In this document: one piece after another, positions 1 to 64,000 of the stretch
Layout: every line of letters begins with the position of its first letter
Position numbering within the stretch: the stretch's first letter is position 1
Assembly (NCBI RefSeq): GCF_029633915.1
Contig: NZ_CP091092.1
Location: forward strand, 620,001-684,000
DNA length: 64,000 bases
Direction of reading: 5' to 3'
Origin: Methanomicrobium antiquum
Lineage (GTDB): Archaea; Halobacteriota; Methanomicrobia; Methanomicrobiales; Methanomicrobiaceae
Notes under the pieces: model-generated
What the model saw: the letters and a program-made list of their open reading frames with translations, nothing else
Told to the model about the DNA's origin: nothing
Database searches by the model: none
Program-made: the position numbers and the translations under genes

Positions 1-120
1 ATGGTAAAAGAGAAATGTGAAAACCTTACAAAAGCAGGCGTTACACAGATTATCTTTGGTTCACCTCTTGGTCCTGACATGACAAACTCAATCCGTCTTC
101 TTGGAAAATACATAATCTAA
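1..120 (+). CDS. mer: Methylenetetrahydromethanopterin reductase, C-terminal end (partial)
   Basis: Only the last 39 codons are in the window; the gene begins to the left. The residues ending in GSPLGPDMTNSIRLLGKYII resemble the C-terminus of the F420-dependent N5,N10-methylene-H4MPT reductase Mer. This cytoplasmic enzyme reduces methylene-H4MPT to methyl-H4MPT with F420H2 in methanogenesis from CO2. The complete mtd gene, which encodes the preceding step of the same pathway, lies 1.4 kb downstream on the other strand and supports the call. The identification rests on this short tail alone, so the gene name is likely rather than proven. Confidence 0.72.
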   Translation: MVKEKCENLTKAGVTQIIFGSPLGPDMTNSIRLLGKYII

Positions 121-260
121 GACTGATTTAGTTAAAAATACAACACAATTTTTTTTAAAAATTTCAGTTTTGTTTAGCGCAAAAAAAATATCCGGGTGTG
201 AGAGAACAAAAAAATCTTAAATTCGGTATTTTTTCTTTTGAAGAGAGTGCATTTGCTATA

Positions 261-322
261 AAAGTTACTTTGGAACTTACATGAGACTGTTTTACATGAA
301 ATATATTTTTCATGAACGTTTT
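261..322 (+). repeat. Intergenic repeat, copy A
   Basis: This is copy A of a window-wide repeat. In order the elements are an AAGTTAC-spacer-GTAACTT inverted repeat (imperfect here), a direct repeat of CATGAAA-like words, a second inverted repeat ATGAAA..TTTCAT, and a closing AACGTTTTTT. Copy A is followed 80 bp later by copy B in the same orientation. The second inverted repeat with its T-run looks like a terminator, but both copies precede a gene on the same strand, so a simple terminator role is uncertain. Confidence 0.7.
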
Positions 323-402
323 TTGATAAATTATAAAATCCATTATGATTTATCTGATAATAACTGCAAAATTACCTGTTTGGGTTTTATAAATTATATA
401 TC

Positions 403-465
403 AAAGTTACTTCGTAAACTTACATGAAACTGTTTGTATGAAATGATAATTTCATAAACGTTTTT
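403..465 (+). repeat. Intergenic repeat, copy B
   Basis: This well-preserved copy begins AAAGTTACTTCGTAAACTT. It continues with CATGAAACTGTT and the inverted repeat ATGAAATGATAATTTCAT, and ends AACGTTTTT. It ends 20 bp before the start codon of the GalT-like gene. It would therefore lie in that gene's 5' leader if transcription starts from the TATA-like site near 382-393. Confidence 0.75.
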
Positions 466-485
466 ACAGGAAGAGGGTATAAGTC

Positions 486-1463
486 ATGTTTTCAGAATCA
501 GTAATCCGTCTTGAAAATAATAATCTGTATGGCAGTTCTGATAATTATAAAAATCATCTGATAAACTTTCGGTGCGAAACTCTGACAGGCTTTAAATCAA
601 GAATAAGCCCTGCAAGAGCAAAAAGAGAGATTGACTGCAGATCTGATAACACCTCTTTTGAGCAAGGAAAAATTAATGCATGTCCTTTTTGTCCTGAAAG
701 GATATACTCTGAGACTCCTGTTTTTGCCGGCAATAAAAGAATTGAAATTGGTGAAAGTGTGACTTTTCCCAATCTGTTTCCTTTTTCAAAGACTCATGTT
801 GTTACTGTAATTACAAAAGAACATTCTCCCTGTTCATTTACCAAAAGGCAGATTGAAGATGCCCTGCAGGCTCAGTATATGGCGCTAAAAGATACAGCAG
901 GCTATCCCTCTGTCAACTGGAATAATTTATCATCCGCCGGTGCAAGTATGATTCATCCCCACATGCAGGGAATCTCTGATGATAGTCCTTCATATGTAAC
1001 AGGAGTTTACATAAAAAAAAGCAGGGAATATTTTTTGAAGAATAACAAAAATTACTGGGATATATTATCCTGTTGTGAGGTAAATTCGGAAAGGTATCTT
1101 TTCGGTGATGAGATAGTATGGTCTGCAAATCCTGTCCCTTTTGGAGAAAAAGAGATAAGAGGCTATATGCCGGTTTCTAAGATTTGTGATTTTTCTGAGT
1201 ATGTAGATCTTTTATCATCTGATATTTTAAAGATCATTGATTACTACAAAAAATCCGGGCATTTTGCATACAATATGACGATTCGTTTCGGCAAAAAAGA
1301 TTCAGATGAATCATTTAAGGCATTTGTATCAGTTATTGCAAGGATTAACCCAAACCCTGATTCCACATCCGATTCTGCGTATATGGAGAGGCTTAATTTT
1401 GAACCTGTTGTTTTGACAATTCCGGAAGAAATTGGTGCTGATTACAGACATAAATGTAGATAA
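486..1463 (+). CDS. GalT-like (HIT superfamily) nucleotidyltransferase
   Basis: This 325-residue protein resembles galactose-1-phosphate uridylyltransferase. A CPFC pair (C66, C69) matches the zinc-binding cysteines of the family. The motif SAGASMIHPHMQGI (H157-P-H159) matches the HPH nucleophile motif that carries the nucleotidyl group. A GAGG ribosome-binding site lies just upstream of the ATG. Family knowledge implies transfer of a nucleoside monophosphate between a sugar-1-phosphate and a nucleotide sugar, but the substrate cannot be read from the sequence. The gene stands alone next to C1-metabolism genes and behind two copies of an intergenic repeat, so context does not settle its role. 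Confidence 0.75.
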   Translation: MFSESVIRLENNNLYGSSDNYKNHLINFRCETLTGFKSRISPARAKREIDCRSDNTSFEQGKINACPFCPERIYSETPVFAGNKRIEIGESVTFPNLFPFSKTHVVTVITKEHSPCSFTKRQIEDALQAQYMALKDTAGYPSVNWNNLSSAGASMIHPHMQGISDDSPSYVTGVYIKKSREYFLKNNKNYWDILSCCEVNSERYLFGDEIVWSANPVPFGEKEIRGYMPVSKICDFSEYVDLLSSDILKIIDYYKKSGHFAYNMTIRFGKKDSDESFKAFVSVIARINPNPDSTSDSAYMERLNFEPVVLTIPEEIGADYRHKCR

Positions 1464-1523
1464 ATGCGAAAAAAACAGATATAAAAACCGGATTTAAAAA
1501 AAAGGATTTATTTATTTTTAGGT

Positions 1524-2366
1524 TTACCAGGGCTTTGAGATAAGTTCTGTCTTCTTTACTATCTCACCGTCTGACTTGTGTGGTCTTCTGATTACGCCAT
1601 CACAGCCCTTCTCAATCTCACGTGCTTCTTCACAGAGAAGCATTGCAGAGCGCATCATCTCGTGTGCGGATGCAACGATTGGCGTATAGTTCTCGTGTCC
1701 CTTTGTCATGAAACAGCCTTTGACGTTGACGCCTGCTACTGCCTGTGCTATCTCGTATGCTGCACGTGCCTTTGCATATGCGTATGGGTTTGAAAATTCA
1801 TCTACAACAGCCTTGTCTGATGTCATAACAATCTTTGGAAGCTCAAGTTCTGCTCCTTTCTTGCCTGCCTTTACCTGATCAATTACTGCGTCAATTGCAA
1901 GCTGGAGTTTCCTGAAAGCGCCTGTAATTGTAAGAACTTTTACAAGGTTTCCATTGTAATCTGACATCTCAACCGGGTCTAAGAATTCACGGCGTGCACC
2001 AATCATGGAGTCTGCCTTCATGATGATGTATCCAAATGATGATTCTTTGAGTGCGGCAAAGTCGTCTTTCTTTGTTGTAATGTCGTCTGTGATTACAACA
2101 CATGGGATTCCTGCCGCGGCAAGTGCCTCACGTGCACCCTTTGGTCCTGGAAGAACGCCGTTTGGTGAAACAACAATACAAAAGTCAGGAGCCCATGCTT
2201 TCATGTTGTCAACAACACGGTCAATATCTTCAGGCTGAAGTTTTGTTCCGCTTGTTGCCATGAATGACTGCATGTCTTCACGGTCTGCACGCTCATCGAG
2301 GAGCAGTTCTGCCATAACACCACTTGCTATATTTCCAAGTTTTGCAATTCCTACTTTAACTACCAT
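1524..2366 (-). CDS. mtd: F420-dependent methylenetetrahydromethanopterin dehydrogenase
   Basis: This 280-residue protein starts [18 protein letters not shown] and has the family's typical length and N-terminal signature. Mtd reversibly oxidises methylene-H4MPT to methenyl-H4MPT with F420, in the cytoplasm, as a step of CO2-reducing methanogenesis. The start has a GAGAGGT ribosome-binding site. It converges with the GalT-like gene and diverges from tfx across a 141-bp promoter region holding a repeated TTTAAATT motif. Its closeness to mer, the next enzyme in the pathway, supports the assignment. Confidence 0.95.
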
Positions 2367-2507
2367 ATTCTATACCTCTCAATTATGAGAACACTTTAAA
2401 TTCATCAGATCTGCTAATAAAGATTTTGAAAATAATCCGTAACAATCCTGTTAATTTAATATGTTAATTAGAAGTGTTTAAATTAATGAAAACATATAAC
2501 TATATTG
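2367..2507. promoter_or_regulatory. Divergent mtd/tfx promoter region with duplicated TTTAAATT motif
   Basis: Two near-identical 18-bp words face the two genes: AGAACACTTTAAATTCAT at 2388-2405 and AGAAGTGTTTAAATTAAT at 2470-2487. Each TTTAAA lies about 25-30 bp from the start codon it faces, as an archaeal TATA box would for a leaderless or short-leader mRNA. The AGAA(CAC/GTG) flanks are shared, which suggests a protein binding site overlapping each promoter. Binding by the adjacent Tfx protein is an inference. Confidence 0.55.
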
Positions 2508-2912
2508 ATGAAAGAGAGTCTCCTAACTGAACGCCAGAAAGAAGTTCTTCGATACAGAAAACAGGGATATACACAGCAACAGATAGCAGACATCATAGAA
2601 ACGTCAAAAGCCAATGTCTGCACAATAGAAAAAGCGGCGATGGAAAATATTAAAAAAGCCAAGGAAACGCTGGATTTTTTGTATACTCTTGATGCTACGC
2701 ATCTTTGCACAATAAAGGCAGGTTCTGATTTTCTTGATGCCGCAAAAGAGATATTCAGCGCGGCTGAAGGTCAGGGGATTAAAGTCCGCTATGATACAAT
2801 ATCTCTGATTAATCGTATGCGCGATTCAAACCCTGAAAGATTCAGAGCGAGATACATAAGAGAAGACATTGATGTCTACATAAACGAAGACGGAGACATA
2901 TATTTTAACTAA
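2508..2912 (+). CDS. tfx: Tfx family DNA-binding protein
   Basis: This 134-residue protein has an N-terminal helix-turn-helix (about residues 5-45, with ERQKEVLRYRKQGYTQQQIA) typical of Tfx and LuxR-like HTH domains. The C-terminal domain contains DFLDAAKEI and YINEDGDIYFN, which is characteristic of Tfx. Tfx was described in Methanothermobacter as a regulator of the molybdenum formylmethanofuran dehydrogenase genes. The ATG at 2508 is preferred over the TTG codon just before it. It diverges from mtd, so regulation of C1 genes is plausible. Its stop codon touches an intergenic repeat on the opposite strand. Confidence 0.85.
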   Translation: MKESLLTERQKEVLRYRKQGYTQQQIADIIETSKANVCTIEKAAMENIKKAKETLDFLYTLDATHLCTIKAGSDFLDAAKEIFSAAEGQGIKVRYDTISLINRMRDSNPERFRARYIREDIDVYINEDGDIYFN

Positions 2913-2966
2913 AAACGTTCATGAAATTATATTTCATGCAACAGTTTCATGTAGTAACTTTCATGT
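2911..2966 (-). repeat. Intergenic repeat, copy C (inverted)
   Basis: Read on the minus strand this copy gives CATGAAAGTTAC, then CATGAAACTGTTGCATGAAA, then ATAATTTCATGAACGTTTTT. The first hairpin has lost its second arm. The T-run end overlaps the stop codon of tfx. This copy points toward the tfx coding strand, opposite to copies A and B. Confidence 0.7.
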
Positions 2967-3384
2967 TAAAAAAATATTTTTTTCCAATCCATCAATGAAA
3001 TTAACTTTAAATGTGAGTTGTTTTTTAAGATTCATCACCTCCAGCGGCAATAAATTTCTAAAAAATTAAATTTTAAAAAGAAACAGTCTGCCTGATTTTA
3101 AAAAAGAATTTAAAAATTATATTGGAAATCTGGTGATGGAACTTAAGTCTGAATTCCTGTCAAAGAATTTTTCCTCAAATCTTTTCACATCACTAGCTTT
3201 ATAATGCAATAAAGAAAATATTTAGGAAACCGTTATAAGGTTTGTATGAATTCCCAAACATCTGATTTCAGTTTTAATACTGTGAATCTGAAAAGCAAAG
3301 GAATTCAGACCTTGTAATGTGGTTGCCCGGCAGGGGTTTTAAAAAGAAGTTTACATGAAACATCTGTTTCAGGTTTATGTTTTT

Positions 3385-3526
3385 TAAAAAAAAGTCTGCC
3401 GGTGATTGCCGAGATAGTAGGTTGTCAAATCTAATGATTAAGATATTGACAACGGGCTGACGACGTAGGATCTGATGTATGCGCCGAATGCAGGGTGGAC
3501 GAAAAATTTGTTTTTCGGCCCTTTTT
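3385..3526 (+). ncRNA. Candidate structured RNA with terminator-like end
   Basis: A 33-nt hairpin at 3421-3453 pairs GTTGTCAAATCT with AGATATTGACAAC around an AATGATTA loop. At 3500-3517 CGAAAAA pairs with TTTTTCG and is followed by CCCTTTTT, like an intrinsic terminator. Between them is a GC-richer stretch unlike its AT-rich surroundings. No family signature (SRP, RNase P, C/D or H/ACA) was recognised. It could also be a leader or attenuator element. Confidence 0.35.
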
Positions 3527-3744
3527 CCGCACTTTATTAAAATACAGGTAAAAAAGAGATCTGTTTTTAATAATTAGGAAGAGCGCAGATAGCGGTCAGA
3601 ATCTGTTAGAGAGACGTGTGGTAAACTGCAGAGATGTAGGTTTATACAGGAATTTTTAAATTCCAAAAAAAGCAGGAAACTGAAGCATTACATATTTGTA
3701 ACTGCGAAGACCTGAAAATCACGGATATCCAGGTTCATTTTGAC

Positions 3745-3760
3745 CAGACGAGACCGTCTG
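3745..3760 (+). promoter_or_regulatory. Hairpin upstream of the ribosomal operon
   Basis: CAGACG-AGAC-CGTCTG forms a perfect 6-bp stem with a 4-nt loop, followed by TTATTAAA. It lies 136 bp before the rpl3 start. It may belong to the operon leader; no binding protein can be named. Confidence 0.35.
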
Positions 3761-3895
3761 TTATTAAACCCAATATTTCCGGAAGAAAATTGCTGAAACA
3801 TTTGCGTACAAGTTTATGTTTTATTTTTCTTATCGGAATCTCGGAATAGTCAGAATCGATGCAAAATAAAAGCAAGATTTAGGATTGATTGAAAG

Positions 3896-4909
3896 ATGGC
3901 CAACATATCCAGACCACGCAGAGGATCACTTGCATACAGCCCCCGCAAGCGTGCAAAAAGCCAGGTACCAAAGTACAAATCCTGGCCTGAGTACGAAGGG
4001 GAGCCAAAACTGCAGGGATTTGCCGGATACAAAGCGGGTATGACTCACATTGTTATGGTTGATGATCACAAAAACAGCCCGAGCGAGGGTAAAGACATCA
4101 CAGTACCTGTAACAATTGTTGAAATTCCGCCAATGAAGGTAGTTGCAGTGCGTGCATACAGTGCAGACACATACGGAAGGCATGCATTCTCAGAAGTGTG
4201 GGCAGAAGGTGTCGAAGAAGCACTTGACGAGCGTATTGCTATTCCGAAGAAGAACAACAAAGAAGAAAGCATCCAAAGAATCACTGAAGGTATTGAAAAA
4301 GGACTGGTAACAGACATTTTTGCACTTATGTACACCCAGCCTGCAATGCTTACAGGTGTTCCAAAGAAAGTTCCTGACTTAATGGAAGTCAGAGTCGCAG
4401 GCGGCGATATGCAGGCACGCTTCGACTTTGCAACAGGTCTTTTTGGACAGGAAGTTGATTTTGATGCAGTTTCTGATGTCGGAAAGTACATTGACGTAAC
4501 AGCTGTTACAACAGGTAAGGGAACAAATGGTCCTGTTAAACGCTGGGGAATTCAGAAACAGAAGAGCAAACATTCACGCCAGGGCAAACTGCGTCATATA
4601 GGAAACCTTGGTCCGTGGACACCTCACCATGTAAGATGGCAGGTACCACAGATGGGTCAGATGGGATACCAGCAGAGAACTGAGTTTAACAAGCGTGTCT
4701 TAAAAGTCGGAGACTCTCCAGAAGAGATTAATCCTGCAGGCGGTTTTGTAAAATACGGTCTTGTAAGAGGCAAATATATTGCAATCAAAGGATCAGTCCC
4801 CGGACCTATTAAGCGTCTGATAAGACTCCGCCCTGCAATCAGAAACAGAGATCATGTAGATCGTGTACCGCAAGTCAGCTATGTCAGCACAATGAGCAAA
4901 CAGGGATGA
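3896..4909 (+). CDS. rpl3: Large ribosomal subunit protein uL3
   Basis: This 337-residue archaeal/eukaryal-type L3 starts [20 protein letters not shown] and contains the characteristic segment around [16 protein letters not shown]. It is a core 23S rRNA-binding protein near the peptidyl transferase centre. It is the first gene of the rpl3-rpl4-rpl23-rpl2 block, the usual archaeal order. GGATTGAT just upstream of the ATG acts as ribosome-binding site. The gene follows a long non-coding region that should hold the operon promoter. Confidence 0.97.
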
Positions 4910-4915
4910 TCTGAG

Positions 4916-5665
4916 ATGAATACACAGATTAAGTCAATTGACGGCAAAGTTGCAGGCGATATCGAGCTTCCGGCAATATTTGATGAACCATACCGCCCGG
5001 ACCTGATAAAGAATGCAGTACTGGCGCTTCAGAGCACCCGTTATCAGAGACATGGCACAAACCCTCATGCAGGTCTGAAAACATCTGCAGAATCATGGGG
5101 GAGCGGCCGCGGTGTTGCACAGGTGCCAAGGATTAAGAACGGTTCACGTGTAGCCCGTATCCCGCAGGCAGTCGGTGGTCGTGCGGCTCACCCGCCAAAA
5201 ACAGAAACAAATCTTATCCGCAAGATAAACAAGCAGGAAAAGAGAAAGGCAATCAGGTCGGCAATCGCCGCAACCATAATGGAAGAGCTTGTTTTGGCAC
5301 GCGGACACAAATTTGAAGGAACAGTTCCTTTTGTCTTTGATGACTCTTTTGAAGCACTTGAACAGACAAAGGAAGTTGTAGAAGCATTAAAACAAAACGG
5401 TCTTTACGAAGATGTCGTTCGTGCAAGAGACTCAAGAAAAGTTCGTGCAGGACGCGGAAAACTCCGTGGACGCCGTTACAAACAGAGAAAGAGTCTTTTA
5501 ATCGTTACAGGCGACAGGCCTCTTCAGTGTGCAAAAAATCTTGCAGGTGTTGATGCAGTATCAGTTGCAGAGTTAAACGCCGAGCACTTAGCACCCGGAA
5601 CACAGGCAGGACGCTTAACTGTATGGACTGTTTCTGCACTCAACAAACTGGAGGAGCTGAAATGA
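4916..5665 (+). CDS. rpl4: Large ribosomal subunit protein uL4
   Basis: This 249-residue archaeal L4 has the conserved loop [13 protein letters not shown] near residue 61 and [13 protein letters not shown] near residue 180. It lines part of the peptide exit tunnel. It lies 6 bp after rpl3, and its stop codon overlaps the ATG of rpl23 (ATGA), so the two are probably translationally coupled. Confidence 0.97.
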
Positions 5666-5910
5666 TAATTAAATATCCGTATGTTTCAGAAAAAGCTTCA
5701 AGAGATCTTGAGTTTGACGGAAAGCTCCAGTTCATTATTGATTTGAAAGCTTCAAAAGAGCAGGTTGCAAAAGAACTAGAGAGAATGTTCGACAAAAAAG
5801 TGTCAAACGTTCAGACCCTCCTCACAATGAAGGGAAAGAAGAAGGCTATTGTCACATTTGAAGATGAAAAAGCCGGTGAAGAGATTCTCAGCAGACTTGG
5901 AGTAATGTAA
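5662..5910 (+). CDS. rpl23: Large ribosomal subunit protein uL23
   Basis: This 82-residue L23 starts [12 protein letters not shown]. The start at 5662 is chosen because GGAGGAGCTGAA gives a strong ribosome-binding site and the ATG overlaps the rpl4 stop. A longer reading frame opening at 5623 would put 13 unrelated residues in front. L23 sits at the tunnel exit and is a docking site for SRP and SecY-type factors. Confidence 0.95.
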
Positions 5911-5926
5911 AAAACGGGTGGTGTAA

Positions 5927-6640
5927 ATGGGAAAAAGAATAATATCACAAAACCGTGGTCGTGGAGGACCTGTATATCGTGCACCTTCGCATCTTTACAA
6001 GGCTTCACTAAAACACCCCGGATATATTACAGAAACAATCAGGGGAGAGATCATCGACATCGAGCATGATCCTGCAAGACATGCACCTATTGCAAAAGTC
6101 GAACTTGAGTCAGGCAAGAAAATTTTTATGCTTGTCACAGAAGGCATGGGTGTCGGCGAGAAGGTTGCATGGGGACCTGAAGCAGAAGTAAAGAACGGAA
6201 ATACCTTAAAAATGATTAACATCCCGATTGGAGCATATGTCTGCAATGTAGAGGCAAGGCCAAATGATGGCGGCAAATTCATCCGTTCATCTGGTGTTCA
6301 GTCACAAATTATTGGTAAATCAGAAGACGGACGCGTAGGCGTAAAGATGCCAAGCGGTAAACACAAGTGGTTCCACGGCGACTGCCGTGCAACAGTCGGT
6401 ATTGTAGCAGGCGGCGGAAGAAGCGAGAAGCCGTTTGTAAAAGCCGGTAAGAAATACCACAAGATGAAGACCCAGGCGGCAAAGTGGCCTCGCGTAAAAG
6501 GTGTCTGTATGAACGTTATCGACCATCCGTTCGGTGGCGGTGGACATCAGCACTGTGGACGCCCGAAGACTGTTTCACGCGGCACATCACCTGGAAGAAA
6601 GGTTGGTTCAATCGCTGCCAAGAGGACCGGAAGGAAATAA
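5927..6640 (+). CDS. rpl2: Large ribosomal subunit protein uL2
   Basis: This 237-residue L2 starts [20 protein letters not shown]. It has the conserved C-terminal region around [20 protein letters not shown], including the histidine important for peptidyl transfer in L2 proteins. Its ribosome-binding site GGTGGTGT lies in the 16-bp gap after rpl23. Order and length are standard for archaea. Confidence 0.97.
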
Positions 6641-6656
6641 AGGGGTGTAGCAAACT

Positions 6657-7070
6657 ATGGCAAAAAAACAGCAGAAGAGATTGCCGAGGCGAAAAGAAGA
6701 GTTCACCTATCACGGCTATAAAATTGAAGAACTTCAGCAGATGAGTCTGTCAGAGCTTCTCCCTATTATGCCTTCTAGAACCCGCCGCAAATTTGACCGC
6801 GGTTTAACAGAAGGACATGAGAAGCTTCTTGCTGAATTCAGGGAAGGCAAAGAGCGTATCAGGACACATGAGCGTGATATGATAATTTTGCCTGAAATGG
6901 TTGGAAAAAGCGTTGAGATTCACAACGGAAAGGACTTCTTAAAGGTCGAAATACAGCCTGAGGCAGTATTTATGTTTCTTGGAGAATTCGCACTGACTAG
7001 AAAACGTGTCAGCCATGGAAGTGCAGGTATCGGTGCAACAAGGTCCAGTAAATTCGTTCCACTGAAGTGA
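6657..7070 (+). CDS. rps19: Small ribosomal subunit protein uS19
   Basis: This 137-residue archaeal S19 carries the N-terminal extension usual in archaea ([20 protein letters not shown]) and the conserved C-terminal [20 protein letters not shown]. It binds the 16S rRNA head. A GGGGTGT ribosome-binding site lies 8 nt before the ATG. It is followed after 6 bp by rpl22. Confidence 0.96.
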
Positions 7071-7076
7071 TGTAAA

Positions 7077-7538
7077 ATGGCAAGAACTGATTATTCACTT
7101 AAGATGGACGGGGATAAAAATGCCCGTGCCAAAGCAAACGAACTTCCATGCTCTCCAAAACATTCAATTGAGATTGCAAAGTTCATAAGAGGCAAAAACA
7201 CAAAGTTCGCAATCGCCTACTTAGAGGATGTCGTAGCCCTTAAAAAAGCAATTCCGTTCAAGAAGTTTAACAGAAATGTTGCACACAAACGCGGTCTTGA
7301 CAAATGGGATGCAGGAAGATACCCTGTAAAGGCATCATCTGAATTCCTAAAGCTTCTTCACTCTGTTGAGAAAAATGCCGAGTATATTGGTCTTGATACC
7401 GATAAACTTGAAATTACAACAGTGTCTGCAAACAGAGGCAGAAGAACACGCGGTGTTTTCCCACGTGCAATGGGAAGGGCAACTGCAAAATTTGCAGAAT
7501 CTGTAAATGTTGAAATTATAGTCAGAGAGGTGGAGTAA
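7077..7538 (+). CDS. rpl22: Large ribosomal subunit protein uL22
   Basis: This 153-residue L22 contains the tunnel-hairpin region [19 protein letters not shown] near its C-terminus. The position between rps19 and rps3 is conserved across archaea. Its last base overlaps the rps3 start (TAATG arrangement), which points to coupled translation. Confidence 0.96.
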
Positions 7539-8263
7539 TGGCAGTAGAGAGAAGATTTGTTGAGGACGGCATCAGAAGTGCCCGCGTAGAGCAGTACCTC
7601 ACAAAAGAGCTCAAGAGAGCCGGATACGGCGGAATGGATATTGTTCGAACTCCTCTTGGAACACAGATAACAATATTTGCAGAAAAGCCGGGAATTGTCA
7701 TTGGAAAAGGCGGAAAAGTAGTCCGTGAGATTACAGCAACCCTTCAACACGACTTTGGCATTGAATCTCCGCAGATTGAAGTATCACAGGTAGAAAACCC
7801 TGCATTCAACGCACAGATTATGGCAGAGCGCCTTGCAAACTCACTTGAGCGCGGCTGGTATTTCAGAAAGGCAGGAACAAGCATCCTTCGCCGTGTAATG
7901 GAATCAGGCGGTCTTGGCTGTGAAGTTATAATGTCCGGAAAGCTTACAGGTGCACGTTCACGTGTTCAGAAGTTTACAGAAGGATATATCAAACATGCAG
8001 GTGAGCCAAGCGAGACAATCGTTGAGCACGGATATGCAATTGCAATTAAAAAGCTCGGCACAATCGGATGCCAGGTAAAAATAGTTCCTCCGGGAGCAAA
8101 TCTTCCTGACCACTTTGAAGTGCTTGAGCCTGTAAAAGCCGCTCCTGAAGAAAGACAGGCATATGATGAGACTGCTGAGGATATCCCTGAAGACATCATC
8201 GGAAAAGAGATTGATGCAGAGATGGAAGCAGTAGAGGATGTACCTGAAGTGGAGGATTTCTGA
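7538..8263 (+). CDS. rps3: Small ribosomal subunit protein uS3
   Basis: This 241-residue S3 has an N-terminal KH domain with KPGIVIGKGGKVVREI at about residues 50-66 and an acidic C-terminal tail (about residues 205-241, rich in E and D) common in archaeal S3. It lies at the mRNA entry site. An AGAGGTGG ribosome-binding site lies inside the end of rpl22. Confidence 0.97.
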   Translation: MAVERRFVEDGIRSARVEQYLTKELKRAGYGGMDIVRTPLGTQITIFAEKPGIVIGKGGKVVREITATLQHDFGIESPQIEVSQVENPAFNAQIMAERLANSLERGWYFRKAGTSILRRVMESGGLGCEVIMSGKLTGARSRVQKFTEGYIKHAGEPSETIVEHGYAIAIKKLGTIGCQVKIVPPGANLPDHFEVLEPVKAAPEERQAYDETAEDIPEDIIGKEIDAEMEAVEDVPEVEDF

Positions 8264-8265
8264 AA

Positions 8266-8472
8266 ATGGCAATTTTCCGTTCATCAGAGGTAGCACAGTT
8301 CAGCGATGTCGAACTTGCAGAGCAGTTAGAGAAGCTTGAACTTGAACTCATTCAGGATTTGGGCAAGGTAAGCGCCGGCGGTGCACATGAAAATCCGGGA
8401 CGTATCCGTGAAATCAAACGCACCATCGCACGTATCAAGACCGAACAGAACAAGCGGAGAAATAAGGCTTGA
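8266..8472 (+). CDS. rpl29: Large ribosomal subunit protein uL29
   Basis: This 68-residue helical L29 contains the family motif NPGRIREIKRTIARIKTE. It sits near the exit tunnel beside L23. The start follows rps3 by 2 bp and uses GGAGGAT within the rps3 end as ribosome-binding site. Its TGA stop overlaps the TTG start of rnp1. Confidence 0.95.
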   Translation: MAIFRSSEVAQFSDVELAEQLEKLELELIQDLGKVSAGGAHENPGRIREIKRTIARIKTEQNKRRNKA

Positions 8473-8750
8473 TCAACCCTCAGAATGTATGCAGGCATGA
8501 ATTAATCGGATTGGAGGCGAAAGTCTCCCATTCATCCAATCCCAAACAGACTGGAATATCCGGTTTGATTGTTGATGAAACAAAAAACATGTTTGTGATA
8601 TGTTCTGAAGGAAGCCTTAAGAAAGTGCAGAAAAAAGGCGCGGCATTTGACCTTCTGCTTCCAGATGAGACCCTTGTAAGGGTTGATGGATCAGTATTGG
8701 TTATGCAGCCTGAAAGAAGAATCAGCATGCGAATCAAAAATCTGAGGTAA
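8469..8750 (+). CDS. rnp1: Ribonuclease P protein component 1 (Rpp29/Pop4 homolog)
   Basis: This 93-residue protein shows the Rpp29 core: [19 protein letters not shown] (about residues 25-43), a [11 protein letters not shown] strand and the closing [11 protein letters not shown]. It is a protein subunit of archaeal RNase P, which matures tRNA 5' ends. A gene for it between rpl29 and rps17 is a hallmark of archaeal S10 clusters. The start is TTG at 8469, overlapping the rpl29 stop; no in-frame ATG lies close by. Confidence 0.93.
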
Positions 8751-8752
8751 AT

Positions 8753-9079
8753 ATGGCTAAAAACATAGGGTTAAACGTCAGTATTCCTGAAAAGGAATGC
8801 AGTGACGTAAACTGTCCATTCCACGGCACTTTACCGGTACGCGGCCAGGTGATTACCGGTAAGGTCGTGAGTGACCATATGCAGGGATCTGTTGTAGTAT
8901 CAAGAGATTACCTGCACTACGTGAAGAAGTACAAGCGTTACGAAAAACGCTCATCAAAGCTTCACGCACACAACCCCCCGTGTCTTGGCGCAAAGGTTGG
9001 CGACACTGTAAAAATTGCAGAGTGCAGACCAATCTCCAAGACAAAGACATTTGTTGTAGTGGAGGTGTCTGAGGAATGA
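8753..9079 (+). CDS. rps17: Small ribosomal subunit protein uS17
   Basis: This 108-residue archaeal S17 has the CNCPFHG-like sequence [17 protein letters not shown] near its start and an OB-fold body with [19 protein letters not shown]. It binds 16S rRNA early in assembly. The gene overlaps the ATG of rpl14 by four bases (ATGA). Confidence 0.96.
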
Positions 9080-9474
9080 GAGCAAAACAGTCCAAAACTC
9101 CAAGGGCACTTTCAACCGGTACAAGACTTACTTGTGCAGACAACACCGGTGCACGTATTGTGCAGGTAGTATCTGTAGATCTCTACCATGGTGTAAGAAG
9201 ACGTCAGCCAAAATTAGGTCTTGGCGACATGGCTACAGTCAGTGTCAAAAAGGGTAACCCTGATATGCGCCGCAAACTTGAAAAAGCGGTTGTTATCAGG
9301 CAGAGGAAAGAAATAAGAAGAATCACCGGTCTTCGTCTGACATTTGAGGATAATGCAATGGTTATTACAAATGAGAGGGGCGAGCCGAAGGGAACAGAGA
9401 TTAAAGGACCTGTAGCCCGTGAAGTTGCAGAGCGTTTCCCAAAGATTGGCTCTATGGCAACAATCATCGTCTGA
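9076..9474 (+). CDS. rpl14: Large ribosomal subunit protein uL14
   Basis: This 132-residue L14 includes [15 protein letters not shown] near residue 20 and the C-terminal [10 protein letters not shown]. It contacts the small subunit at a bridge and the factor-binding region. GGAGGTGT inside rps17 is its ribosome-binding site. Confidence 0.97.
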
Positions 9475-9486
9475 GGTGGAATTGTA

Positions 9487-9852
9487 ATGGTAAGAATTGC
9501 AAGCAGTCAGCCAAGAAAGCAGCGCAAGGCACGCTACAATGCACCCCTTCACATGAGCGGAAAATTCCTGGGTGCACCTCTCTCAAAAGAGCTTCGCACA
9601 AAATATAACAGGCGTTCTTTCCGTGTAGTCGAGGGAGACACAGTAAAAGTGCTTCGCGGTGACAACAGAGGCGATGAAGGAGTTGTAGACGGAGTCAACA
9701 CAGAGAAGGGAACACTTCTTGTCCACGGCGTTTCAGTAACAAAAGTTGACGGAACAGAAGTTCCAAGACCTGTTTATGCATCAGCCGTTGAGATTGTCAA
9801 GCTCAATCTTAAGGACAAACTTCGTGAGGAGAGGCTGGAGGGTAGGAAATAA
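9487..9852 (+). CDS. rpl24: Large ribosomal subunit protein uL24
   Basis: This 121-residue L24 carries the KOW motif in VVEGDTVKVLRGDNRGDEG (about residues 47-65). It is an assembly-initiating protein of the large subunit. The start has a GAGGTGG ribosome-binding site; the stop shares one base with the rps4e start. Confidence 0.97.
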   Translation: MVRIASSQPRKQRKARYNAPLHMSGKFLGAPLSKELRTKYNRRSFRVVEGDTVKVLRGDNRGDEGVVDGVNTEKGTLLVHGVSVTKVDGTEVPRPVYASAVEIVKLNLKDKLREERLEGRK

Positions 9853-10574
9853 TGTCAAATCATATCAAAAGGCTAACTTCGCCAACAGGATGGCGTATTG
9901 CTAAGAAGGAAAACACGTTCGTTACAAAGACAGCTCCGGGTCCACACAACAGTCATGCAATGCCAATTGCTGTATGGCTAAGGGATCACATGGGTCTTGC
10001 TCTTAACATGAAAGAGGTTAAGAAAATCCTAAAAGACAGATCTGTTCTTGTAAACGGTGTTGTATGCACTGACCCCAAAATGGGTGTCGGCGTCTTTGAC
10101 ATTATTGCACTCCCAAAGGTTGAGAAATACTACAGAATTCTCAGAAACAAAAAAGCAGACTATGTTTCTGTTCTGATCTCTGAAGAGGATGCAAAGACTC
10201 GTCTTAGCAAAATCAAAGACAAAACAATTGTGAAAAATGGCAAAATCCAGCTGAATCTGCGCTATGGTGCAAACATCATCGTTGATTCACAGGACTACAA
10301 GCCAAAAGATTCTGTTGTTTTGACAATCTCCGGTGACGATCACTTAAAAATCATTGATCACTTCGTATACAAAGAAGGTAACTGTGCAATGATTATTGGT
10401 GGAAGCCACTCAGGAAAGGTCGGAAAAATCACAAAGATTGACATAATTCCGGGAAGCATTGCAAACAGGGTCTACTTAAAAGACATCAAAACAGATGAGG
10501 ATTTCGACACCGTTGAAGACTATGTTTTCATGGTTGGAAACTCCGAGCCTGCAGTCAGCGAATGGGGGATTTAA
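9852..10574 (+). CDS. rps4e: Small ribosomal subunit protein eS4
   Basis: This 240-residue eS4 is an archaeal/eukaryal-specific protein. It has the N-terminal [20 protein letters not shown], an S4-like RNA-binding region around residues 45-100 and a KOW-type segment ([15 protein letters not shown]) near residue 178. Its place between rpl24 and rpl5 is conserved in archaea. Confidence 0.97.
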
Positions 10575-10585
10575 GAGTGAACTCA

Positions 10586-11083
10586 ATGCAGAAAGTCCAC
10601 GTTGACAAGGTCATAATTCACATGGGTGTCGGCGAATCAGGTGACAAACTTGTAAAAGCCGAGAACATCATGCAGGACATTTCAGGCCAGAAGTCAGTTC
10701 GTACAATTGCAAAGAGAACCCAGCCTGCTTTTGGTATCAGAAAAGGCCAGCCAATCGGCTGTAAGGTCTGTCTGAGAGGAAAGGCCGCAGAGGAATTTGT
10801 TGCAACTGCTCTTGAAATCATTGAGAAAAAACTCTTTGCAACTCAGTTTGACAAATCCGGAAACGTTGCATTTGGTATTGAGGAACACACTGATTTCCCC
10901 GGACAAAGCTACGACCCGATGATCGGTATCTATGGTATGGACGTCAATGTGGTTTTGGAGAAGAAAGGCATTCGTATTGCAAGAAGAAGCATTCAGACAA
11001 AAAAGCTTCCTGGAAAGCAGAGAGTGTCACGTGAAGATGCCGTCAGATTCATGAAAGAAGAATTTGGCGTGGAGGTACAGTAA
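10586..11083 (+). CDS. rpl5: Large ribosomal subunit protein uL5
   Basis: This 165-residue L5 starts [20 protein letters not shown]. The frame is open back to an ATG at 10562, inside rps4e, and to a GTG at 10577. I prefer 10586 because GAGTGA stands just before it, matching the ribosome-binding pattern of neighbouring genes, and because conserved L5 sequence starts here. L5 binds 5S rRNA. The conserved [12 protein letters not shown] is near residue 52. Confidence 0.92.
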
Positions 11084-11085
11084 TT

Positions 11086-11262
11086 ATGGCGCAGAATAAA
11101 TCGACAAACGAGGAGGCACCCACAAAGAAATTTGGCCGTGGTGCAAATGAGTGTCAGATGTGCGGCAGAAAACAGGGTCTTGTACGCAGATACAATATCA
11201 TGCTCTGTCGGCAGTGCTTCCGTGAATATGCCGCAAAAATCGGCTTTAAGAAGATGAACTAA
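11086..11262 (+). CDS. rps14: Small ribosomal subunit protein uS14, zinc-binding type
   Basis: This short gene (58 residues) lies between rpl5 and rps8. It has two CxxC pairs, ECQMCGRK and MLCRQCFRE, that form the zinc ribbon of type Z S14, and ends in [17 protein letters not shown] ribosome-binding site lies in the end of rpl5. Sequence, length and position all agree with archaeal uS14. Confidence 0.96.
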
Positions 11263-11277
11263 GAGGTGTTTTAGAAA

Positions 11278-11670
11278 ATGACAAGGTTAAATCCAATTGC
11301 TGATGCAATGTGCACTATCAAAAACGCTTCTGACGTAGGCAAGACAGAATGTATTGTCGAACCTGCAGGAACACTTCTTGGAGCAATGCTCGGCATTATG
11401 AAGGAAGAAGGATACATCAGCGGCTTTGAATTTATAGAAGACAACAGGGGAAACCAGTACAAGGTTTTCCTTAACGGAAATATCAATAAATGTGGTGCAA
11501 TTACCCCGCGTTTTGCAGTCAAAGTCGATGAAATGGAGAGATGGGAAAACCAGTACCTCCCGGCAAAGAACTTTGGAACACTCCTTATCAGCACATCAAA
11601 AGGTGTAATTTCTCATGAGAATGCACGCCGTCTTGGTGTCGGCGGAGAACTTTTGGGATATGTATACTAA
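11278..11670 (+). CDS. rps8: Small ribosomal subunit protein uS8
   Basis: This 130-residue S8 starts [20 protein letters not shown] and ends with the conserved [26 protein letters not shown] pattern. It binds the central domain of 16S rRNA. The AGAGGTGT ribosome-binding site is in the 15-bp gap after rps14. Confidence 0.97.
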
Positions 11671-11685
11671 GGAGTGATAAAGGAA

Positions 11686-12210
11686 ATGATCACACAGAGA
11701 AAAGTAGCTGTTCCAAACGGAGTTACCGCGGAAATCAATGGTTCAACTCTTGTTGTATCCGGACCAAAGGGAAAACTTGAGAGGAACATGCGCTATCCGG
11801 GTGTCACAGTAAAAATTGAAGACGGTTACTTTATTGCTGAAACCGAATCTGAAAGGAAAAAGATCTTTGCAATGCTTGGAACCTACGTTTCACATGCGAA
11901 CAACATGTTCAGAGGGGTTTTGGAAGAGTATGTCTATACAATGAAAGTTGTATACAGCCACTTTCCAATTCAGCTTAAGGCCAACAAGGATGTTTTAGAA
12001 ATAGCAAACTTCCTTGGAGAGAAAAAAACCCGCTACGCAGCAATTCCCGAAGGTGTCAGGATGAAACTGGCAAACGATGAGGTAATTCTTTCAGGAATTA
12101 ACAAAGAGCTTGTCGGAATTGCATCAGGCAGAATCGAGAGAGCAACAAAAGTCCGCGGCCGTGATTCACGTGTCTTTCAGGACGGAATTTATATTGTAGA
12201 TAAGGCGTGA
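11686..12210 (+). CDS. rpl6: Large ribosomal subunit protein uL6
   Basis: This 174-residue L6 starts MITQRKVAVPNGVTAEING. A GTG at 11674 would extend it by four codons, but GGAGTGAT at 11671-11678 then would not act as the ribosome-binding site, so the ATG at 11686 is preferred. Two L6 repeats fill the protein. L6 lies near the sarcin-ricin loop. Confidence 0.95.
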   Translation: MITQRKVAVPNGVTAEINGSTLVVSGPKGKLERNMRYPGVTVKIEDGYFIAETESERKKIFAMLGTYVSHANNMFRGVLEEYVYTMKVVYSHFPIQLKANKDVLEIANFLGEKKTRYAAIPEGVRMKLANDEVILSGINKELVGIASGRIERATKVRGRDSRVFQDGIYIVDKA

Positions 12211-12215
12211 TTCTG

Positions 12216-12656
12216 ATGGCTGACGAAAAGACAAGATTAATCAAAGCAAGAAACGCCCAGCGTGGAACTTTCAAGCGCCAGGGAATCTCAAGAAAAAAGA
12301 GACTTGAAGATACCTGGAGAAGACCACGTGGTCTTCAGAGCAAACAGAGAAAGCTTATCCGTGCAAAAGGAAGGCATCCAAAACCAGGCTTTGGCAGTCC
12401 AAGGGCTGTTCGCGGAATGCACCCTTCAGGCTTTGAGGAAGTAATAGTATTCAATGTTGCAGGTCTTGCAGATGTTGATGCACAAGTACAGGCAATCAGA
12501 ATTTCATCTACAGTAGGCGGCAAAAAGCGCTCTGAGATTCAGGCAAAAGCTGATGAGATGGATGTAAAAATCCTGAACAGAAAAGAGATTGCACTGCCCG
12601 GAAAGAACAGTTCTGAAGAGAAGGAAGATGTAGAAGAGGTGTCAGACGATGAGTGA
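12216..12656 (+). CDS. rpl32e: Large ribosomal subunit protein eL32
   Basis: This 146-residue archaeal/eukaryal L32e has the core around TWRRPRGLQSKQRK and KPGFGSPRAVRGMHPSGFEE. The last 15 residues are strongly acidic. The ATG at 12216 is chosen over a GTG at 12207 because GGCGTGAT lies at the right spacing. It overlaps rpl19e by 8 bp. Confidence 0.95.
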   Translation: MADEKTRLIKARNAQRGTFKRQGISRKKRLEDTWRRPRGLQSKQRKLIRAKGRHPKPGFGSPRAVRGMHPSGFEEVIVFNVAGLADVDAQVQAIRISSTVGGKKRSEIQAKADEMDVKILNRKEIALPGKNSSEEKEDVEEVSDDE

Positions 12657-13101
12657 TTTGAAAAATCAGAAGCGTATGGCAGCCTCAGTTTTAAAATGCG
12701 GTCTTCACCGTGTAAAAATGGATTCTGAGCGTGCAGAAGATATTGAAAATGCAATCTCACGTGAGGATGTCAGAGGACTTGTTGAAGAAGGCGTAATTTC
12801 TGCAAAGCCAAAGAAAGGCAACAGCCGTGGCAGAACACATGCACGTATGGCAAAGCGTTCATACGGACACTGCAAAGGCCCCGGACGCAGGAAGGGTGCT
12901 GCAGGAGCACGCCACCCGTCAAAGCGCGATTGGATCAAAAAAATCCGTGCAATCAGAAGAGAGCTTCGTGTACTCCGTGATGACGGCACAATTGACGCAC
13001 ATGCATACAGAATCATGTACAGAAAAGCTGCCGGCGGGCAGTTCAGAAGTGTTGCACATATGAAAGCACAGCTTGAGCAGATCACAGGGAGGATAGAATA
13101 A
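12649..13101 (+). CDS. rpl19e: Large ribosomal subunit protein eL19
   Basis: This 150-residue eL19 starts [18 protein letters not shown] and contains [19 protein letters not shown] and [16 protein letters not shown]. It is a long helical protein of archaeal and eukaryotic large subunits. GAGGTGT inside rpl32e is its ribosome-binding site; its final base is the first base of rpl18. Confidence 0.96.
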
Positions 13102-13628
13102 TGGCAACAGGTCCAAGGTATTTTGTCCAGTTCCGCAGGCGCAGAGAAGGCAAAACCGACTATTACAGGCGCTTAAAACTCATTGTTTCAAACAAGCACA
13201 GAATGGTTGTCAGAAAGACAAACAAACAGATTATCTGTCAGCTTGTAGAAGCAGGACTTGAGGGTGACAGGACACTTGTCGCTGCATACTCAGGTGAACT
13301 TGTGAAATACGGATACAAGGGTTCAACAGGAAATACACCCGCCGCATATCTGACAGGCATGCTTTTTGCCGTAAAGGCATTCAATGCAGGCTATGAAGAG
13401 GCAATCCTCGATATTGGTCTGCACCGTGCAAAATATGGTGCAAAAGTATTCGCCGCACTTAAAGGAGCTGTCAGTGCAGGCTTAAATATTCCTCACAGTG
13501 AGGATATTTTACCTGATGATGACAGGGTAAAAGGCGCTGCAATTGCAAATTACGCACCTGAAAGAGCAGGCGACCTTGTTGAGAATGTCGAAGCTGTTGA
13601 AGATGCAATAATGAAGGAGCTGAAATAA
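13101..13628 (+). CDS. rpl18: Large ribosomal subunit protein uL18
   Basis: This 175-residue L18 starts [20 protein letters not shown]. It binds 5S rRNA together with L5. The conserved [16 protein letters not shown] and [16 protein letters not shown] lie in the middle. GGGAGGAT precedes the ATG; the stop overlaps the rps5 start by one base. Confidence 0.96.
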
Positions 13629-14245
13629 TGGCCTTTGAACAGGAAGTATGGGTTCCTCTCACCGGTCTTGGAAAACAGGTTGCCGCAGGCGAGATAAAAA
13701 GCATTGATGATGTTTTGGAAAGTGGCAGACCTATTAAAGAACCACAGATTGTAGACTACTTTATCCCTGATCTTGAGGATGAGGTATTAGACATCAACAT
13801 GGTTCAGAGAATGACCGACAGTGGAAGGCGTGTTAAGTTTCGCTGTGCTGTTGTTGTTGGAAACCGCAACGGATATATTGGCTTTGGCCAGGGCAAAGAT
13901 GTCCAGGTTGGAAATGCTATTAAAAAAGCAATCGACAACGCCAAACTAAATATCATTAAAATTCAGAGAGGCTGTGGAAGCTGGGAATGTGCATGCGGAC
14001 AGGGACACTCGATTCCTCTGCGTGTTACAGGAAAGTCAGGCAGTGTAAAAGTTACACTTATGCCGGCACCACAGGGTATCGGTCTTGTTACCGGAGATAT
14101 TGGTAAGAAAGTTCTGCAGCTTGCAGGTGTCCGCGATGTATGGACATCCTCAAGCGGTCAGACACGTACAACAATCAACTACGCAAAAGCAACATATGAT
14201 GCACTCCTGCAGGCAAATGCTGTAAGAAAGGGAGGTCGCAAATAA
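13628..14245 (+). CDS. rps5: Small ribosomal subunit protein uS5
   Basis: This 205-residue S5 carries the double-stranded-RNA-binding S5 domain ([20 protein letters not shown], about residues 68-87) and a C-terminal domain with the [17 protein letters not shown] segment. It is involved in mRNA unwinding and decoding accuracy. A one-base overlap with rpl18 and rpl30 marks tight coupling. Confidence 0.97.
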
Positions 14246-14706
14246 TGTATGTCGTAGTTCAGGTACGTGGTGTCGTTAATACAAGAAAGGAGATTAAAGA
14301 CACACTAAAGATGCTTCGTCTCCACCACATCAACCACTGTGTCTTAATTCCGGACACACCGGCATACATGGGTATGATTCGGAAAGTCAAAGACTACGTT
14401 GCATATGGTGAGGCAGATCCGGAAATTTTGGCAACCATCTTAGAGACACGCGGACGCCTTACAGCAGACGAGAAGCTTACAAACGAATATGTAAAGGAAA
14501 ATTCCCAGTATTCTGATATTAAGGAATTTGCAAAGGCAATTTGTCTGGGCGAAGCTGAAATTTCAGACGTACCAGGATTAAAACCGGTTCTTCGTCTGCA
14601 CCCTCCAAGAAAAGGATACAAGTCAATCAAGCGCACCTTCCAGCAGGGCGGTGCTCTTGGAAACTACGGAAGCGAGATAAACAATCTCCTCTACAGGATG
14701 AGGTGA
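14245..14706 (+). CDS. rpl30: Large ribosomal subunit protein uL30
   Basis: This 153-residue archaeal-length L30 starts [20 protein letters not shown], with LRLHHINHCVLIPDTPAYMGM following. It ends in FQQGGALGNYGSEINNLLYRM. Archaeal L30 is longer than the roughly 60-residue bacterial form, as here. GGAGGT in the rps5 end is the ribosome-binding site. Confidence 0.96.
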   Translation: MYVVVQVRGVVNTRKEIKDTLKMLRLHHINHCVLIPDTPAYMGMIRKVKDYVAYGEADPEILATILETRGRLTADEKLTNEYVKENSQYSDIKEFAKAICLGEAEISDVPGLKPVLRLHPPRKGYKSIKRTFQQGGALGNYGSEINNLLYRMR

Positions 14707-14712
14707 AGATTT

Positions 14713-15138
14713 ATGCCGGTAAATAAAAGAAGCAAATATCGTGGTTCACGCACATGCGGCGGCGGTACACACAAAAACCGTCGTGGAGCCGGAAACCGTG
14801 GAGGAAAGGGCAGAGCAGGTCACAGAGACCACCGTTTCACACATTACCTTCTCCTTGACCAGATAAACAATGGAAAACATGGTTTTGTAAACCAGACCGA
14901 AAGCAAAAACAAGGTAATTGATGTAGGGGATCTTGATCAGATTCTGGACAAACTTGTTGCAAGTGGTCTTGCAAGAGTTGACGGAGACATCTTCGTAATT
15001 GATGCAGAGCAGATCGGAATTGATAAAATACTTGGCGGCGGAAAAGTTACTCATAAGTTAAATATCACTGCCGAAGCATTTTCTGAAACTGCTAAAGCAA
15101 AAATCGAAGAGATGGGTGGTCAGGCACTGACCGCTTAA
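14713..15138 (+). CDS. rpl15: Large ribosomal subunit protein uL15
   Basis: This 141-residue archaeal L15 begins with the basic tail MPVNKRSKYRGSRTCGGGTH and the conserved GGKGRAGHRDHRFTHYL. It is a late assembly protein of the large subunit. It is the last ribosomal gene of this block and is followed by secY after 22 bp. GATGAGGTGAAG supplies the ribosome-binding site. Confidence 0.96.
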   Translation: MPVNKRSKYRGSRTCGGGTHKNRRGAGNRGGKGRAGHRDHRFTHYLLLDQINNGKHGFVNQTESKNKVIDVGDLDQILDKLVASGLARVDGDIFVIDAEQIGIDKILGGGKVTHKLNITAEAFSETAKAKIEEMGGQALTA

Positions 15139-15160
15139 TCATTTTTTGGTGAATAATATT

Positions 15161-16594
15161 ATGGGAGCAATGCTGGATCGAATGGAGCCTCTGCTGGCAG
15201 CTATGCCTGCAGTCAGGAGTCCGGAAGGGCATGTCCACTTCAAAAACAAGGTGCTGTGGACAGTTGCCGTTCTGATATTGTATTTTTTGCTGACTAATAT
15301 TCAGATATTCGGTCTGAGTGCCGATTCAACCGACTGGCTCGGCATGTACCGTGCACTTCTTGCCGGTGCAAGCGGATCTATAGTCCATCTCGGTATCGGA
15401 CCAATTGTCACTGCATCTATCGTTCTCCAGCTTTTAAAAGGTGCAGACCTTTTAGGAATCAATACCTCAGAACCACGCGGTCAGGTCATGTATATGGGCC
15501 TGCAGAAGCTTTTGATATTCGTAATGATTGTTGTCGAAGCAGCTCCTAACGTTGTCGGAGGTTTCCTTGCACCTGATCCTAATATTGCATTGCAGTTCTT
15601 CAGCGGCAGTATGGCCGCTGTTTCGTTTATAATATTCCTGCAACTTTGTATCGGCGGACTTATCATTTTCCTGCTGGACGAGGTTGTAACAAAATGGGGA
15701 GTAGGTTCCGGTGTGGGTTTATTCATCGTTGCCGGTGTTTCCCAGGGACTTATAAACGGATTTCTTAACTGGGCACCGGTTGAAGATGCATATCCTGTCG
15801 GATTTTTCCCAAGGATTTTTGCAATAATCGGAGACGGCGCAAATTTAATTGAGTATTTCGGACTTGATCTGTTGGCACTTCTAACAACAGTGTTCATATT
15901 TGGTCTTGTTGTATATGCAGAGTCTACAAGGATTGAAATTCCGCTCGCACATGCGGCTGTTCGTGGTGCAAGAGGAAGATTCCCTGTAAAACTTATATAT
16001 GCAAGTGTTCTTCCGATGATTTTAGTCCGTGTTCTTCAGGCAAACTGGCAGATGTTTGGACTTTTCCTGAATAATATGGGAATTACAATCCTTGGTACTT
16101 TTGAAGGCCAGACGCCTACAAGCGGAATTATGTATGTAACAGCACCGATAAACAGTCCGACTGACTGGATGTGGTGGTTATCAGATCTCGGACATCCTAT
16201 ATGGGAAGTTATTCTAAGAATGGGAATTGACTTTTTGGTTATGGTTGTCGGCGGTGCAATTTTCGCACTGTTCTGGGTTAAGACTGCAGGTCTTGATTCA
16301 TCACATGTTGCAAGGCAGATTCAGTCAAGCGGGATGCATATTCCCGGATACCGTAGAAATGAGCAGGTTCTTGTAAGATATCTCGATCGCTATATCCCCC
16401 GTGTAACAGTTATCGGTGGTATAGCAGTAGGTCTTTTAAGTATTCTTGCCAACTATCTTGGTGTAATAGGTGCTGTTGGTGGTACTGGTCTTTTACTTAC
16501 AGTAAGTATTGTGTACCGCCTCTATGAGGAGATTGCAAGTGAACAGATGATGGAGATGTATCCGTTCATGCGCGGTTTCTTTGGAAAGGAGTGA
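15161..16594 (+). CDS. secY: Protein translocase subunit SecY
   Basis: This 477-residue membrane protein is predicted to have ten membrane segments and is the Sec61alpha/SecY pore. Recognisable parts are the plug region after TM1, LGIGPIVTASIVLQLLKG (about residues 71-88) and the cytoplasmic loop RGARGRFPVKLIYASVLP near residue 268. The ATG at 15161 follows GGTGAATAA and is preferred over a TTG at 15146. Position between rpl15 and adkA is typical for archaea. Confidence 0.97.
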   Translation: MGAMLDRMEPLLAAMPAVRSPEGHVHFKNKVLWTVAVLILYFLLTNIQIFGLSADSTDWLGMYRALLAGASGSIVHLGIGPIVTASIVLQLLKGADLLGINTSEPRGQVMYMGLQKLLIFVMIVVEAAPNVVGGFLAPDPNIALQFFSGSMAAVSFIIFLQLCIGGLIIFLLDEVVTKWGVGSGVGLFIVAGVSQGLINGFLNWAPVEDAYPVGFFPRIFAIIGDGANLIEYFGLDLLALLTTVFIFGLVVYAESTRIEIPLAHAAVRGARGRFPVKLIYASVLPMILVRVLQANWQMFGLFLNNMGITILGTFEGQTPTSGIMYVTAPINSPTDWMWWLSDLGHPIWEVILRMGIDFLVMVVGGAIFALFWVKTAGLDSSHVARQIQSSGMHIPGYRRNEQVLVRYLDRYIPRVTVIGGIAVGLLSILANYLGVIGAVGGTGLLLTVSIVYRLYEEIASEQMMEMYPFMRGFFGKE

Positions 16595-16602
16595 TTTATT
16601 AG

Positions 16603-17178
16603 ATGTCTAATAGCAAGAAGGTTGTAATTACAGGTGTTCCCGGTGTTGGAAAGACAACAGTTATTGATGCTTCAATGGAGGCCTTAAAGGCCGAAGGTAT
16701 AAATTATACCTCCATTAATTTTGGAACATGCATGTTTGAAGTGGCATGCGATCAGGGTGTTGTCAGTGACAGGGATGAGATGAGAAAGCTTGATCAGGAA
16801 GTTCAAAGGACTCTTCAGAAAACTGCCGCTCAGGTAATTTCAAAGATTTCTGAAAATGTTATAATTGACACACACTGTACTGTAAGTACGCCTTCGGGCT
16901 ACCTTGCCGGACTTCCGTCATGGGTACTTGAAGAATTAAAGCCGGATGTTATTGTTCTTGTTGAAACAGATGAGGATCAGATTCTAAAACGCAGATTATC
17001 TGATACTACAAGGACAAGAGATGTTGAAGGATATAATTCAATTAAGGATCATCAAAGATATAATCGTTATATGGCGGCGGCATACTCAATGTTTACAGGA
17101 TGTACTGTTAAAATTGTTAAAAACCAGGACTTCCTGCTTGAAAAAGCCGTCGAGGAAATGGTTTCTCTTCTGAGGTGA
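16603..17178 (+). CDS. adkA: Archaeal adenylate kinase
   Basis: This 191-residue AdkA starts with a P-loop GVPGVGKTT (residues 10-18). The archaeal family signatures IIDTHCTVSTPSGYLAGLP and DTTRTRDVEGYNSIKDHQ follow. It converts AMP and ATP to two ADP in the cytoplasm. The archaeal family differs from the bacterial Adk, and its gene commonly follows secY as here. GGAGTGAT is the ribosome-binding site. Confidence 0.95.
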   Translation: MSNSKKVVITGVPGVGKTTVIDASMEALKAEGINYTSINFGTCMFEVACDQGVVSDRDEMRKLDQEVQRTLQKTAAQVISKISENVIIDTHCTVSTPSGYLAGLPSWVLEELKPDVIVLVETDEDQILKRRLSDTTRTRDVEGYNSIKDHQRYNRYMAAAYSMFTGCTVKIVKNQDFLLEKAVEEMVSLLR

Positions 17179-17188
17179 ATAAAAGGTT

Positions 17189-17800
17189 ATGTCTTCGGCA
17201 AAATCAAATCCTGTAGGCGGGGGGATGTTTACATTTTTGATTATCATGGTCATTGTCATGATAGTCTACAGTGTTCCTTTTTTAAGAACTTCCATTGCAG
17301 ATATTGCAGGTCTGGTTTTAGAGCCTATGCAAAGTATTCTTGGAATTTCATGGCCTGTGATGATATTTGTCCTTGCCGCAATTACAGGTTGCTACTCTTC
17401 ACTTCTCCAGAAATATACAATTGATTATGAGAAGATGCAGAGAGTTCAGAAAAAGATGCGTGATTTTCAAAAGGAATTTCGTGAGGCTCAGCTTTCCGGA
17501 GATGAGAAAAGGGTTCGTAAATTAAGTGAAAAGCGTGATAAGATGATGCAGGAACAGCTTGAAATGTCGCAGGAACAGTTCAAGCCGCTTGGCTGGATTA
17601 TGATTATCACAATTCCGATATTCCTGTGGCTTTTGGAGATGGCGCCTGTTATGGGAGATATTGTTTTTCCGTTTATGGGAACATTACATCTTTCAGACCC
17701 GACATTTCTGTTTTTGCCGGCATGGATTATCTGGTATATGCTTAGTTCACTGACTCTTTCACAGGTTATCAGAAAGACCCTTGATATAGGAGGTCTTTGA
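17189..17800 (+). CDS. EMC3/TMCO1 (DUF106) family membrane insertase-like protein
   Basis: This 203-residue protein has about three to four membrane segments and a cytoplasmic coiled coil between them (about residues 85-130, rich in K, R, E and Q). This is the layout of the archaeal DUF106/Ylp1 proteins, which are related to Oxa1/YidC/EMC3 insertases. It probably assists insertion of membrane proteins beside SecY. The gene sits between adkA and cmk as in many archaea. Function is inferred from the family and the context. Confidence 0.85.
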   Translation: MSSAKSNPVGGGMFTFLIIMVIVMIVYSVPFLRTSIADIAGLVLEPMQSILGISWPVMIFVLAAITGCYSSLLQKYTIDYEKMQRVQKKMRDFQKEFREAQLSGDEKRVRKLSEKRDKMMQEQLEMSQEQFKPLGWIMIITIPIFLWLLEMAPVMGDIVFPFMGTLHLSDPTFLFLPAWIIWYMLSSLTLSQVIRKTLDIGGL

Positions 17801-17802
17801 TT

Positions 17803-18330
17803 TTGAGAATTACTGTCAGCGGCCCGCCGGGCAGCGGCACGACATCTCTCGCAAAATTTTTATCATCCAAATATTCTTTTAAGCTTATCTCGGCAGGTGA
17901 GGTTTTCAGAAGCCTTGCAAAGGAGCGTGGCCTTGACTTAATTAAGTTCGGTGAGCTCTGCGAGAAAGACGCTTCTGTTGATAAGTTAATTGATGAGCGT
18001 CAAAAAGAGATCGGTCGCGCTGATGACGATATTATTATCGAAGGCAGGCTTGCAGGTCATATGATTGATAATGCTGATTTGAGAATCTGGGTTTTGGCAT
18101 CAGCTGAATGCCGGGCAGGAAGAATTGCAGAGAGAGAGGAGGTATCTTTCCAATCTGCAAGGGATGAGACAATTCTTCGGGAGAAGTCCGAGGCTGAAAG
18201 ATATAAAAAATACTACGGTATTGATATTTTTGACCTGTCGGTATATGACTTTGTTATAAGCTCTGAGAAATGGGGAAAGGATGAGCTGGCAGAGGTTGTA
18301 TGTACAGCGGTTGAAAAGATTAGGATTTGA
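17803..18330 (+). CDS. cmk: Cytidylate kinase, archaeal type
   Basis: This 175-residue kinase has the P-loop GPPGSGTTS (residues 7-15) and the IIIEGRLAGHM motif of the family. It phosphorylates CMP and dCMP. The TTG at 17803 is preferred over a TTG at 17797 because AGGAGGT at 17788-17794 is then at normal spacing. In many archaea cbf5 follows; here the ribosomal block instead stops and a glycan locus begins. Confidence 0.9.
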   Translation: MRITVSGPPGSGTTSLAKFLSSKYSFKLISAGEVFRSLAKERGLDLIKFGELCEKDASVDKLIDERQKEIGRADDDIIIEGRLAGHMIDNADLRIWVLASAECRAGRIAEREEVSFQSARDETILREKSEAERYKKYYGIDIFDLSVYDFVISSEKWGKDELAEVVCTAVEKIRI

Positions 18331-18583
18331 ATTTTTTTTTAGTTCTCTTTTTTAAATACGTTTATGAAAGTTACTTCGTAATTTATATGAAATTTAATTT
18401 TAATGGAAGATTATTTTCAATGGTTTATGAAATTAAAGACCTCTGAAATTTGAAAGCTGGAATCTGATTTTTAACAGATTGGTGAAAAAAATATTATATG
18501 TACTTTTCTTGTGAGTATTTGAATTGTACATGAAATATAATTTCATGTAAGTTTTTATGCCAGAAATATATAAGTAGATACTA
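18331..18583. other. Intergenic region with repeat fragments, boundary of the glycan locus
   Basis: The region holds a 5' fragment of the window-wide repeat (GAAAGTTACTTCGTAATTTA at 18366-18385). A 3' fragment with the ATGAAATATAATTTCAT inverted repeat and a T-run lies at about 18527-18557. The two halves are separated by about 140 bp, as if a copy had been split. A TATA-like AAATATATAAG lies close to the start of the next gene. Confidence 0.6.
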
Positions 18584-19675
18584 ATGATCTGCATTGTTCT
18601 TGGGACAAGACCGGAAATTATCAAAATGTCTCCTGTTATCAGGGAGTGTGAAAGAAAAGATATTGATTATTTTGTGATTCATTCCGGTCAGCATTATTCA
18701 TATGAGATGGATAAAGCCTTTTTTGAAGATTTGAATCTTTCAGACCCTGATTATAATCTTGATGTCGGCTCAGGAAATCAGGGAGAGCAGACTGCAAAGA
18801 TTTTATCCGGTGTTGAGGAAGTTTTGATTAAAAAAAAGCCTGATTGTGTTCTTGTTCAGGGAGATACCAACACTGTTTTGGCAGGCGCTCTTGCAGCGTC
18901 CAAACTTCACATAAAAGTCGGACATGTTGAGGCCGGTCTTCGGAGTTTTGACAGGCGGATGCCTGAAGAAATTAACCGGATAGTTGCAGATAATATCTCT
19001 GATTATTGTTTTGCTCCAACTAAAAATTCATACAATAATCTGTTGCATGAAGGAATTGATGAAGGTAAAATATTCATCACCGGAAATACCGTAGTTGATG
19101 CTGTTTTTCAAAATCTTGAAATTGCATCGGATAAATCATCTGTTTTAAAAAGGCTTGGTCTGAAGAATAAAAATTATCTTCTTGCAACAGCACACAGAGC
19201 TGAAAATGTTGACAATAAAGAGAAGCTTTATGAAATTATCAGCGGAATTAAAGCTGTTTCAGATGAATATTCAATTCCTGCAATTTTTCCTGTGCATCCA
19301 AGGACCAAAAAGATGGCTGATGAATTTGGAATAAGTTTTGAAGGTATAAATATTACAAAGCCTGTTGGTTATCTTGATTTTTTAGTTCTTGAATCAAATG
19401 CAAGGCTTGTTTTAACAGATTCAGGTGGTCTTCAGGAGGAATCATGTATAATGGGTGTTCCCTGTGTGACGTTAAGGGACAATACAGAAAGACCTGAAAC
19501 TGTTGAATGCGGCTTTAATGTTCTTGCAGGTGCCGATTCCAAAAAAATCTCCCTTATGGCTGGTCAAATGCTTAAAAAGTTTGAATCAGGTTTTGGAAAT
19601 GCCTGTTCTTTATCAGATAATCCTTTTGGTGATGGTAAAAGCTCTGAGAGGATTGTAGATATTTGCCAATCCTAA
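18584..19675 (+). CDS. wecB: UDP-N-acetylglucosamine 2-epimerase (first copy)
   Basis: This 363-residue protein has the epimerase signatures GTRPEIIKMSPVIRE (residues 6-20), HSGQHYSYEMD, VQGDTNTVLAGALAASK, GHVEAGLRSFDRRMPEE and, near the C-terminus, TDSGGLQEE. The family converts UDP-GlcNAc to UDP-ManNAc, or acts on related diacetamido sugars, in the cytoplasm. No ribosome-binding site stands before the ATG. A second, longer homolog at 37539-38720 lies in the oppositely oriented half of the locus. One of the two may act on a 2,3-diacetamido sugar, which is inference. Confidence 0.9.
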   Translation: MICIVLGTRPEIIKMSPVIRECERKDIDYFVIHSGQHYSYEMDKAFFEDLNLSDPDYNLDVGSGNQGEQTAKILSGVEEVLIKKKPDCVLVQGDTNTVLAGALAASKLHIKVGHVEAGLRSFDRRMPEEINRIVADNISDYCFAPTKNSYNNLLHEGIDEGKIFITGNTVVDAVFQNLEIASDKSSVLKRLGLKNKNYLLATAHRAENVDNKEKLYEIISGIKAVSDEYSIPAIFPVHPRTKKMADEFGISFEGINITKPVGYLDFLVLESNARLVLTDSGGLQEESCIMGVPCVTLRDNTERPETVECGFNVLAGADSKKISLMAGQMLKKFESGFGNACSLSDNPFGDGKSSERIVDICQS

Positions 19676-20004
19676 AAATTGCGGCAGAAAATCGGAAAAT
19701 TAAAACCAATTAACCATTATCTTCTCTAAATAAAAAACTATAAATCAATAGATGTTTAAGTATACTTATACGTCCAATACTGGTATGCAATAACGGGTTG
19801 CGTCTATAAATCCCAGGTTTTGGACGACTAATATTGTATAATAGCTGAATTCGGGGGGGATTTTCAGCATATGAGAGGAGATGCAGGTAGTTCTGTTAAT
19901 AAAGTATTGAGCAGTTTCAAAATTGCCAATTTAGACATTTTTATTGATGTAAAAATCAATTGTAAAAACCGTTTTTGCATTTATTTTAAGGGGTGTGATT
20001 TGCA
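19676..20004. other. Leader-like region upstream of the GT2 gene
   Basis: This 329-bp gap contains a TATA-like stretch near 19755-19770, a branched hairpin at 19771-19826, a G7 tract at 19853-19859 and a short ORF at 19871-20008 that runs into the GT2 start. Each is listed separately. It may be the main promoter and leader of the rightward glycan genes. Confidence 0.5.
19771..19826 (+). ncRNA. Candidate branched RNA hairpin in glycan-operon leader
   Basis: GTCCAATACTGG (from 19772) pairs with CCAGGTTTTGGAC (ending 19825), and GCAA-TAACGGG-TTGC forms an inner stem. A TATA-like sequence stands directly before it. It could be a 5' leader structure or a small RNA; no known riboswitch or guide-RNA family is recognised. 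Confidence 0.35.
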
Positions 20005-20008
20005 ATGA
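19871..20008 (+). CDS. Possible 45-residue leader peptide or small protein
   Basis: This short ORF starts with ATG 11 nt after a G7 tract and ends in TGA overlapping the ATG of the GT2 gene (ATGA). The start of the product reads MRGDAGSSVNKVLSSFKIAN and it contains two cysteines near its end. No homology is recognised. The overlap and the G-tract, which stands at the ribosome-binding position as it does before other genes of this locus, are the only support. It may be chance. Confidence 0.3.
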   Translation: MRGDAGSSVNKVLSSFKIANLDIFIDVKINCKNRFCIYFKGCDLQ

Positions 20009-20913
20009 TCCTTATTGCAATGCCTGCATATAACGAAGAACGTTTTATTGCAAAGACAATTCTTGGTGCAAAAAGGTATTCTGATTCAATTTTAGTCGTT
20101 GATGATGGCTCTTCAGATTTGACAAGTGAAATATCACAAGCCCTTGGAGCAAATGTCATTGTTCACGAAATAAACAAGGGATATGGTGGAGCATTAAAGA
20201 CAATTTTTACTGAAGCCTTCAATCAGGATGCCGATTTTCTGGTGATAATTGATGCAGACGGCCAGCACAATCCTGAGGAGATACCAATGCTTTTGAACTC
20301 ATTTAAATTATCGAGTTGTGATCTTGTTATTGGTTCCCGTTTCTTAAACAGTGCCAAAAAATCAATTCCTTTATATCGGAAATTTGGCATGAAAATTCTT
20401 GACACTGCAACAAATATGGCAGCATCGAAATGCATGTGCTCTGTATCTGATTCACAAAGCGGTTTTAGAGCATATAATAAAAAAGCAATACGGGCAATAG
20501 CACCAAATCTTTCCGGAGATGATATGTCTGCAGGGTCTGAAATACTTCTTTTAGCAAGTGAGGCAGGTCTTCAGTTATGTGAAGTGCCAATTAAGGTTCG
20601 ATATGATATTGAGGATACGTCATCTGAAAACCCGGTGAAACATGGACTTTCTGTCCTTTCAAAGATTGTCGGTTTTATAAGCTTCAAAAAACCTCTTTAT
20701 TTCTTTGGACTTCCCGGAGGATTTCTCTGTCTGTTAGGATTTCTTGCGGGACTGTACACTGTTGGTGAATATCACACTGCAGGAACATTTCACTATGTAG
20801 TATTTCTGCTTGCAATTCTGATAATGGTTTTTGGAATGCTTTTGTTTACATCGGGGCTTATTTTGAACTCGATTGTGAGACTTATGAATTCTAATAATCA
20901 TTCTATAGATTAA
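20005..20913 (+). CDS. Family 2 glycosyltransferase with C-terminal membrane segments
   Basis: This 302-residue protein has a DPM1/GT2 domain: AMPAYNEERFIAKTI near the N-terminus, VVDDGSSDLT, a DADGQHNPEE metal-binding DxD region (about residues 88-97) and SDSQSGFRAYNKKA. Two hydrophobic segments follow (about residues 232-295). Related archaeal enzymes transfer a sugar from a nucleotide sugar to dolichol phosphate. GGGGTGTGAT is the ribosome-binding site. It starts a rightward run of nucleotide-sugar and glycosyltransferase genes. Confidence 0.88.
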   Translation: MILIAMPAYNEERFIAKTILGAKRYSDSILVVDDGSSDLTSEISQALGANVIVHEINKGYGGALKTIFTEAFNQDADFLVIIDADGQHNPEEIPMLLNSFKLSSCDLVIGSRFLNSAKKSIPLYRKFGMKILDTATNMAASKCMCSVSDSQSGFRAYNKKAIRAIAPNLSGDDMSAGSEILLLASEAGLQLCEVPIKVRYDIEDTSSENPVKHGLSVLSKIVGFISFKKPLYFFGLPGGFLCLLGFLAGLYTVGEYHTAGTFHYVVFLLAILIMVFGMLLFTSGLILNSIVRLMNSNNHSID

Positions 20914-20938
20914 TATAATTTTGAGAAGTGAGCAATTA

Positions 20939-21880
20939 ATGGAATCACAAAAAATCTTAGTTACAGGTGGAGCCGGGTTTATTGGAACAAACCTTGTTAA
21001 TGAATTAAGAAACAGGGGTCATGAGGTTCTCGCTCTTGATCTCTTAAATAATGAGAGAAATGGCTACATCCGTGCTGATGTGAAAAATTATCGGCAGCTT
21101 GAGAGTGTTGTTAAATCTGATAAATTTGACTATGTTTATCATCTTGCAGCAGAGTATGGACGTTGGAATGGTGAAGCATACTATGAGAATCTCTGGCAGA
21201 CAAATGTCATTGGTACTAAACATATGCTAAGACTTCAGGAAGAACTGAAATTCAGGATGATCTTTTTTTCAAGTGCTGAAGTATATGGAGATTATATGGG
21301 GAAAATGTCTGAAGATGTAATGGAAAAAAACCCAATTATTGACACTTATCAGATGAATGATTATGCCATAACAAAATGGGCGGGAGAGCTTATGTGTATG
21401 AATTCTGCCACAATGTTTGGTACTGAAACGGTACGTGTAAGACCTGTCAACTGCTATGGTCCGGGTGAGCATTATACTCCATATCGTGGTTTTATTCCTA
21501 AATTCATTTATCATGCACTCTATAATAAACCCTATATGGTTTTTAAAGGCCATAAAAGAATTATTGATTTTGTAGAGGATTCCTGCAGAACATGGGCAAA
21601 TATTGTTGATAATTTTATACCTGGAGAAGTTTATAACGTGGGAAGCCGCCCTGAATGGGAAATGGACATTAAGAGTTATTCTGATCTTATTTTAAAGGCA
21701 GTCGGCAGAAACGATTCTTTAGTTACATATGAGGAGTCGGAGCCTTTTACAACCAAAGTCAAAACAATGGACTTTTCAAAGGCAGTCCGTGATTTAAAAC
21801 ACAATCCCATAGTTTCTCCTGAAGAAGGAATAAAGCGTACAGTTGAATGGATGAAATGGTATTACAGAATTTCAGAGTGA
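20939..21880 (+). CDS. NAD-dependent sugar epimerase/dehydratase (SDR), first
   Basis: This 313-residue extended SDR has the NAD-binding VTGGAGFIGTNLVNEL at about residues 8-23. It has the catalytic pair in YQMNDYAITKW (Tyr and Lys of YxxxK) and RPVNCYGPGEHY. It should modify a nucleotide sugar; epimerase versus dehydratase cannot be decided. The ATG at 20939 fits the family start better than a TTG at 20921. It is followed after 6 bp by a second SDR. Confidence 0.85.
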   Translation: MESQKILVTGGAGFIGTNLVNELRNRGHEVLALDLLNNERNGYIRADVKNYRQLESVVKSDKFDYVYHLAAEYGRWNGEAYYENLWQTNVIGTKHMLRLQEELKFRMIFFSSAEVYGDYMGKMSEDVMEKNPIIDTYQMNDYAITKWAGELMCMNSATMFGTETVRVRPVNCYGPGEHYTPYRGFIPKFIYHALYNKPYMVFKGHKRIIDFVEDSCRTWANIVDNFIPGEVYNVGSRPEWEMDIKSYSDLILKAVGRNDSLVTYEESEPFTTKVKTMDFSKAVRDLKHNPIVSPEEGIKRTVEWMKWYYRISE

Positions 21881-21886
21881 TGCAGA

Positions 21887-22885
21887 ATGGATAGAGTAGA
21901 AGATTCTTTTATTAATAAAACAGTGCTTGTAACAGGCGGTGCTGGTGCAATAGGCGGTAATTTAGTCCGAAAGTTGATTGATCTTGATACAAAAAAGATC
22001 ACTATTCTTGATAACCTTTCTTCATCATATGAATGGAATATTCCTAAAAGTGACAAAGTCCAGTTCATTAAAGGAGATATTCTTGATGATGTAAAATTAA
22101 AATGGGTTTTTAAATCAAAACCTGACATTGTATATCACCTTGCGGCACATTTTGCAAATCAGAATTCTGTTGATAAACCAGAAACAGATTTAATGATCAA
22201 TGGTCTTGGTATATTAAAGGTTCTGGAATATGCACAGCTTTGCGATGTTGAGAGATTTATTTATTCGTCATCCGGCTGTGGAGTATATGGCCTGGATTCG
22301 AAGATGCCATTTGAAGAACATGATGTTTCAATAAATCTGCACACACCTTACCAGGTAACAAAACTTCTGGGAGAACTTTACACAAATTATTATCATAATC
22401 TCTATAATCTTCCTATAGTAAATGCAAGATTTTTCAACTCTTTTGGTCCGGGGGAAGTTCCGGGTAAATACCGGAATGTTATTCCTAATTTCTTCTACTG
22501 GTCAATGAAAGGTCTACCACTTCCAATTACAGGTACTGGGGAGGAAACCCGTGACTTTACTTACGTTGGCGATATAACAGACGGTCTGCTTGCTATGGCA
22601 CATTATGAGAAAGCAATTGGTGAGGCTTTCAATCTTGGTGCAAGCCGGGAGATTATGATAAAAGACCTTGCATCGTGGATTAATGAGCTGACAGGTAATG
22701 ATGCCGGGATAAACTTTAAAGAAAGACGTGACTGGGACGCAAAAAGCCGTCTTTTATCCTGCATCAACAAAGCCGGAAATGTTCTTAATTACAAGCCAAA
22801 GGTTGAATTTAGGGATGGCCTGAAGGAGACCCATCAGTGGTTTGTTGACAACTGGGACAACATTCAGAAATTTGCTGAATTTTAA
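21887..22885 (+). CDS. NAD-dependent sugar epimerase/dehydratase (SDR), second
   Basis: This 332-residue extended SDR has VTGGAGAIGGNLVRKL near residue 14, YSSSGCGVYG, the YQVTK catalytic motif and ARFFNSFGPGEVPGKY. It is related to UDP-glucose 4-epimerases. It forms a pair with the SDR upstream. The composition resembles the chromosome average; the genes that follow are visibly more AT-rich. Confidence 0.85.
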   Translation: MDRVEDSFINKTVLVTGGAGAIGGNLVRKLIDLDTKKITILDNLSSSYEWNIPKSDKVQFIKGDILDDVKLKWVFKSKPDIVYHLAAHFANQNSVDKPETDLMINGLGILKVLEYAQLCDVERFIYSSSGCGVYGLDSKMPFEEHDVSINLHTPYQVTKLLGELYTNYYHNLYNLPIVNARFFNSFGPGEVPGKYRNVIPNFFYWSMKGLPLPITGTGEETRDFTYVGDITDGLLAMAHYEKAIGEAFNLGASREIMIKDLASWINELTGNDAGINFKERRDWDAKSRLLSCINKAGNVLNYKPKVEFRDGLKETHQWFVDNWDNIQKFAEF

Positions 22886-22936
22886 CTATTTGCTATTTTT
22901 AAGAGAGAATTAGTTAAACATAAAAATGGGCATGAT

Positions 22937-24331
22937 ATGAAAGATACAAAGATATCACTAATAAATCTACCGAGGAATTCTAGATATCCTCAACCTCCTC
23001 TTGGATTGGCTAGTCTTGCAGCTGTTTTAGAAAAAGAAGAATTTTTTTCTGAAATAATTGATTCAAATGCTTTAAACTTATCAATGGATGATATTGCAGA
23101 AAAAACAAGAAATTCTGACATTGTTGGAATATCTGCAATGACACCTTCAATAAATATTGCTATAATCTTGGCAAAAAAAATTAAAGAGTTAAATCCCAAA
23201 GCAATAGTTATACTTGGTGGGCCGCATCCTACAATACTTCCTGAAGATACTCTTAGAAAAAGTGAGAGTATTGATCTAGTTATTAGGGGAGAAGGAGAAA
23301 ATACGATATTAGAAGTTGCTAAATCAATTGAGAATAAGAAGTCTTTCAATAATATACTTGGAATATCTTATAAACTTGGAAATAATATTCAGAACAATCC
23401 AAATAGAGAATTGATAAGTGATTTAGATTCATTACCTTTTCTAGCGTACCATCTTCTTCCACTTAAAAAATATAAATTTCATCCACCCCATGGTAGAAAA
23501 AGAGCACATATGGCTATGCTTACAAGTCGTGGTTGCCCATATAAGTGTACCTTTTGTTCAAAATCAGTATTTGGAGATATTCCTCGGTATCAAAGTCCAA
23601 ACAGAATTGTAAATGAAATTGAATACCTTTATGATAACTTTAATGTAAGAGAAATTGATTTTTATGACGATACATTTACCCTTAGAAAAGAGCGTGTAAT
23701 TGAATTTACTCAGGAATTGAAAGAAAGAAATCTAGATATTGAATGGACATGTGAAGCCAGAGTAAATTTAATCAATCAGGTTCTATTAAATGCAATGCAG
23801 AAATCAGGTTGCTACTTAGTTTCTTTTGGAATTGAATCTGGCAATCAACATATTCTTAATACACTTAATAAAAAAATCACTTTACGACAGATACGAAATG
23901 CAGTCGAAATAACACATCATGCAGGTATTGAAAGTGTGGGATACTTTATGCTAGGGTCGCCTGGTGAAACACCTGATACAATACGAAATACAATTGATTT
24001 TGCAAAAAGCCTCCCTTTAGATTATGTACAATTTTCTATAGCAACTCCTTTCCCTGGAACTGCATTTTACGACGAATACATTAAATCGCATGCGATTAGT
24101 GAGAATTGGGAAGATTTTATATATGCCAACCTTGACTCTGGCAAACAACCTGTATTTGAGACTGAATTATTATCAAAAAATGATTTGAGCATGCTTAATG
24201 ATCAAGCATATAAAGAGTTTTACTTGCGATTATCTTATTTTAAACAAAGAATCATGAGTATTCATAGTCTAAACGATTTAAGAAATAATTTTGGTGGTGC
24301 TAAAATGTTAATTAATATGATCAGGAGATAA
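22937..24331 (+). CDS. B12-binding radical SAM protein
   Basis: This 464-residue protein has an N-terminal cobalamin-binding-like domain (about residues 1-140, with GGPHPTILPE near 94). A radical SAM domain follows with the cluster motif SRGCPYKCTFCS (cysteines at about 200, 204 and 207). This is the layout of class B radical SAM methyltransferases and relatives, which methylate unactivated carbons or rearrange substrates. In a glycan locus it may methylate a sugar or lipid carrier. The substrate is unknown. The gene opens an AT-rich stretch, suggesting import. Confidence 0.85.
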   Translation: MKDTKISLINLPRNSRYPQPPLGLASLAAVLEKEEFFSEIIDSNALNLSMDDIAEKTRNSDIVGISAMTPSINIAIILAKKIKELNPKAIVILGGPHPTILPEDTLRKSESIDLVIRGEGENTILEVAKSIENKKSFNNILGISYKLGNNIQNNPNRELISDLDSLPFLAYHLLPLKKYKFHPPHGRKRAHMAMLTSRGCPYKCTFCSKSVFGDIPRYQSPNRIVNEIEYLYDNFNVREIDFYDDTFTLRKERVIEFTQELKERNLDIEWTCEARVNLINQVLLNAMQKSGCYLVSFGIESGNQHILNTLNKKITLRQIRNAVEITHHAGIESVGYFMLGSPGETPDTIRNTIDFAKSLPLDYVQFSIATPFPGTAFYDEYIKSHAISENWEDFIYANLDSGKQPVFETELLSKNDLSMLNDQAYKEFYLRLSYFKQRIMSIHSLNDLRNNFGGAKMLINMIRR

Positions 24332-24332
24332 A

Positions 24333-25571
24333 ATGAACATTCTTTTTATTCATGAAGTGGATTACAATAAAAAAGTCATTTTTGATATGCATGAACTTGC
24401 TGAATCGTTATCTGTACTAGGACATTCAATATATTTAATTGATTACCAAGATACGTGGCAACGAGAAAATTTGATAGATTTTGGTTATATCAAAACAAAG
24501 GAATTTTCAAACAAAAAAAGAATCTATGATGAAGCATCTATTTGTTTAATTCGGCCTGGTTTTTTTAAAATTCCTGGTTTTGATCGATTTTCTGCTATGA
24601 TTTCACATTATTATGCAATAAAGAGCACAATTAAAAAGTATAATATTGACGTAATTATTTTGTATTCTGTCCCTACTAATGGGATACAATCAATATTACT
24701 TGCAAAAAAATATGAAGTTCCTGTTGTCTTCAGGTCTATTGATAATCTTCATGGACTAGTAAAATCTAAAACATTGAGTAAATTTACATTTTATTTTGAA
24801 AAATATGTCTATAAAAACGTTGATTGCATAATTGCATTAACGCCAAAACTTGCAGATTATGTAATAAATTTTGGTGCTAAAAAAGAAAAAGTGAAACTAC
24901 TTCTATTTGGTACTGACACAAAAAAATTTCATCCATCAATTGACGTATCTGAACTCAAAAATGCAATGCATATAGGTAGTAGTGACAGAATTATAATATT
25001 TATAGGGACATTTTTTGATTTTTCTGGGTTAGATCTATATGTTCGAAAATTTTCTCAGGTAGTAAAGGAAATTCCAGAAGCAAAACTTATACTTGTTGGT
25101 GGAGGCCCACTATTTGAACGTGTAAAATTACTGATTAATGAATTAAATTTGACAGAATGTATATTATTGACTGGATTTCAGCAATTTGAATTAATGCCAG
25201 AATTCATCAATCTTGCAGATTTATGTATAAATCCATTTCAGATTAATGATACAACTAGAGATATAATCCCCGGTAAGGTTTATCAATATTTAGCTTGTGC
25301 AAAACCAGTTTTGGCAACTCCTTTGCAGGGCATGAAAGAATTATTGCCCAATGAAAATTATGGTATAATATATTCAGATATTGATGATTTTGCGAAAAAT
25401 ACGATAAAAATTTTAAAAGATGAAAGTGCTTTAAAAAAAATAGGGATTGCTGGATTTAGACATTGCATTGAAAATAATGATAAGTTAAGTATTGTTAAAC
25501 AATTAGAGCAGATTATATGCGATCTTGAATGTTATAGTAAGTCTGTGGAGGTTAATAACAATGAATACTGA
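24333..25571 (+). CDS. Family 4-like glycosyltransferase
   Basis: This 412-residue protein has the GT-B fold layout. The N-terminal acceptor domain is followed by a C-terminal nucleotide-sugar domain with IIFIGTFFDFSGLD, ILVGGGPLFERV and the PGKVYQYLACAKPVLATP region. It starts one base after the radical SAM gene. Sugar donor and acceptor cannot be told. AT-rich codon use matches its neighbours. Confidence 0.85.
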   Translation: MNILFIHEVDYNKKVIFDMHELAESLSVLGHSIYLIDYQDTWQRENLIDFGYIKTKEFSNKKRIYDEASICLIRPGFFKIPGFDRFSAMISHYYAIKSTIKKYNIDVIILYSVPTNGIQSILLAKKYEVPVVFRSIDNLHGLVKSKTLSKFTFYFEKYVYKNVDCIIALTPKLADYVINFGAKKEKVKLLLFGTDTKKFHPSIDVSELKNAMHIGSSDRIIIFIGTFFDFSGLDLYVRKFSQVVKEIPEAKLILVGGGPLFERVKLLINELNLTECILLTGFQQFELMPEFINLADLCINPFQINDTTRDIIPGKVYQYLACAKPVLATPLQGMKELLPNENYGIIYSDIDDFAKNTIKILKDESALKKIGIAGFRHCIENNDKLSIVKQLEQIICDLECYSKSVEVNNNEY

Positions 25572-26562
25572 TTATCGAGCATTTATTACAAAAATCACGG
25601 ATTTAGAAAAAGATGTTTCAAATAGCCTTGATCATATTGAATGGAAAAATCAAATCTCAAATGACAGTTTAGTATTTGTAAAACCAAACTTTACATATCC
25701 ATTTCATAAACCAGGTATAACAACAACTCCTGAACTCCTTGAAATTTTATTGGCTAAACTTAAAGACAGAGCTGATAGGGTCATTATTGGAGAATCTGAT
25801 GGTGGAAATCATTCTTTCTCAGCAGATGATGGATTCAAGGGTCATAACATGTACAAAATCTGCAGTAATACAGGTACTGAACTCGTGAATCTCTCAAAGA
25901 TTCCTGCTACATATGTTGAAGATAAAATTCTAAATAAAAAGGTGAAGGTTCAGGTCCCAGATATTCTAATAAATGATGTTGATTGTTTTATCTCTGTTCC
26001 AGTTCTGAAGGTACATGCAATGACAACTATCACATTAAGTATGAAGAATCTTTGGGGATGCTATCCAGATACAATGAGAGGGTTATATCATAAGAATCTT
26101 GCTTATAAATTGACTCTCTTAACAAAGTTATTAAAACCCCAAATTATTGTGATTGATGGCATAAATGCACTTAACAAGCATGGACCAATGCATGGTGAAG
26201 CTGTTAAATCTGATCTCTTAATATCTGCGAATAATCCTGTTGTTGCTGATTCACTTGGAACTTCATTGATGGGGTTTCAGGTTAATGATATTGAGCACAT
26301 TAAGATTGCAGAGAGGGAGGGACTTGGAACAACAGAATTGAATGAAGTCAGATTCAATCAAGACTGGAAACAATATCAGATGAAATTTAGTGTGAATAGA
26401 ACCTTGATTGATTCTGTCTCTATATTACCATTTAATAGCGAATGCATGGCTAAAATTGTGATGGATTCACCAATTAAACCTATTATATATGGTATTGCAA
26501 CAAAGTTGAAAAACAAGGATGAAGAAGTTGTAAATCAGGATTTGAAGAGAGTATCTAAATGA
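25561..26562 (+). CDS. DUF362 domain protein
   Basis: This 333-residue protein belongs to the DUF362 family (VFVKPNFTYPFHKPGITTTP near residue 37, VPVLKVHAMTTITLSMKNLWG in the middle, VIDGINALNKHGPMHGE). Some DUF362 proteins carry ferredoxin domains; this one shows no cysteine cluster. Function in a glycan locus is unknown. The ATG at 25561 is chosen because GTGGAGGT precedes it. It overlaps the previous gene by 11 bp and the next by 4 bp, so these genes form one transcription unit. Confidence 0.82.
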   Translation: MNTDYRAFITKITDLEKDVSNSLDHIEWKNQISNDSLVFVKPNFTYPFHKPGITTTPELLEILLAKLKDRADRVIIGESDGGNHSFSADDGFKGHNMYKICSNTGTELVNLSKIPATYVEDKILNKKVKVQVPDILINDVDCFISVPVLKVHAMTTITLSMKNLWGCYPDTMRGLYHKNLAYKLTLLTKLLKPQIIVIDGINALNKHGPMHGEAVKSDLLISANNPVVADSLGTSLMGFQVNDIEHIKIAEREGLGTTELNEVRFNQDWKQYQMKFSVNRTLIDSVSILPFNSECMAKIVMDSPIKPIIYGIATKLKNKDEEVVNQDLKRVSK

Positions 26563-27707
26563 AGATATTACATGTTATTCAATTTTTTTCTCCTTCATTT
26601 GGTGGCTCAGTTATGATTCCATATCATCTATCAAATGGGCTTGTCAAAGAAGGACATGATGTTACTATTATAACTTCTGATTATAATTATGATTCTGGAT
26701 TTGCTCAATCTCTTAATGGTGTTGAAGTGATACCTTTTAAGGTGGTTATAAACTATGGAATGTTTTTCTATTCTCCAGAAATAAAAAAGTGGTTAAAGGA
26801 CAATCTTCAGAAATTTGATATCATCCATCTTCATAATTTCAGATCATACCAGAATGTTGTTGTTAGTAGATATGCACACAATTATGGTATCCCCGTTATT
26901 ATTCAACCACATGGTTCATTCCCAAAGATTATTGAAAAAAAATGGTTGAAATATCTCTTTGATATAGTCTGGGGAAAAAATCTAATAAAACTTGCAAAAC
27001 AAATTGTTGCTGTTTCACAAAGTGAAGTTAAACAGCTCAAACAGAAAGGGATTCCTGATGAGAAGATCACAGTAATACCTAATGGTATAGCTATTAAACC
27101 TTTAAAAGATCTTCCTCCTTTTGGTTATTTTCGAAAGAATTTTGGTATTAACCAGAAATTTATGATTTTATTTGTTGGTCGGATTCATAAAATTAAAGGT
27201 ATTGATTTTTTGATAAGATCTTTTTCAATATTTGTTCAGAATTGGGACAAACAAGAAGTAGCTTTAATCATTATTGGTCCTGATGAAGGTTATCGTTCTA
27301 ATTTAGAAAATCTTGTAAAAAGGCTTGATATTTCTAAATATATTAAATTTATAGATAATATTTCCTGTGTGAATTTTGCTTATCAGGATGCTGATTTACT
27401 TGTCTATCCCTCTATTTATGAGATTTTTGGTCTTGTTCCTTTTGAAGCAGTTCTTTGTGGCACACCAGTTATTGTTACTGATGGGTGTGGGTGTGGTGAG
27501 ATAGTTAAGGAGGCTGAATGTGGCTATATAATTCCTTATGGGGATGAATTATGTTTGGCAGAAATGATTAATTACGTACTTTTACATCCCGAAGAAAATA
27601 GGAAAAAAATATTATGTGGCAAAAATTATATTTATAAAAATTTGGACTGGGTTTATATTGTAAAAAGGGTAGAAAAAATATATGAAAATTTAATTATTTG
27701 TAGATAA
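26559..27707 (+). CDS. Family 4 glycosyltransferase
   Basis: This 382-residue GT-B enzyme begins with IQFFSPSFGGSVMIPYHLS, the usual GT4 glycine-rich opening. It continues with FVGRIHKIKGIDFLIR near residue 205 and has the EIFGLVPFEAVLCGTPVI motif (E-x7-E) near residue 288. It should transfer a hexose-type sugar from a nucleotide donor to the growing glycan at the cytoplasmic membrane. It overlaps the DUF362 gene by an ATGA. Confidence 0.9.
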   Translation: MKILHVIQFFSPSFGGSVMIPYHLSNGLVKEGHDVTIITSDYNYDSGFAQSLNGVEVIPFKVVINYGMFFYSPEIKKWLKDNLQKFDIIHLHNFRSYQNVVVSRYAHNYGIPVIIQPHGSFPKIIEKKWLKYLFDIVWGKNLIKLAKQIVAVSQSEVKQLKQKGIPDEKITVIPNGIAIKPLKDLPPFGYFRKNFGINQKFMILFVGRIHKIKGIDFLIRSFSIFVQNWDKQEVALIIIGPDEGYRSNLENLVKRLDISKYIKFIDNISCVNFAYQDADLLVYPSIYEIFGLVPFEAVLCGTPVIVTDGCGCGEIVKEAECGYIIPYGDELCLAEMINYVLLHPEENRKKILCGKNYIYKNLDWVYIVKRVEKIYENLIICR

Positions 27708-27731
27708 TTATGATTATTGGAGGAATATACC

Positions 27732-28844
27732 ATGAAGAAAGGAATTATTAATCATCCCAATACAATTAATATAACTCCTCTAAACAATCTCCTTAAAATT
27801 TTAACAATGATCAATTGTGACATTCATTGTATTTTTGGAATTTATGAATTTCAGCATCATGAAAAAAATCAAAATATAACCTGTGAAGTGATTTACAATA
27901 AGCAGTATAATAATTATTTTTTTAGAATTCTAAATTATTTTAATTTACAAATTAAACTAATCAAGGCAATATTAAAGCAAAAAAAGGACATTGATGTTTT
28001 TATATTTTTTATTGGCGGAGATACTCTTTTACTTCCAATTATATGTGCAAAATTATTTGGGAAAAAAGTTATTTTGTTGTTGGCTGGTTCATCTATAAAA
28101 ACACATCACACAAATCAAGATAAGTTAACTGTAATGTTAAAGATTATCCGTAAACCTTGTCTTTTTTTTGCCGATAATATTCTAATCTATTCAAAATTAT
28201 TAATTCAGGATTACCAACTTGAATCGTATCAACATAAAATAATAATAGCTGGAGAACATTTTATTGATTTCAATATATTCAATATTATTACACCATTAAA
28301 TAAACGTCCTTTTCTTATAGGATATATTGGGCGTCTTAGTGAAGAAAAAGGAATTCTAAATTTTATCTTGGCATTAAAGATTCTTCTAAGAGAAAATGAT
28401 GGCTTAAATATCCTTATTTGTGGCGATGGACAGTTGAAAGAATCGATTGAGATTTATATCACAGAATCCGGTCTCACTGAAAGAGTGCAGATTTCAGGCT
28501 GGATATCTCATAATGAGATACCAAAATATTTAAATCAATTACGTCTTCTTATCCTTCCATCTTATACTGAAGGTCTTCCGAATATAATTCTTGAAGCTAT
28601 GGCCTGTGGTACTCCTGTACTCGCGACTCCAGTAGGTGCTATACCGGACATTATAAATAATGGCATAAATGGTTTTATAATGGATAACAATTCCCCAAAG
28701 TGTATTGCAGAAAGTGTAAACAGGGTCTTAAAAATTTCAAATTTGGAAGAAATTGTCAAGAATGGGAATATATTTGTTTATGAAAATTATTCATTTGAAA
28801 AAACATTATATCAATGGAGTAATATAATTAAACATATAATATAA
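27732..28844 (+). CDS. Family 4 glycosyltransferase
   Basis: This 370-residue GT4 shows GYIGRLSEEKGILNFILAL near residue 197 and PSYTEGLPNIILEAMACGTP (E-x7-E) near residue 276. The ATG at 27732 with TTGGAGGA upstream is preferred to a TTG at 27717. It is very AT-rich. It is probably part of the same glycan-assembly unit as the surrounding genes; specificity is unknown. Confidence 0.9.
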   Translation: MKKGIINHPNTINITPLNNLLKILTMINCDIHCIFGIYEFQHHEKNQNITCEVIYNKQYNNYFFRILNYFNLQIKLIKAILKQKKDIDVFIFFIGGDTLLLPIICAKLFGKKVILLLAGSSIKTHHTNQDKLTVMLKIIRKPCLFFADNILIYSKLLIQDYQLESYQHKIIIAGEHFIDFNIFNIITPLNKRPFLIGYIGRLSEEKGILNFILALKILLRENDGLNILICGDGQLKESIEIYITESGLTERVQISGWISHNEIPKYLNQLRLLILPSYTEGLPNIILEAMACGTPVLATPVGAIPDIINNGINGFIMDNNSPKCIAESVNRVLKISNLEEIVKNGNIFVYENYSFEKTLYQWSNIIKHII

Positions 28845-28893
28845 TTTAGTTTGACAAGTATTACATAAAAAATAAAATTGGAGAATATTAATA

Positions 28894-30462
28894 ATGACTA
28901 ATAAAGTCATAAGCAGAAAAAGTGAAAAAAAAAATATACGCTATTATTTGTATTTTCTAATTATTGTATCAATTAGTATTTTTTTTAGAAATTATTATCT
29001 TTTAAGACTAAACTTTCTTGTTTTAGATGGGGATGCAATAATAATAACCAAAAGTATTGAAAGATTATTAGCAAACGGTCTATCTGAAATAGGTTATTCA
29101 AATGGTTTTGGCTATCAGTTGTTTGCTGCAATAATATCTATAATGACAAATATTTCAGCTATAAATTTTCAAATATATTTTAGACCGGCACTTGGTACAA
29201 TTTTCATCATTATTAGTTATTTATTTTATTATTGCTTTTTAAAAGAAAAAAAACTCATAACACTCTCAGTATTATTATTATTATTATCTCCAATGACGCT
29301 CTTTGAAACTACACGTGGGTCACATTTTTTTATGACTTTATCTTTTTTTATGTTACTAATATATCTTTTTATAAATTATTTCAAAAAAAAAGATATAAAT
29401 TGGCTTCTATTAATTTTAATTGTATTTTTTACTTTTTCTTCGACAAATTTTTATTTTATTTTAATTGGTGTTTGTGTATTTATGATAATTATTCTCGCCG
29501 ATTATTATTTTAAGAGGTGTGATAAAATATCGGGTGGAAAAATAAATTATTTATTAAGCCAACATGTAATAATTTCTATAATAATTTTATCTATACTTGG
29601 CCTAACAATTGTTTATATTTATTCTCCTATGCTTGAAATGTCATTATGGACATTTCAAAATATAGGAGATGATTTGTTTATATTTTCATTTGATGAAATT
29701 CAAACACCATCTGCTTATACTTATGTTACGGATGCTTGGAAATCACCTATATTATATTGGAGCGTAATTGCTCTTTATCAAATAACCATATTACCCTTGT
29801 CAATTGTTCTCTTTGTTTCAATTATTATTAATATATTTATTAAAAATATAAAACAAGAAAGATCTCTTTTATTATCTTTGCTGATATTTGCTATATTGGG
29901 AATAATTGTTGTTTTTTCAATTATTGTAGATCTTATTGGAGCAGGTGGAGTTGGTACAAATCTCCAATTAAGAACAACTCAATTTATAATTCCTTTTTCT
30001 ATATTGATTATTGGCATATATATATCTCATTTTAATAAATCAATATATGAATTTATGCTGTGTAACTATAATATCATTATAATATTTTTAATATTGCTTT
30101 TCTCAATTGGTTCTTTGCTTTATATTACAGGTGAACCTTTAGTATCAAATTCATGGAGATTTACAGATAATTATGAAAAAAATACATTATTCTGGTTAGA
30201 TAATTCATTAAAAAATCAACATAATGTTTGGGAAGCAGATAAATTTGTTACTGGATCCAGACTAAAATTTACTTACTATTATATAAAGCCCTATTTTGAA
30301 TTTAAAAAGATCAGTTTTGTTAGTAACTCCTTAACTCCAGAATATTACGTTGATTCAGATATAATATCCAGTCACTATAATGATATTGGCATTAAGACTT
30401 TTAAATTCGATGAAAAACAATTAATCTATAATAATGGAAAAGCTAATTGTTATCTTAGTTGA
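28894..30462 (+). CDS. Polytopic membrane protein, glycosyltransferase-like
   Basis: This 522-residue protein is largely hydrophobic, with roughly ten to twelve membrane segments through about residue 420 and a short C-terminal soluble part. The acidic residues in the first outer loop (LDGDA near residue 46) recall GT-C enzymes that use lipid-linked sugars. I see no clear family signature, so this is a structural resemblance only. A polymerase or O-antigen-ligase-like role is an alternative. Composition is strongly AT-rich. Confidence 0.6.
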   Translation: MTNKVISRKSEKKNIRYYLYFLIIVSISIFFRNYYLLRLNFLVLDGDAIIITKSIERLLANGLSEIGYSNGFGYQLFAAIISIMTNISAINFQIYFRPALGTIFIIISYLFYYCFLKEKKLITLSVLLLLLSPMTLFETTRGSHFFMTLSFFMLLIYLFINYFKKKDINWLLLILIVFFTFSSTNFYFILIGVCVFMIIILADYYFKRCDKISGGKINYLLSQHVIISIIILSILGLTIVYIYSPMLEMSLWTFQNIGDDLFIFSFDEIQTPSAYTYVTDAWKSPILYWSVIALYQITILPLSIVLFVSIIINIFIKNIKQERSLLLSLLIFAILGIIVVFSIIVDLIGAGGVGTNLQLRTTQFIIPFSILIIGIYISHFNKSIYEFMLCNYNIIIIFLILLFSIGSLLYITGEPLVSNSWRFTDNYEKNTLFWLDNSLKNQHNVWEADKFVTGSRLKFTYYYIKPYFEFKKISFVSNSLTPEYYVDSDIISSHYNDIGIKTFKFDEKQLIYNNGKANCYLS

Positions 30463-30598
30463 TTATCATGGCATGTTATAAAAATTCACGAATGTTTTGA
30501 GGCACTACACACTATCTTAGGTGTAATTCAATCAACTATAGTTATAAAGAAATTATATATATACACATTTGCATAATATTAAATTGGGGGGAGTATAT

Positions 30599-31888
30599 TT
30601 GAAAAAAGTTATAATAATCACTTTTTATTTTTCTCAAAAGGAGATAATTGCCTCTGTTCGACTTAGAGGAATTGCGAAATATTTACCAGAATTTGGTTGG
30701 GATCCAACAATTATTACTATAAAACAAACAAATGATGATAAATATTTATTTGATCATAATAAATATAATTTAGTTGAAACTGATTATAGAGACATTTATT
30801 CATTTATAAAATTATTTTTTGGAATTGATCCCAACAAAACTATTAATGAATCACTTAATATACAAAATGGTAACCATTTAAGCAATTTATTTGGATATCT
30901 CTGTCAAATAATAAATGAGTTCTTATGCTATCCTGATAGAGAAAAAAGCTGGTATAAAGATGGTTTAGAAGCAGGAATAAAATCAATTGAAAATTATGAC
31001 TGTGAGGCGTTAATAAGTTCATCATCTCCAGTTACTACACATCTTATTGCTCATACTCTTTCTGAAAAATATAATCTACCCTGGATTGCCGATCTTCGGG
31101 ATCTTTGGACTCAGAATCACTATTATCTTCATTCAAAAATTAGAAGAATAATTGAAACGCGTTTAGAAAAAAAAATACTCAAAACAGCAGATGCATTATC
31201 AACTGTTTCAGATCCATTGAATAATTTATTATCTAAGAGATATTCTGAAAAAAAAATTTTTACCATTCCAAATGGATTTGATCCGGAAAAAATGAATCCC
31301 GGAGTTCCTTTGAGCAAAGTTTACACAATAACATATACAGGATCTATATATAAAAGGTGGATGGATCCTGAGCCACTTTTTAAGGCATTGAGTGAATTAA
31401 TCTTTGAGGAAACAATAAATGCAAGTGAGATTTCTATAAATTTTTATGGTAGATTTGATTTTTGGTTAGAGGATAAAGTTGCAAAATATAATCTGGAAGA
31501 TATTGTTAAATTTCATGGACAAGTACCCCATGATGTTGCGATAAGAAAACAATGGGAGTCTCAGATACTTCTTCTCTTGACTTGGAATAATCCTGAAGAA
31601 AAAGGTATATATACTGGGAAAGTATTTGAGTACCTTGCAGCAAAAAGACCAATACTTTCTCTCGGATTTTCTGGAGGAGTTGTTACTAGGCTTATCACCG
31701 ATACTAATGCAGGTTTTCATGTTTCAAATGAATATGAAATTAAAAATTTTTTAATAAAGAGTTATAATGAATATAAAAAAAATGGATTTGTACAATATAA
31801 TGGGATACAATCAGAAATAGATAAATATAGTCATTATGAAATGGCTAGAAAATTTTCAGAGGCACTAGATGTTATTTCTTTAAGGTAG
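30599..31888 (+). CDS. GT-B glycosyltransferase
   Basis: This 429-residue protein has an N-terminal acceptor domain (ASVRLRGIAKYLPEFGWDP) and a C-terminal donor domain (TYTGSIYKRWMDPEPLFKAL, then GIYTGKVFEYLAAKRPILS). The start is a TTG at 30599 placed seven bases after a G6 tract, which appears to be the ribosome-binding site. A TTG at 30569 would ignore this signal. Donor and acceptor are unknown. Confidence 0.85.
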   Translation: MKKVIIITFYFSQKEIIASVRLRGIAKYLPEFGWDPTIITIKQTNDDKYLFDHNKYNLVETDYRDIYSFIKLFFGIDPNKTINESLNIQNGNHLSNLFGYLCQIINEFLCYPDREKSWYKDGLEAGIKSIENYDCEALISSSSPVTTHLIAHTLSEKYNLPWIADLRDLWTQNHYYLHSKIRRIIETRLEKKILKTADALSTVSDPLNNLLSKRYSEKKIFTIPNGFDPEKMNPGVPLSKVYTITYTGSIYKRWMDPEPLFKALSELIFEETINASEISINFYGRFDFWLEDKVAKYNLEDIVKFHGQVPHDVAIRKQWESQILLLLTWNNPEEKGIYTGKVFEYLAAKRPILSLGFSGGVVTRLITDTNAGFHVSNEYEIKNFLIKSYNEYKKNGFVQYNGIQSEIDKYSHYEMARKFSEALDVISLR

Positions 31889-31942
31889 TCAAAAAAATAT
31901 TGATTATATTATTTTAGTGGTAATATTAAGAGTGATATCCAT

Positions 31943-32446
31943 ATGTCCTACAAAAAATTCATAAAAGATGTCGGAATAATCGGCATAACGCAGGCAACAA
32001 CATCACTTGCAGCGTTCCTGCTACTGCCACTCATCACAAAGACACTTGGGCCGTATGATTATGGTATATGGGCACAGATTTCTGTTACTGTCTCCCTGCT
32101 CACACCTCTTGGCATTATGGGACTTCAGATGTCAGCGGTCCGGTTCTTATCGGCTGAGAAGGATAAGCAAAAGATTCAGGAGAGTTTCTATTCAATACTT
32201 CTGTTTGTATTTGTAACAAGCCTGATCATCTCATCAGCTGTCTTTTTATTATCGGACAATATTGCATCCTTTATTCTCCAGGATGAAAGTGCTTCATATT
32301 ATGTCAAAGCCGGCGCCGGGCTGATTCTTCTTGGTGCTGTGGGGCAGATTGTATTTATAATGCTAAATTACTTCTGCAATGGAAGGGATTTGATAAAATT
32401 TGGAACACCTTTTAATCTTAAATGGACTAATAAGATAGATTACTGA
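31943..32446 (+). pseudogene. Truncated polysaccharide flippase (Wzx-like)
   Basis: The 167 codons encode only the first four or five membrane segments of a MATE-like oligosaccharide flippase (starts MSYKKFIKDVGIIGITQATT); the family usually has 400-500 residues and 12-14 segments. The last codons (FGTPFNLKWTNKIDY) are unlike the family and seem to be read-through beyond a deletion junction near 32395. A good ribosome-binding site (GAGTGAT) survives. Its composition is closer to the chromosome than the AT-rich genes before it. An intact flippase follows directly, so this is probably the displaced older copy. Confidence 0.75.
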
Positions 32447-32507
32447 TTCAAGTGATAATAATATAAAAGGATTTTAGAGAATTATTAATCTGGGGGGGGC
32501 ATTACTT

Positions 32508-33851
32508 TTGAGCAAATTAGTTAATAAAATTATAAAAATAATTGAAGAAATTCCTTTAGCATCCAGAATTTTTTCTTACATATTAAAAAATCCACTTTAT
32601 AAAGGTGTTCTTGTCCTTGGCAGCGGTACTGCAATTGCTCAGATAATTGGAATTATTACAATGCCAGTTATTACACGCCTCTATACTCCTGATGATTTGG
32701 GTGTGCTTGCGGTTTATTCATCAATATTGGCAATTGTTGGAATTGGAGCTACTTTGCGTTATGAATTTGCTTATGCTTTGCCAAAAGAGGATAATGACGC
32801 AGCAAATCTTTTTGGTCTGTGTTTAATAATTCTTTTTATTACAACAATAATTTTAGGATTTTTATTATTTTTTGGAAGAGAGTTGCTTGTTAACTTTTTT
32901 GATATGAGTATTATTGAACCATACATCTTGTTTTTAATTATTGGATTCATAGGTATGGGTCTTTATACAACTCTGAACTATTGGGCAATAAGACAAAGGG
33001 ATTACAAAAGAATTACTTATACAAAAGTAAACCAGGGAGCCAGCGGTTCAGTATGTAAAATAATTCTTGGCATCGTTTCTTTTGGACCAATGGGACTTAT
33101 TTTGGGACATATTGTATCCCAGATTGCCGGTATTGGCACTCTTGCACGTTCAATGTGGATAAAGGATAAGGAAAATCTAAAAAGTATTTCTTTTAGCGGG
33201 ATGAAAAGCGTTGCAAAAAGGTACAAAAGTTTTCCAATTTATAATTTCCCAGCTTCCATAGTAAATACAATTTCATTGCAAATGCCGCCTCTTGCTCTTT
33301 TAATACTGTATAATTCTGAGATTGTAGGATATTATGCACTTGCACACATGTTGATGGTTCTTCCGGGAAGTGTTATTTCTCAATCAATGGGGCAGGCGTA
33401 CTTGGGAGAAGCCTCAAAAATGGTCAGAGAGAAATCACCGGAACTTCGATCATTGTATGTTAGAACGCTTAAACACTTGTCAATTATTGCTATACCTTTG
33501 ATAGGGATACCTGCTTTGTTTGCACCATTTTTAGTTCCTATAATCTTTGGAGAAGCATGGGTTGAAGCCGGGTGGTATTGTTGGCCGTTGGCCTTGTTTG
33601 TTGTTATGCAATTTATTGTTTCTCCAATCTCTCAAATGTTAATTTTTGGTTTAAATTATATTAACTTATTGTGGGATATAATACGTTTATCAAGCATATT
33701 TGGTATTTTTTATGTATCTTATGAATTAAATTTTTCTGTAATATTGACGTTGATCTTATATTCAGTAATGATGACATTGATGTATTGTTTATTGGTTCTG
33801 TTTAATATTTATGCAATAAAAGTGTTGTCTATGAAAAAAAGATATAAATAA
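32508..33851 (+). CDS. Oligosaccharide flippase (Wzx-like)
   Basis: This 447-residue protein has about twelve membrane segments and the MOP-superfamily layout (GTAIAQIIGIITMPVITRLY at about residues 44-63, TPDDLG after it). It should flip a lipid-linked oligosaccharide across the cytoplasmic membrane. The TTG start lies eight bases after a G8 tract. It ends 15 bp from the 3' end of the convergent leftward operon, so it closes the rightward half of the locus. Confidence 0.88.
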   Translation: MSKLVNKIIKIIEEIPLASRIFSYILKNPLYKGVLVLGSGTAIAQIIGIITMPVITRLYTPDDLGVLAVYSSILAIVGIGATLRYEFAYALPKEDNDAANLFGLCLIILFITTIILGFLLFFGRELLVNFFDMSIIEPYILFLIIGFIGMGLYTTLNYWAIRQRDYKRITYTKVNQGASGSVCKIILGIVSFGPMGLILGHIVSQIAGIGTLARSMWIKDKENLKSISFSGMKSVAKRYKSFPIYNFPASIVNTISLQMPPLALLILYNSEIVGYYALAHMLMVLPGSVISQSMGQAYLGEASKMVREKSPELRSLYVRTLKHLSIIAIPLIGIPALFAPFLVPIIFGEAWVEAGWYCWPLALFVVMQFIVSPISQMLIFGLNYINLLWDIIRLSSIFGIFYVSYELNFSVILTLILYSVMMTLMYCLLVLFNIYAIKVLSMKKRYK

Positions 33852-33866
33852 TTGATTTTTTGGGTA

Positions 33867-35336
33867 TTATTTTTCAATTTTAACGAAAAAAAATGAAAAT
33901 AAAAATCCTTTTTTAAATTTTTTTTCTAATTTATTTAAATATTTGACACACATAGGATGATTTTGAATAAGATATCCAAATATTAATCCTCCAGAGAATA
34001 AATGCGTACCATTAAGGACTTTTATTTTAAAATTGGATGTTTTAATTAAGTTAATTATCCTCCAATATGGATAACTCACATGTGGATCTATTGGTATTTT
34101 TTTCCTAAATATTTTATTTTTAATTTCTACTTGTATGCGATTTTTCATCCAGAAATAACTGATTAGATTAGGCATGCTGATTAAAGCTTTGTTGCCAGGA
34201 ATAAGTACTCTATAAATTTCACTGACTCCTGTTTTAGGTTGATTTAGGTGTTCTAAAACCTCTGAACACAATACAAAATTGAAAGTATCATTTTTAAATG
34301 GAAGGAATTGGGCATCAGCAATTATAAGGGTGACATTATCAATGAGTCCGCTTTGTTCAATATATTTCTTAGCCTCTTTTATCTCTCTGGTTGAATATTC
34401 AATTGCACATACTGAACTACTTAAATTAGCTAAAATATTTGTATATGGACCTCTGCCACATCCAACTTCTAAAACTTTAGAATTATTATTGACATTAAAA
34501 CTTGGTAATAAAGATATTACATTATCTATTCTCTGTCTATGTTGGTACCGCCATATCCAAGAGTTATAATATTTTATATGCTGATCTAATTTATTCTGTA
34601 ATTTATCATTAGGAATAACTTCTGGAATAAAGAAATCTTGTTCAACTCTAAAAAAGTATAAAAATTGCTCTTTTAATCTTTCTTTTAGTGCAGAGATAGT
34701 TTTGTTTTTTTTCTTTTCTTTTATATATCTGCTATGAGCTATTTGATATGAATATGAAAGATTTGTCTTTTTTATTTGGCATTTATTATCCAATAATTGT
34801 TCCTTTAAATCTGTATCCAAATCACATTTTATGGAAACCAATCCAATTTCTGATAAGCAATGTGCATCACTACCTCCTATTGTAGGCTTATTGTATTTCT
34901 GTGCCAATTCCTCAGCATAAAAATTATCATATCTTCCTGTTCTAGAATTAAATGTTTCTATGAGGTCAATATGTTCTAATAATTCATTATTTATTATATT
35001 CTGGATTTTGGTTCCTCTATACGGATGTGGTAAAACAACAATTCCATCTTGGTTTTTTATCTCGTGTATAACTTCAATGAAATTTCTTGATGAAATTTCA
35101 TCTTTTAAAAAGAGTCCTATAATGTCTCCATATTCAGTTTTTATTTCAGAACCTATAATTATTTGAAATTCAGGATCATGATTAATATTTATAGCTTCCA
35201 ATGCACCTTTTATTGTTTCATGATCTGTAATTGCTATTCCATTTAAACCCTTTTTTTTGGCCTCTTTTACAATATCTTCTATTTTAGAATCTGAATCATA
35301 AGAATAATCTGAATGTATGTGAAAATCAAAATTCAT
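33867..35336 (-). CDS. PHP-domain phosphoesterase fused to SAM methyltransferase
   Basis: This 489-residue protein has two domains. Residues 1-200 form a PHP metal-dependent phosphoesterase with FHIHSDYSYDSDS, AITDHETIKG, LPHPYRG, ETFNSRTG and GGSDAH, all metal-ligand motifs. From about residue 240 a class I methyltransferase follows, with KVLEVGCGRGPYTNIL near residue 286 and FVLCSEVLEHLNQP. The two are joined by a basic linker. Neither domain's substrate can be named. It is the last gene of a leftward unit with an ATP-grasp and a deacetylase, one base after the former. The gene is AT-rich. Confidence 0.85.
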   Translation of the reverse strand: MNFDFHIHSDYSYDSDSKIEDIVKEAKKKGLNGIAITDHETIKGALEAININHDPEFQIIIGSEIKTEYGDIIGLFLKDEISSRNFIEVIHEIKNQDGIVVLPHPYRGTKIQNIINNELLEHIDLIETFNSRTGRYDNFYAEELAQKYNKPTIGGSDAHCLSEIGLVSIKCDLDTDLKEQLLDNKCQIKKTNLSYSYQIAHSRYIKEKKKNKTISALKERLKEQFLYFFRVEQDFFIPEVIPNDKLQNKLDQHIKYYNSWIWRYQHRQRIDNVISLLPSFNVNNNSKVLEVGCGRGPYTNILANLSSSVCAIEYSTREIKEAKKYIEQSGLIDNVTLIIADAQFLPFKNDTFNFVLCSEVLEHLNQPKTGVSEIYRVLIPGNKALISMPNLISYFWMKNRIQVEIKNKIFRKKIPIDPHVSYPYWRIINLIKTSNFKIKVLNGTHLFSGGLIFGYLIQNHPMCVKYLNKLEKKFKKGFLFSFFFVKIEK

Positions 35337-35337
35337 A

Positions 35338-36456
35338 TTATACCTCTGGTTTTCCGTGTGGATATTTGAGATTTCTATTCTTTATATGAATAAGTAGATA
35401 AAAAAAAGTATTAAAAATTTGAATTATATTCGGTTTAATGTCATCAAATTGGACATTCCCATATGTATTTTTATCAAAGAAATCTTTCATATATGATCCA
35501 AATGATCTGGGATTTGCAAAAAGATGTATAGTATCATCAGGAAACAGCCACCTAAACTTTGTATTTTGATCATATGTCATTACAGGATCAAATTCTTCGC
35601 CTAATGCCATTTTAATTGCAAGTTCTGGAAAGTCCACCCCTGCAGTGGTTGATAAATCAAGTGAACCCCAGAATTTTGGGTTAATCTCCATTAGTTTAAA
35701 TTGATTATCCCGAGAATCCTTTTTGAATTCTACCATTGCAACTCCATGCCATTTCAGAGCTTTTAATAATTTCAATCCCAAATTCATTAACTCTTCATCA
35801 TATGTGTTCATTGCAGCAGTACTGGAACCACCGGTTATTGGGTATTCCCTTAATCTTTTATGCATAAATATGGCCTTTACATTACCATGGTTTAACAAGG
35901 CATAAAATCCATAACCTTCACCTGGAATATATTCCTGTATTATATAATTAGATAATTTTAGTTTTAAGAAGTCTTTTTGACTATTGATATATTGAATATT
36001 ACCTGATTCATATATTCCCTTTGCAACTACAGGAAATCTTTCAATTTTTTCCTTCTCATTATATTCTTTAGGTGTAATTAGATCCAATTTTGAAGCTAAT
36101 TTCATTGTTTTGTCTTTATTGGAAGCAATTTCCATAACATTGAAATCTGCTACAGGAATATGAGTATATTTTATTAATTCATTTTTCCTTTTAGAAATTG
36201 CAACTGTAGTATTGTATCCAATAGGAAGAAGAACATCAATATGATTATTTTCTAAATATTTAATTAGAAATTTAGTGAACTCATCAACATTTTTAGGATC
36301 GGGATATATTAATTTTTCATTACAATATTTTGAAAAAAATGAAAGTGCATTTTTGCTTTGAGAACCTGCAATAATATAATATCCTTTCTTATTTAGATTT
36401 CTAACAGCACCAAGTGTGTGTTTGTATTGAGCATCTGTAATCAGAACTTTAATCAT
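35338..36456 (-). CDS. ATP-grasp family ligase
   Basis: This 372-residue protein has the ATP-grasp layout: an N-terminal Rossmann-like part, then IIQEYIPGEGYGFYALLNHG (about residues 171-190) and VAMVEFKKDSRD followed by LMEINPKFWGSLDLSTTAGV with the metal-binding E-x-N. ATP-grasp enzymes join a carboxylate to an amine or thiol through an acyl phosphate. The nearby uronic-acid pathway supplies carboxylated sugars, so amide formation on a glycan is possible; this is inference. It overlaps the deacetylase gene by an ATGA. Confidence 0.85.
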   Translation of the reverse strand: MIKVLITDAQYKHTLGAVRNLNKKGYYIIAGSQSKNALSFFSKYCNEKLIYPDPKNVDEFTKFLIKYLENNHIDVLLPIGYNTTVAISKRKNELIKYTHIPVADFNVMEIASNKDKTMKLASKLDLITPKEYNEKEKIERFPVVAKGIYESGNIQYINSQKDFLKLKLSNYIIQEYIPGEGYGFYALLNHGNVKAIFMHKRLREYPITGGSSTAAMNTYDEELMNLGLKLLKALKWHGVAMVEFKKDSRDNQFKLMEINPKFWGSLDLSTTAGVDFPELAIKMALGEEFDPVMTYDQNTKFRWLFPDDTIHLFANPRSFGSYMKDFFDKNTYGNVQFDDIKPNIIQIFNTFFYLLIHIKNRNLKYPHGKPEV

Positions 36457-37517
36457 ATTTTCACACTATCCAAAAGTTTATTTTCATAAGTAGATTGAAT
36501 ACTTTTCCCATCAGTAATCCAGGCATCATTTTGTTGACAGTAGTTTAGTATTTTCTCATAGAATCTGAGTTCCGGTGTGCCACTTTGCAGATATGTGTTG
36601 TGCCATAATAGTGTAAAAACACCGTTTAGCTCTGCGACTTTGTCTATCATTCTTTTTGCAAGGTTCATTGCCGTGTCGTAGTTTAACTTCATGTATGAGT
36701 GTAGTATTGTGCAGTCCATAACTGCAAGTGGAATTTCTGTTATGTTGATGAATTCATTTGTGTTCAAGTTGTATGGCCGGAATGGATGACACATGCCATT
36801 CCGAAAACCAACACAGTCTGCGTATCCAAATGTTGTGTCATACTTAAATCCGGCACGGGCAAGATGCTCCCAGGTATCCGGTGTTTTAAAGTGAAGAAAA
36901 TGATTTCGGTAGCCAATGACTTTTGATCCAAGAGCGTCTTCAAGCCTCTTTTTTTCTTCGCAGATCTTTTCATAGGAATTGTAGGCTTCATGACCTCCGT
37001 GAAGACCTACTTCCCATCCCCTGTCTTTGATATTTCTTATCTCATCCTTTAAGTCCATGATGTCATATGTATAATCCTGATCACCGGGTTTTAAAGCAAG
37101 AAAATAAAAACTTGATTTTGCACCGTATTTTTCTTCCAGGTCCATTATCTCTTCAAAGTTGCAGAGAGGTTGTTTTTTATTAAAAATAGTCTTTATATTC
37201 TTAGAAAATTCAGTTTTGTCTTTTTTATAGGTGGATTTGGCGATATGGTAGCATTTGGCAGGAAATTTTCTGTAAACGCTGTCAATATCATGAGTCAGGC
37301 AGACAGCGAATTTTTTACCATCCGGATACTTTGGCGTATAGCCGGATTTAAAGAGAAATTCAGATACATTTGGTTCAAAGATATTTCTGGTTTTACTCAG
37401 ATAATATGGAAATCTGTCAAATCGATCCCGAAATTCAGAACTATATTCCTCTTTTCGTGTAAAATGATCCCATAACTCCGGATGACTTTTAATTAGTTCA
37501 AGATAGTCCTGATTCAT
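36453..37517 (-). CDS. Polysaccharide deacetylase (NodB-like)
   Basis: This 354-residue protein has a NodB-type deacetylase domain: CLTHDIDSVYRKF (the HD metal and catalytic aspartates, about residues 72-84), EVGLHGGHEAYNSYE (the H-x3-H motif) and GYRNHFLHFKTPDTW. It should remove N- or O-acetyl groups from a sugar. There is no signal peptide, so it is probably cytoplasmic and acts on a lipid- or nucleotide-linked sugar. A G6 tract lies five bases before its ATG. It starts the three-gene unit with the ATP-grasp and the PHP-methyltransferase. Confidence 0.88.
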   Translation of the reverse strand: MNQDYLELIKSHPELWDHFTRKEEYSSEFRDRFDRFPYYLSKTRNIFEPNVSEFLFKSGYTPKYPDGKKFAVCLTHDIDSVYRKFPAKCYHIAKSTYKKDKTEFSKNIKTIFNKKQPLCNFEEIMDLEEKYGAKSSFYFLALKPGDQDYTYDIMDLKDEIRNIKDRGWEVGLHGGHEAYNSYEKICEEKKRLEDALGSKVIGYRNHFLHFKTPDTWEHLARAGFKYDTTFGYADCVGFRNGMCHPFRPYNLNTNEFINITEIPLAVMDCTILHSYMKLNYDTAMNLAKRMIDKVAELNGVFTLLWHNTYLQSGTPELRFYEKILNYCQQNDAWITDGKSIQSTYENKLLDSVKI

Positions 37518-37538
37518 TTATTCCCCCCTATTTAGATT

Positions 37539-38720
37539 CTATGTGTTTTCACTGTAAAATGAGGCAATTTCAGATACAATATCCACTGCAGAATCCCCTT
37601 TGCCAAATATCTCTGAATTAAAAAGTTTATCAGTTTCACAATCAAAAACTGCCTGAACAATTTTTTCCCTGTCAGCTCCTGTTAGAATATTACGACCGCC
37701 TTGAAGAGTCTCAACCCATTCAGTATTCTCTCTGAGTGTTATACATGGAATATTCAAAATATATGCTTCTTTTTGAATTCCTCCTGAGTCTGTCATGATT
37801 TTGTTTGCCTTTGACATTAAAAGAAGCATGTCAAGGTATGGCAGAGGTTCTAAAAGAATTAAATTTTCAGGAAGATTTTCATAAAGGCCGTAGCTTTTTA
37901 AAAATTTGACAGTTCTTGGGTGAACAGGAAATATGGTAGGACATGAACTTCTTTTTATTATTTCAGAAAATGCTCCAATTATATTTCTCAGATTTTCTTC
38001 AATGTCCGTGTTTGAAGGCCGGTGAACTGTTGCAACAAAATAATTCTTTTCGGTCAGGTTCAGGTCTTTTAAAATCGTAGATTTATCTTCAGCAATTTTC
38101 AGATTGTACCGAAGAGCATCAAACATTACATCGCCTGTTAGATAAACCCCTTTACCTTTAACTTTAACTTTACCTTTGCCTTTACCGCTGCCTTTACCGC
38201 CCTCTCCATTGGTTTCCTGCATTATTGACGCATTGCTGCCTTGTGTTATCCCTTCCTTTGCAAGATTATCAACCGCAGTCTGAGTTGGGCAGAAAAGCAA
38301 ATCTGAGATATGATCAGTCATAATCCTGTTTATCTCTTCAGGCATTGTTCTGTCAAAGGACCTGAGACCTGCTTCTACGTGTGCAACGGGAATGTGAAGC
38401 TTTGATGCGGCAAGAGCGCCTGCAAGAGTTGAGTTGGTATCACCGTAAACCAAAACCATGTCCGGCTTTTCTGTGATTAAGACTTTCTCAATTTCAATTA
38501 GCATCTTTCCGGTCTGCTCACCATGACTTGCTGAACCAATATTGAGATGATAATCAGGTTTTGGGATATTTAACTGCTCAAAAAAAACATCTGACATATT
38601 GGCGTCATAGTGCTGGCCGGTATGAACCAAAATCTCCTGATTTTCTTTTCTAAGCTCTCTTGATACCGGTGCACACTTAATAAACTGCGGACGTGCACCG
38701 ACTATTGATACTATTTTCAT
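37539..38720 (-). CDS. wecB: UDP-N-acetylglucosamine 2-epimerase (second copy, with Gly-Lys insertion)
   Basis: This 393-residue epimerase has VGARPQFIKCAPVSRE, HTGQHYDANMSDVFFEQ, YGDTNSTLAGALAASK, AHVEAGLRSFDRTMPEE and MTDSGGIQKEA. Between the two domains, at about residues 162-192, it has a low-complexity insertion rich in Gly and Lys that is missing from the other copy and unusual for the family. It makes UDP-ManNAc or a diacetamido analogue. The wecC stop lies 7 bp before its ATG, and a G6 tract sits ten bases upstream. Confidence 0.9.
   Translation of the reverse strand: MKIVSIVGARPQFIKCAPVSRELRKENQEILVHTGQHYDANMSDVFFEQLNIPKPDYHLNIGSASHGEQTGKMLIEIEKVLITEKPDMVLVYGDTNSTLAGALAASKLHIPVAHVEAGLRSFDRTMPEEINRIMTDHISDLLFCPTQTAVDNLAKEGITQGSNASIMQETNGEGGKGSGKGKGKVKVKGKGVYLTGDVMFDALRYNLKIAEDKSTILKDLNLTEKNYFVATVHRPSNTDIEENLRNIIGAFSEIIKRSSCPTIFPVHPRTVKFLKSYGLYENLPENLILLEPLPYLDMLLLMSKANKIMTDSGGIQKEAYILNIPCITLRENTEWVETLQGGRNILTGADREKIVQAVFDCETDKLFNSEIFGKGDSAVDIVSEIASFYSENT
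38147..38205 (-). repeat. Gly-Lys coding microsatellite in wecB
   Basis: On the coding strand this tract repeats GGTAAA/GGCAAA/GTTAAA hexamers about nine times and encodes alternating Gly-Lys and Val-Lys. Hexamer gain or loss keeps the frame, so its length could vary without destroying the gene. It lies in the linker between the two epimerase domains. Confidence 0.75.
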
Positions 38721-38727
38721 TTATCAT

Positions 38728-40278
38728 TCACCCCCCTGTGGGAATATCTAAGCGAACCGGATGACCATTCTTATCCCCTCGTCCAATCCCCTTATAAACA
38801 AAACCTTTGTCAATCCAGGCGTCAGGCAAAATCACGTTCCTTCCGTCAATTATTACCGGATTTCCATTCTTAAGATTAATCAGACCGCTGATAATCTCAG
38901 GTCTCATTTGATAATATTCCCGATGCCCTGCAAGAATTGCAACCGCATCCGCACCTTTTAAAACATCTTCAGGTGACTGTGAAATCTCAACACCCGGATA
39001 TTTCAGGACATGAGGGTCGTGTATAAAAACACATGCACCTTCTTCTTTGCAGAGATTGTAATAGACTTCAGAGGGAGTGTCCCTTGCATCATCAGAGTTT
39101 GCGAGAAACGCCCAGCCGAGAAGTGCAATCTTAGAGCCTTTAATATCTTTTCCGGCACGTCTGAGAGCAGACTTGGTAAGGGTAAGCATATGATGCGGCA
39201 TGAAGTCGTTAATCTGCCTTGCAAGAACATAGAGTGAATCCTTTCCTTTTGGGAAATCAAGAGGATCAGGGGATCCGGCATTCAGGCCGGTGTTAGCAAT
39301 CTTAGCAGAATTTTCAGCGGCAATTTTAATACCTCTTTCAAGATGATAAGTATCCTTTGTCAGGCAGTGTCCTCCGACACCGGCACCGGGAAGAAGCATT
39401 GCACGTGTAATTCCTTCACCCTTCAGTGAATCAACACCTCTGAAAACGTCATAGAAGTTAATTCCCATAGCCTCGCAGTAAAGTGCAAGCTGGTTTGCCG
39501 CGGCAATCTGTAAATCCCGGAATGTGTTCTCGGCAGTCTTTGTCACTTCCGCTGCCGTTGCACTCATAGGGATTATCTTTCCTTTTGTAAGGACTGGTGA
39601 ATATAATTCAATCGCACGCTTTGTGCTCGGTGAGTCAGGGCCGTCCAAAATTAATTTTTCTCCGGAATCACTGGGTTTATAACTACTGATACCGCCGACA
39701 ATTCTGTCGTGCTCACGGATATTCTGCAATAATCTTCCAACCATAACCCTTTCCGGTGCATGTGCAAGGAAAAAATCCTTTCCTGCAACAAGGCCTGACT
39801 CTGTCTCAAGAATTTCTTTAGCCATTCCTTCTGTTGTTCCGGGAGTAATTGTTGATTCCAAAACAACTAAAGAGCCTTTTGACATATATCGTCCGGTTTT
39901 TTCAAGACCGTCTTTTAATGGTGTAAAATCAGGAATCAAAGAATCGCGGTTTTTAAAGGGAGTCTGTATTGCAAGTGTTATTACATCACATTCAGAAATT
40001 TTTGAAAAATCAGATGTACACTCAAATTTATTCTCAGAAACAACTTTTTTCAAAAGATCTTTTAGTCCCGGCTCATCCCCTTTAAGAGGACTAATGCCGG
40101 AATTGAGCATGTCAATCTTATATCCTGACGACTCTGAATTCCTCTGAAATCCGTATACCTTCTTAAAATGAGGTACATCTGCAAATAAGACTGCAGAAGG
40201 AATCCCGACATAACCCATTCCAATAACGCCAATTTTTTCAACAGGCTTAAAAAAATTTATGCTTCCTTCAGATGGCAT
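38728..40278 (-). CDS. wecC: UDP-N-acetyl-D-mannosamine/glucosamine 6-dehydrogenase
   Basis: This 516-residue UDP-sugar dehydrogenase has the NAD-binding IGVIGMGYVGIPSAVLFAD near residue 16, ESTITPGTTEGMAKE and the catalytic Cys in PGAGVGGHCLTKDTYHL. It oxidises C6 of UDP-HexNAc to a uronic acid. It is longer than the usual 420-450 residues because of extra segments after RIVGG (about residue 195) and near residue 330. The start overlaps the upstream oxidoreductase by 22 bp. Together with wecB it should yield UDP-ManNAcA or feed the diacetamido path. Confidence 0.88.
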   Translation of the reverse strand: MPSEGSINFFKPVEKIGVIGMGYVGIPSAVLFADVPHFKKVYGFQRNSESSGYKIDMLNSGISPLKGDEPGLKDLLKKVVSENKFECTSDFSKISECDVITLAIQTPFKNRDSLIPDFTPLKDGLEKTGRYMSKGSLVVLESTITPGTTEGMAKEILETESGLVAGKDFFLAHAPERVMVGRLLQNIREHDRIVGGISSYKPSDSGEKLILDGPDSPSTKRAIELYSPVLTKGKIIPMSATAAEVTKTAENTFRDLQIAAANQLALYCEAMGINFYDVFRGVDSLKGEGITRAMLLPGAGVGGHCLTKDTYHLERGIKIAAENSAKIANTGLNAGSPDPLDFPKGKDSLYVLARQINDFMPHHMLTLTKSALRRAGKDIKGSKIALLGWAFLANSDDARDTPSEVYYNLCKEEGACVFIHDPHVLKYPGVEISQSPEDVLKGADAVAILAGHREYYQMRPEIISGLINLKNGNPVIIDGRNVILPDAWIDKGFVYKGIGRGDKNGHPVRLDIPTGG

Positions 40279-41180
40279 CTTCTCTTCAGCTCTTCACATG
40301 TCTTTAGATTGTCATTGGCCTGTTGTGGTGTTACAGGAAATTGTTTTCCTGTTTTGATGCAGTCGATGAAAGTTTTCAATTCGACTTTTAGCGGTTCATC
40401 TTTGTTTACCAAAACTTTTTCAACGATATTTTCCTGTACGTATCTGTCATGTTCAATTGAGTAGTTCTCAGGTTTTCTGTGGATATAGACATCTCTTGAC
40501 ATAAAATCGCCCTCTACTGTAAACTCTTCTTCTTCAACATACATGGAGCGGATTTTTTTAGATGATTTTCTGCTTGCAGAGAGTGATATTGTAGTTCCGT
40601 TTGATTCAAAAAGGGCTGAAAAAACATCAAAATTTCCGGAGCATCCGGCAATTCTGCATTTTTTGTCTGTAAACATATTCTGAATCAAATCAATATCATG
40701 GATCATCAGATCTTCCAGAACAGAACTTCCGGTAACCCTTGCAGATGCAGGATTATGCCTTTGAATTTCAATATAAATTGGATTTGTAATTATTCTTAGA
40801 ATTTCACTGATTATTGGATTAAATCTTTCAATATGACCTACTCCTACAATCAGATCTTTTGGAAAAATTTTTAGGAGTTCATCTCCTTCTTTTGAATTTA
40901 AGCATATTGGTTTTTCAATAAGCATTCCAACACCAAAATCAGCCACTCTTTTAGCTGTCTCAAAATGATATGGTGTCGGGACACACATACTGACACAGTC
41001 AACTCCTTTCAGAAGTTTTTCAACTGATGTTACTGCCTCACCTTCAATCGTTTCTGCAACAGATTTTGCAGATTTTTCATTCAAATCAAAGACCTTTACA
41101 GAATCAACACCTTTTAACTCTGAATATATGCGTGCATGGTTTTTTCCCATGATGCCGGTGCCGATTACTCCGACATCCAT
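40257..41180 (-). CDS. Gfo/Idh/MocA family sugar oxidoreductase (WbpB-like)
   Basis: This 307-residue enzyme has the Rossmann GVIGTGIMGKNHARIYSEL at the N-terminus and the EKPICLNSKEG motif (lysine of EKP) near residue 90. WbpB-type members oxidise C3 of UDP-GlcNAcA, preparing it for amination. That role fits here because the next genes encode a DegT aminotransferase and a hexapeptide acetyltransferase, matching WbpE and WbpD. The exact substrate is inferred from this gene set. Confidence 0.85.
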   Translation of the reverse strand: MDVGVIGTGIMGKNHARIYSELKGVDSVKVFDLNEKSAKSVAETIEGEAVTSVEKLLKGVDCVSMCVPTPYHFETAKRVADFGVGMLIEKPICLNSKEGDELLKIFPKDLIVGVGHIERFNPIISEILRIITNPIYIEIQRHNPASARVTGSSVLEDLMIHDIDLIQNMFTDKKCRIAGCSGNFDVFSALFESNGTTISLSASRKSSKKIRSMYVEEEEFTVEGDFMSRDVYIHRKPENYSIEHDRYVQENIVEKVLVNKDEPLKVELKTFIDCIKTGKQFPVTPQQANDNLKTCEELKRRCHLKEA

Positions 41181-42263
41181 TTATGCCACCTGGTTTATGA
41201 CTTTTGCAATGAATCTGCACTCCTCTTCTGAAACTCCCGGATGTACAGGAAGGCTCAAAACACTTGATGAAAGCTCCTCAGAAACCGGACATTTATATCC
41301 TGAGTTCTCATAAAGGGGCTGTTTGTGCACAGGAATGGGATAATGAACTGCAGTTCCGATTCCTTTATCGAAGAGATAATCTCTAAACTCATCACGGGTC
41401 AGAGGGAAGTTTTTGGCTATTTCAAGTACATACTGGTGCCAGACATGTTTTGAATTATCCCTGCAAAACGGTTTTTTAAGACCTGGTACATTGATTTCTT
41501 TACATAGAATCTCTGCATTCTTTGCTCTTTTTTTATTCATCCCGTCAAGCTTTGAGAGCTGAACGTTTCCTATGGCGGCTGATACATTTGACATTCGCAT
41601 GTTGTATCCAAGTTCGGTATGGAGATATTTAGCGCTTTGACCGTGATTTATCAGTCTTTTTAGTTTGGAGTCAGCTTCTTTGTCATTGGTTGTTACCATT
41701 CCTCCTTCGATTGTTGTCATATTCTTTGTCGGATAAAATGAGAAACAGCCTAAATCTCCAAGTCCTCCGACTTTTTTCGAATCATATATCGCTCCGTGAG
41801 ACTGTGCGGCATCTTCGATTAAAAAAATTCCCTTGTCTTTGCAGATATCATCCAGTGACTTCACATCAAAGGGTTGTCCAAAGAGGTGCACTCCGATGAC
41901 TGCTTTTGTTTTATCTGATAAATTTTCCAAAACCTCATCAGGATTAATTGTGTAGCTCTCTTCTAAAACATCCACAATAACAGGTTTTGCACCGCACATG
42001 CTAACAGATGTTGCTGTTGCAATAAATGTAAAGGAAGGAACTATCACCCCGTCACCTTTGCCGATTCCAAGCGCCAAAAGGCCCATGTGAAGAGCGGCTG
42101 TTCCGGAATTAAGACCTGTAGCGTATGATACACCGCAGTATTTAGCAAAATTTTTCTCAAACTCTTCTGTTATTTTTCCCTGTGCAAGCATTCCTGAGCG
42201 GAAAACCTCATTTGCCGCGGCAATCTCTTCTCCTCCAAGTGCAGGCTGTGCTATATTTATCAT
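41181..42263 (-). CDS. DegT/DnrJ/EryC1 family aminotransferase (WbpE-like)
   Basis: This 360-residue PLP enzyme starts [20 protein letters not shown]. It contains [20 protein letters not shown] and [19 protein letters not shown], the latter with the PLP-binding lysine in the TKN context. It should aminate the 3-keto sugar made by the adjacent oxidoreductase. It directly precedes that gene on the minus strand and overlaps the acetyltransferase gene by an ATGA. Confidence 0.9.
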
Positions 42264-42862
42264 TTTTTAGCACCTGCCGGAAGTGGTTTAAATCTTGCAG
42301 GGTTTCCGACTGCAAGTGTTTTTGCCGGAACGTTTTTTGTAACAACAGAGGCGGCACCAACAAGTGAGCCTTCTCCTATTATTACTCCCGGAAGAATTGT
42401 TGCATTGGCACCAATTGATGCTCCTTTTTTTATAACCGGACCTTTGATTTCTCCATTTGGAGGATATTGATCGTTTGTTAAAACTGCATTTGGCCCTATG
42501 AAGACATCATCTTCAATAACAACGTTGGTTGGAATATATACAAGACTCTGCAGAGAAACATTGCTTCCTATTGAACAGTTTCCTTCAATTATACATCTGC
42601 TTCCAACAGAAACATTATCGCCAATAACAGTTTTCTCACGAACCATGACGTCATGTCCGGATGAGAAGTTATCTCCGATAAAAACATCGCAGTAAATAAC
42701 TGTGCCTGGTCTAATTACACAGTTTTTTCCAATTGTGACGCCATTAAAAGAGTTTTTTTTAAGGTTTTCCTTTGATGGAAATCCAAGAGCCACATCTTCA
42801 AAGATATGCCCCCCCTCGCCTATTTTGTTAATCCCGTAATTATCGGGATTATCCTTTTTCAT
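42260..42862 (-). CDS. Left-handed beta-helix N-acetyltransferase (WbpD-like)
   Basis: This 200-residue protein is built of hexapeptide repeats (for example [20 protein letters not shown] and [20 protein letters not shown]) that form a left-handed beta-helix trimer. WbpD-type members acetylate the 3-amino group made by the neighbouring aminotransferase. It is the first gene of the leftward sugar pathway unit. A G7 tract lies ten bases before the ATG in the ribosome-binding position. Confidence 0.9.
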
Positions 42863-43022
42863 TGAATATATGCCCCCCCAGGTATTAATTAATGAAGTTT
42901 TTAGCTGAATATTTTTTTACTTAATATCCATGATATGACACAACCTTTGCATATCACATATGAAGTTTTGTGTGCATGTCATAAAATAGTATTCATTGGT
43001 CTTTCTAAAACCCTTATAAAAG

Positions 43023-43087
43023 AATGAAAACATCTGTCATAAATGAATGGTGTTAAATGAATAGCGATAAATGAATCTAATGTCTGG
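43023..43087 (+). repeat. Operator-like 65-bp repeat, copy 1
   Basis: This sequence is about 95% identical to 45347-45411. It contains AAATGAAT three times at 43041, 43055 and 43069, exactly 14 bp apart. Regularly spaced direct repeats suggest a binding site for a repressor. It lies about 200 bp upstream of mntA. Confidence 0.75.
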
Positions 43088-43223
43088 TCAAATTGGTAAT
43101 GGATTGACTGGTCATACATCAATCGTCAGAAAAGATACCTTTATTGACATTAATGAGAGATATATCTCTTATCTACAGGCAGATAATTTTTAATCCTTTA
43201 GACTCTATAAACTCATAAATTTT

Positions 43224-43264
43224 ATAAAACTGTTATATGAAATATTAGTTTCATGAACTTTTTA
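43224..43264 (+). repeat. Intergenic repeat, copy E (3' half)
   Basis: It contains AAAACTGTTATATGAAAT, then AGTTTCATGAACTTTTTA. The second hairpin and T-run are kept; the AAGTTAC half is missing. It ends 21 bp before mntA. Confidence 0.6.
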
Positions 43265-43285
43265 AAAGCAGAGGAGACAGAAACG

Positions 43286-43687
43286 ATGGAAACACTGGAC
43301 AGAATAATAAAAAAAGTAAGAGAGGACTTTATATTTATCAGAGACAGTTGTTTTGCTGTATTGATTTTTGGCTCATATGCACGCGGAGAAAATTGTCTAT
43401 GCTCTGATATTGATGTCTGCATCGTGCTAAAAGAAAGAAAAATAGAGGGGGGAATATTATACAATAACATTTATGAAAATGTGAAAATGGATGAATATGA
43501 TGTGGTAATCTTTGAAAGTTGTGATGATAGTCTGAAATATGAGATATCAAAAGATTATATCATTGCCTACTGTGACAATCCTGAAGAATTAAAGAAATAT
43601 CTGACCCAATCTCTCAAATATACTCCGGTGAAGAAAACAAGAAAAGAACTGTTAAATGAACTCGGGGCAGTAATAAATGCCGCATGA
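43286..43687 (+). CDS. mntA: MntA-type nucleotidyltransferase antitoxin
   Basis: This 133-residue minimal nucleotidyltransferase has the GSX10DXD motif, with G29, S30, D41 and D43 in FGSYARGENCLCSDIDVC. MntA antitoxins inactivate the partner HEPN toxin by AMP transfer to its tyrosine. The ATG at 43286 with GAGGAG upstream is preferred over an earlier in-frame ATG at 43253 that lies inside the intergenic repeat. It overlaps hepT by 11 bp. Both active-site acids are present, so the antitoxin appears functional. Confidence 0.9.
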   Translation: METLDRIIKKVREDFIFIRDSCFAVLIFGSYARGENCLCSDIDVCIVLKERKIEGGILYNNIYENVKMDEYDVVIFESCDDSLKYEISKDYIIAYCDNPEELKKYLTQSLKYTPVKKTRKELLNELGAVINAA

Positions 43688-44087
43688 CAAAATATCCCGT
43701 AAAACTGAATTTATAATTGGGAAACTCAGATTTTTAAGAGAGAACAAACCTGAAAGTCCTGAGATTTTCAAGAATGATGAAATACTGCAGATGGCTATTC
43801 TTTATGGAATTCATACAGCAATTGAGGCACTTGTCGATATGGCAATAATAATTGAAACATGCAGAAGTAAAAGGAAAAATGTCGGTGATTATGAAAGAAT
43901 AGCCTCATTATTTGAAAACGAACTTATTAATGAGGATGAATATAACACACTTAGAAGATTAAATGGTCTTAGAAATGCTATAGTACATACATATGACACG
44001 TTGATTCTTGATGAGATCTATATTAATTATGAATCAATCTTCAAAGACATCGGAATAATAACCCGCTCTTTCTGTGAAAAATATTGA
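43677..44087 (+). CDS. hepT: HepT-type HEPN ribonuclease toxin
   Basis: This 136-residue DUF86/HepT toxin has the RX4HXY motif (R99, H104, Y106 in LRNAIVHTYD), the RNase active site and, through Y106, the residue AMPylated by MntA in known systems. It is cytoplasmic and helical. The 11-bp overlap with mntA shows a two-gene operon. Together they form an apparently intact type VII toxin-antitoxin module. Confidence 0.9.
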   Translation: MPHDKISRKTEFIIGKLRFLRENKPESPEIFKNDEILQMAILYGIHTAIEALVDMAIIIETCRSKRKNVGDYERIASLFENELINEDEYNTLRRLNGLRNAIVHTYDTLILDEIYINYESIFKDIGIITRSFCEKY

Positions 44088-44177
44088 TTATTATTAGATT
44101 TGATATTAGGTTATTTGATAAATCATAAGTGTTTATTCTGAGAAAAAAACTGAAATTAATAATGAAAGAATTTTTTT

Positions 44178-44390
44178 TGATTGGATTGGGACAGTTACTT
44201 GCAACCGCAATTGGCTTTCCAAGTTTTTTTGCAACTTCAATATAACCGGCAATGGCCTCATCGATATTTGCCAGTGCCTGCATCTGAACCCTCACTGATA
44301 CATCCCGGCAGAGATGGCACTGGTTACAGTATATCCTCCGTCTGCATTCTTTTCCATCATTACTGTGTATAAAAGGTGATTGTGTGACAT
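44178..44390 (-). pseudogene. HicB-like antitoxin relic with two frameshifts
   Basis: Three reading frames joined give a HicB (UPF0150) protein: MSHNHLLYTVMMEKNADGGY from 44390, then VPSLPGCISEG, then ALANIDEAIAGYIEVAKKLG. Each break is a frameshift; the first frame soon meets a stop. No HicA partner is visible beside it. The relic lies between the HepT stop and a MazF relic, with similar decay on both sides. Confidence 0.7.
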
Positions 44391-44551
44391 ATGAAATTCC
44401 TCTAAGCAGATAATTACTTTTTAGAGGCATATTTGTTTTTACAAGTATCTTAAAATAATCTCTGGCTATTGCTATTACAGGAGAGGTCTCAAAAGAAAAA
44501 CTGACTATTCAAAAAAAGATGATTGTATTATTTTATATGTAAAATCTTTCA

Positions 44552-44626
44552 TTAACTAAAAAGACGTATTTTGGATTCGTTCAGTTATTTGGGAAAAAAA
44601 GGAACCAGAACAATATTACCTTTCAT
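44552..44626 (-). pseudogene. MazF/PemK-like toxin relic
   Basis: Right after the small gene at 44623-44805, with an ATGA overlap, the sequence reads MKGNIVLVPFFPK, an in-frame stop, then LNESKIRLFS and a second stop. MazF toxins begin with a similar MKGDIVLVPFPF...LSxSKxRP pattern, so the first stop falls inside the conserved start. Most of the toxin is missing. It shows that a MazEF-like pair stood here and was lost. Confidence 0.6.
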
Positions 44627-44805
44627 TTATACACAACCTTTAGATCAGAAACAGAATATCGATCAGGTTCATCTTCCAGAAATTTCCTAAGAGACTTATC
44701 TGATAGTTTCATAAGTCCGACAGTTTCCTTTTCATCAATAAGGACGTCAGGTTTATCATAAGTCCGTAAAATCTTATTTTTAATCTCTTTGATATCTCTT
44801 TTCAT
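44623..44805 (-). CDS. Small protein, probable antitoxin of the lost MazF-like toxin
   Basis: This 60-residue protein is charged and starts MKRDIKEIKNKILRTYDKPD; it has no clear family. It lies immediately before, and overlaps by ATGA, a MazF/PemK relic. That position is where an antitoxin gene stands in such operons. The call is from context only. If correct, the antitoxin outlived the toxin. Confidence 0.5.
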   Translation of the reverse strand: MKRDIKEIKNKILRTYDKPDVLIDEKETVGLMKLSDKSLRKFLEDEPDRYSVSDLKVVYK

Positions 44806-44915
44806 ATTTATCTCTTAATTTCTGTAGTTGTATTATCCCGAATTTATTTTACACACATTAATCTTGCGCATATATCAACTTATGACTATAGTGACAAAGA
44901 CCAACAGAATATTGG

Positions 44916-44993
44916 TCATTGAATATAATATCCTGCTTTAGATAAAGCCTTTATAACCTGTTCTCCTGACAAAACCGGAATTTTATTATTCAT
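44916..44993 (-). pseudogene. hicA: HicA toxin, truncated after 25 codons
   Basis: The frame starts in an ATGA overlap with the hicB stop and contains IPVLSGEQVIKALSKAGYYI, the HicA N-terminal helix region. It then stops. HicA is normally 55-85 residues with a conserved catalytic His in a GSH motif, which is missing here. The toxin should be inactive while the antitoxin gene is whole. Confidence 0.75.
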
Positions 44994-45211
44994 ACATTTA
45001 CTGCGACAAAAGCTTCAGTCAGACCATCCTCCGGTCTTAAGGGAATTCCTTCTTCTGCAAGGGATTTCAGATGAAGTTCTATTGCTTCTTTTATATTTTC
45101 CTTTGCCTCTTCTTTAGTCCTACCCTGTGAGATGCATCCTGGAAGGGATGGAACAGTTGCGGTAAAAAAACCATCCTCATCTTTTTCAAGAAGAACTTTA
45201 AACTGAATCAT
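44990..45211 (-). CDS. hicB: HicB-family antitoxin
   Basis: This 73-residue protein has the UPF0150/HicB fold signature: FKVLLEKDEDGFFTATVPSL, PGCISQGRTKEEAKENIKEA and IELHLKSL. HicB proteins bind and neutralise the RNase HicA. Here hicB precedes hicA, and the two overlap by ATGA, but the hicA that follows is cut short. The protein may be an orphan antitoxin. Confidence 0.88.
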   Translation of the reverse strand: MIQFKVLLEKDEDGFFTATVPSLPGCISQGRTKEEAKENIKEAIELHLKSLAEEGIPLRPEDGLTEAFVAVNV

Positions 45212-45485
45212 TTTTTAACCTCTAAAATAACTGTGCGATATTTAATATTCTACATAAATATTACAGTTTTCATTACTGTTTTGTAACCTGACTGAGTGTA
45301 TCCAGTTGCCTTTATTTTCTGTCTGGACGGACTCCTATTCTAAGAAAATGAAAACATCTGTCATAAATGAATGGTGTCAAATGAATAGCGATAAATGAAT
45401 TTAATCTCTGGCCGGATTGACTGGTTTATTGCTCTTTTAAAAAATCAGCATAAATATATTATATCATGCATGCATACACGAATGC
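45212..45485. promoter_or_regulatory. Region between hicB and vapB with operator-like repeat
   Basis: This divergent gap of 274 bp holds the second copy of the 65-bp repeat (45347-45411) and a TATA-like AAATATATTATA near 45451-45463, just before vapB. No gene seen. Confidence 0.55.
45347..45411 (+). repeat. Operator-like 65-bp repeat, copy 2
   Basis: This copy has AAATGAAT at 45365, 45379 and 45393, again 14 bp apart. The differences from copy 1 are few substitutions with no gaps. It ends 74 bp before the vapB start and just upstream of its TATA-like sequence, the place of an operator. Confidence 0.75.
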
Positions 45486-45698
45486 ATGAAAACAATTACA
45501 ATTAAAGACTCAACATATAAAGATCTAAAAAGGATAAAGGAGCCGGATATGAGCTTTTCCGATGTTATAGACCTTCTATTAAAGTCAAGAAGTTCAGCAC
45601 CTGACAGATTCTTCGGTGCCCTTGCCGAAAGTTCCCTACTTGATGAAATTGCAGAATATACTATTGAAAGCCGCCGAAATGCAAGGTCGCGTATATGA
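45486..45698 (+). CDS. vapB: VapB-family antitoxin
   Basis: This 70-residue antitoxin begins MKTITIKDSTYKDLKRIKEP, a ribbon-helix-helix-like start found in archaeal VapB (DUF217-like) proteins, with MSFSDVIDLLLKS next. The C-terminal part would wrap the toxin. Its stop overlaps the vapC ATG (ATGA), a typical coupled pair. Such antitoxins often repress their own operon; the 65-bp repeat upstream is a candidate site. Confidence 0.88.
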   Translation: MKTITIKDSTYKDLKRIKEPDMSFSDVIDLLLKSRSSAPDRFFGALAESSLLDEIAEYTIESRRNARSRI

Positions 45699-46099
45699 TT
45701 GTTCTTGATACTTCCTTTCTAATTGATTTCTTCAAAGGTGTGCCTGAAACACGGGCACTTATTGACGATCGTGTTTACACAATAACTGCAATATCTTATC
45801 ATGAAATTATAGCAGGAGTAAAAAGGACTCATGCACGTAAAGAAGAAGAATTTTTCAGGGATTTTTTTTCACAGACGCCTGTTCTTGATTATACGATTGC
45901 CGCCGCTGAAGAATCAAGTTCCATTGCCGCCAGGCTTTCAGCATCAGGAAAACCTGTCAATGTTATGGACATCCTTATCGCAGGGATTGCATTAACAAAC
46001 GGCGCAACAGGTATTGCAACTGCTGATAAGGATTTTGGAATTATCGGAGATTATACTGATCTTAAAGCCTGTTTTTACAAAGATGCTGACAGATTTTAA
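45695..46099 (+). CDS. vapC: VapC-family PIN-domain toxin
   Basis: This 134-residue PIN nuclease has the expected acidic residues: D5 in VLDTSFLIDFF, E in SYHEIIAGV (about residue 38), D in VNVMDILIAGIAL (about 91) and D in ATADKDFGII (about 107). VapC toxins cleave specific RNAs, often initiator tRNA or rRNA. All catalytic positions are present, so the module with vapB looks intact. Confidence 0.9.
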   Translation: MIVLDTSFLIDFFKGVPETRALIDDRVYTITAISYHEIIAGVKRTHARKEEEFFRDFFSQTPVLDYTIAAAEESSSIAARLSASGKPVNVMDILIAGIALTNGATGIATADKDFGIIGDYTDLKACFYKDADRF

Positions 46100-46244
46100 T
46101 GTCAGTGATAAGGCCATAGTCTCCTGAAAATAATCCGGTATCAGATTAATATGTTGATTTCTCTGTATCCTGAAATAATGAGAACTCAAATTTCTGTGTG
46201 TATTATTTGTATTATGAATAATTTTAATATTTACAATATTTGTT

Positions 46245-46431
46245 ATGAATCTTACTAAAAGAATACCTGTTACCAAAAAATATCTGGAAAAGAGCTTTTA
46301 GAGATGAAACCGAAAGATCAGATTAACAATGTGAGATGATTGAAGCTAAAAAAAAGCGTCGTCTTGTTGAGGATGTTGAGCATTCTATGTTGGAAGATGA
46401 CTTTGTTCCTTTGTCGGAGATAATAATTTGA
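46245..46431 (+). pseudogene. VapB/RelB-like antitoxin with two frameshifts
   Basis: Three frames give consecutive antitoxin pieces: MNLTKRIPVTKKYLEKSF (from 46245, stops at 46301), ELLEMKPKDQINNV (from 46292) and MIEAKKKRRLVEDVEHSM (from 46336, ending at 46431). Together they resemble small archaeal antitoxins with a TKRIPVT start and a VEDV...DDFVPL end. Two frameshifts separate them. The last piece still overlaps the relE start, so a 31-residue peptide could be made. This call relies on pattern similarity. Confidence 0.6.
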
Positions 46432-46691
46432 GGATTTATGGTTTAATCAAACACAAATCAGCTGAGGCTATAAATCTACTGCCGGAAAAAACCCGGAGAA
46501 TAATTTTTGATGCACTTAAAAGCCTTGAAAATAACCCGTGGCCGGGTGCGGGCAACGATAAAGAAAAACTCAGGCTTCATATTCGAAGAAGCTATACAAT
46601 ATTTTATAAAATATACAATGAGAGTCATGTAGTCCTTGTCCATGATGTTATGATAATTGAACAGGCACATAAAAAGTATAGCAGGATGTAA
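46428..46691 (+). CDS. relE: RelE/ParE-superfamily toxin
   Basis: This 87-residue protein is of the RelE type: helices with LLPEKTRRIIFDALKSLENN, then strands LRLHIRRSYTIFYKIY and a closing EQAHKKY segment. The start is a TTG at 46428 overlapping the preceding TGA. RelE toxins cleave mRNA on the ribosome. The usual basic residues are largely kept, yet its antitoxin gene is frameshifted. Either this toxin is inactive or the 31-residue C-terminal antitoxin piece suffices. Confidence 0.8.
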   Translation: MRIYGLIKHKSAEAINLLPEKTRRIIFDALKSLENNPWPGAGNDKEKLRLHIRRSYTIFYKIYNESHVVLVHDVMIIEQAHKKYSRM

Positions 46692-46858
46692 TATATAATT
46701 CAGCCATATACAGGCGCAATAAGTGATTTTTTTTATCTGAAATATTATAGATATTACTAAAAATGTACAAGTGATATATATTTTATCACCCATTCTCAGA
46801 AAAATTACTGTCAACAGACGCCTGGGTCATAAAAGGTACATATGAACGGAGGAATTAA

Positions 46859-49800
46859 TTGAAGGATACTATTAATAAGGAATCATCTGAAGCACCAGGT
46901 GTTTTTCTTCATTCATTCTGGAGCATAGAAGATGAATGCCTTGTTATATGGGGAGAAGATAAATCACGCTTAAACAATATGCCTGAATCAAAAAAGGGCA
47001 GGAATATCCTTCATCCTTTTTCTGCAACACCGGGCACTTTATTAAGCTTACTTGAAAAAATCCTGCCTGATGTAATTATAAAAGCCAATACCGGCAGTCA
47101 TACAATAACTCTTCCTGTAAAGCAAAATATACCCTTCAGTTCGCATGAGAATATACCTGATAATGTTGAATGGAGAGAAGTAACTGTTCCTTCCCTTATG
47201 TTAAACCCTGTTGATATTCATACTCTTTTTGGAAAAATCAATCCCGACTCATATGTCCCTGACAAAAGCACGCTTGAATACTGGCGGCTTGCCTATTTTT
47301 TTATAATAAATCTCTGTTCTGCAGGACTCATATTTCCAAAGATAACATACAATTATCCGGAAAAAACAATGGTCGGATGGAAAGCTCTGATTATTGGTAA
47401 AGAAATCAGAAACTATTACGAACTCCTTAAAAGATCAGCGCCAATTGCCGCACTTCCGTCCGGCAAATCTGCCGAAGATACACTTGATTCGTTTTTTGGT
47501 GCAGTAATTGCAGGCACTCTTGGAGAATCACTTGGCAAAAATTCAGGATTAAACAGAAAAGAGAAGAAAATTGACAATAAAACTTCTCCTGAGAAGCAGT
47601 TTATCGAATGCCTTCGGGGAGAAAGGAGTCAGTTCACATCTGATGAGTATAAAACAGGTAATTTTGCAAGGAGAGCAGAAAATCTGCTTTCATTAACTGA
47701 AATAGATAAATTTTTCCTTAAAACAGATTCTGAACAAACAATATCTGAAAAATACACACCATTGATAAGGCTAAGCTGTAATCCTGAAGATATTTATGCA
47801 GACTGGCTTGTCTCTTATGGATTTTTAACCGGAAATTCTCCCGGGGATATAATAAATCCTGATGAAATATTCAATAATCCTGAATTAAATCACTATTCAA
47901 AGGCCGAATTATTCTCCCTCATAAACCGTGCATCAGAGTTGTACCTTAAATTAAAGAAGAGTTTACAGACGATGTACTGCGAACCTTTAGTTATAAGTTC
48001 AGATGACGCCTTTGATTTTCTACTAAACTATGCCGGTCTGTTTGAGGAAGAAAATTTTACTGTTGAAGTGCCATCCTGGTGGAAATCCCCTGCAAAAAAG
48101 CCCCTGATGAAAATTTCAGCAGAGCCATATGAAGACACTCTCTTCTCAGCAAATTCTCTTGCCGGGTTTAGATGGGAAGCGGCTATAGGCAGTACAAAGA
48201 TTTCAGCAGAAGAATTTGAAGAGCTTGTCAGACAAAAAATCCCTGTCATAAAATATCAGGGCAACTGGATACGACTTGATATAGAAAATATTGAGAAGCA
48301 GATAAATTATCTTAAAAAAAGGCATCCTGAAAATATTCTGTCATCTGCCGGGCTTCTCAGGCTTGAGGCCGAGACTGATATTGAAATTGAGGCAAAAGGC
48401 CGTTTTGGAGATATGCTTGCTGTAATAAGAGAGCCCGGGAAAATCCCCGATGCAAAAGTTCCGCAGACATTTAAGGGGACATTAAGACCCTATCAGGAAA
48501 GGGGCATGTGCTGGCTGTCTTATATGTTAGAATTTGGATTTGGAGTATGTCTTGCAGATGATATGGGGCTTGGAAAAACAATTCAGCTAATTGCGTATCT
48601 CGCTTTATCTCCGGAAAAAACAAAGCAGACATTAATCATTGCGCCAATGTCTGTTCTTGGAAACTGGAAGAGAGAGATAACTGTATTTCTGCCTGAAGAA
48701 GATGTATACATCCATCACGGAACATCAAGAGAAAAGAGTGATGATTTTAAAAAGGCCATAAAAAATCACAGAATAATTCTTACGACCTACCATCTGGTGC
48801 AGAGGGATGAGGAGTTCATATCTGCTATTGACTGGGATTTGGTTGTCCTTGACGAAGCCCAGAATATCAAAAATCACAGGACAAAACAGTCAAAAGCTGT
48901 TAGAAAACTCAAATCAGAAAAAAGACTGGCTCTCACCGGAACTCCGGTTGAAAACCGCCTTTTGGAACTCTGGTCAATAATGGACTTTTTAAATCCGGGT
49001 TATCTTGGAAGTTACGCCGAATATAAATTAACATTTGGTGAATCCGGGCTTAAAGAGGGATCCGCTGAAAAATTAAGGCGTCTTATCCGGCCCTTTATGC
49101 TAAGAAGGCTGAAGGCTGATAAGACAGTTATTGCAGATCTTCCCGATAAGATGGAGATGAAGGTATATTGCCCGCTATCAGGGGAGCAGGCCGCACTTTA
49201 TACTGCCGCTGTTTCTGAGATGCTTGGAGAGATAGAAGAGTCCGGCGGAATTGAGAGAAAAGGCAGAGTGTTGAGTGCTCTTACAAAACTAAAGCAGATA
49301 TGTAACCATCCTGCACTATTTCTAAAGGAAGACAGGTTAAAAAAAGGAAGATCCGGAAAGCTTGACAGGCTCACAGAGATGCTTGAGGAGGTTTGTGCCA
49401 ATAATGAAAAAGCCCTTATTTTCACCCAGTATGCCACTTTTGCAGATATGCTTGGTGATTACTTAAAGACTTCAGCAGGTGTGCCGGTATATATCATACA
49501 TGGTAAAATCCGCAGGAAAAAAAGAGAGCAGATGGTTGAGCTTTTCCAGAAAACACCGGGTCCCGGGATATTCATTCTTTCTCTAAAAGCAGGAGGAACC
49601 GGATTAAACCTGACCGCCGCATCACATGTTTTTCATATTGACAGGTGGTGGAATCCGGCTGTTGAGTCACAGGCAACAGACAGGGCATTTCGGATTGGGC
49701 AGGATAAAAATGTTCAGGTGCATCTGATGGTAGCATCCGGAACATTAGAGGAGAAGATAGATCAGATGATTGAGAGAAAAAAAGATCTTGCTGATAAGGT

Positions 49801-49894
49801 TTTAACTCCCGGGGATAATTGGCTTACTACTCTTTCAAATGATGAGATAAGAGAAATATTATCTCTTAGTATTGCCGGGGATGAGCTTATATGA
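46859..49894 (+). CDS. SNF2-family helicase
   Basis: This 1011-residue protein has a long N-terminal region (to about 530) of the type found before bacterial/archaeal SNF2 helicases. The ATPase core follows with CLADDMGLGKTIQLIAYLA (Walker A, about residue 565), LVVLDEAQNIKN (DEAQ box, about 662), LALTGTPVENRL and the C-terminal helicase motif DRWWNPAVESQATDRAFRIG. It should remodel protein-DNA complexes. It starts with TTG after GGAGGA. It overlaps the SWIM gene by ATGA, forming an operon. Confidence 0.93.
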   Translation: MKDTINKESSEAPGVFLHSFWSIEDECLVIWGEDKSRLNNMPESKKGRNILHPFSATPGTLLSLLEKILPDVIIKANTGSHTITLPVKQNIPFSSHENIPDNVEWREVTVPSLMLNPVDIHTLFGKINPDSYVPDKSTLEYWRLAYFFIINLCSAGLIFPKITYNYPEKTMVGWKALIIGKEIRNYYELLKRSAPIAALPSGKSAEDTLDSFFGAVIAGTLGESLGKNSGLNRKEKKIDNKTSPEKQFIECLRGERSQFTSDEYKTGNFARRAENLLSLTEIDKFFLKTDSEQTISEKYTPLIRLSCNPEDIYADWLVSYGFLTGNSPGDIINPDEIFNNPELNHYSKAELFSLINRASELYLKLKKSLQTMYCEPLVISSDDAFDFLLNYAGLFEEENFTVEVPSWWKSPAKKPLMKISAEPYEDTLFSANSLAGFRWEAAIGSTKISAEEFEELVRQKIPVIKYQGNWIRLDIENIEKQINYLKKRHPENILSSAGLLRLEAETDIEIEAKGRFGDMLAVIREPGKIPDAKVPQTFKGTLRPYQERGMCWLSYMLEFGFGVCLADDMGLGKTIQLIAYLALSPEKTKQTLIIAPMSVLGNWKREITVFLPEEDVYIHHGTSREKSDDFKKAIKNHRIILTTYHLVQRDEEFISAIDWDLVVLDEAQNIKNHRTKQSKAVRKLKSEKRLALTGTPVENRLLELWSIMDFLNPGYLGSYAEYKLTFGESGLKEGSAEKLRRLIRPFMLRRLKADKTVIADLPDKMEMKVYCPLSGEQAALYTAAVSEMLGEIEESGGIERKGRVLSALTKLKQICNHPALFLKEDRLKKGRSGKLDRLTEMLEEVCANNEKALIFTQYATFADMLGDYLKTSAGVPVYIIHGKIRRKKREQMVELFQKTPGPGIFILSLKAGGTGLNLTAASHVFHIDRWWNPAVESQATDRAFRIGQDKNVQVHLMVASGTLEEKIDQMIERKKDLADKVLTPGDNWLTTLSNDEIREILSLSIAGDELI

Positions 49895-50757
49895 GCTGGT
49901 ATTATTATACAAATAACAGACCTTATGAGGTAAAAGGAGGGCTTAAGGTTGAAAGTAAAAGAGGTAATATCGGCACATCCTGGTGGACAAAAAAAATTCA
50001 GAATAATTACCTTCCATACAGCAGTGACACTAAAGTGTCCCGTGGTAAGAATTATGCACGAAGTGGTCAGATAATCTCTATCTCTATTACTCCGGGTCTT
50101 GTAAAAGCATATGTTCAGGGAACAATGAAAACCCCATATGAAATTAAGATAATGTTTGGTCATGCAGAGAAAAATTCAGGTTATAAGGAAAATCTGGTAT
50201 CATTTCTTGCAGAAAATTTTTCAGAGTTTCTAAACACCAGTCCTGAAAATTTTTCAGAGGATTTTGTAGAAACTATTGAAGAAAATACCGGATTTGTATT
50301 GATTCCGGAAGAAACAGATTTTTCACCGTCATGTTCGTGTCCTGACTATTCAGACTTCTGCAAACATGCACATGCCGTTTTGTTTCTGATGGCTGAGATG
50401 CTTGATAATGACCCAAAACTTTTGTATACGCTTGCAGGGTTTGACAGCAAAAGTCTGATGATGGAGGTATCAGGGATAAAGTTTGGACAAGCTAAAGGCG
50501 GAGTTTCTGAGTCTCCAATAGTATACTCGGTTAATAAAGAGAATTTCTGGAATCCTGGTGAAGATTTATTCTCAGCCGGAATTTTTTGCTGTGATCTGAA
50601 AAGAAATGCCCTGAAATCAGCATCGGATGAATTGTACCTGTCTCTTGGAGAAAAATTCTCAATGTATAATAGTTTTGAAAAAACGGCTTCTGATATTATG
50701 AGAATTAAGAATAAATGTGCCGGTCATGCAGAAATGATTCTTAAAAAAATACAATAA
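49891..50757 (+). CDS. SWIM zinc-finger protein, partner of the SNF2 helicase
   Basis: This 288-residue protein has a SWIM motif C148-x-C150-x6-C157-x-H159 (CSCPDYSDFCKHAHA). SWIM proteins often pair with SNF2 helicases in bacteria and archaea. The N-terminal part with RGNIGTSWWTKKIQNNYL is typical for the SWIM partner. The gene overlaps the helicase by four bases. A role in DNA repair or in defence is possible; nothing in the sequence decides. Confidence 0.88.
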   Translation: MSWYYYTNNRPYEVKGGLKVESKRGNIGTSWWTKKIQNNYLPYSSDTKVSRGKNYARSGQIISISITPGLVKAYVQGTMKTPYEIKIMFGHAEKNSGYKENLVSFLAENFSEFLNTSPENFSEDFVETIEENTGFVLIPEETDFSPSCSCPDYSDFCKHAHAVLFLMAEMLDNDPKLLYTLAGFDSKSLMMEVSGIKFGQAKGGVSESPIVYSVNKENFWNPGEDLFSAGIFCCDLKRNALKSASDELYLSLGEKFSMYNSFEKTASDIMRIKNKCAGHAEMILKKIQ

Positions 50758-50833
50758 ATCCTTTATTTAGTTATTAAAACCGCTAATTTACAAAATAAAT
50801 CCTTAAAATGTCTGGGATGTAGAAAAAAAATAT

Positions 50834-52030
50834 TTAGAAATCAGTCATAATTCTGAACTGATCAATCTCTTCCTTGTTTAATTCCTCAAGGAACTGCTCT
50901 GCCGCATCTGAAATATTCTTGCTTGCTGTGATTGCACGGCCGACAACAATAATATCAGCGCCTGACTTAAGAGCTGTCTTTACAACATGCTGGCGTATAC
51001 CGCCTGCGGTTGCAACAAGAAGCTTTCCGCCGGCGGCCTTTTTGATTGCCGGAATATCTCCCCAGTTGTATTCTGTTGATTCGTTGTCGATTGCACGGTG
51101 CATCTCAACAATGCTTGGAACAGCATTTAATTTTGCAAGCTCTTTTATAAGTTCTGCAGGCTTGTCAACATTCAACATATCAATAACAGAGTATATGCCT
51201 GTCTTTCTTGCCTCTTTTATGAATTTTTCAATTGTTGATATTGGAGCAAGTCCTGATACTACAACAGCGTCTGCCGAGGCGTTAGCAGCCATCCTTGCCT
51301 CAAGGTTTCCTGTATCGAGTGTTTTAAGATCAGCTATAATGAATGCGTCAGGCCTTATCTTTCTGATGCTGTCGATTACTGAAAGTCCGAACTGTTTGAT
51401 TAACGGAGTTCCTGCCTCAATTAACACATGATCGTTTTTGGGAACAGATGTAAGCACTCTCTCAACCGATGCCATGTCAACAAGATCCATAGCGACCTGG
51501 AGGTATGGCGGATCCCAGAGTCTGTGAACCTTGAATCCCATAACAGCATGTCCTGCACGGTCTTTTTCCTTAATAAGTGTAGCCTTGTCAGGGAATTTTT
51601 CAAATGCACGCTCAATTGCAAGCTTTGTTGAACCATAGTTGTAGCGGTATATGCGGTTGTAGTCCTTTGCATCAGGATGGAGGAATGCGCTGACCAAAAG
51701 AACCATCTCTTCAGGGTCGCATTCGCGGTTGTCAAACATTCCTTCTTCATATGAATCAGCAACAGCCTTTGCAACCGCGGCCTGAACTGCGCCAAACATT
51801 GCATTGACCTGTGCCTCATGTTTGAGTGTCACTTTTGGAATGATGAGTGTTGCAGGCTTTGTTAAAAGATTTGGCCTTACTACAGCCAAAAGCGGGGTGT
51901 GTCCGGCTGAGAGCTGTGATGCCGCATTTGCAAATGCCATTCCAACCGGACCTGTTTTATCGCCGATTAAAAGATCTATGTGCGCAAGCTCTGCGCCTTC
52001 ACCTTCGAGTGCTTCTCCTATTAAATACAT
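50834..52030 (-). CDS. fae-hps: Bifunctional formaldehyde-activating enzyme / 3-hexulose-6-phosphate synthase
   Basis: This 398-residue fusion is typical for methanogens. Residues 1-165 are Fae (GEALEGEGAELAHIDLLIGD with H17, the catalytic histidine of the family), which condenses formaldehyde with tetrahydromethanopterin. Residues 170-398 are Hps (AGHAVMGFKVHRLWDPPYLQ at the junction; ADLKTLDTGNLEA in the barrel), which splits or forms hexulose 6-phosphate. In archaea lacking the oxidative pentose phosphate route the enzyme supplies ribulose 5-phosphate. An intergenic repeat lies upstream on the opposite strand. Confidence 0.95.
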   Translation of the reverse strand: MYLIGEALEGEGAELAHIDLLIGDKTGPVGMAFANAASQLSAGHTPLLAVVRPNLLTKPATLIIPKVTLKHEAQVNAMFGAVQAAVAKAVADSYEEGMFDNRECDPEEMVLLVSAFLHPDAKDYNRIYRYNYGSTKLAIERAFEKFPDKATLIKEKDRAGHAVMGFKVHRLWDPPYLQVAMDLVDMASVERVLTSVPKNDHVLIEAGTPLIKQFGLSVIDSIRKIRPDAFIIADLKTLDTGNLEARMAANASADAVVVSGLAPISTIEKFIKEARKTGIYSVIDMLNVDKPAELIKELAKLNAVPSIVEMHRAIDNESTEYNWGDIPAIKKAAGGKLLVATAGGIRQHVVKTALKSGADIIVVGRAITASKNISDAAEQFLEELNKEEIDQFRIMTDF

Positions 52031-52115
52031 ATCAGGTTTCCTACCTGTCTTAGATATGGGTTTTACTGGTAAAAAATAGTAAGCTTACAGTTCTTCATAA
52101 TTGATTGAAATTTAC

Positions 52116-52180
52116 ATGAAAGTTATTTCGTAACTGACATAAAATTGTTGCATGAAACGATAATTTCATGAGCGTTTTTA
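52116..52180 (+). repeat. Intergenic repeat, copy F
   Basis: This well-kept copy has ATGAAAGTTATTTCGTAACT, a GCATGAAACGATAATTTCATG hairpin shared across copies and the end AGCGTTTTTA. It lies between the starts of fae-hps and the 3' end of tRNA-Trp, both on the minus strand, so it is antisense to any transcript of these genes. Confidence 0.75.
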
Positions 52181-52187
52181 GTAAAAG

Positions 52188-52390
52188 TGGGGTCGGTGAG
52201 ATTTGAACTCACGATCGACGGGTCTCTCCGAACATGCGCTATAGTTTAAAACGCTGTATTCATCAAAGTGCAAATCAATTGCATCAGCGCTCCAACGGAT
52301 CATCACAGGATTTCTCCTCAGCAGACCCATTGTTCATCATACGCAAAGACCGTTGGAGCCCGTCGCCATGCCGGACTAGGCCACGACCCC
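52188..52390 (-). tRNA. tRNA-Trp (CCA anticodon) with 129-nt intron
   Basis: Exon 1 is 52353-52390 and exon 2 is 52188-52223. The acceptor stem GGGGUCG/CGACCCC, the anticodon stem ACGGG/CCCGU and the loop CUCCAAA with anticodon CCA (Trp) are all paired. The intron lies between positions 37 and 38, the canonical archaeal site. CUCC pairs with intronic GGAG between bulges AAC and AGA, giving a bulge-helix-bulge motif. No CCA tail is encoded; the discriminator base is A. Confidence 0.95.
52224..52352 (-). ncRNA. C/D box guide RNA inside the tRNA-Trp intron
   Basis: On the minus strand the intron has box C (ATGATGA, 52334-52340), box D' (CTGA, 52318-52321), box C' (GTGATGA, 52300-52306) and box D (CTGA, 52284-52287). 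The guide before box D, CCGTTGGAG followed by CG, pairs with the exon-intron junction so that the fifth base before box D faces C34. The guide before D', ATGGGTCT, pairs with AGACCCGU and places C39 at the fifth base. This matches the pattern known from Haloferax tRNA-Trp (positions 34 and 39). Confidence 0.9.
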
Positions 52391-52591
52391 TAAATGTTTT
52401 TTAAGGATTGCAACTAGTTTTAGATGGAATACAATTTAAGAATTTTGATATTGCTCTAAAAAAATCTGCATATCCGGCTGTTTTTAAAAAGTCAGGTATT
52501 AAAAAAAACAGAATGAGAATTTAAGATCTAAAAAAAGTATCTTTCTGAGAACTATTCCGTCAAATATAATTTCTATTTTTTACATACTTAT
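52391..52591. promoter_or_regulatory. Divergent promoters of tRNA-Trp and acyl-CoA synthetase
   Basis: This 201-bp AT-rich gap has no ORF. TATAAT at about 52565-52570 lies about 25 bp before the ATG at 52592, a spacing expected of a leaderless archaeal mRNA. There is no ribosome-binding site before that ATG. Confidence 0.45.
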
Positions 52592-54298
52592 ATGAATATG
52601 GCTAAGATAAGCTACGCGAGTGGTTTGTCGGATGTACCCCTGATTGGTGAGACCATCGGGGAGATGCTTGAAAATATCGTAAGCAGATATCCTGACAACG
52701 ATGCTCTGGTCGCGGTTGACCAGAACATAAGGTGGACGTACAGCGAATTCCTGCAGAAAGTGGATGAGCTTGCACGAAGTCTTATGTCACTTGGAGTCAA
52801 CAAGGGCGACCGCGTGGGTATCTGGGCAATGAACTATGCCGAATGGGTTGTAGTTCAGTTTGCAACCGCTAAATGCGGTGCGATAATGGTAAACATTAAT
52901 CCGGCATACAGGACATTTGAGCTTGAATATGCACTAAAACAGGCCGAAGTTCACACACTGATTCTTCAGGGCAGATTCAAAAAATCTGACTATGTAGGAA
53001 TGCTCTATGAGGCATGTCCTGAAGTAATTGAGTCACGCCCGGGCAGAATATCAACAGAGAAATTTCCGTTTTTAAGAAACGTTGTCTTTATGGGAAACAT
53101 TCCCTACAACGGAATGTTCACGTGGGATGAGTTTTTATCAAAGGGTATAAATGTCAGCCAGGATGAGTTAAAGGAGCGGGAATCAACTCTTAATTTTGAT
53201 GATCCAATAAACATTCAGTATACGTCCGGAACAACCGGTTATCCAAAAGGTGTTGTATTAACGCACCACAGCGTTTTAAATAACGGTTATACAATCGGCT
53301 CCGGAATGGGCTTTACTGAAAAGGACAAACTTTGTATTCCTGTTCCTTTTTATCACTGTTTCGGGATGGTTTTGTCAAATCTTGCATGTGTAACTCATGG
53401 AACAACTATGGTCATTCCTTCACCTGCTTTTGATGCCGAAGCTGTTTTAAAGACTGTTGATAGCGAAAAATGCACAGCTCTTCATGGCGTTCCCACAATG
53501 TTTATTGCCGAGCTAAAACATCCGAATTTCAATAAATACAGATATGATACTCTAAGAACCGGAATTATGGCAGGGTCGCCATGCCCGGTGGAATACATGA
53601 AGCAGGTCAATGAGAAGATGAACATGAAAGACATTGTAATTGTATACGGGCAGACCGAAACATCCCCTGGTGTTACAATGACAACAACAGGCGATCCGCT
53701 TGATAGAAGGGTTACAACTGTCGGCAGGACATTTCCTCATGTTGAATTAAAGATAATAGACCCGGTGACACAAAAAATTGTTCCGCGTGGAGAAAGAGGA
53801 GAAATCTGTGCACGCGGCTATGTTGTGATGAAATGCTACTACAACAATCCAAGTGCAACACGCCAGACCATTGATTCAAACGGCTGGAATCATACAGGTG
53901 ATCTTGGAATAATGGATGATGAAGGCTACGTAAAGATTGTCGGAAGGCTTAAGGAAATGGTCATCCGCGGCGGCGAAAACATCTATCCGCGTGAAATTGA
54001 AGAATTTTTCCACACAAACAGAAAGATAGAGGATGCATACGTAATCGGCGTTCCTGATGAGAAGTACGGAGAAGAGCTGATGGTCTGGGTTAAGCTTCGC
54101 GATAAAGAGACCCTGACTGAAAAAGAACTTAAGGAATTCTGTGATGGAAAGATTGCAAAATATAAGATTCCAAGGTATGTTAAGTTCGTTGATGAATTCC
54201 CAATGACAGTCTCCGGAAAAATCAGAAAACTTGAGATGCGTGATATTTCAATAAAAGAGCTTGGTCTTGAAAAAGAAGCAACAATCGAGACAGCCTGA
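52592..54298 (+). CDS. Acyl-CoA synthetase (AMP-forming, FadD-like)
   Basis: This 568-residue adenylate-forming enzyme has the P-loop-like YTSGTTGYPKGVVLTH (about residues 210-225), YGQTETSPGVTMTT (about 352), the A8 region GDLGIMDDEGYVKIVGRLKE and the catalytic lysine in MTVSGKIRKLE near the end. It activates a fatty or aromatic acid with ATP and CoA. Acyl-CoA ligases of this type occur in Methanomicrobiales, where their substrate is unclear. The start may be the ATG at 52592 or at 52598. It converges with mtaD across a repeat array. Confidence 0.92.
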   Translation: MNMAKISYASGLSDVPLIGETIGEMLENIVSRYPDNDALVAVDQNIRWTYSEFLQKVDELARSLMSLGVNKGDRVGIWAMNYAEWVVVQFATAKCGAIMVNINPAYRTFELEYALKQAEVHTLILQGRFKKSDYVGMLYEACPEVIESRPGRISTEKFPFLRNVVFMGNIPYNGMFTWDEFLSKGINVSQDELKERESTLNFDDPINIQYTSGTTGYPKGVVLTHHSVLNNGYTIGSGMGFTEKDKLCIPVPFYHCFGMVLSNLACVTHGTTMVIPSPAFDAEAVLKTVDSEKCTALHGVPTMFIAELKHPNFNKYRYDTLRTGIMAGSPCPVEYMKQVNEKMNMKDIVIVYGQTETSPGVTMTTTGDPLDRRVTTVGRTFPHVELKIIDPVTQKIVPRGERGEICARGYVVMKCYYNNPSATRQTIDSNGWNHTGDLGIMDDEGYVKIVGRLKEMVIRGGENIYPREIEEFFHTNRKIEDAYVIGVPDEKYGEELMVWVKLRDKETLTEKELKEFCDGKIAKYKIPRYVKFVDEFPMTVSGKIRKLEMRDISIKELGLEKEATIETA

Positions 54299-54329
54299 AA
54301 ATTCTATATTTCAATTAAAACATTTTTTC

Positions 54330-54762
54330 AATTGTATAAATCTTTAAATTGTATTATTTTTTAGTTGTATAAACTTTTGAATTTTAGAATTTTTTAATTG
54401 TATTTTCTTTTAAATTATAATCTTTTTTTAATTGTATATACTTTTGAATTGCAAGATTTTTTTAATTGTATATACTTTTGAATTGCAAGATTTTTTTAAT
54501 TGTATTTACTTTTGAATTATAAATTTTTTTTAATTGTATTTGCTTTTGAATTATAAATTTTTTTTAATTGTATGTCCTTTTAAATTGCAATACTTTTTCA
54601 ATTGTATAAACTTTTGAATTGCAAGATTTTTTTCAATTGTATTTGCTTTTGAATTAAAATTTTTTTAATTGTATGTCATTTTAAATTGCAATACTTTTTC
54701 AATTGTATAAACTTTTGAATTGCAACAATTTTTTAATTATAAAAACTTTTGAATTGTAATGA
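54330..54762 (+). repeat. Degenerate tandem array of 34-bp AT-rich units
   Basis: Thirteen units begin with AATTGTA-like words at 54330, 54363, 54396, 54430, 54464, 54498, 54532, 54566, 54600, 54635, 54667, 54701 and 54735. Nearly all spacings are 33-35 bp. Each unit consists of two 17-bp halves, TTTTTAATTGTATATAC-like and TTTTGAATTGCAAGATT-like. On the plus strand every unit has a T-run of 5-8. The array lies between convergent genes, so it may act as a strong terminator. Confidence 0.85.
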
Positions 54763-54927
54763 TAAAGGCAATTTAAATCCGGCATTTAATTTAGAAAATC
54801 CGGATTCCGGGTTTATTTAATTTACAATTATTAAACTAACATTTAATGGCAAAGTTATCATTTTACAAAAGCCTGATCTTGTATAAAAAGAAAAGTTGAT
54901 ATCTGTAATTTAAAATATGTAATTTTT

Positions 54928-56256
54928 CTACAATGAATCATTATACCTTTTTACAAGACTGTATGCAGAATCAGATGCTTTTTTGCAGATTTCCTCTTCA
55001 TTTGGAATAAATCCGTCATGCATTAAAACACGACCGTTGCAGATTACTGTATCAACAGCGTTTGAGTTTGCCGAATACACAATATTTGATTCCCAGTTAA
55101 ATAGCGGAGTCATACAGGGAGTTTTTGTGTTTATCAGAACAATATCTGCTTCTGCTCCTGTTTTTAGTTCTCCCTCTCCAAAGCCAAGAGCTTTTTTGCC
55201 TGCCGATGTTGCCATTTTAAGTGTTTCATGAGCCGGAAGAACAGTATCTGAATTCCAGAAGAACTTCTGAAGAAGTGCCGCGGTTTTCATCTCTTCTAAA
55301 ATGTCTAAGTTGTTGTTTGACGAACATCCGTCTGTTCCAAGAGTTACATTAACCCCGCTGTCAATGAGTTTTTGGTATGGCATTGCCCGGTTTACTGCCA
55401 GTTTCATATTAGAAACGGGATTGTGTGCGACAAAAACCCCTATTTTTCCTAAAAGTTCGCATTCAGAGTCATCAAGCCAGCATCCGTGCGCCGCAACTGT
55501 TCTTTTGGATAGACATCCGCATTCGTCAAGAACTTTTGAGGGTCTTTTGTTGTTTTGTTCGATGCAGTCTTTGACCTCCTGTTCGGTCTCGCTTAAGTGG
55601 ATATGTATTCCAATATCGTTTTCTTTCGAATATGCTGAACACCAAAGAAGGCCTTCTTTTGATACAGTATATGGTGCATGAGGTCCGACTGCGGCTTTTA
55701 TACGCGGATTGTTCATGCTTTTTATGTGTTCACACAGTTTTTCTGTTGCTTTTATCTCTGCCTCTCTCTTCTCTTCGTTTCCAAAATCTATGAATCCGTG
55801 GCAGAGGACCGCTTTTATACCTGAATCATAAACTGCACGTGCGGCCTCTTCCATAAAGAAGTACATATCGTTAAAGGCAATTGTTCCACTGCGTATCATC
55901 TCTATTGATGCAAGCATTGTCCCGTTATAGACATCTTCAGCTGAAAGGTGTGCTTCCAGGGGCCAGATTTTTTCAGAAAGCCACTCCTGAAGGTGCATAT
56001 CATCAGCATATCCGCGAAGAAGAGTCATTGCAGAATGCGTATGTGTGTTTGAAAACCCTGGTGATGCAACAGTTGATTCTCCGTCAATAATAAATTCAGG
56101 CTCTCCGTATTCTCCTGAGTATTTATCAGAAATCTCTTCAATTATTCCGGTATCGCTTACAAAAATGTCCTTTATTTTTCCGTTTACAAGCGTTTTTTTG
56201 ATGAGTATGGAATCTGTTTCATTAAAAATATCAATATCATTCATATTATCAGACAT
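54928..56256 (-). CDS. mtaD: 5'-methylthioadenosine / S-adenosylhomocysteine / 5'-deoxyadenosine deaminase
   Basis: This 442-residue amidohydrolase has the metal-binding SNTHTHSAMTLLRGYADD (HxH, about residue 70), VGPHAPYTVS, GIHIHLSETEQE and TLGTDGCSSNNNLD (the aspartate ligand). The family, MtaD/DadD, deaminates methylthioadenosine, S-adenosylhomocysteine or 5'-deoxyadenosine, by-products of SAM chemistry. Next to it, at 56602-57279, lies a phosphorylase that would use the resulting inosine derivative. The two genes point the same way, separated by 345 bp. Confidence 0.9.
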   Translation of the reverse strand: MSDNMNDIDIFNETDSILIKKTLVNGKIKDIFVSDTGIIEEISDKYSGEYGEPEFIIDGESTVASPGFSNTHTHSAMTLLRGYADDMHLQEWLSEKIWPLEAHLSAEDVYNGTMLASIEMIRSGTIAFNDMYFFMEEAARAVYDSGIKAVLCHGFIDFGNEEKREAEIKATEKLCEHIKSMNNPRIKAAVGPHAPYTVSKEGLLWCSAYSKENDIGIHIHLSETEQEVKDCIEQNNKRPSKVLDECGCLSKRTVAAHGCWLDDSECELLGKIGVFVAHNPVSNMKLAVNRAMPYQKLIDSGVNVTLGTDGCSSNNNLDILEEMKTAALLQKFFWNSDTVLPAHETLKMATSAGKKALGFGEGELKTGAEADIVLINTKTPCMTPLFNWESNIVYSANSNAVDTVICNGRVLMHDGFIPNEEEICKKASDSAYSLVKRYNDSL

Positions 56257-56601
56257 ATGTTTTTAAATCTCCTTTAAACCTTATTTTGATTTGCAATGAA
56301 AGTCAAAATTCCTGATAAACTTATCATTCACTTTTTGTATGATGAAAAAAGCTTATCATGTGCGTTTGACATGAAATTTCTCTGTAACTTACATGAAACT
56401 GTTGCAGGGAAAAAAATTATAATGGACGTTTGTTATGATAATTTAAAGTTTCATAAAGCCTTAATGAGTCTTTTTTTATGTGATGGCAATTTTAATCATG
56501 CAGTTTTTTTCATTATAACTTTTGAATTTTTTCATGATAACTTCTGAATAAACCATCTTTTTCATGAACTGAAAATTTCAAAAAATTTCATTTGTAAAAA
56601 T
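56257..56601. other. Intergenic region with repeat copy G
   Basis: This 345-bp gap has no convincing gene. A plus-strand ORF of 83 codons here overlaps the repeat and has no ribosome-binding site, so it is left out. The repeat copy G at 56372-56431 and the mtaD promoter are the contents. Confidence 0.6.
56372..56431 (+). repeat. Intergenic repeat, copy G
   Basis: This copy has GAAATTTCTCTGTAACTTA, then CATGAAACTGTTGCAGGGA and the end AATGGACGTTTG. The first and second thirds match other copies; the 3' hairpin is degraded. Confidence 0.6.
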
Positions 56602-57279
56602 TTAATAACTGCCAAACAAATCAATTACAGTCTCTAAAATATCCTCAATTCTCTTTTTGTTCTGCTGTGATCTTTTAAGTATCATCTCATATGAAATCTT
56701 ATCACTGCAAAGGCCGTTACAGTAATTATCAACCGAGCAGATTGCAGCAAACGGAATTTCAAGCTCGTTTGCAATCGCCGCCTCGCTTGCAACTGTCATT
56801 CCGACAACATCTCCTGCACCACTAAGCACCTTAATCTCAGCAGAGGTCTCAAAGCGCGGACCTGCTGTCTGTACATATGTTCCGCCTGAAATTGTGTCAG
56901 GCACATTTTCATGTATTTTTTTAATAAGTTCCTTGTCAACCGAAGGTACGGCATGGCCTATTGCGTTGTCGTGGATTGTCGGGATTAAATATGGACTGTA
57001 ATAATCATCCGGAAGAATTATACTTCCCGGCTCAATCTCTTCTTTTAGTGATCCAACAGATCCAAAAGCTATTATTTTGTCAACTCCGGATAATGCAAGC
57101 GCAGATATGCATGCCGGGAAGTTTATTTTATGCGGCGGTGTTCTAAACTGGTGGCGCATTAAAAGAGCGATTTCTCCAAGGTATACTTCTGCAGGCCCAA
57201 ATGGTGTTGCAACTGTTTTTTTCTCCAGTTCGGGAATTTCTGCATATAACAGACTGGTTCCTCCTAAAATTCCAAGCAT
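56602..57279 (-). CDS. Methylthioinosine/purine nucleoside phosphorylase (MtnP family)
   Basis: This 225-residue phosphorylase of the MTAP/PNP family has GILGGTSLLYAEIPEL at its start, the phosphate-binding region around LMRHQFRTPPHKINFPA and YVQTAGPRFETSAEIK with the usual GPRFET. It splits methylthioinosine (or methylthioadenosine) to a base and 5-methylthioribose 1-phosphate. With mtaD it forms the deaminase-first salvage path known in methanogens. The ATG at 57279, after GGTGA, is preferred over an ATG at 57300. Confidence 0.85.
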   Translation of the reverse strand: MLGILGGTSLLYAEIPELEKKTVATPFGPAEVYLGEIALLMRHQFRTPPHKINFPACISALALSGVDKIIAFGSVGSLKEEIEPGSIILPDDYYSPYLIPTIHDNAIGHAVPSVDKELIKKIHENVPDTISGGTYVQTAGPRFETSAEIKVLSGAGDVVGMTVASEAAIANELEIPFAAICSVDNYCNGLCSDKISYEMILKRSQQNKKRIEDILETVIDLFGSY

Positions 57280-57671
57280 TGACTGTTTTTCACCTTTCAT
57301 AATTGTTGGTTTTTATAGAGCATTAAAAAATCCTGAAGAACCAGAAAAAGTTACTGGTTTTTTTGTGACAGATTTTTTTGTTATATGAAGAAAAAATGAA
57401 ATTTTTATCTGCTATTATTTGATTTGTTATTAAAATCCTGATTTGTTTTTCATTAAAAAACATTCCTGAAATTCTGATTTCATGCAAATTTTCAATTAGA
57501 ATTACAAAGTAACCTTCATCTAAATTATGTTACATGAACGTTTTTTTTTAAAATTTATGCAATCAGATTTATCAGGTAGATGTGAACTTTAAAAAAAAGA
57601 CTTATATGAGCCTGATTTTAGCAGTAATCAACCAAAACAATTTATACTGTTTGTCACCCCATTATTTTTAA
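57280..57671. promoter_or_regulatory. Divergent region with degenerate repeat copy H
   Basis: The 392-bp gap contains promoters for the phosphorylase and for pncB and a degenerate repeat at 57500-57550. The last 60 bp before pncB are AT-rich with TATA-like sequences. No gene seen. Confidence 0.5.
57500..57550 (+). repeat. Intergenic repeat, copy H (degenerate)
   Basis: It has ATTACAAAGTAACCTTCAT and the closing TTACATGAACGTTTTTTTTT. The order of elements is kept but sequence is diverged. It is about 120 bp upstream of pncB, same orientation. Confidence 0.55.
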
Positions 57672-58790
57672 ATGGGAATATTTTATACTGTCAGTGATGA
57701 GCTGATAAAATCAGGTGAATGCACTGATATTTATTTTCAAAGGGCTGATGATATTTTAACAGTTGAAAATAAAAATCCAAAAGTAACTGTTGAAGTAACC
57801 GCTGCAAATCTTTCTTATGACTGGGGAATTTTCTGCGGTCTTCCTGATGTCTTAAAACTTTTAGAAGGTATCAGTGTTGATGTATTTGCAATGCAGGAAG
57901 GAAGCATCTTCTATTCCGGAGAGCCTGTTTTAAGAATAACCGGCAAATATCGCGATTTTGCAAAATATGAAACAGCACTTCTTGGATTTTTATGTCATGC
58001 TTCAGGAATTGCATCATCTGCCGCGATGATAAAAGCCTGTTCCGGTGACGTTTCTGTATTGTCGTTTGGCTCAAGACGTCAGCATCCGGCAATTTCTGCG
58101 ATGATCGAGCGTTCGGCATGGATTGGCGGAGTTGACGGGGTAAGTAACACCTGTGCACCGCCAGGAATACCGCTTATGGGAACAATGCCGCATTCTTTTG
58201 TTATGTGCTATGACAGTCCAAATGAAGCGTGGACTTCCTTTGACAGACATGCACCGCCGGAGGTTTCCAGGGTCATGCTCTCTGATACCTTCTGTGATGA
58301 AAAAACAGAGGCTCTTTCTGCGGCAAAGGCCGGAGCAACATCTGTCAGACTTGATACCCCCCGCTCACGAAGAGGTGACATGAAAGCAATAATAGAAGAG
58401 GTCAGATGGGAACTTGACGTAAACGGCTATTCTGACGTCGGAATTTTTTTATCCGGCGGTCTTACTCTGGAGGATATTATCAGTTACCGTGATATTGTTG
58501 ACGGATTCGGGGTCGGAGGAGCGATTGCAAATGCGCCTGTAATTGATTTCTCACTTGATATTGTTGATATTGAAGGAAAACCAATATCCAAGCGTGGCAA
58601 GAAGAGCGGAGTTAAGGAGGTGTATGAATTTGAGGACGGAACTCATATCATGCTTCCTTTTGGAGCATTAGTTCCTGAAAACTCAAGATCGATGCTTAAG
58701 ATATTCATAAAAGAGGGTCAGATTTTAAGTATGCCTGATATGCAAAAATCGAGAGGAAGGGTTTTATCTGCCCTTCAGAAATTCATCTGA
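57672..58790 (+). CDS. pncB: Nicotinate phosphoribosyltransferase
   Basis: This 372-residue enzyme has LLGFLCHASGIASSAAMIKA, SFGSRRQHPAISAMIERSAW (the RRQHP motif of archaeal NAPRTases, about residue 137) and DTPRSRRGD, with a barrel end VGIFLSGGLTLEDI. It converts nicotinate and PRPP to nicotinate mononucleotide in NAD salvage. No ribosome-binding site is seen before the ATG, so the mRNA may be leaderless. It ends directly against the convergent pentapeptide gene. Confidence 0.9.
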   Translation: MGIFYTVSDELIKSGECTDIYFQRADDILTVENKNPKVTVEVTAANLSYDWGIFCGLPDVLKLLEGISVDVFAMQEGSIFYSGEPVLRITGKYRDFAKYETALLGFLCHASGIASSAAMIKACSGDVSVLSFGSRRQHPAISAMIERSAWIGGVDGVSNTCAPPGIPLMGTMPHSFVMCYDSPNEAWTSFDRHAPPEVSRVMLSDTFCDEKTEALSAAKAGATSVRLDTPRSRRGDMKAIIEEVRWELDVNGYSDVGIFLSGGLTLEDIISYRDIVDGFGVGGAIANAPVIDFSLDIVDIEGKPISKRGKKSGVKEVYEFEDGTHIMLPFGALVPENSRSMLKIFIKEGQILSMPDMQKSRGRVLSALQKFI

Positions 58791-59285
58791 TTACCTTTTA
58801 TACTCTCCTTTTATCCATCTGATGTCTGTTCCTTCGATAAGTGCGTTTGTTAAATCAGCGTCTGTTAAGTCAGCTCCTCTTAAGTCTGCAAAGCTTAGGT
58901 CTGCGCCCCTTAAGTCTGTTCCTCTAAGAATTGCATAGTCAAGTTTTGCCCCTATCAGGTCTGCTTCTCTTAAGTCTGCCCCTGATAGATCTGCAAGTGT
59001 AAGCTTTGCTCCGTGAAGGTCGGCACTTCTTAAGTCAGCACCTGTAAGAATAGCTTTGTATCCGTTTATCCCTGAAAGATCTGCTCCTTCAAAGTATGCA
59101 CCGCTGTAGTCCATGTATGATATTGAGTCAGGAACTTCTGCAGTTTCTGAAGTATTTTTTAGTGAAGTGAATGTGTTGGTGTTGGCCTCAGTAATACCCA
59201 TATAGAGAAGTACATTTCCTATAACCGAGGCCATGAGTATTATTATTACTATAATAAGCAGTTTTAAAAGAGTTTTTTCTTCCAT
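58791..59285 (-). CDS. Membrane-anchored pentapeptide-repeat protein
   Basis: This 164-residue protein has one N-terminal membrane helix (about residues 7-30, rich in I, L and V). About twenty A(D/N)LxX pentapeptides follow, such as GADLRSADLHGAKLTLADLS. These form a square beta-helix. The role of such proteins is mostly unknown; some mimic DNA. The ATG at 59285 follows GAGGTCAT and is preferred over an upstream ATG at 59324. It ends one base from the convergent pncB. Confidence 0.88.
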   Translation of the reverse strand: MEEKTLLKLLIIVIIILMASVIGNVLLYMGITEANTNTFTSLKNTSETAEVPDSISYMDYSGAYFEGADLSGINGYKAILTGADLRSADLHGAKLTLADLSGADLREADLIGAKLDYAILRGTDLRGADLSFADLRGADLTDADLTNALIEGTDIRWIKGEYKR

Positions 59286-59554
59286 AAAATAAATGACCTC
59301 TTTTTTTTTAATTTTCATATGCAAAACTCATAAATTTTTTTGCATGAATAATCTGTGTTTTTTTGATTTTTTTTTAGTGTCATTTAAAGAACTGATCTTT
59401 TAGAATTTATACATTTTCTATCAGGTGATATTTTATTAATCCGGAAAAAATTGCCGGTATTTTCCTGATGAAAAATGTCATGATTTACCATGAAAAATCA
59501 AATTATGATTTTCATGAAACAGTGCATGAAAACTTTTTTTTTATGAACGTTTTT
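59286..59554. other. Intergenic region with repeat copy I
   Basis: This AT-rich gap of 269 bp contains the promoter side of the pentapeptide gene and repeat copy I at its right end. No ORF seen. Confidence 0.5.
59511..59554 (+). repeat. Intergenic repeat, copy I
   Basis: It has TTCATGAAACAGTGCATGAA, a T-run, then TTATGAACGTTTTTC. It ends at the 3' end of the next (minus-strand) gene, so it lies just downstream of that gene on the opposite strand. Confidence 0.55.
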
Positions 59555-60118
59555 CTAGATTATGAATAATTTATCCAGGAAGAACAGACAGACACAGGAT
59601 ACAACCGGAATTGTAAGATTGTCATCAACCGGAGATATTAGTTCAGCAATTCCGGCGATAACAGACAATATGACTGCAGTTATTGGCGATATGAAAAATA
59701 TTAATACGAATATTGATGCAGTGATTCCCAAAACTGTTCCTTCCAGTGATTTTTTGCCATATATTTTGTGTTTTCCAAAATTCAGACCGGCAACTGTTGA
59801 TACACTGTCAAGGACGGAGAGGACAATTATCGATGTTATTGTTATATCCTCTCCAAAGAAACGAAGGCAGAACAAAACGCCTACGAAAAAGAAAAGAGCC
59901 CCTTTTCCCGGAAATGAGCCGTCTCTTTCAAGTTTCTTAATCAGATATGAGAAAAGAGGAACATTAATTCCTCTTGATATTGCATCTGCAATTATAACTC
60001 CGGTGAATATAACGGCGATGAATGTGTATATTGAAACTTCTGTTTTTGCAATATAGATGAATGCGCAGATTAAAAGTCCGAATAAAAGATGCGAAAATTG
60101 TCTGTATGTCTCTTTCAC
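59555..60118 (-). CDS. Sec59/VTE5-family lipid or dolichol kinase-like membrane protein
   Basis: This 187-residue protein has about six membrane segments and the signatures of the CTP-dependent Sec59/DGK1/VTE5 kinases: RDGSFPGKGALFFFVG near residue 65, VLDSVSTVAGLNFGKHKI near 99, KSLEGTVLG and ELISPVDDNLTIP near the end. Members phosphorylate dolichol, phytol or diacylglycerol. In an archaeon a role in polyprenol or archaeal lipid phosphorylation is plausible. Whether it serves the glycan locus is unknown. Confidence 0.82.
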   Translation of the reverse strand: MKETYRQFSHLLFGLLICAFIYIAKTEVSIYTFIAVIFTGVIIADAISRGINVPLFSYLIKKLERDGSFPGKGALFFFVGVLFCLRFFGEDITITSIIVLSVLDSVSTVAGLNFGKHKIYGKKSLEGTVLGITASIFVLIFFISPITAVILSVIAGIAELISPVDDNLTIPVVSCVCLFFLDKLFII

Positions 60119-60323
60119 ATAATACTGTTTTTTTATTGTTTTAGTTAAAGGTGATGGTTTAAATCAGGAGTGTTTTTTTGGAAGTACTTGTCAGAAATAG
60201 GAAAAATTTAAAAAATCTTTTGAACATTAGTCTCAGGCTTTCGAATATAATTTTTGGAAATGATAAGAGTAAAACGAAACAGTATTTATTCTTAAAATTC
60301 CTATATCATAAGGCAGTAACTTC
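60119..60323. promoter_or_regulatory. Gap before tRNA-Ala
   Basis: This gap of 205 bp has no ORF. AT-rich stretches at about 60275-60310 (TATTTATTCTTAAAATTCCT) probably carry the tRNA promoter. Confidence 0.4.
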
Positions 60324-60395
60324 GGGCAGATAGATCAGGGGAAGATCGCTACCTTGGCATGGTAGAGGCCGCGGGTTCAATTCCCGCTCTGTCCA
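60324..60395 (+). tRNA. tRNA-Ala (GGC anticodon)
   Basis: The 72-nt cloverleaf has acceptor GGGCAGA/UCUGUCC with the G3-U70 pair that identifies tRNA-Ala. The anticodon stem is CUACC/GGUAG with loop UUGGCAU (GGC), and the T arm is GCGGGTTCAATTCCCGC. No intron and no encoded CCA; the discriminator base is A. Confidence 0.95.
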
Positions 60396-60599
60396 TTTAT
60401 TTTATAAAATAGATGTTAATTATGTATTTTTTATGTTCTCATTGAGAGCTTTTTTTCCATTAATCCAGACGCATTTAAGTCGTTATTTTTTATATAATCG
60501 TAATTATCAGGGTTTTACTTTTAAATGCAATCTTTTTTTTAATTCTATGGATTTCGCGTATTTTCGATTTTTCTCCATTTCTCATTTCTTCTGTACATC

Positions 60600-60613
60600 T
60601 GTGTACGTACACA
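60600..60613. promoter_or_regulatory. Perfect 14-bp palindrome, operator-like
   Basis: TGTGTACGTACACA is a perfect palindrome with TATA-like TTATAAG 12-25 bp to its right and a ribosome-binding sequence further on. This is the layout of a repressed promoter, but the ORF after it begins with ATA instead of ATG, so the gene it served may be dead. Confidence 0.45.
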
Positions 60614-60707
60614 TCCGGACACTCTTATAAGTTTTAATCTGTGGAAAAGGAGGTAAAAATAGAAAGTTCCAGAAAAAATAGACGTGTTAAGCTGAAAAGC
60701 CGGAAAA

Positions 60708-60806
60708 TTAATATCTTTTTATGTTCACTATGAGCCTGACAAATCCCATTATATCAATTACATAAACCACATGCTCAGTTTCTTCAATCTGATAAAATAT
60801 TAATAT
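60708..60806 (-). pseudogene. RelE-like toxin C-terminal relic
   Basis: The minus-strand frame reads ILIFYQIEETEHVVYVIDI and ends in a stop after IKRY. Archaeal RelE toxins have a similar strand pair ending in VYxIDI near their C-terminus. A stop stands immediately before. The first half of the gene is missing. Support is a short pattern match only. Confidence 0.45.
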
Positions 60807-60934
60807 TTAATGGCTAATTGTTATTTTATCACCATCGGTTGCCATAAGAATATTATTAGTGCAGGATGATTTTTTGTTTCATGATTGCAGAATCATATGG
60901 TATGAATAGTCAAAAGCGTCTTCTAATCAGCCTC

Positions 60935-61201
60935 TTAACTTATAACATTCATCATGCTTCTGTATCCTTCGCCTTTTAAATCATCACAGACTACTTCTGT
61001 TACGTCTTTTAATGACACTTCTTCTGTTGAACGTGTCAATGTGCAAAACGCTCTTGCAGGGGATTTAATGTATTTTTCCCCATGTAAAAATGCAACAGAG
61101 TGAACACAAAAACGGCATTTTTCAACATTTTCAGATTTATCAGGCAGACATTTAACAAATCCTTTTTCTGCTTTTAGGGTTCTTGTTGATTTTTCAGTCA
61201 T
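60935..61201 (-). CDS. Small cysteine-containing protein of unknown function
   Basis: This 88-residue protein is not assigned to a family. It has cysteines in KCRFCVHSVAFLHG (CxxC) and at about residues 18, 53 and 72, which may bind a metal. Its start overlaps the end of the YkgJ-like gene by 8 bp, so the two form an operon and may act together. Confidence 0.65.
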   Translation of the reverse strand: MTEKSTRTLKAEKGFVKCLPDKSENVEKCRFCVHSVAFLHGEKYIKSPARAFCTLTRSTEEVSLKDVTEVVCDDLKGEGYRSMMNVIS

Positions 61202-61682
61202 ATTCTTCTAAAATATAGTTTTTTTCTGCAAGCTTTGACTGCATATTCTTCTTCCATGCTGATATATCATCGATTGGATATGTCATAATATCCTCATTCC
61301 AGATATTTTTGAGATTTTCATCCTTTGAAATAAGAGTGCTTTTTCCCTTAACTTCTCCGGCATAATTTTTGTTCCGGTCAAATATTTTAAAGATGCAGCA
61401 TTTGAATTTTTTGCAAAACGAAGGTGCGGTGTCGTGAACAGCACAGAGATAATTTCCTGATTCATCTTTATCCATTAAAAAAGGGCACCATTCCTTTGGT
61501 GTCTCTCTTTCATCAACAGAAAAATCATCTCTGTATTTTCGCATGACAACAGGATAAAAAACTTCGTTTGCAAGTTCATGTACGGCAACAAATCTGTCCG
61601 GACCCATATGTCCGGTGATTTTCACATATCTCCCCATGCCCATGCAGCATCTTCCGCAGAGAGTGCATACAAATTCAGCCAT
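61194..61682 (-). CDS. YkgJ-family cysteine cluster protein
   Basis: This 162-residue protein begins MAEFVCTLCGRCCMGMG (C6, C9, C12, C13), with further cysteines in EWCPFL, LCAVHDTAPSFCKKFKCC. This is the YkgJ/CxxCxxCC pattern of proteins thought to bind zinc or an iron-sulfur cluster. Function is unknown. It overlaps the small Cys protein gene that follows. Confidence 0.8.
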   Translation of the reverse strand: MAEFVCTLCGRCCMGMGRYVKITGHMGPDRFVAVHELANEVFYPVVMRKYRDDFSVDERETPKEWCPFLMDKDESGNYLCAVHDTAPSFCKKFKCCIFKIFDRNKNYAGEVKGKSTLISKDENLKNIWNEDIMTYPIDDISAWKKNMQSKLAEKNYILEEYD

Positions 61683-61915
61683 GATTTAAATTAGGACTGC
61701 TATTTGAATTAATCATTTTGTAGACTTGACTGTTATCACAACCTGATTTGCATGTAAAATCCGTATTATGAGCGTTTTTATCGCACAAAAATGATGATTA
61801 AGTCTTTTTGGAATTTTGACTATCGTAGCAATTTAAGATTTTGAATATGAAAGCCACAAATCTGATTATAATAAAAAAAAAATGGTTGCAAAAAAAACAA
61901 AAGATAAAATTAATA
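61683..61915. other. Intergenic region with repeat fragment K
   Basis: This 233-bp AT-rich gap has one repeat fragment at 61750-61780 (GCATGTAAAATCCGTATTAT, then GAGCGTTTTTA). No ORF seen. Confidence 0.45.
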
Positions 61916-62266
61916 TTATGATGTATCTTCTGAAAATTCTTCAATTGCAAGCTGATACATCCAGTCCATTAAAAGAGGGCAGTCTTGAACACTGCACTCT
62001 TCTTCACAGCCGATGCAGGGGAGAAGGTCACCTCCGGCAAGCAAAAGTTCAGGTTCAATGGCCCGCTTTTTTGCTTTTAGAAGGTATGTTTTAACTCCGT
62101 CTGACTTGTGGTCAATTCTTTCTATTTGATCAGCATCGGTGAGCTTTTTTACAATTCTTGAACACTTTCTGCTGTCAATATTCAGAAGTTTCCATAACTC
62201 ACTCTGGAGTATACCCTTTGGATTTGACTGAATAAGTTTGAATGCTTCGTCTTCAATTTCTGACAT
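61916..62266 (-). CDS. Winged-helix regulator with C-terminal cysteine cluster
   Basis: This 116-residue protein has an N-terminal winged helix (ILQSELWKLLNIDSRKCSRI near residue 20) and a C-terminal cluster of cysteines, CIGCEEECSVQDC at about residues 83-95. The cysteines could bind a metal or an iron-sulfur cluster that senses redox state. It is of the archaeal Lrp/MarR-like type. The ATG at 62266 is chosen over a TTG three codons earlier. It follows the lsm gene in the same direction after 19 bp. Confidence 0.78.
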   Translation of the reverse strand: MSEIEDEAFKLIQSNPKGILQSELWKLLNIDSRKCSRIVKKLTDADQIERIDHKSDGVKTYLLKAKKRAIEPELLLAGGDLLPCIGCEEECSVQDCPLLMDWMYQLAIEEFSEDTS

Positions 62267-62285
62267 AACTACCAAAAAATACCTT

Positions 62286-62528
62286 TTAGATTAATGGTGC
62301 GATGGTCAGAATGTTGCTTCCACGGATTACAACAGTGCCCAGGTTTCTGCCCCTTTCACCATTTATAAATTCTGTTGCCTGATCCATCTGAATGTTTAAG
62401 TGCTCATCGACAGCGACAAGCTTTCCCTGAAGTTTTTTGCCCTCGTCTTTGATTTCAACTGTAATTTTTGAGTCAACAAGAGCTGATACTTTTTTTATCG
62501 GCAGAACAATGCTATTAACCATCGTCAT
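62286..62528 (-). CDS. Sm-like (Lsm) RNA-binding protein
   Basis: This 80-residue protein has the Sm1 motif (ITVEIKDEGKKLQGKLVAVD, then EHLNIQMDQA) and the Sm2 motif LGTVVIRGSNILTI. Lsm proteins form ring heptamers or hexamers that bind U-rich RNA. The start is the ATG at 62528 or at 62522. It is the first gene of a two-gene unit with the winged-helix regulator. Confidence 0.88.
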   Translation of the reverse strand: MTMVNSIVLPIKKVSALVDSKITVEIKDEGKKLQGKLVAVDEHLNIQMDQATEFINGERGRNLGTVVIRGSNILTIAPLI

Positions 62529-62745
62529 TTATATGGTTTGTAATGTAATTAATTATTTCCCTTATTATTTTAAAGTCCGTTCTAAGTAGTTTTTGTCAGT
62601 TACAAATCCGGCAGGAAAATGTATCTGTTAAAACTATTGCGTAAAATAGTATTGGCGTTTGCTGTAATCTATAATTCGTATGCTTATTATATACTGGCAG
62701 TTTTGATATAGATTGTTTAACAAATCTGACTTTGGGATGTTTTTC
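62529..62745. promoter_or_regulatory. Divergent promoters of lsm and hydrolase genes
   Basis: This gap of 217 bp has no gene. TTATTATATA at about 62686-62695 may be the TATA box for the hydrolase gene. AT-rich stretches on the left side serve lsm. Confidence 0.4.
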
Positions 62746-63726
62746 ATGCGTAAAAGAATTGATATTATATATCCGGCGATAATAATTTTTGCACTGGTCT
62801 TTGCAGTATTTTCTGCCGGATGCACAGGTAATACAGATTTTGAAACTCCTCTGCCTGAAAAAATTGAAGATACAACTCTTTCCAAAACGGACATTTTTGT
62901 CTTTGATGATGCTCAACTAAAATTTGTATATGCAAATGGAGTCAAAATAGGTTACAAACAGGCAGGAAAAGGAGATTCTCTTGTAATGGTTATGGGATAT
63001 GCGGCGACGATGGATGCGTGGAGCCCTTATCTTCTAAATTCCCTTGCCGAAAATTACAGCGTTGTAATCTTTGACAACAGAGGAACAGGCTATACTGAAC
63101 CCGGGGGGATTTCGCCTGAAAACATGACATATGAGATTTATGCTGACGACACTGCCGCACTTATGGATGCTTTGGGGATAAAAAAAGCATATCTTATGGG
63201 ATGGTCGATGGGAACCGCTGTTTCACAGGAGATTATTTTAAAGTACCCGGAAAAGGTTGAAAAAGCCGTATTGTATGCACCTTATTCTGGTGTTTCATCT
63301 TCGGATGAAAAGCATCTGAGGGAATATCTGCGTCAGGTGGCTTATGGAGAGGTAAATAAAACAACTGTTATTGAAAATATGTTTCCAAAGACCTGGCTTT
63401 CATGCCACAATCCAGATGAATATCTGCCTGTTTCGTCTGAAACACTAAGTGAAAATGGAATTTTAGCCGCGTATAACGCAGGGCTTAACTGGAACGGTTC
63501 ATATGAGAGGCTTAATCATATAGATATTCCTGTGATTTTAATTGTCGGAACAGAAGATGTTCTAACACCTCCTGAGTTTTCAAAAGCAATGGCAGGGGAG
63601 ATTGACGGTGCATGGACAGCAGAATTTAAAGGCGCAGGCCATGGTCTGATGTACCAGAATCCTCAGGGCCTTTCTAAGACTGTAAAACTTTTTTTGGACA
63701 TTGATGAGGATATAAGCTGTTGCTGA
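62746..63726 (+). CDS. Alpha/beta-hydrolase lipoprotein
   Basis: This 326-residue protein starts with a signal peptide and lipobox (AVFSAGC, Cys near residue 26), so it is probably exported and lipid-anchored. The alpha/beta-hydrolase domain follows with VVIFDNRGTGYTEPGG, the nucleophile elbow GWSMGT and the catalytic His in KGAGHGLMYQ. The substrate is unknown. The ATG at 62746 gives a clean signal peptide; in-frame starts at 62713 and 62737 are alternatives. Confidence 0.85.
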   Translation: MRKRIDIIYPAIIIFALVFAVFSAGCTGNTDFETPLPEKIEDTTLSKTDIFVFDDAQLKFVYANGVKIGYKQAGKGDSLVMVMGYAATMDAWSPYLLNSLAENYSVVIFDNRGTGYTEPGGISPENMTYEIYADDTAALMDALGIKKAYLMGWSMGTAVSQEIILKYPEKVEKAVLYAPYSGVSSSDEKHLREYLRQVAYGEVNKTTVIENMFPKTWLSCHNPDEYLPVSSETLSENGILAAYNAGLNWNGSYERLNHIDIPVILIVGTEDVLTPPEFSKAMAGEIDGAWTAEFKGAGHGLMYQNPQGLSKTVKLFLDIDEDISCC

Positions 63727-63753
63727 ATGAAATCTGATACTAATTTTTAATTT

Positions 63754-63999
63754 TTGAGAGAACTACAACCAAAATATTTTTGTAATACTTTTTCTTTTTT
63801 TTTGGATGAACAATTCAACCTGCAAAACAAATACCTATACAACAAATACCTGCACAAATTAACGAAGACAGTTTTTTTAAAAAGCGAAATAATTTCAGGA
63901 CAGTACATAACAGAACTGGAACAAAAACGCAATAAACTTAGGATGATAAAAGAAGGAATGATGCAGGAGCTTTTGACAGGGAGGATACGGCTTGTATGA
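63754..63999 (+). pseudogene. Type I restriction specificity subunit (HsdS), C-terminal relic
   Basis: The last 38 codons read like the end of HsdS: ELEQKRNKLRMIKEGMMQEL then LTGRIRLV. In whole HsdS proteins this is the final coiled coil and tail. Upstream of it the frame is short, AT-rich and unlike HsdS, so only the 3' end survives. It suggests that a restriction-modification locus was lost here, or that the rest lies elsewhere after rearrangement. Confidence 0.65.
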
Positions 64000-64000
64000 A

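Follow-up and report, generated by a model that had tools for sequence, protein, structure and literature searches.

We analysed a stretch of 64,000 nucleotides (the window), corresponding to positions 620001-684000 of the Methanomicrobium antiquum genome, which is a single contig of 2.438 Mb. The spacer between an acyl-CoA synthetase gene (acs) and an amidohydrolase gene (mtaD) is 629 bp long and holds an AT-rich tandem array. The features of this locus, in window coordinates, are as follows.

52592-54298, + strand: acyl-CoA synthetase gene (acs) with an AMP-binding domain (PF00501), convergent neighbour of the array
54299-54321: left flank, from the acs stop codon to the array, with no above-chance match to relatives' spacers
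54322-54759, + strand: AT-rich tandem array, 13.0 copies of 34 bp, defined by TRF, half-unit register and base content
54325-54758, + strand: 26 half-unit cores in 17-bp steps, 24 of which match TTTTNAATTNNA exactly
54527-54729, + strand: duplicated three-unit block (units 10-12 a near-identical copy of units 7-9), from the unit identity matrix and core positions
54760-54927: right flank, older intergenic DNA with partial matches to the G001 and G006 spacers
54928-56256, - strand: MtaD-like amidohydrolase gene (PF01979), convergent neighbour of the array

The five flanking proteins belong to the Fae/OMPdecase, AMP-binding, amidohydrolase, phosphorylase and QRPTase families. The acyl-CoA synthetase exceeds the cut-off of an NCBIfam fatty acid CoA ligase family, and its nearest named records are from a Methanomicrobiaceae MAG (93% identity) and Methanomicrobium mobile (86% identity). 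All 25 NCBIfam matches listed for the amidohydrolase are below their cut-offs, and mtaD is therefore used as a family-level name. An earlier note, made from the sequence alone, had placed the array between the 3' ends of these two genes, and the genes indeed converge on it.

The array is 438 bp long and was reported by TRF at period 34 with 13.0 copies, 80% matches and a score of 454, and again at period 17 with 25.8 copies, in agreement with the 13-copy array of 34-bp units and 17-bp halves described in the earlier note. The bounds given there (54330-54762) capture the array, with edges 8 and 3 bases off those of TRF. Its A+T content is 85%, with T at 0.55 and A at 0.30 on the + strand, and the strand rich in T is also the coding one for the acyl-CoA synthetase gene upstream. 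Each 34-bp unit consists of two diverged 17-bp halves, giving 26 degenerate halves in total. An alignment anchored on AATT yields 27 cores, one in each of these halves and a further, degenerate one at the left edge. The 17-bp recurrence of AATT was likewise confirmed, with 22 of 26 core-to-core steps being exactly 17 bp and the remainder 16, 16, 18 and 15 bp. The majority form of half A is TTTT[TC]AATTGTA, i.e. TTTT[TC]AATTGTAT..., and that of half B is TTTT[GA]AATT[GA][CT]A...; A and B halves alternate. At up to two mismatches, TTTTTTAATTGTATA matches 13 times in the array and 14 times across the whole window, compared with a mean of 1.35 and a maximum of 5 in 100 shuffles. Units 7-9 are nearly identical to units 10-12 (31, 33 and 32 of 34 positions), and units 4 and 5 are identical to each other. 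No ORF of at least 60 aa overlaps the array, and 34 bp is not divisible by three.

To trace the history of the spacer, acs loci from named genomes were compared. An mtaD relative was present at 48 of 80 loci and was convergent with acs every time, at less than 500 bp in 24 of the 48, with many loci cut by contig ends; no mtaD lies within reach of the M. mobile acs locus (L014). At the four nearest loci, the distances between the protein matches are 126 bp (L013), 177 bp (L094, genome G001), 126 bp (L095, G004) and 135 bp (L099, G006). The first three are from congeners and the fourth is from another genus, and none of their spacers contains the array. The spacers of L013 and L095 are the same, and both loci probably come from one species. 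In another genus, L016 and L102 (G019) have spacers of about 397 bp with unrelated sequence, and the L103 spacer is short. The start of the right flank matches the G001 spacer over 20 bp (a match equalled by none of 300 shuffled targets). A second stretch of the right flank matches the G006 spacer (equalled by 1 of 300). Nothing above chance was found between the right flank and the L013 spacer (33 of 300), or between the array with its left flank and the G001, G006 or L013 spacers.

Among 39 relatives, four have matches of 30-52 bp to the array DNA and none has an array-long match, where up to 16 candidates, the best, were scored in each genome. Three successive cores at the array spacing were found in M. 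antiquum and once in M. mobile, with none in 28 other relatives; outside the array they occur in two places only. In the search for the unit elsewhere, proposed in the earlier note, the best other match in M. antiquum was 77% identical over 75 bp of the query (E 1.9e-6; best 40 of 122 candidates scored). Because the congener spacers read lack the array and the right flank keeps ancestral spacer sequence, the array most likely arose in the M. antiquum lineage.

We surveyed 36 stretches of 20 kb from the M. antiquum genome, not picked for hits, with simple longest ORFs as gene calls. A total of 29 intergenic arrays (TRF score ≥80) were found in 112,230 bp of intergenic DNA. In the relatives, the numbers are 2 in 55,817 bp (G001), 0 in 43,646 bp (G006), 1 in 17,680 bp (G007), 1 in 25,859 bp (G011) and 1 in 17,104 bp (G004), the last being a weak count because repeats may drop out of MAG assemblies such as this one, which has 50 contigs. 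The G006 and G007 assemblies are single contigs. Pooled, the five relatives have 5 arrays in 160,106 bp, so that M. antiquum holds 29 of 34 arrays, where a share of 0.41 would be expected (p 1.5e-7). The 29 arrays, with units read by eye, include two CRISPR-like arrays and two copies of a dispersed element, and removal of these four leaves 25 of 30 (p 2.7e-6). One dinucleotide shuffle of the intergenic DNA (16 stretches) gave no arrays. The array units differ by locus and are nearly all unrelated, for example 10 bp x 14.5, 10 x 8.8, 15 x 5.4, 37 x 4.1 and 30 x 4.6. This wealth of unrelated local minisatellites, the main finding, is not visible in the window by itself. The 25 stretches taken from M. 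mobile (500 kb, with 58,516 bp intergenic) hold 20 such arrays. The density per Mb is 40.3 in M. antiquum, 40.0 in M. mobile and 5.0, an eighth, in the congener G001. M. mobile is as rich in minisatellites as M. antiquum despite a GC content of 49%. Two neighbouring minisatellites in M. antiquum (L131 3354-3835, genome positions 323354-323835), 11 bp x 10.8 and 13 bp x 18.9 at 97%, look younger than the acs-mtaD array.

Rich and poor species occur within one genus, which would allow a comparative search for the cause of the abundance; two repair genes were considered. Loss of MutS can be dismissed as the cause, since each of 21 genomes has MutS above the cut-off. In G001, G004, G006 and G007 there is a weak match to a NucS domain that M. 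antiquum and M. mobile lack. The G006 protein behind this match (362 aa, L156 3914-5005) scores 35.8 against a NucS equivalog cut-off of 216, with 26.5 bits for the Pfam domain. Only G001 and G007 hold full-length relatives of it; the array-poor G011 has none, and G004 none at full length. M. mobile has none and M. antiquum has only a weak partial match (27% over 93 residues). The gene is thus carried by neither of the two rich genomes and by three of the five poor ones, too few for a conclusion on the cause.

Taken together, the array is likely a locus-specific, non-coding AT-rich minisatellite that grew by slippage and at most incidentally terminates acs transcripts. The spacer of the convergent genes would at first have held a T-rich stretch of 17 bp, which became duplicated, and the two halves would then have diverged. 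The 34-bp dimer may then have been amplified through replication slippage or unequal exchange, and the three-unit block would later have been copied whole. Such copy turnover is suggested by the units of the one genome found for the species. Similar arrays would form in many spacers of M. antiquum, each from its own local sequence, and would persist neutrally, extra DNA being tolerated between convergent 3' ends. Any cellular role would be slight, the array giving acs transcripts many U-rich stretches for the archaeal termination machinery. The uneven spread of changes over the array columns, described below, counts against neutrality.

The earlier note had also raised a repeated terminator. 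For this reading, aCPSF1 acting at redundant U4 tracts would block acs read-through into antisense mtaD, and the array would have been selected for it. The position between convergent genes fits, and the array has 27 T runs of at least four on the + strand versus 2 on the - strand, in favour of acs termination. All but two of the 27 cores retain T4, and a U4 or longer tract occurs about every 17 nt in the acs transcript. The aCPSF1 of Methanococcus maripaludis requires two U4 tracts in the RNA it binds, which must be at least 18 nt long (PMC8716108), and most neighbouring array halves, lying downstream of acs, supply two U4 tracts within such a length. The acs transcripts could thus well end in the array.

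The orientation of other arrays, however, does not follow transcription. Between tandem genes in M. antiquum, the coding strand carries the T-rich side of 15 arrays and the A-rich side of another 15 (score ≥50), or 3 versus 4 at a score of at least 80. In convergent spacers, 3 arrays are oriented with the nearer gene and 7 against it. The corresponding M. mobile values are 10 versus 26 between tandem genes (2 versus 5 at score ≥80) and 7 versus 5 in convergent spacers. The T-rich coding-strand bias expected of terminator arrays is thus absent from the arrays of both species. The first 100 nt after 279 genes, from crude ORF calls, contain 2.01 T4 versus 2.06 A4 runs, with no excess, and the relatives' acs-mtaD spacers manage with 2 to 7 runs of T4 or longer on the acs strand. 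Two bacterial-type terminator-like sites were predicted in 54000-55200 (0.3 in shuffles), at 54796-54814 and 55015-55034, both outside the array, the former being a separate hairpin to its right. A terminator role would also leave the conserved AATT and A unexplained. Because the arrays show no strand preference, termination is a plausible side effect rather than the array's reason, and we regard a selected terminator array as unlikely.

Changes mapped on the unit tree are unevenly distributed, with 18 of the 34 columns having none (p 0.0002; variance test p 0.011), in a test that assumes equal column mutability and a correct unit tree. The nine fixed positions of TTTTNAATTNNA (TTTT-AATT--A), equal to 18 columns of the 34-bp unit, received 2 of 37 changes; the other 35 fall in the remaining eight of 17 positions, or 16 columns. 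With the 26 halves as units, unevenness is again significant (p 5e-5 and 0.0002). The nine positions were picked post hoc, and a 9-column window scan still gives p 0.001. Such uneven conservation resembles the pattern that a binding site would leave. The earlier suggestion of a protein-binding or chromatin-boundary element is supported to this extent: a DNA-binding protein sitting on TTTTNAATTNNA at 17-bp steps may form a filament, boundary or anchor. The core is strand-exclusive, with 24 exact copies on + and none on -. Among 28 other arrays, 16 had too few changes, and none of the 12 with at least eight changes (8 intergenic, 4 in reading frames) is uneven. These 12 are small, and cut-down samples of the acs-mtaD array were significant (p_zero < 0.05) in only 1 of 9 cases with five units and 9 of 21 with six halves, so the comparison is limited in power.

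Against a binding protein, other sampled spacers show no enrichment of the motif (48 TTTTNAATTNNA copies versus 44.3 in shuffles), paired cores outside the array give 11 matches versus 15 for a reversed-pattern control, the congener spacers read do without the array, and no Rep or partition family occurs among the five neighbouring proteins. Spacings between T runs in spacers are broadly above shuffles, with 103 versus 57 at 17 bp (the highest count), 94 versus 52 at 24 bp and 97 versus 49 at 30 bp; as 24 and 30 bp are raised as much as 17 bp, no genome-wide 17-bp phase is apparent. A protein array on these cores is accordingly quite improbable. There is similarly a small chance that the minisatellite was selected as a binding platform, becoming a 24-site insulator or anchor for a nucleoid or boundary protein of Methanomicrobium. 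The array's own importance hinges on whether the conserved core is a binding site.

Another array, L146, was considered as a sharer of the alternating core and rejected on reading its letters. The words TTTTRAATTG and TTTTTAATTG, of which the array is full, are rarer than expected in other M. antiquum spacers (1 versus 9.4 and 2 versus 5.7 in shuffles, respectively), and G006 spacers show no deficit of TTTTRAATTG (6 versus 2.8). It is possible that a word around AATTG is avoided in M. antiquum spacers.

The array is AT-rich with regular T runs, in favour of the curved-DNA site suggested earlier. In a wedge model, 195, 185 and 110 of 200 shuffles were at least as curved at 100, 200 and 400 bp, respectively. 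The spectral power of A/T runs is 0.1 at 10.5 bp (2.6 in shuffles) and 56.6 at 17 bp. The predicted curvature does not support a curved-DNA element, which is highly improbable. RNA structure is unremarkable on both strands (+ strand z -1.74, with 5 of 100 shuffles as good; - strand z +1.40), and neither of the two Rfam matches in the window at gathering score is on the array. Bacterial-type promoter-like sites in 54000-55200 number 5, versus 7.1 in shuffles, some of them inside the array. A CRISPR array was rejected, the units being head-to-tail without unique spacers.

Two other kinds of repeat were seen in the window. A dispersed repeat of about 150 bp lies upstream of mtaD (56285-56450) and has at least 48 matches in the genome, itself included, at E ≤1e-5 (best 40 of 252 candidates scored). 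The other copies are 77-92% identical, some in tandem pairs; two congeners have one and five weak matches, respectively, and ten other relatives have none. Its fold beats that of all but one of 200 shuffles (z -3.0). One possibility is a non-autonomous mobile element, or a REP-like one, that multiplied in the M. antiquum lineage. The second kind, 43015-43090 and 45341-45411, consists of 93% identical copies of 71-76 bp with degenerate 14-bp units ATAAATGAATAGCG, and these were the only two copies found in the genome. Both lie upstream of ORFs read by eye as a nucleotidyltransferase/HepT-like pair and a VapB-type antitoxin, and may perhaps be a shared operator.

Iteron and partition-site arrays consist of direct repeats of about 17-22 bp. 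The acs-mtaD array is like these in having direct repeats of similar length and unlike them in that its units are degenerate outside a short core, and no neighbouring replication or partition gene is present among the five flanking proteins. Phased A-tract bent DNA, with tracts at 10.5 bp and above-shuffle curvature, is not what the array shows. It shares with aCPSF1 U-tract terminators (PMC8716108) the several U4 or longer tracts soon after the stop codon, but differs in having 27 tracts in a regular array and in belonging to M. antiquum arrays without strand bias.

Also among the closest known systems are archaeal minisatellites, which, according to Subirana and Messeguer (2019, PMC6749651), are short, often AT-rich tandem repeats, scattered, often unrelated between loci and abundant in a few methanogens. 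Archaeal satellites are abundant in Methanosarcina, Methanobrevibacter ruminantium and Methanococcus voltae, and local AT-rich ones are ascribed there to DNA duplication errors. The Methods define a satellite by a decamer occurring at least 4 times within 800 nt and a repeat of 10-260 nt. In the array, the decamer TTTTTTAATTGTAT occurs 7 times in 54390-54675, and the 22 of 26 half-unit steps of 17 bp are above the 60% of identical repeat lengths sought. Among the candidates scored, its unit is not shared with other loci and its origin would be local, a common though not required trait of satellites. The array differs from archaeal minisatellites in its dimeric, rather diverged unit, and our densities come from TRF, not SATFIND, and are not comparable number for number with those in PMC6749651. 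Methanomicrobium is not named in the main text of that paper, and a search of the available papers for Methanomicrobium with tandem repeats found none. The best reading is that the array is a minisatellite like those already described in Methanosarcina and Methanobrevibacter, and that Methanomicrobium is an addition to the patchy list of minisatellite-rich methanogens.
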